This document shows, in pieces, positions 1 through 64,000 of a stretch of 64,000 bases of DNA (the first letter of the stretch is position 1; each line of letters opens with the position of its first letter). The notes under the pieces were generated by a model. That model was not told the origin of the DNA. It saw only the letters and a program-made list of their open reading frames with translations, and did no database searches. A program made the translations under genes and the position numbers. This DNA is from an uncultured Pelagibacteraceae bacterium (GTDB lineage Bacteria; Pseudomonadota; Alphaproteobacteria; Pelagibacterales; Pelagibacteraceae): positions 1 to 64,000 of the forward strand of contig CACMAX010000007.1 of NCBI GenBank assembly GCA_902611845.1. Direction: 5' to 3'.

Positions 1-264
1 ATGAAGATGTTAAGACAATGGGGAGGAATTGTAGATATATGTCCAGACGCAAGCCCTATTATAAGTAAAACTAGTATAAAAGGTTTGTATTTTAATTGTG
101 GTTGGGGTACTGGTGGTTTTAAAGCTACTCCAGGATCGGGTGATTTATTTGCTCACACAATCGCAAATGATGAGCCACATAAATTAAATGCAGCATTTAA
201 TTTAAATAGATTTGTTAGCGGTGATCTTGTTGATGAACATGGTGCTGCAGCAGTTGCACATTAG
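1..264 (+). CDS. soxB: Sarcosine oxidase beta subunit, C-terminal fragment (gene truncated by window start)
   Basis: Translation continues from the window edge; followed immediately by delta, alpha and gamma subunit-like ORFs in canonical soxBDAG order. Confidence 0.8.
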
Positions 265-266
265 TA

Positions 267-548
267 ATGTTTTTAATTAATTGTCCATTTTGTGGAGAGA
301 GAGATCAAAGTGAATTTTCTTCGGGTGGCGAAGCTCATATAGTTAGACCAAAACAACCAACTGAACTTAGCGATGATGAATGGGCGGAATATCTATTTAT
401 GAGAAAAAATATTAAAGGTATTCAATTTGAAAGATGGAATCATGTTCACGGATGCAGAAAATGGTTCAACGTCGTTAGAGACACATCAAATGATAAAATA
501 TTATCTGTTTATAAAATGGGTGAAAAACCTCCTGTTAATTACAAGTAA
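267..548 (+). CDS. soxD: Sarcosine oxidase delta subunit
   Basis: Short protein MFLINCPFCGERDQSEF..., typical SoxD N-terminus with CPxC; operon position. Confidence 0.9.
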   Translation: MFLINCPFCGERDQSEFSSGGEAHIVRPKQPTELSDDEWAEYLFMRKNIKGIQFERWNHVHGCRKWFNVVRDTSNDKILSVYKMGEKPPVNYK

Positions 549-3500
549 TGCCCAATTATAGAATTCATAAAACCGAATATATTGATGAAACTAAGAGAGT
601 TTCATTTAAATATGATGGCAAGACTTACTTTGGATATGAGGGTGATACCTTGGCATCTGCACTTTTGGCAAATGGTATTCATTTAGTCGGTAGAAGTTTT
701 AAATATCACAGACCAAGGGGTATAGTTTCTTGTGGAGCAGAAGAGCCTAATGCAATTTGTCAAATTGGTAGTAAAAAAGACCTAACAGAACCAAATGTAA
801 GAGCTACCGAGTTAGAATTGTATGAAGGATTAGAAGCAAGTTCTCAAAATTGTTGGCCTAACGTAAAATTTGATATTGGGGGTATTAATAATTTTATATC
901 ACCATTAATTCCTGCAGGCTTTTATTATAAAACATTTATGTGGCCAAAGAGTTTTTGGAAAAAAGTATATGAACCATTAATACGATTATCTGCAGGTTTA
1001 GGAAAATCTCCTACAGAACCAGATCCTGATATCTATGATCACAAACATGTTCACTACGATGTATTGGTAATTGGTGGTGGAGTTTCAGGTATTATTGCCG
1101 CAAAAATGGCAGCAAAAAATAATTTAAAAACTTTATTAGTAGATGACAAAAAAATACTAGGTGGTTCTACAATTTATCAAAATAATGAATTTATTAAGAT
1201 TGATAATAAATTATCAAGTGAATGGTTAAAAAACGAAATTCAGGAAATTCAAAAATTAAGTAATTTAACAATTAAGACAAGAACAAGTATTGCAGCTTAT
1301 CATGGATACAATTTTCTTTTAGCTAAAGAAAATTTAACAGATCATTTACCAGAGGAAAAAAAGCAAAATAAAATTAGACAACGATTATGGAAAATAAGAG
1401 CAAAAAAAGTTGTAATTGCAACTGGATCAATTGAAAGACCACTTGTATTTAATAATAATGATAGACCAGGAATATTATTATCTAATTCAATAAACAAATA
1501 TTTGGATTATTATGGTGTTACTTGTGGAGAAAACATAATATTATTTACGAATAATGATAGTGCATACGAAACTTCAATTTCACTTCATAAGAAAGGTATA
1601 AAGAATTTAATTGTTGATTTAAGAAAATCTGCTAGCTCTGAACTAATCAAACAAGCAGAAAGTCTAGGAATAAAGATCTACTTTAATCATGTCGTAACAA
1701 ATACTTTTGGATACAGAAAAATAAATTCATTAGAAATCATGAAACTATCAGAAGATGGAAATACAACTGTAGGAGATAAGATTAAATTAAGTTGTGACTG
1801 TTTAGGTATGAGTGGTGGATGGACACCTATGGTGCATATGCATACTCAATCTGGTGGTAAATTAGATTTTAGAGATGATGACCAAGTATTCTTACCAAAG
1901 GAAAATAGTGAAGATCAAATTTCTATTGGTTCATGCAATGGAGATTTTGATTTAGAAAATATTATAGATAAAACAGTAAATAAAATTAATAAATTCTTAG
2001 ATATAGATAATCAAGATTACCAGGATACAAATATTATTTGCTCTAAAGAAAACGACAAAAGAAATATATGGCTTTTACCAAATAAAATACCTTTAGGTAA
2101 AACAAAATGCTTTATAGATTTTCAAAATGACTCAACTGCAAAAGATATTAAATTAGCCTTAAAAGAAGGTTTTAGATCAATTGAACATGTAAAAAGATAT
2201 ACAACGACTGGTATGGCAACAGATCAGGGAAAGTTATCTAATATGCACGCACTTGGGATTATAGCTGATACAGCTGGTGTAAAAATGGGTACATTGGGAA
2301 CAACTACATTTAGGCCTCCATTTACACCATTAACTTTCGGAACACTAGTTGGGAGAAATGTTGGAAAATTTTTTGAAGTAGTTAGAAAAACATCCATGCA
2401 TGAATGGCATGTGGAAAATAATGCAGAATTTGAAAATGTTGGTCAGTGGAAAAGACCCTGGTACTATGCAAAAAAAGGAGAAAGTATGCATGATGCTGTT
2501 CAAAGAGAAAGTAAAGCGGCGCGTGACAGTGCGGGAATCTTAGACGCATCAACTCTAGGAAAAATTGATATCCAAGGAACAGATGCATCAGAATTTTTAA
2601 ATCGAGTTTACACAAATGCTTGGTCAAAACTTGCAATCGGAAAATGTAGATACGGACTTATGTTAAACGAGGATGGTATGGTTTATGACGACGGTGTTAC
2701 TACAAGAATATCTGAAAATCATTATCTAATGACAACCACCACTGGGGGGGCCGCAAATGTATTAAGCAAACTTGAGGATTATTTACAAACGGAGTGGCCA
2801 GAGTTAGATGTTTATTTAACATCAGTGACAGATCATTATTCTACAGCAAGTATTTGTGGTCCAAATTCAAAAAAAATCCTTAACAAACTTTTTCCAAATT
2901 TAGATTTAAGTGATGAAAACTTCCCTCATATGTCATTTAAAGAAGATAAACTTGAAAATATAAATTGTAGAATAATGAGAATAAGTTTTACAGGTGAACT
3001 AAGCTATGAAATTAACATAGAGTCGAAATATGGACATTCATTATGGAAAATGTGTATAGAAGCTGGGAAAGAGTTTAATTTGACACCTTATGGTACCGAG
3101 ACAATGCACCTACTCAGAGCTGAAAAAGGTTTCATTATTGTTGGACAAGACACAGACGGCACAATGACTCCTTCAGACTTACAGATGGATTGGATTGTAA
3201 GTAAAAAGAAATATGACTTCATTGGTAAAAGATCTTTATATAGAAGTGATACTATTAGAGAAGATAGAAAGCAATTGGTAGGACTACTTACAGATGATCC
3301 AAAAGAAATTTTGGAGGAAGGTGCTCAAATTGTTTCAGACGTTAAATCAAAGCCTATAGATATGCTAGGACATGTAACTTCCAGCTATTTTAGTCCAAAC
3401 CTAAATAAATCAATTGCCTTGGCTGTAGTTAGGAGTGGAAAAACAATGAAAGGTCAAAAATTAATTATTCCAATGGAAAACAAAAATATTAATGTGACCG

Positions 3501-3550
3501 TTTCTGACACAATTTTTTTAGATAAGGAGAATAAAAGACTAAATGCTTGA
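548..3550 (+). CDS. soxA: Sarcosine oxidase alpha subunit
   Basis: 1000 aa; N-terminal 2Fe-2S-like region, FAD-binding VIGGGVSG, C-terminal GcvT-like domain. Confidence 0.93.
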   Translation: MPNYRIHKTEYIDETKRVSFKYDGKTYFGYEGDTLASALLANGIHLVGRSFKYHRPRGIVSCGAEEPNAICQIGSKKDLTEPNVRATELELYEGLEASSQNCWPNVKFDIGGINNFISPLIPAGFYYKTFMWPKSFWKKVYEPLIRLSAGLGKSPTEPDPDIYDHKHVHYDVLVIGGGVSGIIAAKMAAKNNLKTLLVDDKKILGGSTIYQNNEFIKIDNKLSSEWLKNEIQEIQKLSNLTIKTRTSIAAYHGYNFLLAKENLTDHLPEEKKQNKIRQRLWKIRAKKVVIATGSIERPLVFNNNDRPGILLSNSINKYLDYYGVTCGENIILFTNNDSAYETSISLHKKGIKNLIVDLRKSASSELIKQAESLGIKIYFNHVVTNTFGYRKINSLEIMKLSEDGNTTVGDKIKLSCDCLGMSGGWTPMVHMHTQSGGKLDFRDDDQVFLPKENSEDQISIGSCNGDFDLENIIDKTVNKINKFLDIDNQDYQDTNIICSKENDKRNIWLLPNKIPLGKTKCFIDFQNDSTAKDIKLALKEGFRSIEHVKRYTTTGMATDQGKLSNMHALGIIADTAGVKMGTLGTTTFRPPFTPLTFGTLVGRNVGKFFEVVRKTSMHEWHVENNAEFENVGQWKRPWYYAKKGESMHDAVQRESKAARDSAGILDASTLGKIDIQGTDASEFLNRVYTNAWSKLAIGKCRYGLMLNEDGMVYDDGVTTRISENHYLMTTTTGGAANVLSKLEDYLQTEWPELDVYLTSVTDHYSTASICGPNSKKILNKLFPNLDLSDENFPHMSFKEDKLENINCRIMRISFTGELSYEINIESKYGHSLWKMCIEAGKEFNLTPYGTETMHLLRAEKGFIIVGQDTDGTMTPSDLQMDWIVSKKKYDFIGKRSLYRSDTIREDRKQLVGLLTDDPKEILEEGAQIVSDVKSKPIDMLGHVTSSYFSPNLNKSIALAVVRSGKTMKGQKLIIPMENKNINVTVSDTIFLDKENKRLNA

Positions 3551-4091
3551 CATTTTACATCCAAATATTTCGAATATTAATAAAAACAATATCGATATTA
3601 ATTTATCTGAAGAAAAAATTAAAATTAATATCAGGGGAAAAAATAAAGAATTTTTTACCAAAGTGGGTAAAATTCTATCTATTATTTTACCTTCTGAATC
3701 AAATACCAGTTCATCAAATGAAAACTATGATGTTTTGTGGCTAAGTCCTGATGAATGGATGATATATTTTGATGAAAATAAAAATTCAAATATTTTTGAT
3801 CAACTTTATAAAGATATTTCGTCTTTAAATTTTGGATCAATTACTGATATCTCTTCACAATTAATTTGCATAAATATAAAAGGAGAAAATATATTTGAAT
3901 TATTATCATCTGGATCACCTTTTAATTTCGAAAAATTTAAAAATAATGTTGGTTCATCAACACAGACGATAGTAAATCATATTGATGTAATTCTTCATCA
4001 CAAGTCAAAGAATAATGTTAATTTATTTGTAAGAAGATCGTTTTCAGAACACCTTTATGAATGGTTAGTTGATAGCTCTAATTTTGTCTAA
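3543..4091 (+). CDS. soxG: Sarcosine oxidase gamma subunit
   Basis: Overlaps soxA 3' end; 182 aa with VLWLSPDEWMIYF and RRSFSEHLYEWL, SoxG-like. Confidence 0.85.
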   Translation: MLDILHPNISNINKNNIDINLSEEKIKINIRGKNKEFFTKVGKILSIILPSESNTSSSNENYDVLWLSPDEWMIYFDENKNSNIFDQLYKDISSLNFGSITDISSQLICINIKGENIFELLSSGSPFNFEKFKNNVGSSTQTIVNHIDVILHHKSKNNVNLFVRRSFSEHLYEWLVDSSNFV

Positions 4092-5414
4092 TTTATAATT
4101 CAAATAAAAATAAGTATAACCAAGATACATCAGAGAGAAAATCCAATTGAATATTACCCATAACCAAAAAAATTCAGAAAAGTCAGAATTAAAATAAATT
4201 GCAGTATAAAATACGACAAATGGAAAAATTCCATTTCGGCAAATATTAGCAATTAATGCGTTTTCAGCTTTTTTTAAAGCCATAAAAAAACCATTTGATA
4301 AAAAAAATATTGGATAAGCTGGTAGCACAAAGGCTGAAATCTCTAAATATAATTTTCCAAATTCAACGACCTCTAAATCTTTTGAAAATAATTTTGTTAT
4401 CATTTCAGCACCAAAATAAATAATAAAAGAAGAAATAATCATTATAATGAAAGCATATTTTATAGCTTGGAAGTAAGTTTCTTTAATTCTTAAAATATTT
4501 CGTGCACCAAAATTTTGAGCAATAATTGTGATAATTGCTGTATTTATTCCCAAGATTGGCAATAAAACCACTTGTTCTATTTTGGTGCCAGCTCCATAAC
4601 CAGCTGCTGCATATTCTCCTGATAAACCTGCATATTTGAATACAATAGCAGAAGCAATAGAATAACCGCAAATTGAAATTATTATTGGCATAGATTGAAA
4701 AAAAATATTTTTTAAAAAAAAAAATTTAGGAATAAAATAAGAAATAAGTATGTTTTTAATTAATTTACTTTTTAAAACTTTTTTAAATATGATTAAAAAA
4801 GCGACCGTTTGAGCAATTAGAGTTGCTATTGCAATACCCTTCATACCCAAAGCTGGTATGAAATAAAATCCAAATATTAAAATTGGATTTAACAATATGT
4901 TTAAAAAAAAAGATAATATTAAAGCATTTCTATAAGTTTTCGTATCGCCTTCTGCATGAAGTAATGAATTTAATGCAACAACTAAAATAAAAATAAACGA
5001 ACCAAGGAAAATGATATTTGTATATTGTAAGCCAAGATTTACTACCTCGTTAGTTGAACCCATTATTGAAAAAAGGTCTGATGCATAATTTAAACCAATA
5101 AAAGTAATCAACAGAATTATCAAAAAAGAAAAGAAAATTAATTGGCAGAAATAAATTGAAGCATTTTTATTATTTTTTTCTCCAATGCTATTACCTATCA
5201 GTGATGTACCTGCAACTGTGATACCAATAGATGAGGCAATAATAATAAAATAAATTGGAAAAGATTTTGTTAAAGCTGACAAAGCTTCAGGTGATATTTT
5301 CCCTGCAAAATATGTATCAGCAATATTATATAACGTTTGAAAGAGTGTACCTACAGATGCAGGTATCGCTAATTTTTTAATTAATTCTTTGATGTCATCA
5401 CTTAATATATTCAT
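4065..5414 (-). CDS. MATE family efflux transporter
   Basis: 449 aa polytopic protein, MATE-like N-terminus (IPASVGTLFQTLYNIADTYFAGKIS). Confidence 0.85.
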   Translation of the reverse strand: MNILSDDIKELIKKLAIPASVGTLFQTLYNIADTYFAGKISPEALSALTKSFPIYFIIIASSIGITVAGTSLIGNSIGEKNNKNASIYFCQLIFFSFLIILLITFIGLNYASDLFSIMGSTNEVVNLGLQYTNIIFLGSFIFILVVALNSLLHAEGDTKTYRNALILSFFLNILLNPILIFGFYFIPALGMKGIAIATLIAQTVAFLIIFKKVLKSKLIKNILISYFIPKFFFLKNIFFQSMPIIISICGYSIASAIVFKYAGLSGEYAAAGYGAGTKIEQVVLLPILGINTAIITIIAQNFGARNILRIKETYFQAIKYAFIIMIISSFIIYFGAEMITKLFSKDLEVVEFGKLYLEISAFVLPAYPIFFLSNGFFMALKKAENALIANICRNGIFPFVVFYTAIYFNSDFSEFFWLWVIFNWIFSLMYLGYTYFYLNYKLDKIRAIN

Positions 5415-5418
5415 GATA

Positions 5419-6291
5419 TTATTTTTTTGAATTTATCATTTGATTGTGCCTCATTGTGAACCGTTTTATTTGATCATTTGTCAATTTATCAAAACAATTT
5501 GGACATGATAGGCCTACTTTATACTTTTTTGATTTGGTTAGTTTTTTATGCAATGGCATTCTACAACCACCGCAAACAGTATAATTCCCAATTTCTAGGT
5601 TTTTTTTAATAGTAACTCTTTTATCAAAAACAAAACATTCACCATTCCATTTATTTTTTTTTGGATCAGTTTTGTTAAGATAATTTAAGATACCACCCTT
5701 AAGCATATAAACATTTTTAAAACCTTTATTATTAAGATAATTAGACGCTTTTTCACACCTGATACCTCCGGTGCAAAACATCCCTATTGATTCATCTTTA
5801 TTAAATTTTGATAAATAATTTTTAAAATCTCTAAAATTTTTAGTTTCTGGATTAAGAGCATTTTTAAATGTACCAATCTTATATTCAAAAGGTTTTCTGG
5901 CATCAATCAGTTTAATATTTTTTTTAGATATAAATTCGTCCCATTTTTTAGGTGATAAATATTTCTTATTAAAAAAATTTTTAAAATTAATTTTTTCATT
6001 AATTGGAACTACCTCATCTTTTATTTTAACTTTATTTTTTGAGTATGGTAATATTTTTGAGTTAAATTTATTTTGAATATCAAATCTATCAATTGACAAG
6101 ATATTTTTTATTTTTGTAATTGTAAGTTTAATTTTTTTATGACTACCTGATATTGTACCATTAATTCCTTCAGGAGATAATATTATAAGACCTTTAATAT
6201 CAAACTTATTAGTTTCTTTTAAAATACTTTTTTTAATAATTTTTAATTTATTTAGTTTTGATATTTTATAAAAGGATAGGATTTCAAACAT
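5419..6291 (-). CDS. trhO: Rhodanese-like tRNA uridine hydroxylase / UPF0176 family
   Basis: MFEILSFYKIS N-terminus, GMFCTGGIRCEKAS rhodanese loop, C-terminal Cys-rich region; internal Met chosen as start because the ORF start overlaps the upstream gene. Confidence 0.8.
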   Translation of the reverse strand: MFEILSFYKISKLNKLKIIKKSILKETNKFDIKGLIILSPEGINGTISGSHKKIKLTITKIKNILSIDRFDIQNKFNSKILPYSKNKVKIKDEVVPINEKINFKNFFNKKYLSPKKWDEFISKKNIKLIDARKPFEYKIGTFKNALNPETKNFRDFKNYLSKFNKDESIGMFCTGGIRCEKASNYLNNKGFKNVYMLKGGILNYLNKTDPKKNKWNGECFVFDKRVTIKKNLEIGNYTVCGGCRMPLHKKLTKSKKYKVGLSCPNCFDKLTNDQIKRFTMRHNQMINSKK

Positions 6292-6293
6292 AA

Positions 6294-6941
6294 TTACCAA
6301 CAAACTGTAAAACCATCACCAATTGGTAAAATATACTTATTAATAGGTGATTTTTTTATGTATTTATTAAAGTCTCTTAATTTTATAGTTAATTTGTCTT
6401 TTATCTTTGGATTTGCAACATCTCCTTTCCAAAGTGTATTATCAATTAAAATTATACCCTTTTTGCTTTTTAATTTAAGAGACTGATTAAAATAATTTAT
6501 ATAATTTTCTTTATCTGCATCAATTAATATCACATCATATTTTTCCTTTTTCTTAATTAGATTTTCAAGAGCAATTTTTCCATTTTCACAAAGAAGATTT
6601 ATTTTTTTATCTTGCTTTGCTTCTTTAAAAAACTTAATTGCCTCATTGTTAGTTTTTAAATTTTTATCTATACCAATTAATTTGCAATTCTTAGGTAAGG
6701 CAAGTGCAGCAGATAAAATGCTGTAACCTGTAAAAGTGCCAATTTCTAAATATGATTTATAGTTATTAATTTTTATGATAAATTGTATGAAGTTAGCTTG
6801 TAAAATTGAAATTTGTAATTTTTTAATATGACCAAGTTTTTCGTTATATTTTAATAATTTTTTTTGTACTTTGTGAAGATTATTTGTATGTGAAAAAATA
6901 TAATTGATCATATTTTGATCAATTATGAAATTTTTATCCAT
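6294..6941 (-). CDS. Class I SAM-dependent O-methyltransferase
   Basis: [20 protein letters not shown] and [16 protein letters not shown] motifs. Confidence 0.85.
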
Positions 6942-8400
6942 TCAACTTTTCTTTTAATATTTTGTTTATTAATTGAGGATTGCCTTTTCCTTTACTTTCT
7001 TTCATGGCTTGACCAACAAAAAAACCAAATAATTTATCTTTACCAGATTTATATTCAGCAACCTTATCTGAATTATTTTCAATAACTTTATTTATCAATT
7101 CCTCTATCGCTTTTGGATCGCTTTCTTGTTTTAGACCTTTTTCTTTTACTATTATTAATGGATCTTGATCTCCATCTATCATTTGTTCAAAAACCGTTTT
7201 AGCTATTTTTCCTGATATGGTTCCATCTTTTATAAGGTTTATAAGTTTTGATAGATTTTTAGCACTAACTGGGCTTTGAGATATTTCTATATTTTTTTCA
7301 TTTAAAACAGCAAATAATTCACCTGTAATCCAGTTTGTTGCTAATTTAACATCTGAATTTTTTATAACTTCTTCAAAGAAATTTGATGTTTCAATATCAG
7401 ATACCAAAATTGTTGCTTCATATGGTGAAAGATTAAATTTATCTATAAATCTTTTTTTCTTTTCATCTGGTAATTCAGGTATATCTGATTTTATTTTTTC
7501 AATTAATTCTTGGCTTATTTCAAGTGGTAATAGATCTGGGTCAGGAAAATATCTGTAATCATGCGCGTCTTCTTTTGATCTCATAGATCTTGTCTCATTT
7601 CTTTTAGTGTCAAAAAGTCTTGTCTCTTGATCTATTTCTTTCCCCTCCTCTAACAAATCTATTTGTCTATTTGCTTCGGATATTATTGCCATTTGCATAA
7701 ATTTTATTGAATTAACATTTTTAATTTCACACCTGGTGCCGAATTCAGTCTGCCCTTTTAATCTTACTGATACATTAACATCTGCCCTCAAAGAACCTTC
7801 TTGCATATTGCCATCACATGTTCCTAAATATCTCATTATCGATCTTAATTTTTTTATATAAACGTTGACTTCATCTGGAGATCTCAAATCAGGCTTACTT
7901 ACTATTTCCATTAAAGCCACACCAGATCTATTTAAATCAACTAATGTATTATTTGGATCAATATCATGAATACTTTTACCTGCATCTTGCTCTAAGTGTA
8001 ATCTTTCAATTCCAATTTCTTTTTGACCATTCGGCATATCCAAAATTACTTTTCCTTCACCTACAATTGGATATTTGTATTGAGAGATTTGATATCCTTG
8101 GGGTAAATCTGCATAAAAATAATTTTTTCTATCAAAGACAGATTTTTTATTTATTTTGGCTTTAAGTCCTATTCCAGTTTTAATTGCTTGTTCAATACAA
8201 AATTCATTTATAACTGGTAACATTCCTGGAAATGCTGCATCTACGAGACTAACTTGTGTGTTTGGTTCTGCACCAAATTTTGTTGATGATTGAGAGAAAA
8301 GTTTTGACTCTGAAGTAACTTGAGCGTGCACTTCTAAACCAATTATCACTTCATATTGTTTATTTTCTCTTTCAATAAGATATTCACTATTTTTACTCAC
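6934..8400 (-). CDS. gatB: Asp-tRNA(Asn)/Glu-tRNA(Gln) amidotransferase subunit B
   Basis: [12 protein letters not shown] start; full-length; gatCAB order. Confidence 0.97.
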
Positions 8401-9853
8401 TTAACCACCAGTCTGAAATATCATTTTTAAAATTAATCTTATCTTCTAATGCATAAGAAATATTAAGTATATTTTGTTCATCAAAAGGTTTTCCAATTAC
8501 TTGAAGGCCTAAAGGATAATTATTTTTATCTTTACCAGCTGGTATAGAAATACCTGGTAAGCCTGCTAGATTTATTGGAACTGTAAATATATCATTTAAA
8601 TACATTGATACTGGATCATTTGTTTTTTCACCAATCTTAAAGGCTGAGCTTGGAGTAGATGGAGTTAAAATTGCATCAACTTTAGAAAAGGCATCATCAA
8701 AATCTTTTTTTATTAATTGTCTTACTTTCTGCGCTTTTAGATAATAGGCATCATAGTAACCAGAAGATAAAACATAAGTTCCAATCATAATTCTTCTTTT
8801 AACTTCATCACCAAAACCTTCAGATCTAGTTTTTTCGTACATTTCTATTAAATTTTGACCAGGAGATCTAAATCCATATTTAACACCATCATATCTTGCT
8901 AGATTTGAAGATGCTTCAGCTGGTGCAACAATATAATAGGTTGGTAATGCGTAATTAGTATGTGGGAGCGAAATATCGATAATTTCTGCTCCGCAATCTT
9001 TTGCATATGAGATACCATTTTTCCATAGCTGTTCAATTTCGTCAGGCATATTGTCAACTCTATATTCTTTAGGAATACCAATTTTCTTTCCCTTAATATC
9101 TTTTGATAATTCTTTTGAATAATTATTTCTTTTATAATCAATTGAAGTTGAATCTTTTTGATCAAATGAAGAGATCACCTCTAAAAGCATAGAACAGTCT
9201 CTTACATTTTTCGTCATAGGTCCTGCTTGGTCTAAAGATGAGGCAAATGCTACAATTCCATAACGAGAACAACTTCCATATGTAGGTTTAAGTCCAACAG
9301 TTCCTGTAAATGATGCTGGTTGACGAATAGATCCACCTGTATCTGTTCCAATGGTAACTGGGGTTAAATTTGCAGCGACAGCTGCAGAAGAACCTCCTGA
9401 AGATCCACCAGGGACTAAATTTTCTCCTACTGGATTTTGAACATTTCCAAAAAAACTAGTTTCATTTGAAGAGCCCATAGCAAATTCATCGCAATTAAGT
9501 TTACCAAGAAGTATTGCTCCTTGACTCCACAAATTTTGAGTAACTGTAGACTCATATGTGGGAACGAAGTTATTTAATATTTTGCTTCCTGCTGTTGTTC
9601 TAACTCCATTTGTACAAAATAAATCTTTAACAGCAATAGGTATACCTGGTAGTTTAAAATTTAAATTGGGATTAGAGTCAAATTTCTTTGATTGATCTAT
9701 TGCTCTTTCAAAATTATCTGTAACATAAACATTTAATTTTTTCGATTTTTCAGCACGATTTACAAATGCTTTTGTAATTTCCTCTGAAGATAGTTTTTTT
9801 TCTCTTATATTCGATGTTAATTCGAATAAACTTTGACTTGTTATATCTGACAT
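8393..9853 (-). CDS. gatA: Asp-tRNA(Asn)/Glu-tRNA(Gln) amidotransferase subunit A
   Basis: Amidase signature ([13 protein letters not shown]). Confidence 0.97.
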
Positions 9854-10140
9854 TATTCAACAACCTTTGGTACAACAAAAAAATCTTTATTTTCTTCAGG
9901 TGAGTTTTTTAAAATTTTTTCTCTGATATTTTCTGATTTAATTTCATCTTTTCTAAATCTTAGGGTAGTTTCAGCAATTGATGTTAAGGCTTGAACATTA
10001 TCAGTATTTAATTCATTTAATTTTTCTATAAATTCAAATATATTATTTAAGTCGCCCTTTAATTTATTAGCTTTTTCATCATCAATAGAAATTCTTGCTA
10101 ATTTCGAAATGTGCTTTACTGTTTTAAGATCTATACTCAT
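9853..10140 (-). CDS. gatC: Asp-tRNA(Asn)/Glu-tRNA(Gln) amidotransferase subunit C
   Basis: MSIDLKTVKHISKLARI...; internal Met at 10140 preferred over the ORF start at 10197. Confidence 0.92.
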   Translation of the reverse strand: MSIDLKTVKHISKLARISIDDEKANKLKGDLNNIFEFIEKLNELNTDNVQALTSIAETTLRFRKDEIKSENIREKILKNSPEENKDFFVVPKVVE

Positions 10141-10189
10141 ATGGTAAAAATATTGCCGCAAACTATCACTTAAGTAAATAATATACAAT

Positions 10190-10645
10190 ATGATCACAAT
10201 TGAGGAATTTAAAAAGAAACAGCTAAATACATCTAGATTAATTGGACTTGATTTAGGTTCAAAGAGAATTGGTGTAGCTATATGTGATGAAAATCAAAAA
10301 ATTGCCACACCGTTTAAAACAATAAACAAATCCAAATTTGAAGATCTTATCAATGAATTAGAGGATATTATTAAAGAAAATAATATTAAAGGAATAATTA
10401 TTGGCAATCCAATTAATATGGATGGTAGCTTAGGTAAATCCTCTCAATCAGTCAATGATGTGTCAAAAGCAATATCAAAAAAAATTGATCTTCCAATAAG
10501 TCTTTGGGATGAAAGATTATCAACAGTTGGAGCGTTTAAATTAACCGAAAATTTAGGTATTAACGTAACTAAAAGAGAAAAAAATATAGATAAAAATGCT
10601 GCTGCATTTATCTTACAGGGTGCCATAGATTTTATTAATAATTAA
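10190..10645 (+). CDS. ruvX: Holliday junction resolvase-like / pre-16S rRNA nuclease YqgF
   Basis: LIGLDLGSKRIGVAICD and LWDERLST motifs. Confidence 0.93.
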   Translation: MITIEEFKKKQLNTSRLIGLDLGSKRIGVAICDENQKIATPFKTINKSKFEDLINELEDIIKENNIKGIIIGNPINMDGSLGKSSQSVNDVSKAISKKIDLPISLWDERLSTVGAFKLTENLGINVTKREKNIDKNAAAFILQGAIDFINN

Positions 10646-10687
10646 TACTTGCATTAATCAACCTTTGTGGCTATAGAGTTGGTTTTA

Positions 10688-11626
10688 ATGGCAACTAAAA
10701 CCAAAGCTATTAAAATTTCTCAAAAACATCTCCTAGGTATTCAAGATTTATCAATAAATGATGTTAACTTAATTTTAAAAGAAGCTGAAAAATTTATTGA
10801 ATTAAATAAAAGTAAAAATAAAAAATTAGATTTACTAAAGGGGAAAACACAAATTAATCTTTTTTTTGAACCATCAACAAGAACACAAAGCTCATTTGAA
10901 CTAGCAGGAAAAAGATTAGGTGCAGATGTTATGTCAATGAATATAACAAACTCAGCAATTAAAAAAGGTGAAACGCTAATAGATACTGCAATGACACTAA
11001 ATGCAATGCATCCTGATATAATAGTTATTAGACATCAAGATTCAGGGGCTTGTAATCTTTTATCTCAAAAAGTTAATTGTGCAGTTTTAAATGCTGGTGA
11101 TGGAAGGAGAGAGCACCCTACTCAAGCATTACTTGATGCATTAACTATATTGAATAGGAAAAAAAAAATTCAAGGATTAAAGGTTGCAATTTGTGGAGAT
11201 ATTCTACATTCAAGAGTAGCAAGATCTAATATTTACTTGCTAAACATGTTGGGTGCCGAAGTTAATATTGTGGCTCCTTCAAACCTTTTACCAAAAGATA
11301 TAGAAAAATTTGGGGTTAATATTTTTTCAAATATGAAGAAAGGTGTAAAAGATTGCGACATAGTAATGATGCTTAGACTTCAAAATGAAAGAATGAGTAG
11401 TTCATTCCTGTCATCTAATAGAGAGTATTATGAATACTATGGACTAACACAGGATAAATTAGAATATGCAAAATCAGATTCAATTATTATGCATCCTGGT
11501 CCAATGAACCGTGGTATTGAAATTGATACAAAACTAGCTGATGACACCAATATGAGTGTTGTAAAAGAACAAGTTGAATTAGGTGTTGCGATAAGAATGG
11601 CATGTTTAAAAATTTTTTGTGAATGA
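10688..11626 (+). CDS. pyrB: Aspartate carbamoyltransferase catalytic subunit
   Basis: [25 protein letters not shown]; start likely at 10688 (MATKTKAIK). Confidence 0.96.
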
Positions 11627-12912
11627 TGAAAAAAAAATACTTTATTAACGCAAATATAATTGATCCTCATAACAATATAAGTGAAACAGGAGGATTAATA
11701 ATAGGTGAAGATGGAAAAATTGAAGGTGTTGGAAAAAAGGTGAATAAAAACAACATTCCTAGTAGAGAAAAAGTTATTGATTTAAAAGAGAATTATATTT
11801 TTCCAGGTATAGTTGATATGAGGGTATTTGTAGGCGAACCAGGTTATGAATATAAAGAAAATTTTAGAACTTTGAGTAACGCTGCATTATCCGGGGGAGT
11901 AACCTCAGTTGTAACAATGCCTAATACTGATCCAATAATCGACAATGTTTCAATAGTAGATTTTTTAAAAAGACGAGGCAGAGATAAATCAAAAATAAAT
12001 ATATTTCCCACAGCATCTCTAACAAAGGGTACTGAGGGTACAAATATGACAGAGTTTGGTCTTCTGCAAAGTAAAGGGATAATAGCATTTACAGATGGAA
12101 TTAGAACAATTCAGAATACAAGAGTTATGTCCAGAATAATGAATTCAGCAAAAGATTTAGGATCTTTAATAATGCAACATGCGGAAGATCAAGAATTAGC
12201 TGAAAATGGCATGATAAATGATGGAATAATTTCGACAAAACTTGGTTTGCAAGGTATCCCAGAAATAGCAGAATTAATAATTATAGAGAGAGATTTAACA
12301 TTATTAGAAGAATATAATTGTCGTTATCACATTTCTCAGATTTCATCAGGAAAAGCAGCAGAAATTATCAGAGATAGAAAAGATAAAGTAAGATTTTCCT
12401 GTGGGGTATCAATAAATAATTTATCTTTAAATGAAAATGATATTGGTGACTTTAGAACTTTTTTAAAATTGTCACCGCCACTTAGAACTGAAGATGATAG
12501 ATTAAGTTTAGTGCAAGGATTAAATGATGGTACAATCGATGTAATAGTTTCAGATCACAAACCTGAAGATGAAGAGCAAAAAAGATTAACATTTGCTCAA
12601 GCCGCAACAGGAGCAACTGGTATTGAAACATTATTATCCTTGTCATTAGAATTATATCACAATGGATCTGTAAAACTTGAAAAAATTATTGCAGCATTAA
12701 CCTCCAATCCAGCAAAAATTTTGAAAATCAATAAAGGTAATTTATCCGTAGGTAATGATGCAGATTTCTGTATTGTGGATATAAATAAACCTTGGATAGT
12801 AAAGCAAGAAAATTTGGTTTCTAAATCAAAAAATACGTCAATTGAAAATAAGAGATTACAAGGAAAAGTGACCAATACATACGTAAAAGGACAAGAGCTT
12901 TACAATATTTAA
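11623..12912 (+). CDS. pyrC: Dihydroorotase (PyrC-type)
   Basis: Overlaps pyrB by 4 bp; [28 protein letters not shown]. The usual metal-site H-x-H reads MRVFVGEP, so it could be a non-catalytic PyrC-like partner of PyrB. Confidence 0.85.
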
Positions 12913-13485
12913 ATGGAAATTTTTATTTTATCACTTTTATCATATTTATTAGGTTCTATTCCTTTTGGTTTTTTATTAACAAAAATTTTTTTAAAAAAAG
13001 ACATAAGAGAAACAGGTTCGGGTAATATAGGCGCCACCAATGTTTTAAGAACTGGTAATAAATTTTTAGGTTACTCAACTTTATTACTAGACATTTTAAA
13101 AGCAGTTTTACCAATAATTTATGTTAAATTAAATTATCCAGAATTTATTTACATTTGTTCATTATCTGTTTTTTTAGGACATGTTTTTCCAATATGGTTA
13201 AAATTTAAAGGTGGTAAGGGTGTTGCAACATATGTTGGAATGTTGATTATTTTAAATTATTTTTTGGGTATTGTTTTTGGTATTGTTTGGTTAATTACAT
13301 ATTTAATGTCTAAATACTCATCATTAGGATCAATTCTAGGATCATTAAGTGTTCCTATTTTTATATTTTTTTATAGCAATGATAACATTATGTTTTACTT
13401 CATAATGTTTATTTTAATTTTTTATACTCATAGAGAAAACGTTAAACGCTTGATAAATAAAGAAGAAACTAAGACAAAAATTTAA
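12913..13485 (+). CDS. plsY: Acyl-phosphate glycerol-3-phosphate acyltransferase
   Basis: LLGSIPFGFLL, GSGNIGATNVLR, FKGGKGVAT motifs. Confidence 0.95.
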   Translation: MEIFILSLLSYLLGSIPFGFLLTKIFLKKDIRETGSGNIGATNVLRTGNKFLGYSTLLLDILKAVLPIIYVKLNYPEFIYICSLSVFLGHVFPIWLKFKGGKGVATYVGMLIILNYFLGIVFGIVWLITYLMSKYSSLGSILGSLSVPIFIFFYSNDNIMFYFIMFILIFYTHRENVKRLINKEETKTKI

Positions 13486-13525
13486 TAATTTGACAGTTTA
13501 ACTGTTTTAAGTACGTTCTCTAAAT

Positions 13526-16093
13526 ATGAATCTAGTAATTGTTGAAAGTCCAGCAAAAGCAAAAACAATTAATAAATATTTAGGATCAGATTATACAGTT
13601 CTTGCAAGCTATGGACATATAAGAGATCTGCCTTCGAAAAATGGTTCTGTTGATCCTGAAAATGATTTTAAAATGATTTGGAAAGTAGATAGCTTTTCAA
13701 AAAAATATTTAAAAGAAATTACAGATAGTGCTAAAGATTCAAAAAAAATTATTCTAGCAACTGACCCTGATAGAGAAGGTGAAGCAATAGCTTGGCATGT
13801 AAAAGAGTTTCTTGAAGAAAAAAAATTATTAAAAGATAAAGAAGTTGAAAGAGTTGTTTTCAACGAAATAACAAAAAAAGCAGTTACAAATGGAATAAAT
13901 AATCCAAGAAAAATAGAGCCACATTTAGTTGATGCTTATATGGCAAGAAGAGCTCTAGATTATCTAGTAGGTTTTAATATCTCCCCCATTCTATGGACAA
14001 AATTACCAGGTTCTAAATCTGCTGGTCGAGTTCAGTCTGTAGCTCTAAGACTTTTAACCGAAAGAGAACAGGAAATAGAAGTTTTTCAACCAAAAGAATT
14101 TTGGACTTTAAATATAATTTTTAAAAATAACAAAAATGAAAAAATAAATACAAATATTTCACAATTAGATGGAAATAAGATTGAAAAATTTTCATTTAAA
14201 AACAAACAAGATATTAATGATGCATTATCTCAAATAAAAAACAAAAAATACAAAATAACAGATATAAGCTCGAAAACTTATAACAGAAATCCATCAGGAC
14301 CTTTTACTACATCAACATTACAACAAACAGCATCCAGTAAACTTGGTTTTGGAGCATCAAGGACAATGCAAATTGCTCAAAGACTATATCAAGGAATTGA
14401 TATTGAAGGTGAAACGGTAGGATTAATTACTTATATGAGAACAGATGGAACTAATATTTCAAAAGATGCTATAACATCTTTCAGAGATTTTATAATGCAG
14501 AATTATGGTGATAAATATTTACCAGAACAACCTCTAAATTATAGTGGCAAAAAAGCAAAGAATGCTCAAGAAGCTCACGAAGCTATACGTCCAACAGAAA
14601 TAATTCGAAAACCAGAAGATATGAAAAAATACTTAAGTACTGATCAATATAAACTTTATAATTTAATATGGTCTAGATCTTTATCATCACAAATGCAGTC
14701 AGCAAAATTTGATAGAAAAACTATTACCATCAGCTCAGATGATGATAAAAATATATTCAAAGCTAGTGGTTCAACATTAAAATTTGATGGTTTCCTAAAA
14801 CTTTATAAGATCGATGAAAATGATGATGACAATGAAAATACTTTGCCTGATGTTGAAAAAGGTGATGTAATGTTTGAAGATCATATTGATGAACAGCACT
14901 ATACGCAACCACCGCCTAGATATTCAGAGGCAAGTTTAGTTAAAAAATTAGAGGAACTAGGGATTGGAAGACCGTCTACTTATGCAAGTATTATTTCAGT
15001 AATAGCTAATAGAGGTTATGCTGATATAAATAATAAAAGATTTTTCCCAACTGATAGAGGTAAATTACTTTCTGCTTTTTTAGAAAAATTATTTACCAAA
15101 TATGTTGATTATGATTTTACTGCAAAATTAGAAGATCAATTAGATGATATAACATCAGGTAAAGAAAATTGGATAAAAGTTCTAGAAAACTTTTGGAAAG
15201 ACTTTAATTCTAATGTTTCAGGTGTGAAAGAAAAAAGAACCAGAGAAGTATTAGATCTATTAAATGAAAGTCTTGGATCACTAATATTTGAGGTCGATAA
15301 GGATGGAAATATTGATAGAAAATGCAAGCTTTGTGAGTCTGGTCAATTAAGTTTAAAAAATAGTTTTAGAGGTGGTGCTTTTATTGGGTGTTCAAATTAT
15401 CCAGACTGCAAATTTACAAGACCACTATCAAAATCTAAAGCAGCACAACAATTGACACTAGCAGAACCTAAATTCATCGGAAAAAATGATAAAGGTAAAG
15501 ATATTTTTCTTAAAAATGGAAGATTTGGTCCATATTTACAATTTGAAAAAGAAATCATAGAGGAAGATGAAAAAACTAAAAAGAAAAAAAGAAAATTAAA
15601 GAAAGAAGAAAATAATTTAAAAAATGTTTCTATCCCTAAAGGAATTGAGATTGAAAATATTGATTTAGAAAAGGCAAAATACTTATGTTCATTACCATTA
15701 AGTTTAGGTAAAAATCCTGAAAATGATAAGGATATTACTGTGAATGTTGGAAGATTTGGTCCTTACCTTAAATGTGAAAATAAATCTGCTAGACTAGAAA
15801 ATGTTGATGAATTATTCACAATTGGATTAAATAGAGCTGTTACATTAATTGCTGAAGCTAAACCAGGAAGAATTTCATCATCTATGATAAAAGATTTAGG
15901 AGAACACCCTGAAGATAAAAAACCAGTTAGAATCATGAAAGGTCAGTATGGTCCATACATTAAATACAAATCATTAAATGCGACTATACCAGAAGAGAAA
16001 GATCCTGTTGAATTAACTATGGAAGAAGCATTAATTTTAATTGAGAAAAGAAAAGAATACGATAGAAATAAAAAGAAAAAGAAAAGCAAATAA
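13526..16093 (+). CDS. topA: DNA topoisomerase I
   Basis: NLVIVESPAKAKTINKYLG, TDPDREGEAIAWH, YMRTDGT. Confidence 0.97.
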   Translation: MNLVIVESPAKAKTINKYLGSDYTVLASYGHIRDLPSKNGSVDPENDFKMIWKVDSFSKKYLKEITDSAKDSKKIILATDPDREGEAIAWHVKEFLEEKKLLKDKEVERVVFNEITKKAVTNGINNPRKIEPHLVDAYMARRALDYLVGFNISPILWTKLPGSKSAGRVQSVALRLLTEREQEIEVFQPKEFWTLNIIFKNNKNEKINTNISQLDGNKIEKFSFKNKQDINDALSQIKNKKYKITDISSKTYNRNPSGPFTTSTLQQTASSKLGFGASRTMQIAQRLYQGIDIEGETVGLITYMRTDGTNISKDAITSFRDFIMQNYGDKYLPEQPLNYSGKKAKNAQEAHEAIRPTEIIRKPEDMKKYLSTDQYKLYNLIWSRSLSSQMQSAKFDRKTITISSDDDKNIFKASGSTLKFDGFLKLYKIDENDDDNENTLPDVEKGDVMFEDHIDEQHYTQPPPRYSEASLVKKLEELGIGRPSTYASIISVIANRGYADINNKRFFPTDRGKLLSAFLEKLFTKYVDYDFTAKLEDQLDDITSGKENWIKVLENFWKDFNSNVSGVKEKRTREVLDLLNESLGSLIFEVDKDGNIDRKCKLCESGQLSLKNSFRGGAFIGCSNYPDCKFTRPLSKSKAAQQLTLAEPKFIGKNDKGKDIFLKNGRFGPYLQFEKEIIEEDEKTKKKKRKLKKEENNLKNVSIPKGIEIENIDLEKAKYLCSLPLSLGKNPENDKDITVNVGRFGPYLKCENKSARLENVDELFTIGLNRAVTLIAEAKPGRISSSMIKDLGEHPEDKKPVRIMKGQYGPYIKYKSLNATIPEEKDPVELTMEEALILIEKRKEYDRNKKKKKSK

Positions 16094-16554
16094 TGTCAGC
16101 AGATGAAAATTTAAAGAATTTAAATATAAAATTACCAAAAGCTAATGATCCTGTTGGATCATATGCTGCTACTAGAATATCTGGAAATTTACTATACATA
16201 TCTGGTCAAATATCAATTGATGAGAATGGAAATTTAATTAAGGGAAAACTCGGAAAAGATTATAATACTGAACAAGGTTATGAGGCAGCTAAAAGATGTG
16301 CATTAAGCATAATATCTCAAGCAAAAAAAGCATGTGGTGATGATTTATCCAAAATTAAATCATGTTTGAAACTTACTGGATATGTTAATTCTACTGATGA
16401 TTTTACTGAACAGCCAAAAGTCATAAATGGAGCCTCAGATATAATAAAAAGTGTATTTGATGAAGCTGGCTCACATGCAAGAGCTGCTGTCAGCACTAAT
16501 AGCCTTCCATTGGGTGTTGCAGTTGAAGTTGATGCAATATTTGATCTTAATTAA
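16093..16554 (+). CDS. RidA family protein
   Basis: SGNLLYISGQISID and ARAAVSTNSLPLGVAVEVDAIF motifs. Confidence 0.88.
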   Translation: MSADENLKNLNIKLPKANDPVGSYAATRISGNLLYISGQISIDENGNLIKGKLGKDYNTEQGYEAAKRCALSIISQAKKACGDDLSKIKSCLKLTGYVNSTDDFTEQPKVINGASDIIKSVFDEAGSHARAAVSTNSLPLGVAVEVDAIFDLN

Positions 16555-17844
16555 TTATCTACCAATACTAAAATAATTTATTTTATTTTTTTTCATTTCA
16601 GAAGTTGAGTAAAGATTTCTCATATCAAAAACTTTAAAATTTCTTTTTTTTGTAATTTTTTTAAAGTTTAGTTGCTTAAATTCATTCCATTCTGTATGGA
16701 TAATTATTAAATCTGCGCTTTTACAAGCATCTTTTATATTTTCAAAAAAGTTTATTTTTTTAGATTTTAATTCCTTTTTCTTGCCAGTTGGTTCATAATA
16801 ATTGACATGTGCACCCTTCCTTATCAAAGATGGTATCATTTTTAATGAAGAGGACTCTCTCATGTCATCAGTTCCTGGTTTAAAGGTAACACCCAAAAAT
16901 GTAATATTTTTATTTTTAATTTTGTTATTCATTATTTTGCTAATTTTATTTAATAATAAATTGGTTCTTTTATCATTTGAATTAATTACTGACTTTACAA
17001 CTGAAAGATTTGTTTTAAACATTCGACCAGTTGAAACAAGTGCTCTTGTATCCTTTGGAAAACATGATCCACCATAGGCTGGGCCAGCTCGTAGAAATCT
17101 ACTTCCAATCCTTTCATCTAAACCCATGCCAATTGCAACTTCTTTAACGTCTATATTTAATTTTTCACATAAATTGGCTATTTCATTAATGAATGTAATT
17201 TTAGTGGCTAAAAAAGCGTTTGATGCATATTTAATCAGTTCTGCTGATCGTCTAGAAGTATGAAAATATCTACCACCCTTCTTAATTAAAGGTAGATATA
17301 ATTTTTTCATTATTTTATTTGCTTTATTGCTGCTAGTACCGACAACAACTCTATCTGGGAATTGAAAATCTCTAATAGCTTCACCTTCTCTTAAAAATTC
17401 AGGATTAGATACAACATCAAACTTATTTTTATTTTTATTTGATTTTAAGATTTTTGTGATTTTATCACCTGTGATAACTGGGACTGTAGATTTAGTAACT
17501 ATTATTTTATACCTATTTAAATTAGATTTTATACTTTTGGTAACATTAAATACATATTTCAAATCAGCTTTATTATTTTTGGTAGGAGTTCCAACGCAAA
17601 TAAATATGATATCTGACTTTTTTATTGAGCTAGAAATATCTGTTGTAAATAAAAGTCTTTTTTTTTTTAAATTTCTTACAACCAATTCTTGAAGACCAGG
17701 TTCATAAATTGGGATTATTCCTTTATTTAATTTTTCTATAATTTCTCTGTTAATATCAACACATCTAACTGTATTACCTAGGTCAGAAAAACAGGCCCCA
17801 CTAACTAAACCAACATAACCAGATCCTATAATGCAAATTTTCAT
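16555..17844 (-). CDS. ugd: UDP-glucose 6-dehydrogenase
   Basis: MKICIIGSGYVGLVSGACFSDLG, GSCFPKDTRAL. Confidence 0.94.
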   Translation of the reverse strand: MKICIIGSGYVGLVSGACFSDLGNTVRCVDINREIIEKLNKGIIPIYEPGLQELVVRNLKKKRLLFTTDISSSIKKSDIIFICVGTPTKNNKADLKYVFNVTKSIKSNLNRYKIIVTKSTVPVITGDKITKILKSNKNKNKFDVVSNPEFLREGEAIRDFQFPDRVVVGTSSNKANKIMKKLYLPLIKKGGRYFHTSRRSAELIKYASNAFLATKITFINEIANLCEKLNIDVKEVAIGMGLDERIGSRFLRAGPAYGGSCFPKDTRALVSTGRMFKTNLSVVKSVINSNDKRTNLLLNKISKIMNNKIKNKNITFLGVTFKPGTDDMRESSSLKMIPSLIRKGAHVNYYEPTGKKKELKSKKINFFENIKDACKSADLIIIHTEWNEFKQLNFKKITKKRNFKVFDMRNLYSTSEMKKNKINYFSIGR

Positions 17845-18656
17845 AGCTTAGAAATTTCAATTCCAGATTTAATATAACCTTTCATAGATCCACAATCTAA
17901 ATAATTACCTGCAAATTTATGTCCAATGAATAAATATTGATCTAATATCATTCGTCTTATTGCATCTGTAATATGTATTTCACCACCTTTACCTTTTTTT
18001 TGATTTTGTAGATAAAGAAAAATTTTCTTTGATAATATATATCTACCTATAACTGCGTTATTTGAAGGTGCATCTTTAGTATTAGGTTTTTCAATTACAT
18101 CTGCAATTTTAAAATTTAATTTGTCAATATTTTTTTTAATTGAATAAATTCCCCAACGATCTACATTATTTTTTTTAACTTTCATGCTAGCCATTACAGA
18201 ACCTTTTAATTTTTTATGAATTTTTATCATATCTTTTGAACAATTCTTTTTCATAATTAAATCATCAGGTAACAACATTAAAAAATAATCATTTTTTATA
18301 AACTTTTTTGTTTTGAGTACAGCATCACCTGTTCCCATGGGTTTATTCTGATAAACAAATTTGATTTTTTTTCTAAAAAAAAGAATTTTTTTATACTCTT
18401 TAATTATTCTTGGATCTTTCTTTTTTTTAATAATTGATTTGTAAAAATTATCATTATTGAAATATTTCCTTATCATCTCTTTTTTTTTTGAAATAATAAA
18501 AATTATTTCACTTACACCAGCTTCAATACATTCATCTAAAATATACTCAATACCTGGTTTTCCATTTATTGGGAGAAGTTCTTTAGGAAAAATACTTGTT
18601 AAAGGTAGTAAACGTGTACCCAAACCAGCAAGAGGAATAATAGCTTGTTTAATCAT
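17841..18656 (-). CDS. galU: UTP-glucose-1-phosphate uridylyltransferase
   Basis: AIIPLAGLGTRLLPLTSIFPKELLPI; overlaps ugd. Confidence 0.93.
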   Translation of the reverse strand: MIKQAIIPLAGLGTRLLPLTSIFPKELLPINGKPGIEYILDECIEAGVSEIIFIISKKKEMIRKYFNNDNFYKSIIKKKKDPRIIKEYKKILFFRKKIKFVYQNKPMGTGDAVLKTKKFIKNDYFLMLLPDDLIMKKNCSKDMIKIHKKLKGSVMASMKVKKNNVDRWGIYSIKKNIDKLNFKIADVIEKPNTKDAPSNNAVIGRYILSKKIFLYLQNQKKGKGGEIHITDAIRRMILDQYLFIGHKFAGNYLDCGSMKGYIKSGIEISKL

Positions 18657-18690
18657 TAAGATGTTTTACTTATAATCATATTTATTAAAA

Positions 18691-19491
18691 ATGAAAATTT
18701 TAAAAAATATTTTTGAACTAAATAAGGCAGTAAAAAATTACAAAAATGTTGGATTTGTACCTACAATGGGGGGAATTCATAAAGGCCACGTATCTTTAAT
18801 AAAAATTTCACAAAAAAATAACAAAGAAACGATAGTAAGTATTTTCGTCAATCCAACACAATTTAATCAAAAAAAAGATTTTAAGAATTATCCTAGAAAT
18901 ATAAGAAAAGATATTTCAATATTAAAAAAACTAAAAGTTAATTATTTGTTTTTGCCCGAGGTCAATGAAATTTATAAAAATAGAATGAAGAATTTTAAAC
19001 TTAATAAATCTGATAAAATTTTATGTGCTAAATATAGAAAAGGTCATTTTGAAGGTGTATTAAACGTTATGAATAGATTGTTATCTATTATTAAATCTAA
19101 GTTTGTTTATATGGGTGAAAAAGATTTTCAACAATACATGTTAATTAAAAGAATATTAGGTAAAAAATATAAAATAAATATTGTTGGTTGTCCTACCATT
19201 CGAGAAAATAAAATTGCTTTATCCACAAGAAACAAATTGTTAAATAAATCATGCATAAAAAAAGCATCAAAAATAGCCATCAAATTAGATAAATTAAAAA
19301 AATTATCAAAAATGAATAAATTTGTGGATTTGTCAAAATATAAAGTTGAGCTTGAAAATAAATTTAAAATTAAAATTGATTATCTTGAATTTAGAGATGA
19401 GAAAAAAATGAAATTAGATAATTTTAAATCTAAATACAGACTATTTATTGCCTATCATATTAATGGAGTAAGATTAATTGATAATTTTTGA
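18691..19491 (+). CDS. panC: Pantoate-beta-alanine ligase
   Basis: GFVPTMGGIHKGHVSLI, VSIFVNPTQF, MGEKDFQQ. Confidence 0.92.
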   Translation: MKILKNIFELNKAVKNYKNVGFVPTMGGIHKGHVSLIKISQKNNKETIVSIFVNPTQFNQKKDFKNYPRNIRKDISILKKLKVNYLFLPEVNEIYKNRMKNFKLNKSDKILCAKYRKGHFEGVLNVMNRLLSIIKSKFVYMGEKDFQQYMLIKRILGKKYKINIVGCPTIRENKIALSTRNKLLNKSCIKKASKIAIKLDKLKKLSKMNKFVDLSKYKVELENKFKIKIDYLEFRDEKKMKLDNFKSKYRLFIAYHINGVRLIDNF

Positions 19492-20865
19492 TTATAAGAA
19501 ATAAGCTCCTACACCTAAGAAAGATACAAATCCAATTACATCTGTTATTGTTGTAACAAATACACTAGAAGAAATAGCAGGATCAATTTTCATTTTATTT
19601 AATGTTACAGGGACTAGAATACCAAAAAGTCCTGCAACTATCATAGTTAAAACCATTGAAATTGAAATTATTAGGGAGAGCTGGATATCATTAAACCATA
19701 GTTGAACTATCAAAGAACTTATAATTGCAAAAATAACACCATTTAATACTCCAATATTAAATTCTTTAATAATATTATTCGTAAAATTATTTTTCGTTAA
19801 ATCCTGTGTAGCTAAAGATCTTACTGTGACAGCCAATGTTTGCATGCCAGCGTTACCACCCATTGATGCTACAATTGGCATTAAAAAAGCCAAAACTACC
19901 ATTTGCTCTATAGTAGCACCAAATAGACTAATGCAATAAGTTGCTAGAAAAGCAGTAAATAAGTTTAATAACAACCAATTAAATCTTCTCTTTGTTTTTG
20001 TTATTACTCCATCAGTTATTTCTTCATCCCCTACTCCAGCTAATCTAAGTGCGTCCTCTTCAGCTTCTTCTTTTAATACTGTTAGAACATCATCATAAGC
20101 TATCATCCCAACTAATTTGTCTGACTTATCTACTACAGCAGCTGAACTCAAATTATAATTTTCAAATAAGTTACCGACTTCTTCTCTATCCATATCAACA
20201 GGTATTAGTGTTTGAGATTCAGCCATAATAGACATCATTTTTGTATCTCTTGGAGTTCTTAATACTCTTGATGAAGGAACTGTACCAATGGGTTTGAATT
20301 CTTGATCAACTATAAATATTTCTAGAAATTCTTCAGGAAGTTCTTTGTTTTCTCTTAAATAGTCTATTGTTTGTCCTACAGACCAATTACTTGGTATAGC
20401 TGTAAATTCACGCTGCATTAATCTAGCAGCAGAGTCTTCTGGATAACTTAAGCTTTCAAGTAATGCAAATCGGTCTTTTGGAGGTAATGAGCTAAGGATT
20501 GTATTTTTATCTTTTTCGTCTACATTTTCTAAAATCTTAATTGCATCATCTGACTCTAAATTTTTTAATATATTCACTATTGAATCTGATGATAGATAAG
20601 CAATCATCTCAGACTGAATTGACTCATTTAATTCAACAAAGACTTCAGGATCAACTTTGAAACTATTTAGTTTTATTAAATTTTCTCTATCATTTTGACT
20701 TAAATGTTCAATTATGTCAGCAGCATCTGCTGGATGCATAGCATTGAACGAATTTGTAATAAATTCGGCATCATTTGAGGCAATTTTATCTGTGACAACT
20801 TTGATGAATTCTTTGTTAAATTCAAAGTTAACTTTTTTATCTTTTAATTTTTTCACTATAGTCAT
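19492..20865 (-). CDS. mgtE: Magnesium transporter MgtE
   Basis: MgtE N domain, CBS pair, C-terminal PIVASMGGNAGMQTLAVTVRSLA. Confidence 0.95.
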   Translation of the reverse strand: MTIVKKLKDKKVNFEFNKEFIKVVTDKIASNDAEFITNSFNAMHPADAADIIEHLSQNDRENLIKLNSFKVDPEVFVELNESIQSEMIAYLSSDSIVNILKNLESDDAIKILENVDEKDKNTILSSLPPKDRFALLESLSYPEDSAARLMQREFTAIPSNWSVGQTIDYLRENKELPEEFLEIFIVDQEFKPIGTVPSSRVLRTPRDTKMMSIMAESQTLIPVDMDREEVGNLFENYNLSSAAVVDKSDKLVGMIAYDDVLTVLKEEAEEDALRLAGVGDEEITDGVITKTKRRFNWLLLNLFTAFLATYCISLFGATIEQMVVLAFLMPIVASMGGNAGMQTLAVTVRSLATQDLTKNNFTNNIIKEFNIGVLNGVIFAIISSLIVQLWFNDIQLSLIISISMVLTMIVAGLFGILVPVTLNKMKIDPAISSSVFVTTITDVIGFVSFLGVGAYFL

Positions 20866-20926
20866 AAGATTTACCTATAATTTAGTTGGCACTATTAATA
20901 CAAAATAAAAATAATACAAATTTATA

Positions 20927-21550
20927 ATGACAATAGAGATCAAAAAGTCAGTAAAACCAATAAAATATAAATCTGCGATAGATATACTTGAAGACAGATT
21001 GGAGCAAATTAAAGTAAATAAAAATAAAGAACTTATTTGGATACTTGAACATGAAGAGATTTATACTGGTGGAACAAGTTTTAGTGAAAATGAGATTTTA
21101 GATAAATCTATAAACTTTATTAAAACGAATAGAGGAGGAAAAATAACATATCATGGTCCTGGTCAATTAGTTTTTTATTTTGTGATTGACTTGAACAAAA
21201 GAGGTAAGAATATAAAAAAAATTATAACTGCAATTGAAAAGACAATTATAAATACTCTAAAAAATTACGATATAAAGTGTTTTGCAGATAGAAAAAATAT
21301 TGGAATTTGGTTTCAGCACAAATCTGGTAAAATAGATAAAATTGCAGCGATAGGCATAAAAGTAAAGAAGTGGATTGCTTATCACGGTTTTGCATTAAAT
21401 ATTTCTAATGATCTTAATGTATATAAAAAGATAGTTCCTTGTGGAATCAGAAATAGAGGAGTTTCAAATTTAAATAATATTAAAAAACAAAATTATAAAA
21501 ATATTGAGAATGATTTGATAAAAAATTTTTTATCAAATATTAAAAATTAA
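20927..21550 (+). CDS. lipB: Lipoyl(octanoyl) transferase
   Basis: [43 protein letters not shown]. Confidence 0.94.
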
Positions 21551-22448
21551 GTCTTTTTGTTTTTAACATATTTCTAAAATAATCTGGAGGGGTGGCTCTA
21601 AAAGTGTATTTTTGCTCATTTATTTTAAATTTTATTTCATAAGAATGTAACATTAAATTTTTATTATTTATTTTTGAGTTATTTGTTGAATTATATTTTT
21701 TATCACCAATAATGGAGTTTCCTAAATTAAATAATTGTTTTCTTAGTTGATGTTTTCTTCCTGTAATTGGATTTAACTGAATGAATGTCGCATTATTATT
21801 TTTATCTAAAATTTCATATTTTGTTTCAGCCTTTTCAACTATTTTTTTTTTATTTTCAAATCTTATCAAATCATCTTTTATCACACCTTTATCGATTAAA
21901 ATTAATTCACCATTACATATTGCTAAATAAGTTTTATAAACCTTTCTTAATCTAAAAAGTGAGGTGAGCAGTTGGGCTGTTTTCCTATTCTTTGCAATTA
22001 TAAAAACGCCAGAAGTATCTTTATCTAATCTGTGTACAGAATAAGGTTTCTCGTCTCTAAATAAATTACTTTTCGCAAATATATCAATAATATTCTTTTT
22101 AGATTTTGTACCACCCTGTACTGAAATTCCTGATTGTTTATTTAGAACAACAAAATTGTCATTATTTTCTATAATTAAATCCTCATTTTCTTTTATAATT
22201 TCATTACTAGGATTATATTTTTTTTTGCGTTGCTCAATTTTTTCATCAAAATTTAAATTATAAATATTAAGTTTGTCACCGGTTTTAACTTTTTGAGAGC
22301 TTTTTACTTTTTTTTGATTTAATTTTAATTTTCCATTTCTTAGATTTTTTTCAATAAGTCCTTGTGGAATTTTTCCTAAATGATTTCGAATGAATCTGTC
22401 AATACGCATTTCATTAAAAGATTTATCTACGTTAATTGATTTTTTCAT
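21540..22448 (-). CDS. RluC/RluD-family pseudouridine synthase
   Basis: S4-like N-terminus; [18 protein letters not shown]. Confidence 0.92.
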
Positions 22449-22450
22449 TT

Positions 22451-23368
22451 TTATTTTAATTTATTGCAACTATTGTTTTCCTTGCCTAGCTTAAGATCTT
22501 TGCACTTTTTACCTATAGCTATAGAATCATAATATACAACTGTATCAGCTCTTTTTGGAGGTTTGCCTTTGTGCATTATATTAAACCTATTAATATTACT
22601 TTTGTATATTCCAAACTTCATATACGACTGTTTGCTTATATTATTATTGGTCAATCCTTTATAATTAACTACAAGTTCGTTATTAGCCCAAATCTTAATA
22701 AAACTCTTATTTGGCCAATCAACAAATTCTATATTAATAACAAAATCATTCCATTTACCTTTTACATTATTTGCTTCTAAAATTTTATAAGTGTCAAAAC
22801 CTCCAAAACTATGATTTACAAAATCTGTCCATTGCAAATCTCCATTTGGAGCAACTCTAAACATAAAATTTACTGGACCTGCTTTAGAATGTATTTGCCA
22901 TATAGTATTACTTATAGGAATAGTAAATTCACTATTTTCAGGGATATAAATACTAAATTTAAACCATGTATTTTTAGACTTCAATCCTAGCATGCTAACT
23001 TCTGATCTTTCTCTAAAGGTATTGCACTCATCTGACTTTCTTTGTTGACCACAATCACCATCACCATTTTTAAATTTCCAAGCAAATTTGCCAGATCTAA
23101 CAATTCTATTTTGAATTAATAATCCGTCTTTAGGAAAGTTATATAAGGGTGATAAATGCAATCTACATTTAGTTTTTTTTCCATGACTCCATTGACAGTC
23201 AATATTTGATAAGTCTATTAAATCTTTTTCATTATCTAAATTAAACCAAGGCATATTGTCGTCACCTAATGTATAAAATTTTAAACCGTCAATTTTTGCT
23301 GGATTTGCATTTAAAATATTAGTTGTAAAAAAAAATATTATAATTATTTGAAAAATTATATTTTTCAT
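22451..23368 (-). CDS. Secreted polysaccharide lyase-like protein (heparin lyase I-like family)
   Basis: Signal peptide; RSEVSMLG, WQIHSK and YMKFGIYKS resemble the polysaccharide lyase beta-jelly-roll family. Confidence 0.6.
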   Translation of the reverse strand: MKNIIFQIIIIFFFTTNILNANPAKIDGLKFYTLGDDNMPWFNLDNEKDLIDLSNIDCQWSHGKKTKCRLHLSPLYNFPKDGLLIQNRIVRSGKFAWKFKNGDGDCGQQRKSDECNTFRERSEVSMLGLKSKNTWFKFSIYIPENSEFTIPISNTIWQIHSKAGPVNFMFRVAPNGDLQWTDFVNHSFGGFDTYKILEANNVKGKWNDFVINIEFVDWPNKSFIKIWANNELVVNYKGLTNNNISKQSYMKFGIYKSNINRFNIMHKGKPPKRADTVVYYDSIAIGKKCKDLKLGKENNSCNKLK

Positions 23369-23433
23369 TTCATTAATATAAAATATTAGATAATTGTTTT
23401 ACAACATCAATTAAATAAAATATTAATTAAAGA

Positions 23434-23877
23434 TTATGCTGTAGCTTGTTTTTTATCTTCTACTTTTGGTGTATCTTTAGTCGGATTCTTTTTCTTTTTA
23501 TCGACTCTTTTTGCTTCAACATCCCTATCTACAAACTCAATTACTGCCATAGGTGCATTATCACCATATCTGAACCCAGCCTTAATAATTCTTGTATATC
23601 CACCTTTTCTATTTTCGTATCTCTTAGAAAGCGTTTTTTTAACTTTATTGGTAGATTTAAGATCTTGAAGTTTTGAGATTAGTGTTTTGGTGTTAGATAA
23701 TGTATCTTTCTTGCCAAGTGTTATGATTTTGTCAGCTTGAGGTTTTAAGACTTTTGCTTTGGGCAATGTTGTTGTGATTTGCTCATACTTTATTAATGAG
23801 TTAAGCATATTTTTAATTAGAGCTTTTCTATGTTCTGAAGTTCTGTTGAGCTTTTTATAGCCCATTTTATGTCTCAT
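23434..23877 (-). CDS. rplQ: 50S ribosomal protein L17
   Basis: [20 protein letters not shown]. Confidence 0.97.
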
Positions 23878-24905
23878 TAGATAGCTTCCTCTAGTTTTTT
23901 AGATAATTCAGCAATATTATCTGGTGGCCAGTTTGGAATTTCCATTCCAAGGTATAATGACATCCCTGTTAATACTTCTTTGATCTCATTTAATGATTTT
24001 CTACCAAAATTAGGTGTTCTTAACATTTCACCTTCTGATTTTTGTACTAAATCACCAATATAAATAATATTATCATTTTTAAGACAATTCATTGATCTTA
24101 CAGAAAGTTCTAATTCGTCAACTTTTCTTAATAAGTTCTTATTAAACTCCGGCTCTGAAGGTTGTTCTTTTACAATAACTTCTTGAGGCTCATCAAAGTT
24201 AACAAACATTCCTAACTGATCTTGGAATATTCTTGCTGAATAAGCTACTGCATCTTCAGCTGATATTGATCCATTTGTCTCAACTTCCATAGTTAATTTA
24301 TCATAATCTAATGCTTTTCCTTCTCTAGCAGTACTAACTGAATAAGAAACTTTTTTTACTGGACTAAATAATGAGTCTATAGGAATTAATCCCAGAGGTG
24401 GTTCTTCAGGTTTATTCATTTCTGCTGACACATAACCCTTACCGGTTCCTACTGTCATTTCCATATGAAATTTAGTATTTTCATCTAAGTTACATATAAC
24501 TAAATCTGGATTTAAAATTTCAATATCAGCAACTGGAGTTATATCAGATGCTTTGATTTCTCCTGGACCTTTGGCATCAAGTATCAGCTTTTTTGGTTCA
24601 TCGGAAGAACTTTTAAGAGCTAAAGATTTTACATTTAATACAATATCTGTCACGTCCTCTCTAACACCTTTTATTGATGTGAATTCATGTAATACTCCAT
24701 CGATTTGTATTGAAGTAACTGCAGTACCTCTAATTGAAGATAGAAGAATTCTTCTTAATGAATTACCAAGTGTTAATCCATAACCTTTTTCTAAAGGTTC
24801 AGCGGTAATTTTTGCAAAAGAATTATCTTCACTTAATTGAACATCTAATTTTGCAGGTTTAATTAATGATTTCCAGTTTTTTGTATTTACTTCGGTTTGT
24901 TCCAT
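23877..24905 (-). CDS. rpoA: RNA polymerase alpha subunit
   Basis: [20 protein letters not shown]. Confidence 0.98.
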
Positions 24906-25342
24906 TAAACTCTCCTTTTTTTTGGTGGTCTTGTCCCATTGTGTGGCATTGGTGTTGTATCTTTAATTGATATAATTTTAAATCCTCTTGCTTGCAAAGC
25001 TCTTAAAGCAGTTTCTCTACCAGAGCCAGGTCCTTTAACTTCAACAGACAAAACTTTCATTCCCACTTCTAAAGCTTTTGCTGCAGCTGCATCGGCGGCA
25101 ACTTGTGCTGCATATGGTGTAGATTTACGAGAACCTTTGAAACCTTTTTGACCAGCGGACGCCCAGGAAACTACATTTCCGTTGGTATCGGCAATAGATA
25201 CAATAGTATTATTAAAAGTAGATTGAACGTAAGCAATTCCATTTAAAATATTCTTTTTTCCTTTTTTTTTCTTAGAGTAAGAACTCTTTTTGGACTTAGA
25301 ATCTGTTTTCTGTTCTTTATTTTCAGTAACTTCTTTTTTCAT
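24905..25342 (-). CDS. rpsK: 30S ribosomal protein S11
   Basis: [37 protein letters not shown]. Confidence 0.98.
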
Positions 25343-25725
25343 TATTTTTTAAGTGGGGTTAGTTTTTTACCAGCGATCGCAATTGCTTTTCCTTTTCTAG
25401 TTCTTGAATTACATCTTGTTCTTTGACCTCTAACAGGAAGTTTTTTTCTATGTCTAGAACCTCTGTATGTGGCAAGATCAATTAATCTTTTTATACTTAA
25501 TGATGTTTCTCTTCTTAAATCGCCTTCAACAGTAAATTTTTGATCTATATATTCTCTAATTTTCAAAATTTGATCATCGGTTAATTCGTTAACTCTTTTT
25601 GATTTTGGTATTTCTAATTCCTTGCAAATTTGATTTGAAAATTTATTTCCAATACCATAAATATAAGTAAGTCCAACATGAACTAATTTATTTTGTGGTA
25701 TGTTTACACCTGCAATACGAGCCAT
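25342..25725 (-). CDS. rpsM: 30S ribosomal protein S13
   Basis: [27 protein letters not shown]. Confidence 0.98.
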
Positions 25726-25779
25726 AATTTTGTGATAAATTGTGCCTTTTATATAAGAAGATTAGTTAAAGTCAACGTC

Positions 25780-26343
25780 TTAAACATTCAAAAAATCCTC
25801 TATTTTACTTGTTATTTGATCAATTTCCATTGCGCCATCAATCTCATGAAAATTTGAATTTTTTGAATAGTAATCCAATACTGGTCTAGTGGTTTCAACA
25901 TAAGTATCATATCTCTTTAATGTAGTCTCTAAATCATCATCAGTTCTTTTTTCTAAAATTTTCCTTTTTTTTATTCTTTCCACAATAGTTTCTTTGTTCA
26001 CATTTAAAAAAAAAATATAATCTATCTTTTGATTTGAATTATTTAACAATAAATCTAAATTTTTAGCTTGGCTAAGAGACCTAGGATAGCCATCAAATAT
26101 TAATTTTTCCTTTTTGATAGGATCAAAAACATGATTTTTTAATAGCATATTAACGATCTCATCACTGACAAATTTTCCATCATTCATATTACTTATTATT
26201 TTTTTTCCTATATCTGTGTCTTTTTTAATTTCCTCTCTTAAAATATCACCAGTCGAAATTTGATAACCGTTTAATTTTTTTACAAGATATTTAGCTTGAG
26301 TACCTTTTCCAGCACCAGGTGGACCAAATAGTATTATATTCAC
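25780..26343 (-). CDS. adk: Adenylate kinase
   Basis: MNIILFGPPGAGKGTQAKYL. Confidence 0.97.
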   Translation of the reverse strand: MNIILFGPPGAGKGTQAKYLVKKLNGYQISTGDILREEIKKDTDIGKKIISNMNDGKFVSDEIVNMLLKNHVFDPIKKEKLIFDGYPRSLSQAKNLDLLLNNSNQKIDYIFFLNVNKETIVERIKKRKILEKRTDDDLETTLKRYDTYVETTRPVLDYYSKNSNFHEIDGAMEIDQITSKIEDFLNV

Positions 26344-27624
26344 CTATCTACCAAATTTAGTTTTTTTAATTAGTTGCTCGTATTGAGAACTCATCATTCT
26401 GGTTTGAATTTGTGTAACTGTATCAATTGCTACTACAACAACAATCAGAACTGAAGCACCACCCAAATAAAAAGGGATAGGATAGTTAGCAATAAGAAAT
26501 TCTGGCATTAAACAAACTAGTGCAAGATATAATGCACCTATTGTTGTTAATCTTGTCAATATTGTATCAATATAAAGCGCAGTGCTTTCTCCAGGTCTTA
26601 TTCCTGGAATAAATCCACCATATTTTCTTAAATTCTCAGCAGTTTCAGTTGGATTAAAAGTTATTGAAGTATAAAAAAAAGTAAAAAAAATTATTCCTGA
26701 TGCATATAGCAACATATACAAAGGTTGCCCTTGTGAAAAGTAAGATGAAATGTTTAGAAAAGTTTCATTTTGTGAAACATTAAAATTTGAAAAAGTAACT
26801 GGTAATAGTAATAAAGCTGAAGCAAAAATAGCAGGTATAACACCTGCTGAGTTAATTTTTAAAGGTAGATGAGAAGAATCTCCTCCATACATTTTATTCC
26901 CCATTTGTCTCTTTGGATAATTTATAAGAATTTTTCTTAAAGCTCTTTCCATAAAAACAATAAACATTATAGTTGCTACAAGTAATATAAATATAAAAAT
27001 TATCATTACAGTTGAAATTGCACCAGTTCTTCCTAATTCAAAAGTTGTTACTAAAGCTCTAGGAATTTCAGCAACAATACCTGAAAAAATAATTAATGAA
27101 ATACCATTACCAATGCCTCTTTGTGTAATTTGTTCACCAAGCCACATTAAAAATATAGTTCCAGCAACAATAGTTGTAACTGTTGAAATTTTGAAAAATA
27201 TTCCAGGATTAATAACTAAATCTGCTGATGACTCTAATCCAACTGCCAATCCATATCCTTGTATAGTTGCTAATAAAACTGTTCCATATCTAGTTATTTG
27301 AGTAATTTTTTGTCTACCTATTTCACCTTGGGCCTTAAGATTTTTAAAGTATTCTGAAACTCCCGTTAGTAACTGAACAATTATTGAAGATGATATGTAT
27401 GGCATTATTCCGAGGGCAAATATTGCCATTCTGCTTACAGCGCCACCCGCGAAAACATTAAACATTCCTAACAAACCTTTTTGGTTTCCTTCCATCATTA
27501 TTTGAAGTTGCTCTGGGTCGATCCCTGGTAGTGGAACAAAAGTACCCAATCGATAAACTGCAAGGATAAAAAGTGTGAATAGTATTCTATTTCTTAAATC
27601 GTTAGATTGTGTTGAGGCACTCAT
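26344..27624 (-). CDS. secY: Preprotein translocase subunit SecY
   Basis: Polytopic, PLPGIDPEQL, MPYISSSIIVQLL. Confidence 0.97.
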   Translation of the reverse strand: MSASTQSNDLRNRILFTLFILAVYRLGTFVPLPGIDPEQLQIMMEGNQKGLLGMFNVFAGGAVSRMAIFALGIMPYISSSIIVQLLTGVSEYFKNLKAQGEIGRQKITQITRYGTVLLATIQGYGLAVGLESSADLVINPGIFFKISTVTTIVAGTIFLMWLGEQITQRGIGNGISLIIFSGIVAEIPRALVTTFELGRTGAISTVMIIFIFILLVATIMFIVFMERALRKILINYPKRQMGNKMYGGDSSHLPLKINSAGVIPAIFASALLLLPVTFSNFNVSQNETFLNISSYFSQGQPLYMLLYASGIIFFTFFYTSITFNPTETAENLRKYGGFIPGIRPGESTALYIDTILTRLTTIGALYLALVCLMPEFLIANYPIPFYLGGASVLIVVVVAIDTVTQIQTRMMSSQYEQLIKKTKFGR

Positions 27625-28085
27625 TATTTAGATTGATTTTTAACAGTAATTTGTCCACCAGCTTTTTCGATTTTCTCTTTAGCAGTTTTAGATGAATAAT
27701 CTGCTTCAATATCAATTTTCGATTTAAAATTACCATTTGATAAAACTTTAAATTTATTAATTGATTTTCTGAATAATTTTGATTTTTTAAATGTATTAAT
27801 ATTTATTTTTTCTTCTGCTTTAATTTTTTTACTATCAATAAGGTTTTGTATATCACCTAAGTTTATTACTGCTATATCATTTTTATTTACAGGGTTGAAA
27901 CCTCTTTTGGGCAATCTTCTATATAATGGCATTTGACCACCCTCAAAACTTTTTATAGCTACTCCAGATCTTGATTTTTGACCTTTTACACCTCTTCCAG
28001 AAGTTTTGCCTTTACCAGATCCTATTCCTCTTCCTACTCGAATTTTTTTTGTTTTAAAATTATTTAATGTATTTAAAGATGTCAT
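27624..28085 (-). CDS. rplO: 50S ribosomal protein L15
   Basis: [26 protein letters not shown]. Confidence 0.97.
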
Positions 28086-28585
28086 TATCCTCTTTTCTCA
28101 ATTATCTCTGATATTTTTTTATTTCTTAAATTAGAAATATTTTTTGGTGAATTTTGTTTTGATAAAGCTTTAATACAGGCTCTGATTACATTATGTGGGT
28201 TTGCTGTACCTAAAGATTTAGCTACAATATCTTTTATACCAAGTACTTCACAAACAGCTCTAACTGGACCACCTGCTATTATACCTGTACCTTTAGGTGC
28301 AGATCTTAATTTAATTTTTCCAGCACCATCTTTACCATATATATCATGATGGATAGTTCTTCCATCTCTTAAAGGTATTTGAATTAATTTTCTTCTAGCT
28401 AATTCGTTTGCTTTTTTAATTGCATCAGGAACTTGTTTTGCTTTTGCATGCGCGATACCAATTTTTCCATTCTGATTACCAACTACAACTAAAGCGGAGA
28501 AACCAAATCTTCTTCCTCCTTTTACAACTTTAGTTATTCTGTTAATGTGAACTAATTTTTCAACAAATTCTGTGTTTTTTTCCAT
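28085..28585 (-). CDS. rpsE: 30S ribosomal protein S5
   Basis: [19 protein letters not shown]. Confidence 0.97.
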
Positions 28586-28587
28586 AT

Positions 28588-28938
28588 TTAAAATTCCATC
28601 CCATTTTTTCTTAGTGTTTCAGCGAAAATTTTAACTCTTCCATGGTATTTATAAATACCTCTATCAAAGTAAATTTTTTTAATATTTTTTTCATTTGCTT
28701 TCTTTGCTAGAATTTCAGCAACAACAGTTGATAGTTCAGATTTGTTTTTTTTTTGTCCTTTAATTTCCTTATCTATTGATGAAGCAGAAACTAATGTAAT
28801 ATTTTTTACATCATCAATTATTTGTGCACTTATATTTCTTGTAGATCTTGAAACACTTAATCTGTATCGATCTTTCGATACACTTTTAAGTTTTTTTCTT
28901 ACTCTAAATCTTTTTCTCTCTATAGTGTTTAATCTCAT
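28588..28938 (-). CDS. rplR: 50S ribosomal protein L18
   Basis: [18 protein letters not shown]; cluster position. Confidence 0.96.
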
Positions 28939-29477
28939 TATTTTTTCTTACCTTCTTTTCTTAAAATATATTGATCTTTTTCTTTTATGCCTTTTCCTTT
29001 ATAAGGCTCAGGTGGTCTAATACTTTTGATTTGTGACGCGACCATTCCTACTTGTTGTTTATTTGAACCACTTATTTTAAGAGTTGTTTGTTTTTCAACA
29101 GCTATTTTAATACCTTCTGGAATATTGTAATTTATATCATGACTAAATCCTAATTGCATATTTAGAACATTTCCTTTTAAAGCTGCTCTGAATCCTACAC
29201 CGGTAAGTTCAAGAATTTTTTCGTAACCACTACTTGCGCCAATAATAGCATTATTAAGTAAGCTTCTATTCATGCCCCATAATCTTTTAGAAGTATCATC
29301 AAGCTTTTTAGGTTTTATTGATACGTCTTTACCTTCAGTGATTTTAAGTTCAAACATTTCTAAATCTAATTCAATTGCTTGTTTGCCCAGTGGGCCCTCT
29401 ACATTAACTGTGTTACCAGATAATAAAACTTTTACTTTATCTGGAATTGGTATGTTTATTTTTCCTATTTTAGACAT
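28938..29477 (-). CDS. rplF: 50S ribosomal protein L6
   Basis: [26 protein letters not shown]. Confidence 0.97.
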
Positions 29478-29869
29478 TAAAATACCTTACAAATAATCTC
29501 ACCACCAAGTTTTTTCTTTCTTGCATCAACATCTGTCATTACACCTTGTGGTGTTGACACAATTGCAATACCAAGTCCATTATTAATTTTTGGAAGACTA
29601 CTCGCGCTAGAAAAAATTCTCCTACCTGGTTTTGAAATTCTTTCAATAGTATTTATAACTGGATTGCCTGAATTATATTTTAAGTTAATTTCAATTGAAG
29701 GTTTTTTATCATCATTAATTTTGTAGTCTATAATATAGCCTTCAGATTTTAAAACGTCTGCAATTTTAGCTTTAAATTTTGATGATGGTAATGATACTTT
29801 ACTGTGATTTCTCACTTGAGCATTTTTAATTCTTGCTAACATATCACCTATTGGATCACTTAAACTCAT
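29477..29869 (-). CDS. rpsH: 30S ribosomal protein S8
   Basis: MSLSDPIGDMLARIKNA. Confidence 0.97.
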   Translation of the reverse strand: MSLSDPIGDMLARIKNAQVRNHSKVSLPSSKFKAKIADVLKSEGYIIDYKINDDKKPSIEINLKYNSGNPVINTIERISKPGRRIFSSASSLPKINNGLGIAIVSTPQGVMTDVDARKKKLGGEIICKVF

Positions 29870-29879
29870 ATTTTCCTTT

Positions 29880-30185
29880 CTACCAACTCGATTTTACCAT
29901 TCCAGGAATTTTACCTTCTAAACCAAGTTGTCGAAGGGCTATTCTTGAAATTTTTAATTTTCGGTAAACTCCATGAGGTCTACCAGTAATTTGACACCTA
30001 TTCATAACTCTAACCTTTGCTGAATTCCGAGGTAATTTTGATAATTTTTGTTGCGCTTTAAATCTTTCTTCTAAGGATAATTTTTTATCCATTATTATTT
30101 TTTTTAATTTCATTCTCTTTTTAAAAAGCTTGTCTGATAATCTAATTCTTCTGTTATTCTTATTTATTGCACTCATTTTAGCCAT
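29880..30185 (-). CDS. rpsN: 30S ribosomal protein S14
   Basis: [26 protein letters not shown]. Confidence 0.97.
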
Positions 30186-30739
30186 TAATTGCTCCTTTTT
30201 TCCCTAAATGGAAAATTTAAATGTTTTAATAGTTCAAAACTATGTTCTATCTTTTGAGATTTTATGACTATTGTAATGTCTAAACCTCTAATTTTGTCAA
30301 CTTTATCAAAATTTACCTCTGGAAATATAATATGTTCTTTAACACCAAAAGTATAATTACCAAATTTATCAAAACCTTTCGGGCTTAATCCTCTAAAATC
30401 TTTTATTCTTGGTAATGCTATATTTGTTAATCTATCAATAAATTCATACATTTTATTTTTTCTTAACGTAACTTTCAAACCTGAATTAGTGTTTTTTCTA
30501 GTTTTAAAATTTGCTATAGATTTTTTAAATTTAGTTACCACTGGCATTTGACCAGTGATATTCGCCAAATCTTCTTGGCACGATTTTAAAATTTTCTGAT
30601 CATTTCCATCAAGACCTAAACCCATATTTAAAACTATTTTTTGTATTCTTGGACCCATATATAAATTTTTATAGCCAAATTTTTCTTTTAATGTTGGCTC
30701 AATTTCTTTAGATATGGTCTGTTTTAATCTAGGTGTCAT
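30185..30739 (-). CDS. rplE: 50S ribosomal protein L5
   Basis: [26 protein letters not shown]-type motif. Confidence 0.97.
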
Positions 30740-30978
30740 TATTTTTTAGCCTCACTTTTATTTTTGGTGTCAAATATTGCTAAATTCGAGAGATGTATAA
30801 AGTTTTCTTTTGAAACTATTCCACCTTTCTTTTCTTTTGTAGTTTTCACATGTTTTTTTACCATGTTAATACCTTTTACTTTTGCCCTTTTATTTTTTCT
30901 GTCAATTTCAATGACATCACCATCTTTGTTTTTATCCTTGCCAGTCAATATTTTTACTTTAATACCTTTTTTAATCAT
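30739..30978 (-). CDS. rplX: 50S ribosomal protein L24
   Basis: [19 protein letters not shown]. Confidence 0.95.
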
Positions 30979-31346
30979 TATAATACCTCTGGTGCCAAAG
31001 AAATTATTTTCATTTGTCCTCTATTTCTTAACTCTCTAGTAACTGGTCCAAAAATCCTAGTACCTATTGGCTCCCCTTTATCATCTGTTAGAACAGCTGC
31101 GTTGTTATCAAATCTTACTTTGGATCCATCATTCCTATGAATTCCTTTTTTAACTCTAACAACAACAGCTTTATGAACCGCACCTTTTTTAACTTTCCCT
31201 TTTGGAATTGCTTCTTTAACCGCGACAACAATAGTATCACCAATGCTTGCGTATCTTCTTTTAGATCCACCTAATACTTTTATGCATTCAATTTTTTTTG
31301 CACCAGTGTTATCAGCTACAAATAATTCTGTCTGAACTTGTATCAT
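30978..31346 (-). CDS. rplN: 50S ribosomal protein L14
   Basis: [27 protein letters not shown]. Confidence 0.97.
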
Positions 31347-31579
31347 TTGGAAACTCCTATCACTTCAAATTTTTTTGACTTTGAGTAAGGTTTGCACTCT
31401 TGTATCGATACTTTATCACCGTTTTTATATTTATTCTCTTCGTCGTGAACACTATATTTTTTTCTAGCTTTAATAACTTTTTTTAATACTGGATGTTGGT
31501 ATTTTCTCTCAACCAGAACCGTTATAGTTTTATTTGGCTTATTGCTGACAACTATTCCATTTAATACTTTTTTAGGCAT
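31343..31579 (-). CDS. rpsQ: 30S ribosomal protein S17
   Basis: [20 protein letters not shown]. Confidence 0.95.
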
Positions 31580-31760
31580 CTTTTCTCACTACTAATGTTT
31601 TTAATCTTGCAATATTCTTCTTTGTTTCACTTATTTTTGATGGACTTTTTATCTGACCATTAATTTTTTGAAATCTAAAGTTAAAAAGATCTTTTTTTAA
31701 TTTTTCAATATCTTTTAAAGCTTGTTCTTTGGTCATTTTCTTTATCTCACTTTTTTTCAT
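31572..31760 (-). CDS. rpmC: 50S ribosomal protein L29
   Basis: Position and [21 protein letters not shown]. Confidence 0.93.
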
Positions 31761-32168
31761 TTAAATTCTCTTAATAAATTTACATTTAATTGGAAGTTTT
31801 GCAGATGCTTTGTATAAAGCCTCTCTAGCAATTTCTTCTGTTACACCGTCAACCTCAAATAAAATTCTTCCTGGTTTTACTCTGCATGCCCAAAATTCTG
31901 GTGAGCCTTTTCCCTTACCCATTCTTACCTCAGTAGGTTTTTTTGATACAGGTATATTAGGAAACATTCTAGTCCAAACTCTTCCTTGTCTTTTCATGTG
32001 TCTTGTTAATGCTACTCTAGCTGCTTCTATCTGTCTGGATATTATTCTTTCTGGCTGTATTGCTTTCAATCCAAATGAACCATAATTCATAGCATTACAT
32101 CTAGAGGCATTTCCATGAATTCTTCCTTTATGTGCTTTTCTAAACTTTGTTCTAGTTGGTTGTAACAT
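31761..32168 (-). CDS. rplP: 50S ribosomal protein L16
   Basis: [19 protein letters not shown]. Confidence 0.97.
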
Positions 32169-32170
32169 TA

Positions 32171-32830
32171 TTATGTTTTATTCCTTTCTTGGCTAAATTC
32201 TTTTGTAAAGATTTCTCCTTTATATATCCAAACTTTAATTCCGATTATTCCATATGTGGTCAAAGCTTCTGCTTCAGCGTAATCAATATCTGCTCTTAAA
32301 GTATGAGATGGAATACTTCCATCTCTTAACCACTCTGTTCTTGCAATTTCGTTTCCGCCAAGTCTTCCGCTACAAGAAACTTTAATTCCTTTAGCTCCTA
32401 ATCTCAATGCAGATTGCATAGCTCTCTTCATTGCTCTCCTATAAGAAACACGTTTAACTAACTGTTGAGCTATGTTCTCGGCAACTAAAAATGAATTTGT
32501 CTCAGGTTTTTTAACTTCCTTAATATTTAGTACTATTTCATTTGCGCTCAATCTTGATAATTTCCCTTTAATTTTTTCTATATCACTTCCTTTTTTTCCA
32601 ATTACAAATCCAGGTCTAGAAGTATAAATTGTTACGAAACATTTTTTTGCAGATCTTTCTATCATTACTTTTGAAACACCTGAATTGATAACATTTTTTT
32701 TAATGAATTCTCTGATCTTAAAATCTTCAATTAAATAATTTCCAAAATCTTGTTTTTTTGCGTACCAAACGGAATCCCATCCTCTATTGATACCTAATCT
32801 TAAACCGACTGGATTAACCTTTTGTCCCAT
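32171..32830 (-). CDS. rpsC: 30S ribosomal protein S3
   Basis: [24 protein letters not shown]. Confidence 0.97.
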
Positions 32831-33209
32831 GTTCCTTCTCTTTTTGTTTCATTTGTTCACTCAAAACTATTGTTACGTTTGAGTATGGTTTCATAATTTC
32901 TGCAGCTCTACCTTTAGCTCTAGCTCTAAATCTTTTCATTATTACCTGTTTTCCACAGAAAGCTTCTTTAACTACTAAATTGTCAATATCATATTGAAAA
33001 TTATTTTCTGCATTAGCAACTGCTGATGAAATTGTTTTTTTAACATCTTTAGAAATTCTTTTTTCTGAGAAAGATAAATCTCTAATTGCAATTTCTACTT
33101 TTTTACCAACTATTGATTTAAGTATAGGTTTTAATTTTCTTACGCTAGATCTTACATTCTTATTTATTGATCTAACTTGTTTTAAATCTATATCTTTATT
33201 TTTACTCAT
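32814..33209 (-). CDS. rplV: 50S ribosomal protein L22
   Basis: [26 protein letters not shown]. Confidence 0.95.
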
Positions 33210-33211
33210 AT

Positions 33212-33520
33212 TTATTTCTTATCAGCTCCTTTTGCTCCACCCTCGACTTTTGCTTTTTTATCGGCTGGCGTATGACCAAAAAACTGTCTTGTTGGAGCAA
33301 ATTCTCCAAATTTATGTCCCACCATGTCTTCTGAAACAGTTATTGGTATAAATTTTTTACCGTTATAAATTAAAAAACTGAATCCTACAAAGTCAGGTAT
33401 TATTGTTGACTTTCTAGACCAAGTCTTAATTGGTTTTTTATTAGGATCATTTTTAATTTTTTCAACTTTTTTAATTAAGCTTTCCTCAACAAACGGTCCT
33501 TTCCAAACAGATCTTGCCAT
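33212..33520 (-). CDS. rpsS: 30S ribosomal protein S19
   Basis: [20 protein letters not shown]. Confidence 0.97.
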
Positions 33521-33523
33521 AAA

Positions 33524-34357
33524 TTAAGCTCTCTTCTTCTTTCTTCTTCTTATTATAAATTTATCAGTTCTTTTATTGTCTCTTGTTTTTAATCCTTTAG
33601 CTGATTGTCCAGTAGGAGAAACAGGATGTCTACCACCTGCAGATTTTCCTTCACCACCACCATGAGGGTGATCCACTGGATTTTTAACAACTCCTCTTGT
33701 ATGTGGTCTTCTTCCCAACCATCTTGATCGACCAGCTTTACCGATTTTAATATTTTTTTGATCTGGATTAGATAATACTCCAATTGTAGCCAACGCTCTT
33801 GAATCTATTTTTCTAACTTCACCTGAAGTCATTTTTATAATTGAGTAGTTTCCATCAATACCAGATATCGTTACAGAAGAACCAGCTGCTCTTGCTATTT
33901 TTCCACCTGCACCTGGCTGTATTTCAACATTGTGTATATCAATACCTACCGGAATATCCTGTAATGGTAAACAATTTCCTATTTTAATTTCTGAAGAAGA
34001 ACCATTTTGAATATGATCACCAACTTTTATTTTTTGCGGAGCAAGATAATAAAATTTTTGATTGTCTTCAAATTTTACCAACATTATGTGACATGACCTG
34101 TTTGGGTCATACTCAATTCTTTCTACAATTGCCTTCATATCGTTCTTTTTTCTATAAAAATCAACTTTTCTATATTTATGTTTGTGCCCACCCCCATGAT
34201 TACGTGAGGTTATTCGACCATAATTATTTCTTCCTTTTGAGGAATAATTCGCACTTGTTAATGGCTTATAAGGTTTACCTTTCCAAAGCCCCTCTCTACT
34301 TGTTAAAATAGTTCCTCTGGTAGATTTCGTGTAAGGTTTAAATGTTTTTAAAGCCAT
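33524..34357 (-). CDS. rplB: 50S ribosomal protein L2
   Basis: MALKTFKPYTKSTRGT, VVKNPVDHPHGGGEGKSAGGRHPVSPTG. Confidence 0.98.
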   Translation of the reverse strand: MALKTFKPYTKSTRGTILTSREGLWKGKPYKPLTSANYSSKGRNNYGRITSRNHGGGHKHKYRKVDFYRKKNDMKAIVERIEYDPNRSCHIMLVKFEDNQKFYYLAPQKIKVGDHIQNGSSSEIKIGNCLPLQDIPVGIDIHNVEIQPGAGGKIARAAGSSVTISGIDGNYSIIKMTSGEVRKIDSRALATIGVLSNPDQKNIKIGKAGRSRWLGRRPHTRGVVKNPVDHPHGGGEGKSAGGRHPVSPTGQSAKGLKTRDNKRTDKFIIRRRKKKRA

Positions 34358-34360
34358 AAT

Positions 34361-34654
34361 TTAAATACCTGTTGTTAAGTCAATATTTTGACCTTTTTTA
34401 AGAGTAATAATTGCTTTTTTAAAACCCTTCTTTTTAACTTTTTTTCCTCTAGTAGATTTAATTAATGTTTTTTTATTAATAATATTAATTTTTGTTACGT
34501 TGACTTTAAAAATTTTTTCAATAGATCCTTTTAAGGTTTTTTTATTTGCGCTTTGAGGCACCTTAAAAACAATTTTATTTTGTTCAGACAAATTTGTTGA
34601 TTTTTCAGTTACAACGGGAAACAAAATTTTATCGTACAGACTTAATTTATCCAT
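34361..34654 (-). CDS. rplW: 50S ribosomal protein L23
   Basis: ILFPVVTEKSTNL; cluster position. Confidence 0.95.
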   Translation of the reverse strand: MDKLSLYDKILFPVVTEKSTNLSEQNKIVFKVPQSANKKTLKGSIEKIFKVNVTKINIINKKTLIKSTRGKKVKKKGFKKAIITLKKGQNIDLTTGI

Positions 34655-35277
34655 TATTGATACCTTTTTTCTAATTCTTTAACTGAACTCTCAGTAAAAA
34701 TAATTTTTTTATATTTAACTAAATCAAATGCGCTGAAATGATTTGCATCAGTCAATTTAACATTAGGAATATTTTTAGTTGACCTTAAGATATTATCTTT
34801 TGATTTTGTATCCACAATTAATAATGAGTTGTTTGCACCAAACTTCTTTAAGAGTTCAAACATTTCTTTTGTTTTTTCAATTTTTTTTCCAAAATCATCA
34901 AAAATAATTACGTTATTTGATTTATTTTTTTCAGTAATTAGTGAAGCTATACTCATTTTTTTTTCACTCTTATTTAATTTTCTATTTTTATAATTATCCT
35001 GACCTTTTGGTCCATGGGCTATTCCACCACCTACAAATATAGGAGCTTTTTTACTAGAGTGTCTTGCATTTCCAGTACCTTTTTGTGAATAAATTTTGGA
35101 TGTTGAGCCGGTAATTTCATTTCTTTGCTTTGTTTTTGCTTTTCTACCTTTAAAATTAGCGTTTAATTTATAGATCACACCGCTCACTAATTGATTATTA
35201 ATTTTAGCGCTAAAAATTTTATCTAGCACCTCTATGCTTTGCTTTTTTCCATCAATGCTTAATTTATCTATTTTCAT
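34654..35277 (-). CDS. rplD: 50S ribosomal protein L4
   Basis: QKGTGNARHSSKKAPIFVGGGIAHGP. Confidence 0.96.
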   Translation of the reverse strand: MKIDKLSIDGKKQSIEVLDKIFSAKINNQLVSGVIYKLNANFKGRKAKTKQRNEITGSTSKIYSQKGTGNARHSSKKAPIFVGGGIAHGPKGQDNYKNRKLNKSEKKMSIASLITEKNKSNNVIIFDDFGKKIEKTKEMFELLKKFGANNSLLIVDTKSKDNILRSTKNIPNVKLTDANHFSAFDLVKYKKIIFTESSVKELEKRYQ

Positions 35278-35988
35278 TTATTTTTTCTTTTTATCTGCAG
35301 ATTTTTTTTGTTTTTCAATTTGCTCAATTTTTTCTTCAATTGACATTCGGTTAATATCTTTGACTGATTTTCTAATTAAAACTTCTGTATTTTTTGATCC
35401 AGGTATAGAACCTTTTAAATATAATAAATTATTTTCTTTGTCAGTTTTTATAACTTCAATGTTTTGTATAGTTCTAACTTTATCTCCCATATGACCAGCC
35501 ATTTTTTTTCCTTTAAAAACTTTACCTGGATCCTGTCTTTGCCCTGTTGAACCATGAGATCTATGAGAAATTGAAACACCATGAGTAGCTCTTAATCCAC
35601 CAAAATTATGCCTTTTCATTGCACCTGCAAATCCTTTACCAATTGTCTTAGATTTAACATCAACAAATTTAACATTCTCGAATATTTCTAATCCAATTTC
35701 ATTGCCTTCTTTGAAATTTTCGGTACTTTCTAACCTAAATTCTTTAAGAGTTTTTTTTGGCTCAGTATTCTTTTTAGCAAAATAACCTTTCATGGCTTTG
35801 GTTAATTTTGAGTTTTTAACTTTTCCAAACCCTATTTGTACTGCACTATATCCACGGTTTTCTTTGTTAATAACGTTTATTACTCTTCCGGTCTCCATTT
35901 TTAACACTGTAACTGGAACTGACTGGCCAGTTTTAAAAAACTCCCTAGACATTCCTATTTTTTTTCCAATTAAAGCTAAATTATCCAT
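35278..35988 (-). CDS. rplC: 50S ribosomal protein L3
   Basis: GKGFAGAMKRHNFGGLRATHGVSISHRSHGSTGQRQDPGKVFKGKKMAGHMG. Confidence 0.97.
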   Translation of the reverse strand: MDNLALIGKKIGMSREFFKTGQSVPVTVLKMETGRVINVINKENRGYSAVQIGFGKVKNSKLTKAMKGYFAKKNTEPKKTLKEFRLESTENFKEGNEIGLEIFENVKFVDVKSKTIGKGFAGAMKRHNFGGLRATHGVSISHRSHGSTGQRQDPGKVFKGKKMAGHMGDKVRTIQNIEVIKTDKENNLLYLKGSIPGSKNTEVLIRKSVKDINRMSIEEKIEQIEKQKKSADKKKK

Positions 35989-36296
35989 TATATTTTAATC
36001 TCCACATCTACTCCTGATGCTAAATCAAGTTTCATTAGTGCTTCGACTGTTGCAGGCGTTGGTTCAATAATATCTATTAATCTTTTATGAGTTCTTGTTT
36101 CGAATTGCTCTCTACTTTTCTTATCAATATGTGGTGATCTTAATACAGTGTATCTCTCTATTTTTGTTGGTAGAGGAATTGGACCTTTGATATTAGCTCC
36201 CGTTCTTTTAACGGTATTCACGATCTCTTCGGTCGACTGATCCAAAACCTTGTTGTCGTAAGCTCTTAATTTTATTCTAATATTTTGTTTATCCAT
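35988..36296 (-). CDS. rpsJ: 30S ribosomal protein S10
   Basis: [21 protein letters not shown]. Confidence 0.97.
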
Positions 36297-36298
36297 AA

Positions 36299-38374
36299 TT
36301 AACCTGTTTTCTTGGTTACCTCGTCTTGAACATTTTGTGGAACCTTGTCGTAATGATCAAAAAACATTGAATATTGAGCTCTACCTTGCGACATAGATCT
36401 TAAGCTATTTATATAACCAAACATATTTGCTAATGGCACCATTGCTGTTATTACTGTTGCATTGCCTCTTTGTTCTTGTGTACTTATTTGTCCTCTTCTA
36501 CTATTCAAATCACCTATTACATCTCCCATATAATCTTCTGGAGTGACAACTTCTACTCTCATTACTGGTTCTAAAAGTTTTAGAGTTCCTCGAGTACATG
36601 CCTCTTTAAAACATTGTCTTGAAGCAAGTTCAAAAGCTAATACACTTGAGTCAACATCATGGTGCAAGCCATCTAATATAGTAACTTTGTAATCTATTAG
36701 AGGAAATCCGGCTAAGATACCACCGTCGGCTATTGTCTCTACACCCTTTTCAACACCTGGTATAAATTCTTTTGGTATTGCTCCACCTTTTATTTTGCTT
36801 TCAACTTCTCTGCCTTTACCAGGTTCAAGCGGTTCAACAGATAATTTTACTCTAGCAAACTGTCCAGCTCCACCACTCTGTTTTTTGTGTGTATAATCAA
36901 ACTCAGCTGCGTTTAATATTGTTTCTCTGTATGCAACTTGAGGTGCGCCAACATTTGCCTCGACTTTAAATTCTCTTTTCATTCGATCAACAATAATATC
37001 TAAGTGTAATTCACCCATTCCTTTTATAATTGTTTGACCTGACTCTTCATCTGACGAAACTCTAAATGATGGATCTTCTTTTGCTAATCGACCTAATGCT
37101 TCACCCATTTTTTCCTGATCAGCTTTTGATTTAGGTTCAACAGCAATTTCTATTACTGGGTCTGGAAATTCCATTGGTTCAAGTAATACTGGTGTATCTT
37201 TATTCGCCAATGTATGACCTGTTATAGTATTTTTTAATCCTGCGAGTGCAACTATATCACCCGCACTTGCTTCTTTGATGTCCTCTCTTGAATTAGCATG
37301 CATTAAAAGCATTCTTCCAACTCTTTCTTCTTTATCTGAAGAAGTGTTGTAAACTCCAGTTCCAGATTTAACTGTACCTGAATAAATTCTAATAAATGTT
37401 AGACTCCCTACAAATGGATCTGTTGCTACTTTAAAAGCTAAAGCTGAAAAAGGTGCACTATCTTCAAACTTCATTTCAATTTCCTCATCAGATCCTGGTT
37501 TTGTCCCCATAATAGATCCAAGATCCTCTGGACTAGGTAAGTAATCTACAACAGCATCTAATAATGGTTGAACACCTTTATTTTTAAATGCAGAACCTGT
37601 TAAAACTGGCACAAATTCGAAGTTTAAACATCCTTTTCTTACGCATTTAATCAAATCTTCTTGTTTAATTTCTTCACCACCTAAATAGGCTTCCATTAAT
37701 TTTTCATCTTGCTCAACAGCTGTCTCAACTAATTCTTGTCTGTATTTATCACATATATCTTTGAGATCATCTGGGATATCTTTTTCTACCCATTCAGCGC
37801 CTAGGTCTTCATTTTTCCAAACAATTGCTTTCATCTTAACTAAATCAACAACACCTTGTAATGATGCCTCTATTCCAATAGGCACCTGCATAACTAAAGG
37901 TTTAGCTCCAAGTCTATCTTTAATCATATCCACGCATCTAAAGAAATCTGCACCAGTTCTATCAAGCTTATTAACAAAGCAAATTCTTGGAACTTTATAT
38001 TTATCAGCTTGTCTCCAAACTGTTTCGGATTGTGGCTCAACACCAGCAACACCATCAAATACTGCAACAGCACCGTCCAAAACTTTTAAAGATCTTTCTA
38101 CTTCAATTGTAAAATCAACGTGGCCAGGAGTATCAATAATATTAATTCTATGCTCTTTCCAAAAACAAGTGGTTGCAGCTGATGTTATTGTAATACCTCT
38201 TTCCTGCTCTTGTTCCATCCAATCCATCGTGGCAGCACCATCATGAACTTCACCAATTTTATGACTCTTACCCGTATAATATAAGATTCTTTCTGTAGTT
38301 GTGGTTTTGCCAGCATCTATATGAGCCATAATGCCAATGTTTCTATATTTATTTAGTGGATGAGTTTTTGCCAT
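36299..38374 (-). CDS. fusA: Translation elongation factor G
   Basis: [20 protein letters not shown]; start likely at the internal Met ([10 protein letters not shown]). Confidence 0.98.
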
Positions 38375-38379
38375 ATTAT

Positions 38380-38850
38380 TTACCATCTGAAATGTGCAAA
38401 AGCTTTATTTGACTCTGCCATTTTATGTGTATCCTCTTTCTTTTTTATTGCTGAACCCCTTTTTTGATAAGCATCGAAAATTTCATTAAATAATTTATCG
38501 GACATTTTTTTATCTTTTCTTTTTCTTGATGCATCAATAATCCATCTTAATGCTAATGCTTGAGATCTTTTAGCTTTAACTTCTACTGGAACTTGATAGG
38601 TGGCCCCACCAACACGTCTTGATCGAACTTCTACAGTTGGTCTAACATTATTTATTGCATCATTAAATACTGTTAAGGGTTCGTCTTTTGATTTTGATTT
38701 AATTTTATCAATTGCATCATAAACAATTTTTTCTGCTATAGTTTTTTTACCGTCTAACATTATAGAGTTGATTAATTTTGGAATTATTACTGATTTATAT
38801 TTAGGGTCTACAATAGGAATTTTTTTAGGAGCTTTTCTTTTTCGAGACAT
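38380..38850 (-). CDS. rpsG: 30S ribosomal protein S7
   Basis: [20 protein letters not shown]. Confidence 0.97.
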
Positions 38851-38852
38851 TT

Positions 38853-39224
38853 TTATTTACCTTTTTTCGTTCCATATAAAGAACGTCTTTGTTTTCTGTT
38901 TGCAACTCCTTGAGTGTCTAAATTACCACGCAGTATATGATATCTCACACCAGGTAAATCTTTAACACGTCCACCTCTTATTAATACTACAGAGTGCTCT
39001 TGTAAATTATGTCCTTCTCCAGGAATATATGCCGTAACTTCAAATCCATTTGATAATCTAACCCTTGCAACTTTTCTTAATGCTGAGTTTGGTTTCTTAG
39101 GAGTAGTTGTATAAACTTTTACACAAACACCTCTTTTCAAAGGTTGTTTTTGTAATGCTGGAACTTTATTCCTCGCAATTTGTTTATCTCTTCCTTTTCT
39201 TAACAACTGGTTAATTGTTGGCAT
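38853..39224 (-). CDS. rpsL: 30S ribosomal protein S12
   Basis: [30 protein letters not shown]. Confidence 0.98.
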
Positions 39225-39327
39225 AAAATTTTTTTTATATAAATTTGATTTTAGATGAAATAACTGTCAGGTTATTTGTGGCAGCGTTTAGTGCACAAGT
39301 CACTACATTCCAACCAAAAACACGCAC

Positions 39328-39355
39328 AAAATACTATAGAAATTCCATTTGTCAA
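39328..39355 (-). promoter_or_regulatory. Putative sigma70 promoter of the rpsL (str) transcription unit
   Basis: Minus-strand TTGACA-N16-TATTTT in the only sizeable gap (rpoC-rpsL) of the ribosomal block. Confidence 0.6.
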
Positions 39356-39384
39356 ATCAAAAGACATGGAAAAATAACGAATTT

Positions 39385-42300
39385 TTATTGATTTACTGGG
39401 CTTTCTGCTTGCTCAATCTTCTCGTTCTCAGCAATGAATTTTTCATCGTCTAAACGAGCTTTCTTGTTCCATAAATTTTTAACAGATCCAGTTCCGGCAG
39501 GAACTAATCTACCAACAATTACATTTTCTTTTAATCCTGATAGTTTATCTACTTTACCTTTAATAGCAGCGTCTGTTAAAACTCTTGTAGTTTCTTGGAA
39601 AGAAGCGGCTGAAATAAATGACTCTGTTTGAAGAGAAGCTTTAGTAATTCCCATTAAAACTCTTTCTCCTACTGCAGGATTTTTACCATTTTTAACTAGC
39701 TGCTCGTTCATATTTTCAAATTTTATTCTATCAATAATTTCTCCAGGTAGTAATGAACTGTCACCTTGAATTTTAACTTCAACTTTTTTCAGCATTTGTC
39801 TTAAGATAACTTCAATATGTTTATCATTAATAATTACACCTTGTAATCTATAAACATCTTGTACTTGATTTACAAAATATTCGGTTAATTCTTCAATGCC
39901 TAAAATTCTAAGAATATCATGGGGTAATGGTTGACCATCTAACAAATATTCCCCTTTTTTAATTTTTTCACCTTGATTAAAATTAATGTGTTTTCCTTTT
40001 GGTATTAAATAACTTGAAGTATCTCCATTTTCTGATTCAATTGTTACCCTTTGTTTGCCTCTTACCTCTTTTCCAAATATTACTTTACCGTCATTTTCAG
40101 CAATAATTGCGCTATCTTTTGCTTTTCTTGCTTCAAATAATTCAGCAACTCTTGGAAGACCTCCTGTAATATCTTTAGTCTTTGTAGTTTCTTTAGGAAG
40201 TCTAGCTATTACATCACCAGCTGAAATTTTTTGTCCATCTTTAACAGATAATATTGAGTCTGGAACTAAGTAATATCTTGCTTCATTATCATCAGCTTTT
40301 TTAACAACATTTCCTTTTGCATCTCTTAGAGTAATTCTTGGTTTTAAATCTGTATTTTTGGATTGAGTTTTCCAATCAACTACTGCTTTAGTAGAAATTC
40401 CAGTTGCATCATCGGTCGTTTCCGCAATTGATACACCATCTATTAAATCTACATAATTTGCTATTCCATCTTTTTCAGCAATAACAGGTGTTGTATACGG
40501 ATCCCATTCACATATTTTTGATCCCTTTTTAACTTTATTTCCATTCTCAAAGAAAAGTTTTGATCCATAAGGAACTTTGTATGCAGCTACTTGTAATCCA
40601 TTATTATCTTCTATTGATAATTCTGTATTTCTTCCCATTACAATTAAATTCTTTTTTGAGTCTACTAATAAATTTGTGTTAACAATTTTTAATATACCAT
40701 CATTATTAGATACTATTTGAGATTCTTGTTTGACTGATGCTGTTCCTCCAACGTGAAAAGTTCTCATTGTAAGTTGAGTTCCAGGTTCACCAATAGATTG
40801 AGCTGATATCATTCCAATTGCTTCCCCAACATGTACCATTTTACCTCTTGATAAATCTCTACCATAACAAGTGGCGCATACACCTTCTTTCAAACTACAC
40901 GTCATCACTGAATAAACATTCAAGTTTTTTACACCTGCTGAGTCAATTTTTTCGCATGCAGCCTCATCGATCATACTATTTTTCTTTATTAAAACTTCGC
41001 CTGTTAATGGATTTTTTACATCTTTTGCTGTTACTCTTCCAAGAGCTCTTTCTGATAAGCTGACCATTATATTTCCACCTTCTAAGACCTCTGTAAGCTT
41101 TATGAAACTTGGGTTATCACATTTAACTTGAGTAATTGTTAAATCTTGGGCAACATCACATAGTCTTCTTGTTAAATAGCCAGAACTCGCAGTCTTTAAA
41201 GCAGTATCGGCTAGTCCTTTTCTTGCACCGTGAGTAGAGTTAAAATATTCTAGAGCAGTTAAACCTTCTTTAAAGTTTGATGTAATTGGAGACTCAATAA
41301 TTTCTCCAGATGGTTTTGCAATTAAACCTCTCATACCAGCTAATTGCTTCATTTGAGCTGCAGAACCTCTTGCACCACTATCTGCCATCATAAATACTGA
41401 ATTAATTTTGAGCCCATCTTCTGTCATTTCTGTAGCAGAAATTCTTTTCATCATTTCAGATGCTACTTTATCTGTACATTTTGACCATGCATCAATAACT
41501 TTATTGTATTTTTCACCTCTAGTTATTAATCCTTCTGCATATTGATTTTCATAATCAGAAATTAATTTTTTTGTTTCATCAATTAATTGCTGTTTGTTAT
41601 CTGGAATTACTAGATCGTCTTTACCAAATGATATTCCAGCTTTAAATGCATGTTTAAATCCGAGATCTTTTAATTTATCACAAAATATTACTGTGCTTTT
41701 CTGACCAGAAAATCTGAAAACATGATCAATAACCTCAGAAACTATTTTCTTAGGCAACAATCTATCAACTAAAGCAAATTTATTATTTATATTCTTTGGG
41801 ATAAGGTTTGCTAATAAAAATCTTCCAGCTGTACTAATATGTTTTTCATATTTGGTATTATTTTTTTCGTCAATTGTTGCAAACCTTGAAACAATTCTTG
41901 AATGAACTTTAATTTGGCCAATTTCCAAAGCATGCTCAATCTCTGAGGTATTTACAAAATATCCTTCAATTCTGTCTGTTTGATATGGTGGTTGAGAGAG
42001 ATAATAAATTCCTAAAATCATATCCTGACTTGGAACGATTATAGGTTTTCCATTTGATGGGCTTAAAATATTGTTTGTAGACATCATCAGCACCCTTGCT
42101 TCTAATTGTGCCTCTAAACTTAATGGTACGTGGACTGCCATTTGATCCCCATCAAAATCTGCGTTGAATGCAGCACAAGTTAGTGGATGTAACTCTATGG
42201 CGTTACCTTCAATTAATTTTGGTTCAAAAGCTTGAACACCTAATCTGTGGAGAGTTGGAGCTCTATTTAATATTACCGGATGTTCTCTAACAATTAATTC

Positions 42301-43548
42301 TAAAGCGTCCCAAACTTCATTTCTTTCTCTTTCAACAAGTTTCTTTGCTTGTTTTATTGTTGAAGCTAATCCAAGTTTATTTAATCTTGCATATAGAAAT
42401 GGTTTAAACAATTCTAAAGCCATTTTTTTTGGCAGACCACATTCGTGTAACTTTAAATCTGGTCCAACAACAATTACTGATCTTCCAGAATAATCTACTC
42501 TTTTACCTAATAAATTTTGTCTAAACCTACCTTGTTTACCTTTTAACATTTCTGCTAAAGATTTTAATGGTCTTTTCCCTGTACCTGTAATTACTCTTCC
42601 TCTTCTACCATTGTCAAATAATGCATCTACAGACTCTTGAAGCATTCTTTTTTCATTTCTCACAATTATATCTGGAGCTTTAAGATCCATTAATCTTTTT
42701 AAACGATTATTTCTATTTATAACTCTTCTATATAAGTCATTTAAGTCAGAAGTAGCAAATCTACCTCCATCTAACGGAACTAGTGGTCTTAATTCAGGTG
42801 GAATAACTGGTATTGTTGTTAAAATCATCCATTCAGGTTTATTTCCAGTATCTATAAATGATTCAATTAATTTTAATCTTTTAATTGATCTTTCTTCTGA
42901 AACTTTTGATTTAGTTTCTTTGATTGACTTAATTAAAGCTTCTTTTTCTTGCTCTAGATCTATTGATTTTAAAATTTCTAGAATTGCTTCAGCTCCTATA
43001 CCTGCAGTAAATGATTCTTCACCATACTCATCTTGATATTTTATAAGCTCTTCTTCTCCTAATAGTTGATTCTTCTTAAGACCTGTTAAACCAGGTTCAA
43101 TAACTATAAAGTTTTCGAAATATAGTACCCTCTCAACCTCTTTTAATTTCATGTCAATTGCAAGAGATATTCTGCTTGGTAAAGATTTTAAGAACCATAT
43201 ATGAGCAACTGGTGTTGCTAAATTAATATGACCCATTCTTTCACGTCTTACATTTGACTTTGTAACCTCTACACCACATTTTTCGCATATAATTCCTCTA
43301 AATTTCATTCTTTTGTATTTGCCACAAAGACATTCATAATCTTTTATTGGTCCAAATATTCTTGCACAAAATAATCCGTCTTTTTCAGGTCTAAACGTTC
43401 TATAATTTATTGTTTCAGGTTTTTTAATTTCTCCATAAGTCCAAGATTTAATTTTTTCTGGACTAGCAAGAGTTATTTTTATGCTATTAAAATTTTGCGC
43501 TTCTGAAATTTCTGAAGATTTAAATAGATCTGTTAATTCTTTACTCAT
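39385..43548 (-). CDS. rpoC: RNA polymerase beta' subunit
   Basis: [16 protein letters not shown] catalytic motif. Confidence 0.98.
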
Positions 43549-43549
43549 A

Positions 43550-46500
43550 TTAATTTAGCTCCACATTTAGTGCTAGAGATTTAATTTCTTTTACTAAAAC
43601 GTTAAATGACTCTGGTATACCAGACTCAAAATTTTCTTCGCCTTTTACTATTGTTTCATAAACCTTAACTCTGCCAGCTACATCATCGGACTTAACAGTT
43701 AAAATTTCTTGAAGTGTATATGATGCACCATAAGCCTCTAATGCCCAAACTTCCATTTCACCAAATCGTTGACCACCTAATTGTGCTTTACCTCCCAGAG
43801 GTTGTTGAGTTACTAGACTGTACGGACCAGTAGATCTTGCGTGAATTTTATCTTCTACTAAATGGTGAAGCTTTAACATATAAATAGTTCCAACTGTAAC
43901 TTCTCTATCAAATTTTTCACCAGTTCTTCCATCCCATAGAGTAGTTTGTCCAGAATTTGGTAACTCCGCTAGTTCCAACATTTTAGTCACATCTTTTTCT
44001 TTTGCTCCATCAAAAACTGGTGTCGCAATTGGAACACCATGTCTTATATTTGAGCATAAATCTTCAAATTCCGATTGATTTAGTTTTTCAATATCTTGAT
44101 CATATATTTCTTTACCGTATACATTTTTTAAAAATGATTTAATTTTTTCTGTTTTTTCGATTTTTTTTTGGTTTTCATTAACTAATAGATTTAATTTTTC
44201 ACCTAGTTCAGTACAAGACCATCCTAAGTGTGTTTCTAATATTTGACCAACATTCATCCTACTTGGTACACCTAAAGGATTGAGTACTATATCTACTGGT
44301 TTACCATTTTCTCTATATGGCATATCCTCAACTGGAACTATTTTACTAACAACTCCTTTATTACCATGTCTTCCAGACATTTTATCACCAGGTCTTAGTC
44401 TTCTCTTTATCGCTACAAAAACTTTAACCATTTTCATGACACTAGGTAATAAATCATCGCCTTGTCTTATTTTTAAAACTTTATCCTCAAATCTATCTTG
44501 TATGTCTTGTTTAGCACTATTGTATTGGTCTTTAATTTGGGACAGTGAAGATAATTTCGATTGATCTTCAACTGATATTTTAAATAAGTCAGAAACAGGT
44601 AAGCTTCCAATTATTTCATCTGTTAATATAGTGCTAGCATCTAATTCCTTTATTTTTTTATTTATTTTTGTCCCACTCAATATTGATGAAAGTCTTTGTT
44701 TAATACTTCTCTCAAGTATTTCCTCTTCAACTTTTTTGTCTTCTTGAACGCTTTCAATTTCAGCTCTTTCAATTGTTATAGATCTTTCATCTTTTTCAAT
44801 TCCATGTCTATTAAATACTCTCACATCAACAACAATACCACCACTACCACTTGGCATTTTTAATGAAGTGTCAGTAACATCTATTGCTTTTTCACCAAAT
44901 ATAGATCTTAATAATTTTTCCTCTGGACCCGATGCTGTATCTCCTTTTGGTGTAACTTTTCCAACTAAAATATCTCCAGGTTTAACTTCAGCTCCAATAT
45001 AAACAATTCCCGACTCATCTAAATTTTTTAAAGACTCTTCATTTACATTTGGTATATCTCGAGTAATATCTTCTTCACCAAGTTTAGTATCTCTAGCCAT
45101 TACCTCATATTCTTCAATATGGATTGAAGTGAATACATCATCAGTAACACATCTTTCTGAAATTAATATTGAATCCTCAAAATTGTAACCTTGCCAAGGC
45201 ATAAATGCTACAGTTACATTTTTTCCTAGCGCAAGCTCTCCTACTTTAGTTGATGGACCATCAGCTATAATATCACCAGCCTTAACTTTATCACCAACTC
45301 TAACTAATGGTTTTTGATTTATACAAGTATTTTGGTTTGATCTTTTAAATTTTTGTAAATTATAAATATCTACTCCTGATTTAGTATAATCTTTTTCGCC
45401 TGAAGCTTTTATAACAACTCTTTTACCATCAATTTTATCTACAACTCCCTCTCGTTTTGCAACAATCGTTACACCAGAATCAAGGGCTACATCACTTTCA
45501 ATACCTGTTCCTACTAATGGAGCTTCTGGTTTTAATAATGGAACTGCCTGTCTCATCATGTTTGAGCCCATTAATGCTCTATTTGCGTCATCATTTTCTA
45601 GAAATGGGATTAGTGAAGCAGCAACTGAAACAAGTTGTTTTGGTGATACATCGATGTAGTCAATATTTTCTGGTTTTGCCAAAATGAAATTTAGGTTTTG
45701 TCTACATGAAACCAATTCTTCGGTAAATTTACCGTTTTTATCAATAAGCGAATTAGCTTGAGCTATAGTAAATTTTGTTTCTTCCATAGCAGATAAATAT
45801 TCTATATTATTCTGAACCATTCCATCTTTAACTTTTTTATATGGGCTTTCTATAAAACCATACTTGTTAATTTTTGAGTAAGTAGATAAACTGTTTATTA
45901 GTCCAATATTTGGTCCCTCTGGAGTTTCTATTGGACATATTCTTCCATAATGAGTTGGATGAACATCTCTTACTTCAAACCCAGCTCTTTCTCTTGTTAA
46001 TCCACCTGGTCCTAATGCAGATACTCTTCTTTTGTGGGTTATCTCTGAAAGTGGGTTAGTTTGGTCCATAAACTGTGATAGTTGGGAAGTTGCAAAGAAA
46101 TCTTTTAAAGAAATTGTTAAAGGTTTTGCATTTATTAGATCTTGGGGCATTGCAGACTCAACATCTAAGGTAGTCATTTTTTCCTTAATAGCTCTCTCCA
46201 TCCTGTAAACACCTATACGTGCTTGGTTTTCAACAAGTTCTCCTACAGATCTAACTCTTCTATTGCCTAAATGGTCAATATCGTCAACTTCATCTTTACC
46301 ATCTCTTAGATCCAGCATTTTTTGAATTATTGCTAGAATGTCGTCATTTCTTAATATTGTTATTTTGTCAGAACAAGTAAGTTCTAACCTGGAGTTCATT
46401 TTTACTCTTCCAACATCTGATAAATCATATCTATCAGAACTAAAAAACAAGTTATTAAAAATCTGAGTGGCTATTTCTATTGTTGGTGGCTCTCCAGGTC

Positions 46501-47632
46501 TTAAAACTTTATAAATTTCAGTAATTGCATCATTTTTATTTTCATTTTTATCGTTAAAAATGCTCAATAATAAATATGGACCTTTATTTATAGAGTTAGT
46601 TCTTGAAATATCTAATGTTTTTATACCAGCATCTATGATTTTGCTAATAATAGTCTCATTTAATTCTGTACCAATTTTAAATATGTCATCACCAACAGTT
46701 ATGTCCCTATGTAAAAATTTACCATAAAGAGATTCGCTAGACACAAATATTTCTTTTAAACCATCATTTGATAATTTTTTTGCTGTTAAGAAGTTTATTT
46801 TTTCTCCTGATTTAACAATAACTTTATTATTTTTAGCATCAATAACCTCCTCTGAAAAATTTTTAGCTTTATAGTTCTCTGGATCAAACTTGGTTTTCCA
46901 TTTATTGATATTTTTATCATAACCTAATGTTTCTTTTTGATAAAATTCATCAACAATATCATTTTTTGAGAAACCTAAGGCTTGTAATAATGTGGAAACT
47001 AATATTTTCTTTTTCCTATCTATTCTAAAATATAATAAATCTTTAACATCAAACTCAAAATCTAACCAAGAACCTCTATTAGGAATTACTCGACAATTAA
47101 ATAATAATTTTCCACTTGCGTGAGACTTGCCTTTATCATGATCAAAAAATACGCCAGGACTTCTATGCATTTGGTTTACAACAACTCTTTGAACACCATT
47201 AGTTATAAAAGTTCCGCTGTTTGTCATCATGGGTACCTCACCCATATAAACTTCCTGCTCTTTTGCTGACAAAATATCTTTAGTATTATTCTCTTGATCT
47301 ATTTCATAAACAACTAATCTAAGTGTGCATTTAAGTGCGGCTGAATAAGTTAGCCCTCTTGCTATACACTCTTCAACATCAAATTTTGGTTTCTCTAGCT
47401 TATAAGATACATATTCTAATGTAGCTTTATCATTTAAATCTTCTATTGGAAAAATACTTTTAAAAACTCTGTCAAAGCCTTTAACAAGATGCTGTTCAAC
47501 GTCTATTCTAAATTCAGTCAATTCTTTATAAGAATTTTTTTGAACCTCAATAAGATTTGGTATTGATAAGCTCTCTTTGAGTTTTCCAAAACTCTTTCTA
47601 ATATTTTTCTTTTCTGTAAAAGATAATTGCAT
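43550..47632 (-). CDS. rpoB: RNA polymerase beta subunit
   Basis: [61 protein letters not shown]. Confidence 0.98.
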
Positions 47633-47680
47633 CCCAGCAACTGATTAAATTAATTTAACCAGTAAATAATCCTATCTAAT

Positions 47681-48052
47681 TTATTTTAGTTCTACTTTTG
47701 CGCCAGCTGCTTCAAGTTTTTGCTTAATCTCTTCAGCTTCTTTTTTGTTAACACCTGATTTGACTTCTTTTGGTGCACCTTCAACTAAATCTTTTGCTTC
47801 TTTAAGGCCTAAAGCAGTTATAGCTCTGATCTCTTTTATAACGTTAATTTTTTTATCACCAGCTGCAGTTAGCATAATTGTAAATTCATCTTTTTCTTCT
47901 GCTGGTGCTGCTCCACCTGCTGCTGCTGGTGCCGCTGCTACAGCCGCTGCTGCAGTCACTCCCCATTTTTCTTCAAGTTGTTTTGAAAGTTCAGCTGCTT
48001 CTACAACAGTTAAACTTGATAAGTCGTCGATAATTTTATTTAAGTCAGCCAT
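47681..48052 (-). CDS. rplL: 50S ribosomal protein L7/L12
   Basis: Ala-rich hinge and [39 protein letters not shown]. Confidence 0.97.
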
Positions 48053-48070
48053 AATTAATCTTGTCCCTGG

Positions 48071-48580
48071 TTATTTTTTTGATTTTTCGAGCGCTAAAAT
48101 AGCGATTTTTGACGCCGGCGCAAGTAAAATACTTGCTATTTTTTGTGCTGGAGACCTCAATATTCCTACTATTTTAGCCCTAGCTTCATCGAGTGAAGGT
48201 AGCGTAGCTACATTTTTTACGCCTGCAACGTCTAAAATGTCGGACCCCATGATTCCACCTAGAATCTTTAAATTTTCATTTTCTTTTGAAAAATTTGTCA
48301 ATATTTTTGCAGAAGTTATTGCATCTTCAGATAAAGCTACAGCAGTGGGGCCTGAAAACAAGTTTGAAAGATCTTTGCATCTTGTTTTTTCTAATGCCAA
48401 TTTTGTTATTCTATTATTTGTAATTTTGAATTTTATACCATGTTCTCTCATTTTAGCTCTTAAGTCATCAAGTTGATTCATCGTTAAACCTTGATAATGA
48501 GTAACTATTACAGCTTCAGATTTTTCGAACTGATTTGTCATATCTGATATATACTGTTTCTTTTGTTCTTTATTCATCAT
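48071..48580 (-). CDS. rplJ: 50S ribosomal protein L10
   Basis: VIVTHYQGLTMNQLDDLRAKMREHGIKFKITNNRI. Confidence 0.96.
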   Translation of the reverse strand: MMNKEQKKQYISDMTNQFEKSEAVIVTHYQGLTMNQLDDLRAKMREHGIKFKITNNRITKLALEKTRCKDLSNLFSGPTAVALSEDAITSAKILTNFSKENENLKILGGIMGSDILDVAGVKNVATLPSLDEARAKIVGILRSPAQKIASILLAPASKIAILALEKSKK

Positions 48581-48582
48581 AA

Positions 48583-49272
48583 CTAAATACTCTTACCTAA
48601 TTTAATTTTGTACGAAACACCCATTGTAGAAGTTATAAAAGCTTGTTTAATCAAATCTCCTTTTATTGTATTATTTGATTTTTCCTTCTCTAATGCATCT
48701 AATACTGCATTAAAATTCAGTATTAGTTTATCGTCTGAAAAAGATTTATTTCCTATACTCACACCTATATTTCCATCTTTATCATTTCTTATTTCAACTT
48801 GACCAGATTTTGCATCTGTTATAGCTTTTTTTACATCATTGGTGACCGATCCTAATTTTGGATTTGGCATCAATCCTTTTGGACCAAGAACTTTTCCTAA
48901 TTTTGAAAGTTTAATCATCATACCAGGTGTGCATATTAATTTTTCAAAGTTTATATTTCCTGCTTTTATTTCTTCTATAAGTGCATCGCCACCAACAACT
49001 TCTGCTCCAGCATCTTTTGCTTCTTGAGATTTATTTTCTTCACAAACAACACCTACTTTTACTTTTTTTAAACTTCCACCAGGTAAATTAATAACTGTTC
49101 TAATATTAACTTCACTTTTTTTTTGCTTATTATTAATTTGGAAACTTAGATCTAAAGACTCATCAAATTTTGTTGTGCAGTTTTGTTTTAAAATAGGTAT
49201 TAATTTATCTACTGTTTCAGATTGCAAATCTCTAGTTTTTTTCGGCAATTTTTTAAATCTTTTTGATGACAT
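48583..49272 (-). CDS. rplA: 50S ribosomal protein L1
   Basis: KLGKVLGPKGLMPNPKLGSVT. Confidence 0.97.
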   Translation of the reverse strand: MSSKRFKKLPKKTRDLQSETVDKLIPILKQNCTTKFDESLDLSFQINNKQKKSEVNIRTVINLPGGSLKKVKVGVVCEENKSQEAKDAGAEVVGGDALIEEIKAGNINFEKLICTPGMMIKLSKLGKVLGPKGLMPNPKLGSVTNDVKKAITDAKSGQVEIRNDKDGNIGVSIGNKSFSDDKLILNFNAVLDALEKEKSNNTIKGDLIKQAFITSTMGVSYKIKLGKSI

Positions 49273-49700
49273 TATTCTACTACCTCTATACCCATTGATC
49301 TTGCAGATCCTGCTATAATTTTTGCAGCTTCTTCAACATCGTGTGCATTTAAATCCGCCATTTTTTTTTCTGCAATTTCTTTTAGTTGTTTCTTAGAAAT
49401 TTTAGCAACAATATTTCTACCCGGTTCTTTTGAGCCACTTTTTAATTTTACAGCCTCTTTAATAAAATGAGATGCTGGTGGTGATTTGATAATAAAATCA
49501 AATTTTTTATCTTTATATACTGTAATAATTACTGGTACTGGTTTGCCAGCAAATGATTTAGTTTTCTCATTAAATGCTTTACAAAAGTCCATAATATTTA
49601 TCCCTCTTTGACCTAAAGCTGGACCTACAGGTGGAGCTGGATTAGCTTGTCCTCCGTTGATTTGCAATTTTATATATCCACTTATTTCTTTTTTAGCCAT
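49272..49700 (-). CDS. rplK: 50S ribosomal protein L11
   Basis: [29 protein letters not shown]. Confidence 0.97.
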
Positions 49701-50230
49701 TAACTTGCCTTTTCTACCTGACTGTATTCTAAATCAACTGGTGTAGGTCTTCCAAATATTGAAACAGAAACTTTTAATCTTAGTTTATCCTCATCTATAT
49801 CCTCAACTAATCCACTAAACGAGGCAAATGGTCCATCTATAACTTGAACCTTCTCTCCGACGTTATATTCAACACCTGATTTTGGCTGTACTACCCCGTC
49901 TTTAATTTGACCAAGTATTTTTTCAATTTCTTTTTCTGATACCGGTATTGGAGTTCCTTTAGTTCCTAAAAAACCACTTACTTTTTTAAGATTTTTTATC
50001 ATATGATAAATTGTATTATCCATTTCACTTTTTAGTAATACATAGCCTGGAAAGTATTTTTTTTTTCTTTGAACTCTTTTTCCTCTTTTAACTTCGGTTA
50101 TATCGTGAGTAGGAACAATAATCTCATCAATTTTATCCGAAATATTTGCTTTAGTTGCTTCCTCTTTGATTTCTTTAGCAACTTTATTTTCAAAGCTAGA
50201 ATGAGATTGTACGATATACCAATTTTTCAT
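49700..50230 (-). CDS. nusG: Transcription termination/antitermination protein NusG
   Basis: [23 protein letters not shown] region. Confidence 0.97.
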
Positions 50231-50421
50231 TACAGATTAACCTTTAAAACTAATTCTAAAAAAAATTGTAGGACTTGATCTAATAAAAGAAAAAATAAAG
50301 CAGCCACAATAGCCATTGCAACAACCATTAAAGATCCTTGAATAACCTCTTTTCCTGTTGGCCAAGTAACTTTAAATGCTTCTTGTTTTACATCCTGAAT
50401 AAATTTAAGCGGGTTTTTCAT
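50230..50421 (-). CDS. secE: Preprotein translocase subunit SecE
   Basis: MKNPLKFIQDVKQEAFKVTWPTGKEV; upstream part of the ORF track lies in tRNA-Trp, so start set to 50421. Confidence 0.93.
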   Translation of the reverse strand: MKNPLKFIQDVKQEAFKVTWPTGKEVIQGSLMVVAMAIVAALFFLLLDQVLQFFLELVLKVNL

Positions 50422-50432
50422 AATTTTTTTTT

Positions 50433-50508
50433 TGGCAGGAGCGGAGGGAATCGAACCCCCAACCTCCGGTTTTGGAGACCGGCGCTCTACCAATTGAGCT
50501 ACACTCCT
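50433..50508 (-). tRNA. tRNA-Trp (CCA)
   Basis: Cloverleaf AGGAGTG...GGTTCGATTCC...CTCCTGCCA with anticodon CCA; CCA encoded. Confidence 0.95.
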
Positions 50509-50515
50509 ATGGAGT

Positions 50516-51706
50516 TTACTCTATAATTTTAGTTACTACTCCAGCTCCTACTGTTCTACCACCTTCTCTAATGGCAAAATTTAATTTTTCAGCCATTGCA
50601 ATAGGTGTAATTAATTTTACTGTAAATTTAGCGTCATCACCTGGCATTACCATTTCTGTGCCCGCAGGTAACTCGACTTCACCTGTAACATCAGTTGTTC
50701 TAAAGTAAAACTGAGGTCTGTATTTAGTAAAGAAAGGTGTATGTCTTCCTCCTTCTTCTTTTTTTAATACGTAAGCTTGTGCCTCAAATTTAGTATGTGG
50801 AGTAATTGAAGCTGGTTTGCACAATACTTGTCCTCTCTCAACATCAGTTCTCTCAACTCCTCTTAATAGAGCTCCAATATTATCTCCAGCTTCTCCAGAG
50901 TCTAACAGTTTTCTAAACATTTCTACACCTGTACAAACAGTTTTTTTTGTTTCTCTGATTCCAACAATTTCAATTTCATCTCCAGTTTTAATTACACCAG
51001 ATTCTACTCGACCAGTTACAACTGTTCCTCTTCCTGAAATTGAGAATACATCCTCAACAGGCATCAAGAAATCTTTGTCTTTTGGTCTATCTGGTTGTGG
51101 AATGAATTCATCAACAGATTTCATAAGTTCCATGATAGAATTTTTTCCAATCTCATCATCTCTACCTTCAACGGCTGCTAATGCAGAGCCTTTAATAATT
51201 GGGGTTTTATCTCCTGGGAATTTGTATGATGTTAATAAATCTTTAATTTCCTCTTCAACAAGTTCAATCATTTCTTTATCATCCACTTGATCAACTTTGT
51301 TTAAGTAAACAACTATTGCTGGGACACCAACTTGTCTTGCTAAAAGAATATGTTCTCTCGTTTGAGGCATTGGTCCATCTGCTGCGTTAACTACTAATAT
51401 TGCTCCATCCATTTGTGCAGCACCTGTAATCATGTTTTTCACGTAGTCTGCGTGGCCTGGGCAATCAACGTGTGCATAGTGTCTTTTTTCAGTTTCATAT
51501 TCAACGTGAGCAGTTGAAATTGTAATTCCTCTTTCTTTTTCCTCTGGAGCTTTATCAATTTGATCATAAGCAGTAAATTGTGCACCGCCTGACTCTGCTA
51601 ATACTTTTGTGATCGCAGCAGTTAATGTTGTTTTACCATGATCGACATGACCAATAGTACCAATATTACAGTGCGGTTTATTTCTTACAAACTTTTCTTT
51701 TGACAT
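50516..51706 (-). CDS. tuf: Elongation factor Tu
   Basis: [21 protein letters not shown]. Confidence 0.98.
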
Positions 51707-51747
51707 TACTTGTTTACCTCTTTTATTTTTTTCCTTAATTTATTTTT

Positions 51748-51821
51748 TGGAGCGGGTAAAGGGAATCGAACCCTTACATCCAGCTTGGAAGGCTAGCGTT
51801 CTACCATTGAACTACACCCGC
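51748..51821 (-). tRNA. tRNA-Gly (UCC)
   Basis: GCGGGTG...CTTCCAA anticodon loop...GGTTCGATTCC...CGCTCCA. Confidence 0.94.
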
Positions 51822-51863
51822 AACACCCAAGTACACTCCTCGTTATAAAAAATATTTATTGAA

Positions 51864-51949
<86 letters not shown>

Positions 51950-52007
51950 TTAACAAAGTTTTAGGGGGAAGCACCCCATGTTCAATAAAGCTTTAAACAA
52001 CATGCGT

Positions 52008-52035
52008 TTTATATATTTTTATTGTACAAATGCAA
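52008..52035 (-). promoter_or_regulatory. Putative promoter of the tRNA-Tyr/tRNA-Gly/tuf unit
   Basis: Minus-strand TTGCAT-N16-TATAAA upstream of tRNA-Tyr. Confidence 0.5.
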
Positions 52036-52088
52036 TACGTGAAATATAGGAAAATATCTTAAAAAACGGAGTAAATTCTACATTTATC

Positions 52089-52832
52089 ATGAGCAAATCA
52101 TCTTTTTTTATAGTTGGAAAACATGCGGTTATAGAGGCATTAAAAAATCCCAAAAGAAAAGTTTTGAAAATTTTTCTTACTGAAGAAAGTAAAAAAAATA
52201 TACACAGAGTAAGTTCTAGAAAAAATCTTCTTAAAGATTTAAAAATTTATTACAAAACTCGAAAAGAACTTGATAAATACTGTTCGAAAGACGGAATTAC
52301 TCATCAAGGATATGTTGCTGAAATAGAACATTTTGAAAAAAATAACTTAAAAGAATTTATAAAAATAAAGAACGATTTAACTTTTGCTTGTTTGGATGAG
52401 GTAACAGATTCGAGAAATATAGGCTCAATAATTAGAAGTGCAGCATCCTTTGATATAGATGGAATAATTATTAAGGAGAGACATTTTCCATCAGAAAGTA
52501 AGCTAATGTACAAATCTGCTAGTGGATGTATGGAACATATAAATATATTTGAAGTATCAAATATAAATACAACTCTTAAGTATTTAAGGGAAAATAATTT
52601 TTGGGTTTATGGTTTTGAAGCAAAAAGTGAAAAAAAATTTAATGATATTAAATGGGATGGAAATAATATTTTACTTTTTGGATCAGAAGGATTTGGCATG
52701 AGAGAACATACAAAAAAATATACAGATTTTTCAGTTAAAATAGATATAAACAAAAATATAGAGAGTTTAAATATATCCAATAGTGCTGCAATTGTTTTTC
52801 ATTACATAAATCAATATAAAAATAAAACTTGA
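52089..52832 (+). CDS. rlmB: 23S rRNA 2'-O-methyltransferase RlmB-like (SpoU/TrmH family)
   Basis: IVGKHAVIEALKNPKRKV, LDEVTDSRNIGSIIRSAASF, FGSEGFGMR. Confidence 0.92.
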   Translation: MSKSSFFIVGKHAVIEALKNPKRKVLKIFLTEESKKNIHRVSSRKNLLKDLKIYYKTRKELDKYCSKDGITHQGYVAEIEHFEKNNLKEFIKIKNDLTFACLDEVTDSRNIGSIIRSAASFDIDGIIIKERHFPSESKLMYKSASGCMEHINIFEVSNINTTLKYLRENNFWVYGFEAKSEKKFNDIKWDGNNILLFGSEGFGMREHTKKYTDFSVKIDINKNIESLNISNSAAIVFHYINQYKNKT

Positions 52833-52865
52833 TAATATTAAAAATCGTAATACAAAACTCTACGT

Positions 52866-52941
52866 GCCCTTGTAGCTCAGCTGGTAGAGCAATTGATTTG
52901 TAATCAATAGGTCCGCGGTTCGAGTCCGTGCGGGGGCACCA
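52866..52941 (+). tRNA. tRNA-Thr (UGU)
   Basis: GCCCTTGTAGCTCAGCTGGTAGAGC...TTTGTAA...GGTTCGAGTCC...GGGGGCACCA. Confidence 0.95.
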
Positions 52942-53712
52942 TTAATTTATTTCGTTTCTTAATTGTTCGATTTTAATTTTTTTCTGAAGACTTCTATTTT
53001 TGTCAAAAATTAAATTAAATTTAATTTTTTTGTTAGTATTAATAGATATTGATTTTGCATTCCTTACTTCAATATTATCAGCTACAGCGCTTATAGGCCT
53101 TTTTAAATAATTTAAATTCTTGATCATAATTTTAGATTTATCACTGACTATTTTTCCTTTCCATCTCCTTGGTCTAAAAGCACTGATTGGACTTATTGAT
53201 AACTTATTGGAGTCTAGGCTAAGAATAGGACCATGAACTGAAAGATTATAAGCTGTGCTACCAGCTGGTGTTGATACTAAAACACCATCAGAAATTAAAT
53301 GTTTTATAATTTGTTTTTTACCATTTGAAATAGTTAATGATGCTGTTTGTCTACTTTGTCTAAGAACTGAAATTTCGTTAATTGCTATACATTTTTTAAT
53401 AACATTTGATTTATTTTTTACTCTCATTTCTAATGGAGATATTGAGACTAATCTTCCTTTAATTAAATTTTTATAATTGGTTTTTTCAGAGAATTTATTC
53501 ATAAGGAAACCATAATTTCCAGAATTTATTCCATAAAAAGGTTTTTTGTATTTATTATATTTTTTTAAAGTTTCGAGCATAAAACCGTCACCGCCAATCA
53601 CAATTATTAAATTAGATTTTGACAAGGAATTTGTTTTTATTTTTTTTAAAACTGCATTTTTAATTTTAAATGATCTAGAGTTTTTATCTGAAATTACAAA
53701 AGGATTAACCAT
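52942..53712 (-). CDS. nadK: NAD kinase
   Basis: IVIGGDGFMLETLK, GINSGNYGFLMN, VSTPAGSTAYNLS; true start ~53712, since the ORF-track start lies inside tRNA-Leu. Confidence 0.93.
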   Translation of the reverse strand: MVNPFVISDKNSRSFKIKNAVLKKIKTNSLSKSNLIIVIGGDGFMLETLKKYNKYKKPFYGINSGNYGFLMNKFSEKTNYKNLIKGRLVSISPLEMRVKNKSNVIKKCIAINEISVLRQSRQTASLTISNGKKQIIKHLISDGVLVSTPAGSTAYNLSVHGPILSLDSNKLSISPISAFRPRRWKGKIVSDKSKIMIKNLNYLKRPISAVADNIEVRNAKSISINTNKKIKFNLIFDKNRSLQKKIKIEQLRNEIN

Positions 53713-53715
53713 TAG

Positions 53716-53801
53716 TGGTGCCCTCGGCCAGACTCGAACTGGCACTCCCAAAAGGGCAAGGATTTTAAGTCCTTTGTGTCTACCAATTTCACCACGAGGG
53801 C
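53716..53801 (-). tRNA. tRNA-Leu (UAA), intact; apparent integration target
   Basis: GCCCTCGTGGTGAAATTGGTAGACAC...CTTAAAA loop...long variable arm...GTTCGAGTCTGGCCGAGGGCACCA. Confidence 0.96.
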
Positions 53802-53803
53802 AT
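53763..53803. repeat. Att-like core copy A (within intact tRNA-Leu): TTTTAAGTCCTTTGTGTCTACCAATTTCACCACGAGGGCAT
   Basis: Same 41-bp string recurs at 55746 and 58596. Confidence 0.95.
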
Positions 53804-53864
53804 TATTTGAGTTGTGATTACTTACTTTTTTTAACATTAAAAATCAAATTTTTTATTTTCCATT

Positions 53865-53887
53865 ACTACACTAGAACTACACTAGTT
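53865..53887 (+). repeat. Element 1 left arm-type repeat: ACTACACTAGAACTACACTAGTT (two ~11-bp units)
   Basis: Identical string at 55670-55692. Confidence 0.9.
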
Positions 53888-53929
53888 TTAAATTAAAATT
53901 TCCTCATATTTAAACATTTTTTAATTTAT

Positions 53930-54790
53930 TTAAGAAATAAATCTGATTTGTTTTTTTCTTGTGCTTAATTTTCCTGCTTTGGTCAATTTATAACGACCCT
54001 TTTTAATTCCTTTTTTGGCAATCTTTAATACTTTTTTAGTATTCCACTCAGGTCTCAAAATTTTTTGTTTGTATTTTTCATTTAAATAAAAATCATTATC
54101 TTCATACTCTTTTACTAAAAGACCTGATACAGATTTAGGCCAATATTGTTTACAAAACTTTCTATTTAATTTTATAAATTCATTAAAACTTATGATCCTA
54201 ATATCTTCCTCCATTGGAAAATTATCTCTTAAGAATTTAAAATTAACGATTATACCTGGTACCATATCTTGAATTGATAAAAAAAAATCTTCTAATTCAT
54301 TAATATTTTTACCGTTTATTGAAACTAACTGATCACCAACTTTCAAAGTTGAGTCAGATAAAAATTCAGGTAATGCGGATGACATCATATCAACAGATGA
54401 AACAACTATGAAACCTGCTTTTTTTTCAACATGTATGCCTATTCTTGATTGTTTCCTCTTCCAATTATCAAATGATTTAATTTTTAAATCATAATTTAAA
54501 ACTTGTGTGTTTCTCTTAACTTCAATATTAACAATAGAATTCCACTTAAGTTTTGTTCGTGCTTTAAATACGTCATATACATTTTTTATTTTAAATTTAT
54601 CTATTTTTAAAATGATATCTTTTGCCTTAAGAATATTTTCTGACTCTAATCCTTTAAGCACTGAATAAATTTTAGGTTTAATATTTTTCAATTGTTTCGG
54701 GGGGAAATGTTTATTGTTAGTTGCTGTTGAAATTACTTCGTTTTTATCTTTAAAGTAAAAACCAAATTTAACCGAAATATTTTTTTTCAT
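53930..54790 (-). CDS. Protein with two PDZ-like domains (element 1 cargo)
   Basis: Read as PDZ-like: LESENILKAKDIILKIDKFKI and TLKVGDQLVSINGKNINELEDF. Start 54790 (MKKNISVKFGF) preferred; the longer ORF start would overlap the MORN gene and translate the 43-bp repeat. Confidence 0.6.
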   Translation of the reverse strand: MKKNISVKFGFYFKDKNEVISTATNNKHFPPKQLKNIKPKIYSVLKGLESENILKAKDIILKIDKFKIKNVYDVFKARTKLKWNSIVNIEVKRNTQVLNYDLKIKSFDNWKRKQSRIGIHVEKKAGFIVVSSVDMMSSALPEFLSDSTLKVGDQLVSINGKNINELEDFFLSIQDMVPGIIVNFKFLRDNFPMEEDIRIISFNEFIKLNRKFCKQYWPKSVSGLLVKEYEDNDFYLNEKYKQKILRPEWNTKKVLKIAKKGIKKGRYKLTKAGKLSTRKKQIRFIS

Positions 54791-54833
54791 TAGTGTACCT
54801 AATTTATATCGTTCTACCTCTAGTGTAGTAAAA
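54791..54833. repeat. 43-bp repeat copy 1, directly upstream of the PDZ gene: TAGTGTACCTAATTTATATCGTTCTACCTCTAGTGTAGTAAAA
   Basis: Matches 55609-55651 with one mismatch; contains inverted version (TAGTGTAGT) of the arm unit. Confidence 0.9.
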
Positions 54834-54839
54834 AATTGT

Positions 54840-55598
54840 TTACTTTTTGTAGATATGCCATTTTTTTTCTCCTCTAAATTTTGCTTTAGTCCGTTTACCA
54901 TTTACATACATACAATCTAAAATTTCACCGTCTGGATAAATTATTTCACATAAACCATCAAAATTACCTTTCTTGAGATTTCCTTTCATTATGGTTCCTT
55001 TTTCTTGATCCTCAATGTCTTTCAAATATGTTATTTTACCTTTGCCGTGTAATTCATCATCTTTCCATTGACCCTCCGTTCTAAATTGATCCGCAACAAG
55101 TAAAACACCATAACCATTTTTTCTGCTATCTTTAAACTCACCTTCATATATCTCTTTAGTTTGTTCGTTTACAAATTTACCTTTTCCATGAAAGTGACTT
55201 TTTTTCCACTCCCCTTTATAAGAATAATAACCAATTGAAACAAACTCTCCTTTTCCATCATAAACTCCATCTTTAAATTCACCTACATAATCCCAGTCAA
55301 GTTTACCATCGTTTAAACTCATAGTGCCATATCCATGCGGAATTTGTTCTTCGGCACTTTTTATTGCTCCATTATATCTTCTGCCATCACCGTAAGTTAA
55401 TGTTGCTCTGATAATCAAGTCATCACCCATTTTTTTGATACTAGGATAACGACTTTCTAGGATTAAAATTTCATCTTTTAATTCCTGATATTCTTCTTCA
55501 CTAACAGGTAATTTTTTATGTTCTGCTTTATAGAAGTTGTATGAATTAAGTAATTCTCTTTTTTTGAGATAATCAGTTTTTATTTTTTTATTTCTCAT
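54840..55598 (-). CDS. MORN-repeat protein (element 1 cargo)
   Basis: Repeated YxGxxKDGxxxGKGxF-like units (YVGEFKDGVYDGKGEF, YKGEWKKSHFHGKGKF, YEGEFKDSRKNGYGVL). Confidence 0.8.
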   Translation of the reverse strand: MRNKKIKTDYLKKRELLNSYNFYKAEHKKLPVSEEEYQELKDEILILESRYPSIKKMGDDLIIRATLTYGDGRRYNGAIKSAEEQIPHGYGTMSLNDGKLDWDYVGEFKDGVYDGKGEFVSIGYYSYKGEWKKSHFHGKGKFVNEQTKEIYEGEFKDSRKNGYGVLLVADQFRTEGQWKDDELHGKGKITYLKDIEDQEKGTIMKGNLKKGNFDGLCEIIYPDGEILDCMYVNGKRTKAKFRGEKKWHIYKK

Positions 55599-55608
55599 AA
55601 AATTAAAC

Positions 55609-55651
55609 TAGTGTACCTAATTTGTATCGTTCTACCTCTAGTGTAGTAAAA
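55609..55651. repeat. 43-bp repeat copy 2, just upstream of the MORN gene
   Basis: One mismatch to 54791-54833. Confidence 0.9.
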
Positions 55652-55669
55652 CATTTCGTCATTCTACCA

Positions 55670-55692
55670 ACTACACTAGAACTACACTAGTT
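55670..55692 (+). repeat. Element 1 right arm-type repeat: ACTACACTAGAACTACACTAGTT
   Basis: Identical to 53865-53887. Confidence 0.9.
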
Positions 55693-55745
55693 CAATTTTA
55701 TCAAAAAATGTTGAGTTTATTAGTGGAACCTTATTTTTGAATACT

Positions 55746-55786
55746 TTTTAAGTCCTTTGTGTCTACCAATTTCACCACGAGGGCAT
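55746..55786 (-). pseudogene. tRNA-Leu(UAA) 5'-half fragment, att-like core copy B (element 1/element 2 junction)
   Basis: 41 bp identical to 53763-53803; stops in the anticodon loop. Confidence 0.93.
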
Positions 55787-55816
55787 GAGTTATTTTCATG
55801 AGTGTTTATGCCAATA

Positions 55817-55845
55817 TTTATAATTGAACAAGAGGAATAAGTAAA
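55817..55845 (-). promoter_or_regulatory. Putative displaced tRNA promoter (copy B), TTTACT-N17-TATAAA, reading toward the MORN/PDZ genes
   Basis: Same hexamers and spacing as copy C; 106-bp block 55745-55850 matches 58595-58700 with 5 mismatches. Confidence 0.6.
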
Positions 55846-55857
55846 TTTTTTTTATTT

Positions 55858-55888
55858 TATCTCTCTAACGTCTAGTCTACGTCTAGTT
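55858..55888 (+). repeat. Element 2 left arm-type repeat: TATCTCTCTAACGTCTAGTCTACGTCTAGTT
   Basis: One mismatch to 58440-58470; ACGTCTAG units 11 bp apart. Confidence 0.9.
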
Positions 55889-55923
55889 GTCCTATAAAAT
55901 CCTATTTTAATTTTAGCTAATTA

Positions 55924-58419
55924 TTATTTAACATTGGCTTGTAAATAATTTAAAATGGAATCTGTCCCACCTAAAACGCTCTCAAACAATTCAATAGCCT
56001 CAACGTCGTCTGTTTCTTTAAAGTAATCATAGTGACACTGTTGGTTTTTTGCAATTTTCTCATTTTTAGTCATACTTATGAAGCTCATCCAGCCCCATTG
56101 ATTTAACAATCTAGAACCACATTTACTTTGAATATTTTCGCTGTGTCTAAAGAAAGGTATAATAGCATCTTCTCCTGGTTCTTCTCCAATATTAATCACT
56201 AAAATTTGATCATCAGTATCAAGTTTTCTCTTATAAACTAAAGCTTCTTCAAGTTTAACTTTCTTATCAACTTCATTTATTAAATTTCCTTTAATAATTG
56301 ATTTATATAATTGATCTTCTTTTTGCCTTTTTGGTTTAATTGGATTTGTATTAGATGAGAAGTTTACATTATTTGATTTAAGTTTAAATATTCCATTTTC
56401 ATAATTAAATATTGTAAAAATATCTTTCATTGGTTCTGCAATTTCCTCGGTTATTTTCGCTTTAGCTATTTTTTTTATATCATTTGGTAAAGTTCTTAAA
56501 TTTTCATTATCTTTTAAATATTTTAATATAGAATTTGTCCCAGCTAAAATAGCTTCAAATAATTCCAAAGACTCAGCATCATTAGACTCAGAAAAATAAT
56601 TATGAATACATTGTTGGTTTTCTGCAAAATTTACATTATTAGTTTCACTTACAAAATTCATCCAACCGCCCTCAATGAAATTTAACTCCATAAATAACAT
56701 GCCACATTTATTTATAATATTTTCACGGTGTCTAAACAAAGGCATGATTGTATCTTCATCTGCCTTCCTTCCTATATAAACAGCTAAAATTTGATCCTTC
56801 ATTTCATCTGTTAATTTATCCTGGTAAACCAATGCTCCATCAAATTTAATATTTTTATCATCTTCAGATATCAAATTTCCTTTGATAAATGCTTTATATA
56901 ATTGGTGATCTTTTTGTTTATTTGGCTTAATAGGATTTGTGTTTGATGCAAATTTTACATTATTTGATTTAAGCTTAAATGTACCACCTAACATATTGTT
57001 AAAAATTTTAAATTCAGAATATCTAAATTTTTTTTCATAATCTTTTGGTTTTTCAGATAGTTTTTTTGTCCAAAAATTGTCCCCTTCTGACATTATATTT
57101 GCATTAAATATCTCTATTGGTTGAATATGATAATATGCACCATGGAATGGATGAACTTTAACTTCATGAGGTGAAAATTTATCCTCAAGCCACTCAGGAT
57201 GTTTCTCTGTCACAAATCTTATTGACCAATTGATATAAGATTGTTTGTCCGGGATCCTCCCTATTTTCAAATCATGCTGGTAATTTTCAAGACCACCTCG
57301 TTCATAAATAACGTGTTCCATATGTGTTTTAAAAGGTTTTGTTCCACATGATGCTGCGCCAACTCCTTTTTTTGCTATATGTTTTATTAAAGTAATATCA
57401 TCATATATTTTGAAAAGTTGCTCGTACGCTTCAGCTAAAGTTTTTCCATGTCTTGTTTTATAATCAAGAAGATTAAATTTTGCTAAATTCAATAACTCCA
57501 CATTAGTAGAAAATAATTGGCTTGTAGAGTATGAATATCCAATTGCTTTACAACCTTTTGCTGCTGTTGGAATAAAATATCCTTCGTCACCAATCATGCT
57601 TAAAACATAGTCTAAATCCCACAACCCTTTAGACCAAAGTTCTTTATCTTGCATAACTATAGCCAACGCTAATTCAGCTGAAGCAAATCTCAATCTTACA
57701 GTTCCACAATTATTAACTTTATATTTTTTTCTATTCAGCTTCATAGGATTTTTAATTGGACAAAGTTTTGTTCTACTACGATTGCCATCTCTATCAAGTC
57801 GTTCAATCATTGCTTTATCTTTAAAATAATTTTGGATAGTTTTATGCTGATCTTCTGTAAAATTGAATTGATCATAATTAACTGCATAAAATGTTACTAG
57901 TGGAGAAAGAACACCCCATAACTGATAGTCTCTTGGATTAAAATTATCCTTCCCTGAATTTTTGTAAACCCAATTATCTTTTTTGGCAGTTGCAATTTTT
58001 AATATTATTTCTCCATGTAAATCGATTCCTCCCTCAAAATCTATTGTGGCATAACTCATTAAAGATCTCTGACATTTTTTAAAAATTTTTTCTTGAATTG
58101 TAGGAGTGCTTGGCACTTGAAATTCACTTATTACTTTTGTGCATAGTTTTTTTGATAAAATTTTTCCATCAATCTCATCTTTCCAAAGATAATTAGTGTG
58201 AGACCAATTATTGGCCTGTATATTTGTTCGATAAAACTTATATCTGTCATAGTCTTTTATAATTCTATTCACTTTAGGTAGTGGAACCTTAAGAAGCTCA
58301 CTGGATCTAACATGATCATCCATCATCTCCTTAGCTTCATCTGAATAAATTTGTTCTGCTAATATTGGATTTGTAAAAGTAAAAATTGAAAATAATAAAA
58401 ATATTAAAAATTTTTTCAT
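55924..58419 (-). CDS. Secreted alginate-lyase-like (alpha-toroid) protein with tandemly duplicated C-terminal domain (element 2 cargo)
   Basis: Signal peptide MKKFLIFLLFSIFTFTNPILA; NCGTVRLRFASAELALAIVMQDKELW...DEGYFIPTAAKGCKAIGYS resembles alginate lyase-family toroids; two related C-terminal blocks each beginning FKLKSNNV. Confidence 0.6.
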   Translation of the reverse strand: MKKFLIFLLFSIFTFTNPILAEQIYSDEAKEMMDDHVRSSELLKVPLPKVNRIIKDYDRYKFYRTNIQANNWSHTNYLWKDEIDGKILSKKLCTKVISEFQVPSTPTIQEKIFKKCQRSLMSYATIDFEGGIDLHGEIILKIATAKKDNWVYKNSGKDNFNPRDYQLWGVLSPLVTFYAVNYDQFNFTEDQHKTIQNYFKDKAMIERLDRDGNRSRTKLCPIKNPMKLNRKKYKVNNCGTVRLRFASAELALAIVMQDKELWSKGLWDLDYVLSMIGDEGYFIPTAAKGCKAIGYSYSTSQLFSTNVELLNLAKFNLLDYKTRHGKTLAEAYEQLFKIYDDITLIKHIAKKGVGAASCGTKPFKTHMEHVIYERGGLENYQHDLKIGRIPDKQSYINWSIRFVTEKHPEWLEDKFSPHEVKVHPFHGAYYHIQPIEIFNANIMSEGDNFWTKKLSEKPKDYEKKFRYSEFKIFNNMLGGTFKLKSNNVKFASNTNPIKPNKQKDHQLYKAFIKGNLISEDDKNIKFDGALVYQDKLTDEMKDQILAVYIGRKADEDTIMPLFRHRENIINKCGMLFMELNFIEGGWMNFVSETNNVNFAENQQCIHNYFSESNDAESLELFEAILAGTNSILKYLKDNENLRTLPNDIKKIAKAKITEEIAEPMKDIFTIFNYENGIFKLKSNNVNFSSNTNPIKPKRQKEDQLYKSIIKGNLINEVDKKVKLEEALVYKRKLDTDDQILVINIGEEPGEDAIIPFFRHSENIQSKCGSRLLNQWGWMSFISMTKNEKIAKNQQCHYDYFKETDDVEAIELFESVLGGTDSILNYLQANVK

Positions 58420-58439
58420 ATATATTAATAATAATATTC

Positions 58440-58470
58440 TATCTCTTTAACGTCTAGTCTACGTCTAGTT
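58440..58470 (+). repeat. Element 2 right arm-type repeat: TATCTCTTTAACGTCTAGTCTACGTCTAGTT
   Basis: One mismatch to 55858-55888. Confidence 0.9.
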
Positions 58471-58548
58471 TAAGAAAATTTATTATACATATTTTCAAAT
58501 AATAATAGGTTAAGGTTTTATTAAAATGTAGGATTTGATGGGATTTAA

Positions 58549-58578
58549 GACTGTATGAGACTGTGTGAGACTATAAAA
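58549..58578 (+). repeat. Three tandem 10-bp units GACTGTATGA / GACTGTGTGA / GACTATAAAA
   Basis: Read directly; lies between the element 2 right arm and copy C. Confidence 0.7.
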
Positions 58579-58595
58579 TATCTCAACGCTATGTT

Positions 58596-58636
58596 TTTTA
58601 AGTCCTTTGTGTCTACCAATTTCACCACGAGGGCAT
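58596..58636 (-). pseudogene. tRNA-Leu(UAA) 5'-half fragment, att-like core copy C (outer boundary)
   Basis: 41 bp identical to 53763-53803. Confidence 0.93.
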
Positions 58637-58666
58637 GAGTTATTTTCATGAGTATTTATGCTAATA

Positions 58667-58695
58667 TTTATAATTGAACAAGTTTAATAAGTAAA
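58667..58695 (-). promoter_or_regulatory. Putative ancestral tRNA-Leu promoter (copy C), TTTACT-N17-TATAAA, now reading toward the element 2 gene
   Basis: Consensus-like hexamers about 31 bp upstream of the tRNA 5' end; conserved at copy B. Confidence 0.6.
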
Positions 58696-58723
58696 TTTTT
58701 TAATGTAATTTATTAATTAATTT

Positions 58724-60436
58724 ATGAATAATTTAGAACAAATTGTTAACAATATTAAATCAAGGAATTTGAAAAAAGCTTTAATAGAATGTGAAAAGCA
58801 TAATGTAAAAGGAAATGACTATTTAATTAATAATTTTAAAGGTGTTATACATTCTATGCTAAATAATTCCGTTCTTGCAGAAAAGTTTTTTAAAATATCA
58901 CATGAGCTAAATGAAAGTTTTGAGGATCCTTTAAAGAATCTCTACATCATTTGTATTAAAAAAGGAAAATTTGAAGATGCAATTAATTTTGCAATAAAAT
59001 TGTGTAATTTAGATAATTCAAATGATTTATTTTTATATCAACTTGCTTACGCGTATGAAATATCCAACCAAAATTTATTAGCTATTGAGTATTATGAAAA
59101 ATGTTTAAATTTAAAAGGTCCAAATAAATTAAAAGCATTAAACAACGTTGGTAGTATTTATCTAAAAAATAATAAGCCAAAAACTGCACTTAAATATTTT
59201 TTAAATGCAAGTGAAATTAAAAAAAATGATAAGATAATTATAAATAATTTACTTTTAAGTTATATTAAACTTAAAAACGAAAAAAAAGCAGATGAATATT
59301 ATTTAAAAGTAGAAAATATCGATAAAAATTTTATTGGTTTTTTATACAATAAAGCTCAATATTTTATTCTTAAAGAAAATTTTGAAGAGGCAATCGAAAT
59401 ACTAGAAAGTAACAAAGATAATATTAAGTTCTTAGTAGTATTAATAGAACTTTATTTCAACATAGGTGAGAATAAAAAGGCTAAATTCTTATTTGATAGT
59501 TCATTAGATACAATCAAAAGAGATAAAGATTTTTATAACTTTGTTGGCATAAGGTTTTTGAGAGAAGGTAATTTTGAAGATGGATGGAAATATTATGAAT
59601 ATAGAGGCTCAAAAAACACAAATAAAGTAAATAATGCTAAAGAATGGAAAGGCGAGGATTTAAAAAATAAGAATATTTTAGTATTTAGTGAGCAAGCTTT
59701 AGGCGATTCAATTATGTTTTCTAAATATGTTCATTCTTTGGGAAACATCGCTAAAAGTGTAAGTTTTGTAGTCAATAAAAATATAAAAAATATTTTTAGA
59801 GGTGATTTAAAAAACATAAAAATTGAAACTGAAGAAACTATTAAGAATTTAAATTATGATTTTATAATCTCATTAGGATCTTTAGTAAAATTTTTTTATA
59901 AAAATAAATATGAATTGCATGATGAATTAATTTATAAAAATATTGCCCAAGTAGAATATTGGAAAAATAAAATGGGCAAATCAAAACCAAATGTAGGGTT
60001 AGTTTGGTCAGGATCCTTTAATGGTCCTAATCAGCCATTCAGGTCAATTCAATTAAAAAATTTGGTAAAAATTTTAGATCTAGATATCAACTATTATGCT
60101 TTACAAAATGAAGTTTGGGAGAGTGATAAAAAGTACTTCAATGAAGATAAAATTTTTGATTGTGGTAAATATGATCTTGCAGAAATAACTTCAATAATTC
60201 AATGTCTTGATTTATTAATATCAGTTGATACAGGAATATTGCACATATCATCTATGCTGAATAAAGAAACTTGGGGAATTTTTAATTTATATCCAGATTG
60301 GAGATGGGGAGCTCTTTATAAATTAAATCCTTACAAATCTTTGACGGAAATAAATCAAACAAAATTTAATCAATGGGAAGATGTAACAGAGCAAATATAT
60401 CAAAAATTAAAAGATAAATTTAATTTAATTAACTAA
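58724..60436 (+). CDS. TPR-repeat protein with glycosyltransferase-9-like C-terminal domain
   Basis: TPR-like helical repeats (LLAIEYYEKCLNLKGPNKLKALNNVGSIYLKNNKPKTALKYFLNASEI), then VGLVWSGSFNGPNQPFRSIQL and LISVDTGILHISSML. Confidence 0.75.
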   Translation: MNNLEQIVNNIKSRNLKKALIECEKHNVKGNDYLINNFKGVIHSMLNNSVLAEKFFKISHELNESFEDPLKNLYIICIKKGKFEDAINFAIKLCNLDNSNDLFLYQLAYAYEISNQNLLAIEYYEKCLNLKGPNKLKALNNVGSIYLKNNKPKTALKYFLNASEIKKNDKIIINNLLLSYIKLKNEKKADEYYLKVENIDKNFIGFLYNKAQYFILKENFEEAIEILESNKDNIKFLVVLIELYFNIGENKKAKFLFDSSLDTIKRDKDFYNFVGIRFLREGNFEDGWKYYEYRGSKNTNKVNNAKEWKGEDLKNKNILVFSEQALGDSIMFSKYVHSLGNIAKSVSFVVNKNIKNIFRGDLKNIKIETEETIKNLNYDFIISLGSLVKFFYKNKYELHDELIYKNIAQVEYWKNKMGKSKPNVGLVWSGSFNGPNQPFRSIQLKNLVKILDLDINYYALQNEVWESDKKYFNEDKIFDCGKYDLAEITSIIQCLDLLISVDTGILHISSMLNKETWGIFNLYPDWRWGALYKLNPYKSLTEINQTKFNQWEDVTEQIYQKLKDKFNLIN

Positions 60437-61725
60437 ATTAAGCTATATTGATATTGCCTAGCTTCAATTATTTCTTTTTTCAAATTTAGTTCAACGTCAT
60501 CCAATGTTATAAATTCATCTTTCATTATATCCTTTTTTAAAACTGCATTATCAGTAAAACCCATAGGTAAAATCTTTTCCTTTTTTGATTTTTCTGAGGA
60601 AATTAATTTTCCTCTGGCACAATAACCCCCTTCTCCATCAAGTCGTTCACCGGCTTTTAAATCTTTTTTTGCAAGACTAGCTATTTCAGCATTAAAATTT
60701 TTTGTATGACCCGTAGCTTTATTATCAAGAACTATAGAATAAATTGATTGAGCTAACTCTAATCCAATATAGTGATAAGGTCTCCAAATAGCTGAATAAC
60801 TTCCAGAAGAATCTGTAACCATACCATAGTCTTTAAAGCAATTTTTTACATATTCATTTTGAGCTTTAATAACAATATATACTCCCCATCTAAGATCGTT
60901 AGGAATGTCCTTTTTATCAAAATCAATGCTTGAAATCACTTCTACCTGACCAGAATGATCTAATATACCACCTTCAGATTTAGGTATTAGTTTTTTTGCA
61001 ATATCATAAACTCCTATTGGCGGATAAGTTAATCCATTATTTGGACACTTTAAATTTGTTGCGTTACTGACCGCGCACATTTCAATTGAGGATTTATCTC
61101 CACATAAAAAACTATTAAACATTTTAGGATTCATCCCTGACTCATTTTCGGCTCTCTCTTTAGTTATACCATAGTGACTCCAAACAGTTTCTGGTGTGGA
61201 ATATTCAAATGATGGATGATATTTTGTACCTTTGCCTGCGCATACAACTTCAAACCCATTTAATTTTGCCCATTCAATTTGTTCTAATATTAATGATGGC
61301 TGATCACCATAAGCCATTGAACAGATCACATTATTTTTCTTTGCTAAATCAGATAAATATTTTCCACATAAAACATCTGCCTCAACATTTACCATTATTA
61401 CATGTTTCTTATTTTCTATTATTTTTTTTGCATGGATTGTGCCTGCTATGGGATTACCTGTAGCTTCAATAAATACATCAATTTCTCTATTAAAAACTTT
61501 GTCTAAATTATCTGCAAAATTAATATTTTGTATAGTTTCGCTAGTTAATCCACTATTTAAACAATTTTTTTTTGCTCTCTCAATATCAAGTTCTATGATT
61601 GTATCTATAATGATTTTGTTTAATTGATTATATTGAGCGAGAAACATTGAAACAAATTTCCCACAGCCAACAAAAGCAACTCTTATTGGTTTTTTTAAAT
61701 TTTGAAGTTTAGTATATAAATACAC
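60433..61725 (-). CDS. NAD(P)-dependent oxidoreductase (Gfo/Idh or homoserine dehydrogenase-like) with SAF-like C-terminus
   Basis: RVAFVGCGKFVSMFLAQ Rossmann motif; C-terminal KKDIMKDEFITLDDVEL SAF-like. Confidence 0.7.
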   Translation of the reverse strand: MYLYTKLQNLKKPIRVAFVGCGKFVSMFLAQYNQLNKIIIDTIIELDIERAKKNCLNSGLTSETIQNINFADNLDKVFNREIDVFIEATGNPIAGTIHAKKIIENKKHVIMVNVEADVLCGKYLSDLAKKNNVICSMAYGDQPSLILEQIEWAKLNGFEVVCAGKGTKYHPSFEYSTPETVWSHYGITKERAENESGMNPKMFNSFLCGDKSSIEMCAVSNATNLKCPNNGLTYPPIGVYDIAKKLIPKSEGGILDHSGQVEVISSIDFDKKDIPNDLRWGVYIVIKAQNEYVKNCFKDYGMVTDSSGSYSAIWRPYHYIGLELAQSIYSIVLDNKATGHTKNFNAEIASLAKKDLKAGERLDGEGGYCARGKLISSEKSKKEKILPMGFTDNAVLKKDIMKDEFITLDDVELNLKKEIIEARQYQYSLI

Positions 61726-61729
61726 AGAT

Positions 61730-62047
61730 CTATCTTAATAAGAAAAAAATAATAAACCAATAAGATAATAATCCTGAAACAATAGTAGCGATTACACTCC
61801 TTGAGTAAAATCCAACAACTAAAGCAACAATTGCACCATAAATTTTTGGATCTGTGATTTCTACTAAAAAACCAAAATCATTAAAAAAAACACCAGGAAA
61901 TATTATTGCTGGAAATACAGCTGCTGGAACATAATTAAGAACTTCTTTAACTTTTGTTCCAAGCATTTCTCTATCAATTAAAGCTACCATGGCCATTCTA
62001 GAGAAATAAGTAACAATTCCAGATACTATAATTGAAAACCAGGTCAT
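61730..62047 (-). CDS. AzlD-family branched-chain amino acid transport protein
   Basis: 105 aa small membrane protein paired with an AzlC-like gene. Confidence 0.8.
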   Translation of the reverse strand: MTWFSIIVSGIVTYFSRMAMVALIDREMLGTKVKEVLNYVPAAVFPAIIFPGVFFNDFGFLVEITDPKIYGAIVALVVGFYSRSVIATIVSGLLSYWFIIFFLLR

Positions 62048-62730
62048 TTTTTAAACCTCAACATTATAAATGCAGCAATTAGAGCGACTATAGGAGATAA
62101 TATTATGTAAGATTTAAATGGCGCATTAAATAAAATTAATGATGCAAATCCAGATACCAACATCACAAAAACATGATCTAATTTTCTTAAGTCATTTACA
62201 ATAATCGCTAAAAAAGTGAGAGGGATAGCAAATTTTAAACCCAATTCTTCGGGAATAAATGAGCCCAATATAATTCCACTAATTGTGGATAACTGCCAAC
62301 AAAACCAAAGTGTTACTCCTGTACCAAGAACATAATAATGTGGATTAGATAAATTTTTATTCTGTCTTAAATACTTATTAGATTCTGCAAAGCCTTGGTC
62401 CACAATAAAATAAGATATAATTAATTTTTTAATAAAGCTCAGTTTCTCTAAATACTCAGATAAAACTGCTCCATATAATAAATGTCTCGAATTAATTACT
62501 CCAACTGATGTAATTGCTACTAATGATGAAGCGCCACCTGATAAAAGTTGCATAAATATTATCTGTGAAGCACCACCAAAAATAATCAAGGAAGTTGCGT
62601 AAACTAAAATTGGATCAAAACCTAATTCAACACCAATAGCTCCAGTTATAATTCCAAAAGGAATTACTGATAACATATGAGGTAAAACAGCAACTATACC
62701 TTTAAAAAATATTTTAGATTTTGAAAGCAT
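62044..62730 (-). CDS. AzlC-family ABC/LIV-E type permease
   Basis: IPFGIITGAIGVELGFDP, GGASQIIFMQLLSGGAS, NSRHLLYGAVLS. Confidence 0.85.
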   Translation of the reverse strand: MLSKSKIFFKGIVAVLPHMLSVIPFGIITGAIGVELGFDPILVYATSLIIFGGASQIIFMQLLSGGASSLVAITSVGVINSRHLLYGAVLSEYLEKLSFIKKLIISYFIVDQGFAESNKYLRQNKNLSNPHYYVLGTGVTLWFCWQLSTISGIILGSFIPEELGLKFAIPLTFLAIIVNDLRKLDHVFVMLVSGFASLILFNAPFKSYIILSPIVALIAAFIMLRFKK

Positions 62731-62733
62731 TAA

Positions 62734-63138
62734 TTAAAAGTTCACTAAAGCTTTTTTGAGATATTTTTGATCTAATTTACAATCTTTATAGCCTTGTTTA
62801 ACCACATTTAGATATCTTTCGGTTGGATATCTAAAAATTGTTTTTTTAGGCATTATATAAGTCATCACTATATTGTTGTAATACTTAAAATACATTTTTT
62901 TATATAAAATTGGATAGTCTTCATAAATATCTAATTTTTTTTCATCACTTTTCGATATCTCATACAATCCACCAGGCACGATGGAGTTATTTTTCTTTTC
63001 TATATCTGCTGCACGATATTTGCTTCTGAAATTAAGTGTGTAACCTTTTAAATTAATTTTTTTTAGATATTTTGAATCTTTACATCTTCTTTTCATTTGA
63101 AAATGATTCAGATTACTACCGTAAGCAAAATAAAGCAT
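62734..63138 (-). CDS. Gamma-glutamylcyclotransferase family protein
   Basis: LYFAYGSNLNHFQMKRRC, GGLYEIS motifs. Confidence 0.85.
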   Translation of the reverse strand: MLYFAYGSNLNHFQMKRRCKDSKYLKKINLKGYTLNFRSKYRAADIEKKNNSIVPGGLYEISKSDEKKLDIYEDYPILYKKMYFKYYNNIVMTYIMPKKTIFRYPTERYLNVVKQGYKDCKLDQKYLKKALVNF

Positions 63139-63140
63139 AA

Positions 63141-63890
63141 TTAACGCTCAACTATTTCAATTTGTTTATCTTTAACAAATTTAAGTATTTCTGAATTACA
63201 TTTATCTATTTTTTTTTTATCAACTGATCGAACAACAATTGATACTCCTAATTTTCCAGCTTTAAAAAATGGATAGCTTCCAATTTCAACTTCAGAATTA
63301 TTATTTTGGACCTCTGTTAAAGATTTAGCTATTTCACTTTCAACAGTTCTTAAATTAATTGTTTCACTCAATATTGGCTCCCCTCCAACCAAAAGGTTAT
63401 TTAAACTTCCAAGCATAGCTTTCATAATAGATGGAACTCCTGGAAGACAAAATACATTTTCAACATAAAAGCCAGGCGCACCACTAGATGGATTTAAAAT
63501 TAAATTAGCGCTAACAGGCATTTTAGCCATCTTTTGTCTACCTTCATTAAATTCACCTGGCTTATAATAATTTTCTAGTATTGAAAAAGCCTCTTTATGA
63601 AAACCGTATTCAATATTAAATGCTTTAGAAACAGATTCTGCTGTAATATCATCATGAGTGGGTCCTATTCCTCCTGTGGTAAATATATATGAATATTTTT
63701 CTCTCAGTTCGTTAATAGTATTTATAATAATATTTTCATCATCAGGAATCACTCTAACTTCTGCAACAGGTATGCCTAATGAATTTAACCAAATAGCTAA
63801 TGTGCTTGTGTTAACATCTTGTGTTCTGCCTGACAGAACTTCATTACCGATAATTAAAATACCAGCATTTATCTCTTTTTTATTTTGCAT
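63141..63890 (-). CDS. Molybdopterin-binding / CinA N-terminal-like protein
   Basis: AGILIIGNEVLSGRTQDVN, IFTTGGIGPTHDDITAESVSKAF; internal Met at 63890 preferred as start. Confidence 0.85.
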   Translation of the reverse strand: MQNKKEINAGILIIGNEVLSGRTQDVNTSTLAIWLNSLGIPVAEVRVIPDDENIIINTINELREKYSYIFTTGGIGPTHDDITAESVSKAFNIEYGFHKEAFSILENYYKPGEFNEGRQKMAKMPVSANLILNPSSGAPGFYVENVFCLPGVPSIMKAMLGSLNNLLVGGEPILSETINLRTVESEIAKSLTEVQNNNSEVEIGSYPFFKAGKLGVSIVVRSVDKKKIDKCNSEILKFVKDKQIEIVER

Positions 63891-64000
63891 ATGTAAATAT
63901 AAGTAAATTTGTATGAAATTTACAGATAGCCTTATTAAAGGAAAATTATTAAAAAGATATAAGAGATTTTTCGCCGATATAAAAGTAAATAGCAAGATTA

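Follow-up and report, generated by a model that had tools for sequence, protein, structure and literature searches.

Matched arm repeats in small insertions at tRNA-Leu(UAA) of Pelagibacter

Results

The window analysed here, a stretch of 64,000 nucleotides from an uncultured Pelagibacteraceae bacterium (positions 1 to 64,000 of contig CACMAX010000007.1, assembly GCA_902611845.1), contains an intact tRNA-Leu(UAA) gene with two tandem insertions on its 5' side (Table 1). Its close relatives indicate that the genome is a Pelagibacter (SAR11). The repeated core that bounds the insertions is the 5' half of the tRNA, starting at the anticodon loop. Each insertion ends with a copy of this half, and core copy 3 adjoins the displaced original upstream region of the gene. 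The first-pass annotation of the window had assigned the same target to both elements, and both do lie between direct repeats of the tRNA-Leu(UAA) 5' half, the arrangement (partial-tRNA direct repeats with the intact tRNA at one end) by which integrative elements at tRNA sites are recognised.

Table 1. Features of the tRNA-Leu(UAA) locus in the window.
Feature	Position	Strand	Source or remark
Intact tRNA-Leu(UAA), the target	53716..53801	-	ARAGORN
Core copy 1, inside intact tRNA-Leu(UAA)	53763..53808	+	repeat search
Element 1, class A, 1983 bp core to core	53763..55749	.	repeat search
Element 1 left arm pair ACTACACTAGAACTACACTAG, ACTACACTAG unit at 53865	53865..53885	+	repeat search
Element 1 cargo, PDZ-domain protein	53930..54790	-	start = ATG at 54790 (assumed)
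Element 1 cargo, MORN-repeat protein	54840..55598	-	ORF + domain search
Element 1 right arm pair, ACTACACTAG unit at 55670	55670..55690	+	repeat search
Core copy 2, left end of element 2	55746..55791	+	repeat search
Element 2, class B cassette, 2850 bp core to core, single gene	55750..58599	.	repeat search
Element 2 left arm, TATCTCTCTA flank and ACGTCTAG units at 55868 and 55879	55853..55888	+	
Conserved cassette motif TCCTATAAAATCCTA, +140 from core, element 2	55890..55904	+	
Element 2 cargo gene, 831 aa, putative signal peptide	55924..58419	-	ORF list, Pfam
Element 2 right arm, flank and ACGTCTAG units at 58450 and 58461	58435..58470	+	
Element 2 right copy of cassette motif (TAGGATTTGATGGGA), inverted relative to left copy	58529..58543	-	
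Three 10-bp direct repeats AGACTGTATG/AGACTGTGTG/AGACT, right arm to core, element 2	58548..58572	+	
Core copy 3, right end of element 2	58596..58641	+	repeat search

Element 2 carries a 31-bp repeat, TATCTCTYTAACGTCTAGTCTACGTCTAGTT, at 55858-55888 and 58440-58470, with one mismatch between the copies. This repeat had been noticed earlier and is not due to chance; with two mismatches it can be extended to the 36-bp arms of Table 1. Allowing for up to two mismatches, the window has exactly two occurrences of ACGTCTAG-N3-ACGTCTAG, against 0.01 expected, and none of 100 shuffles reached that number. Relative to the core, the arms of element 2 lie at +118 on the left and at -150/-139 on the right. 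In element 1 the units are likewise spaced by 11 bp, at +99/+110 and -79/-68. The annotation had described two elements of the same architecture with different arm sequences. The common 11-bp period and the difference in sequence (ACGTCTAG versus ACTACACTAG) were confirmed and the left positions roughly agree (+99 and +118), but the right positions do not, and the architecture of the two elements is similar rather than the same.

Neither element encodes a recombinase, as no match to PF00589 lies within element 1 or element 2; across the genome to which the window belongs (91.7% complete) the sole match is a 325-aa Xer-sized protein elsewhere. Element 2 thus lacks the integrase of its own that characterises tyrosine-recombinase elements at tRNA sites. 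Its 831-aa cargo protein belongs to no Pfam family, and an AlphaFold model (pLDDT 35) was too low in confidence for use. The C-terminal region of this protein is duplicated (56117-56986 of the window, 71-81% DNA identity, period ~585-591 bp). Element 1 in turn contains a 47-bp repeat upstream of both cargo genes (54791-54837 and 55609-55655), which holds arm-like CTAGTGTA sites in inverse orientation and may be a shared promoter or operator.

An exact scan for ACGTCTAGNNNACGTCTAG across ~85,000 genomes yielded ~20 Pelagibacteraceae loci, nearly all of them with at least one copy at +118 (core start to arm start) or +150 (arm start to core start) of tRNA-Leu(UAA). Cargos that differ from the 831-aa gene occur among these loci (L002, L012). 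The arm pair goes with the insertion, not with the gene, and the repeats mark insertion ends, as the annotation had supposed. An ordinary duplication unrelated to insertion ends, the alternative named at the time, fails on the observation that other strains keep the arm-core distance with different cargos in between. One Amylibacter chromosome (OX044354.1; L008, L009, L011, L021, L024, L025, L034, L046, L048, L058, L061) also has at least 11 scattered copies of ACGTCTAGNNNACGTCTAG, and the sequence is frequent in Solitalea (L005, L007, L030, L041, L053 and others); these copies are probably an unrelated interspersed repeat.

The core is present in 184 of 250 Pelagibacter genomes, many of which have two to five tandem copies. 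From 72 Pelagibacter loci we extracted 90 elements, with lengths from 0.27 to 15.5 kb and a median of 2.5 kb. De novo comparison of their ends gave a dominant layout, TATCTCYCTR-N8-N3-N8-TT, with one copy at about +108 relative to the left core and a second at about -160 relative to the right core. Both ends score for this layout in 67 of 88 elements (60 under a stricter cut), and the positions are fixed: the left arm lies at +108 in 59 of the 67 and the right arm at -160 ± 1 in 64. Conserved in the tRNA-Leu cassettes are the motif TCCTATAAAATCCTA, at +140, and an inverted copy of it near -72. Between core and right arm, GACT sites recur every 10 bp; they are possibly excisionase sites and are present both in cassettes and in the integrase-bearing elements L101 and L113 described below. 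Class A (element 1 of the window, L088, L135, L144) has CTACACTAG at the positions given above for element 1, plus inverted copies. Class C (L110, L112, L145) has a GGTGTCTAAC-type left arm and a left end similar to that of the satellite G202; no right arm was recognised in its members. The elements outside the layout classes fit none of them or are degraded. The annotation had suggested two related mobilisation systems sharing one attachment site. The common target and the differing arms hold, but this single tRNA has at least three layout classes and ~25 arm types.

The variety resides in the N8 unit, of which there are ~25 forms as judged by the second-unit 7-mer. This 7-mer is identical at both ends in 51 of 60 elements, compared with 3.8 expected. 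Of the 16 unit bases, 14.6 agree on average within an element (median 16) and 9.2 between elements; none of 20000 permutations exceeded 10.5. The matching is robust when each arm type is represented by one element (14.98 versus at most 11.8). In the variable unit columns the two ends share 0.2-1.6 bits of mutual information; most flanking columns are close to zero, and a few columns beside the units and in the spacer reach 0.1-0.35 bits. Tandem neighbours gave no signal of avoiding a common arm type (1 of 15 alike, 0.7 expected). Three elements (L012 element 1, L118, L127) are hybrids with left and right arms of different types, possibly recombinants between cassettes. Three others (L093, L138, L187; 267, 275 and 251 bp) have a single arm pair, with a left half joined to a right half, and their lengths fit arm-arm recombination (268 and 252 bp expected). 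Such scars are comparable to solo LTRs.

The cargo is compact, mostly one to three genes per element: 240 ORFs of at least 80 aa in total, with one in 34 elements and two in 23. The longest ORF is on the tRNA strand in 83 of 86 elements, and the edges of the ORFs, at median core distances of 166 and 179 bp, come immediately inward of the arms. Cargo and arms are independent of each other. L103 and L108 have both genes in common and differ in their arms (GTTTCTAG and GCTACTAG), and one arm type is found with different cargos. Among the cargo kinds are several types of restriction-modification system, a ZorA-type protein, trypsin-like and caspase-like peptidases, genes of transport and metabolism and many unknown proteins. 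For the 831-aa gene of element 2, identity reaches 96.2% with L092 and 92.0% with L020, compared with 75.4% and 75.7% for the ppnK gene beside the tRNA. In L013 the gene is 99.2% identical, ppnK 84.3% and the outer flank 74.0%. These identities indicate that element 2 has moved between diverged lineages.

Insertions at a second target, tRNA-Ser(UGA), follow the same layout rule, with arms at about +114 and -138, and the left copy of TCCTATAAAATCCTA is present there too. The arms are ACTTCAAG at both ends of L183, R-CTTCTAG at both ends of L184, and CGTTCTAG in L186, with one mismatch on the right; L185 is similar and less perfect. As CTTCTAG arms are also found at tRNA-Ser(UGA), this unit occurs with two different cores.

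No integrase gene was found in 88 of the 90 elements. The two carriers, L101_e1 (7.8 kb) and L113_e1 (8.8 kb), encode tyrosine integrases of 545 and 551 aa that are 49% identical, a primase (DUF5906, AEP), a RusA-like resolvase and a small protein that reads as putatively helix-turn-helix-like. With an integrase and a replication module among few genes, they have the composition of phage satellites. A third integrase-bearing element, G202 (10.2 kb), lies at tRNA-Leu and a fourth, G662, at tRNA-Ser(UGA). The left units are at +119/+130 in L101 and L113, +106/+117 in G202 and +114/+125 in G662; the right units are at -177/-152 (L101), -178/-153 (L113), -151 (G202, one copy) and -165/-140 (G662). 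In L101, L113 and G662 the element's own unit thus stands twice on either side of the core; in G202 it stands twice on the left and once on the right. In L101 and L113 the right units overlap the first codons of int. The right-arm units of the satellites are 25 bp apart, in contrast to 11 bp in the cassettes, and the satellites may therefore not be the exact helpers. The annotation had proposed asking whether arm sequence follows integrase clade. Only these four integrase-bearing elements were usable for that purpose, and in each of them the two ends carry the element's own arm unit.

The units of L101 and L113 equal those of two cassette groups. Under a column model an exact match between satellite and cassette has a chance of ~0.34 each, so the match does not prove which helper serves which cassette, and we set this identity aside as too weak to stand alone. 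No integrase flanked by ACGTCTAG arms was found in the genomes searched, and the phage collection contains no relative of the L101 or L113 integrase. Integrase searches at the order and family level returned largely the same few elements. The N-terminal part of the integrases matched none of the arm-binding families, giving a weak hit to 3jtz only, and no sequence relation to the P4 integrase N-terminus was detected. Temperate pelagiphages with a tRNA-Leu attP are known (PMC3861242), and HTVC105P, HTVC109P and S35-C6 (L175, L176, L177) have an identical or near-identical tRNA-Leu core beside the integrase. As candidate direct owners of the arms they were rejected, having no matching arms.

Discussion

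Lambda and P4 integrases bind both core and arm sites. We consider it likely that element 2 is a site-specific att cassette without an integrase, moved in trans by an integrase that reads its arm unit. If element 2 were circularised, its ends would rebuild the attP of a tyrosine integrase, with a tRNA-Leu 5'-half core and two direct-repeat pairs of an 8-bp unit. A tyrosine integrase acting in trans would bind the core and both arm pairs and excise the cassette as a circle. Its arm-binding part would read the 8-bp unit, and reinsertion would take place at the anticodon-loop end of tRNA-Leu(UAA). Each insertion would give tRNA-Leu a new 5' half and upstream region, and repeated insertion would produce tandem arrays. 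Different arm units would be served by different integrases on one common core. This proposal, in which the units act as integrase arm sites, builds on directly observed features: the boundaries and geometry of the elements, their matched ends, the independence of the cargo, the horizontal spread and the lack of an integrase gene. We infer that the helpers are satellite-type or phage integrases of differing arm specificity, and transfer from cell to cell would probably occur via phage particles, vesicles or satellites. L124_e1, whose arms are TGTGCTGG, would be a cassette of the same kind.

The cassettes could alternatively be satellite remnants that have lost the integrase, comparable to CIMEs, their arms being disused leftovers. 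Tandem CIMEs at tRNA genes have been described (PMC5704250), and the integrase-bearing elements have the core and left arm geometry in common with the cassettes. Simple decay, from an ICE or IME as well, is nevertheless made less likely by the cassette motif pair, TCCTATAAAATCCTA and its inverse, which is missing in L101 and L113, and by the constant cargo edges and gene orientation. The recent spread between distant hosts and the constraint on arm matching also do not suit idle remnants, and we regard decay as improbable.

It is harder still to see the repeats as regulatory sites for the cargo genes (operators or parts of promoters) instead of recombination sites. The right arm does immediately precede the 831-aa gene's start codon, and the CTAGTGTA sites precede both cargo genes of element 1, but the left copy lies past the stop codon of the 831-aa gene, the distances are fixed to the tRNA core and not to the genes, the arms are independent of cargo type, and a similar arrangement surrounds the core in satellites that do encode an integrase. 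Matching of the ends by gene conversion or a recent duplication within the element, with no specificity behind it, is scarcely credible. The ends are direct repeats, and the single-arm-pair scars suggest that arms can recombine; conversion, however, would homogenise the flanks too, whereas the matching is concentrated in the unit columns and most flanking columns vary independently. Conversion tracts extending past the arm units were sought and not seen. The covariation of unit columns in these alignments speaks for matched recognition, and we read it as selection for one reader protein that binds both ends.

Several known systems resemble the att cassettes in part. Additive flexible genomic islands in Ca. 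Actinomarinales (PMC7771536) and Methylophilaceae (PMC10872708) add genes beside a tRNA, with partial tRNA direct repeats; the tRNA-Leu insertions, with variable content at a tRNA and partial tRNA repeats, are of this type, but the portions of these two reports available to us do not describe arm sites, end matching or recognition types. A CIME, a cis-mobilizable element defined as decayed, keeps attL and attR without an integrase and accretes in tandem at tRNA genes (PMC5704250). Element 2 likewise keeps attL and attR without integrase and transfer genes, but the cassettes give the impression of diversified, purpose-built units. Among marine satellites, tycheposons and VEIMEs (cited in PMC11389934) are tRNA-targeting tyrosine recombinase elements of ocean bacteria, and L101 and L113, with their integrase and primase, resemble satellites; the cassettes, in contrast, have no recombinase or replication gene. 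The attP of phage P4 (NC_001609) has adjacent 12-bp arm repeats ~110-140 bp from the core, one of which is annotated where int begins, the same place as the right units of L101 and L113, but P4 encodes its own integrase. CALIN and MITE are also non-autonomous units moved by a partner's enzyme (PMC11389934), whereas the cassettes have a two-sided attP geometry and a tRNA core, not attC sites or transposon inverted repeats. In the open-access literature we came across neither matched arm codes nor a SAR11 cassette family of this kind.

SAR11 bacteria are among the most abundant in the ocean, and to our knowledge it is poorly understood how they gain accessory genes despite a streamlined genome. 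The odds seem to us about even that SAR11 maintains an integron-like cassette economy on phage-type attP sites, in which dozens of mutually exclusive 8-bp arm codes are served in trans by satellite or phage integrases, and codes and tRNA cores combine independently. If so, small cassettes that need the integrase of another element would carry much of the variable content of SAR11 at these tRNAs, restriction-modification and Zorya-type defence genes among it. The cassettes would also constitute a natural set of ~25 integrase arm specificities on one common core, useful for studying DNA recognition by arm-binding domains and for orthogonal tools of genome integration.
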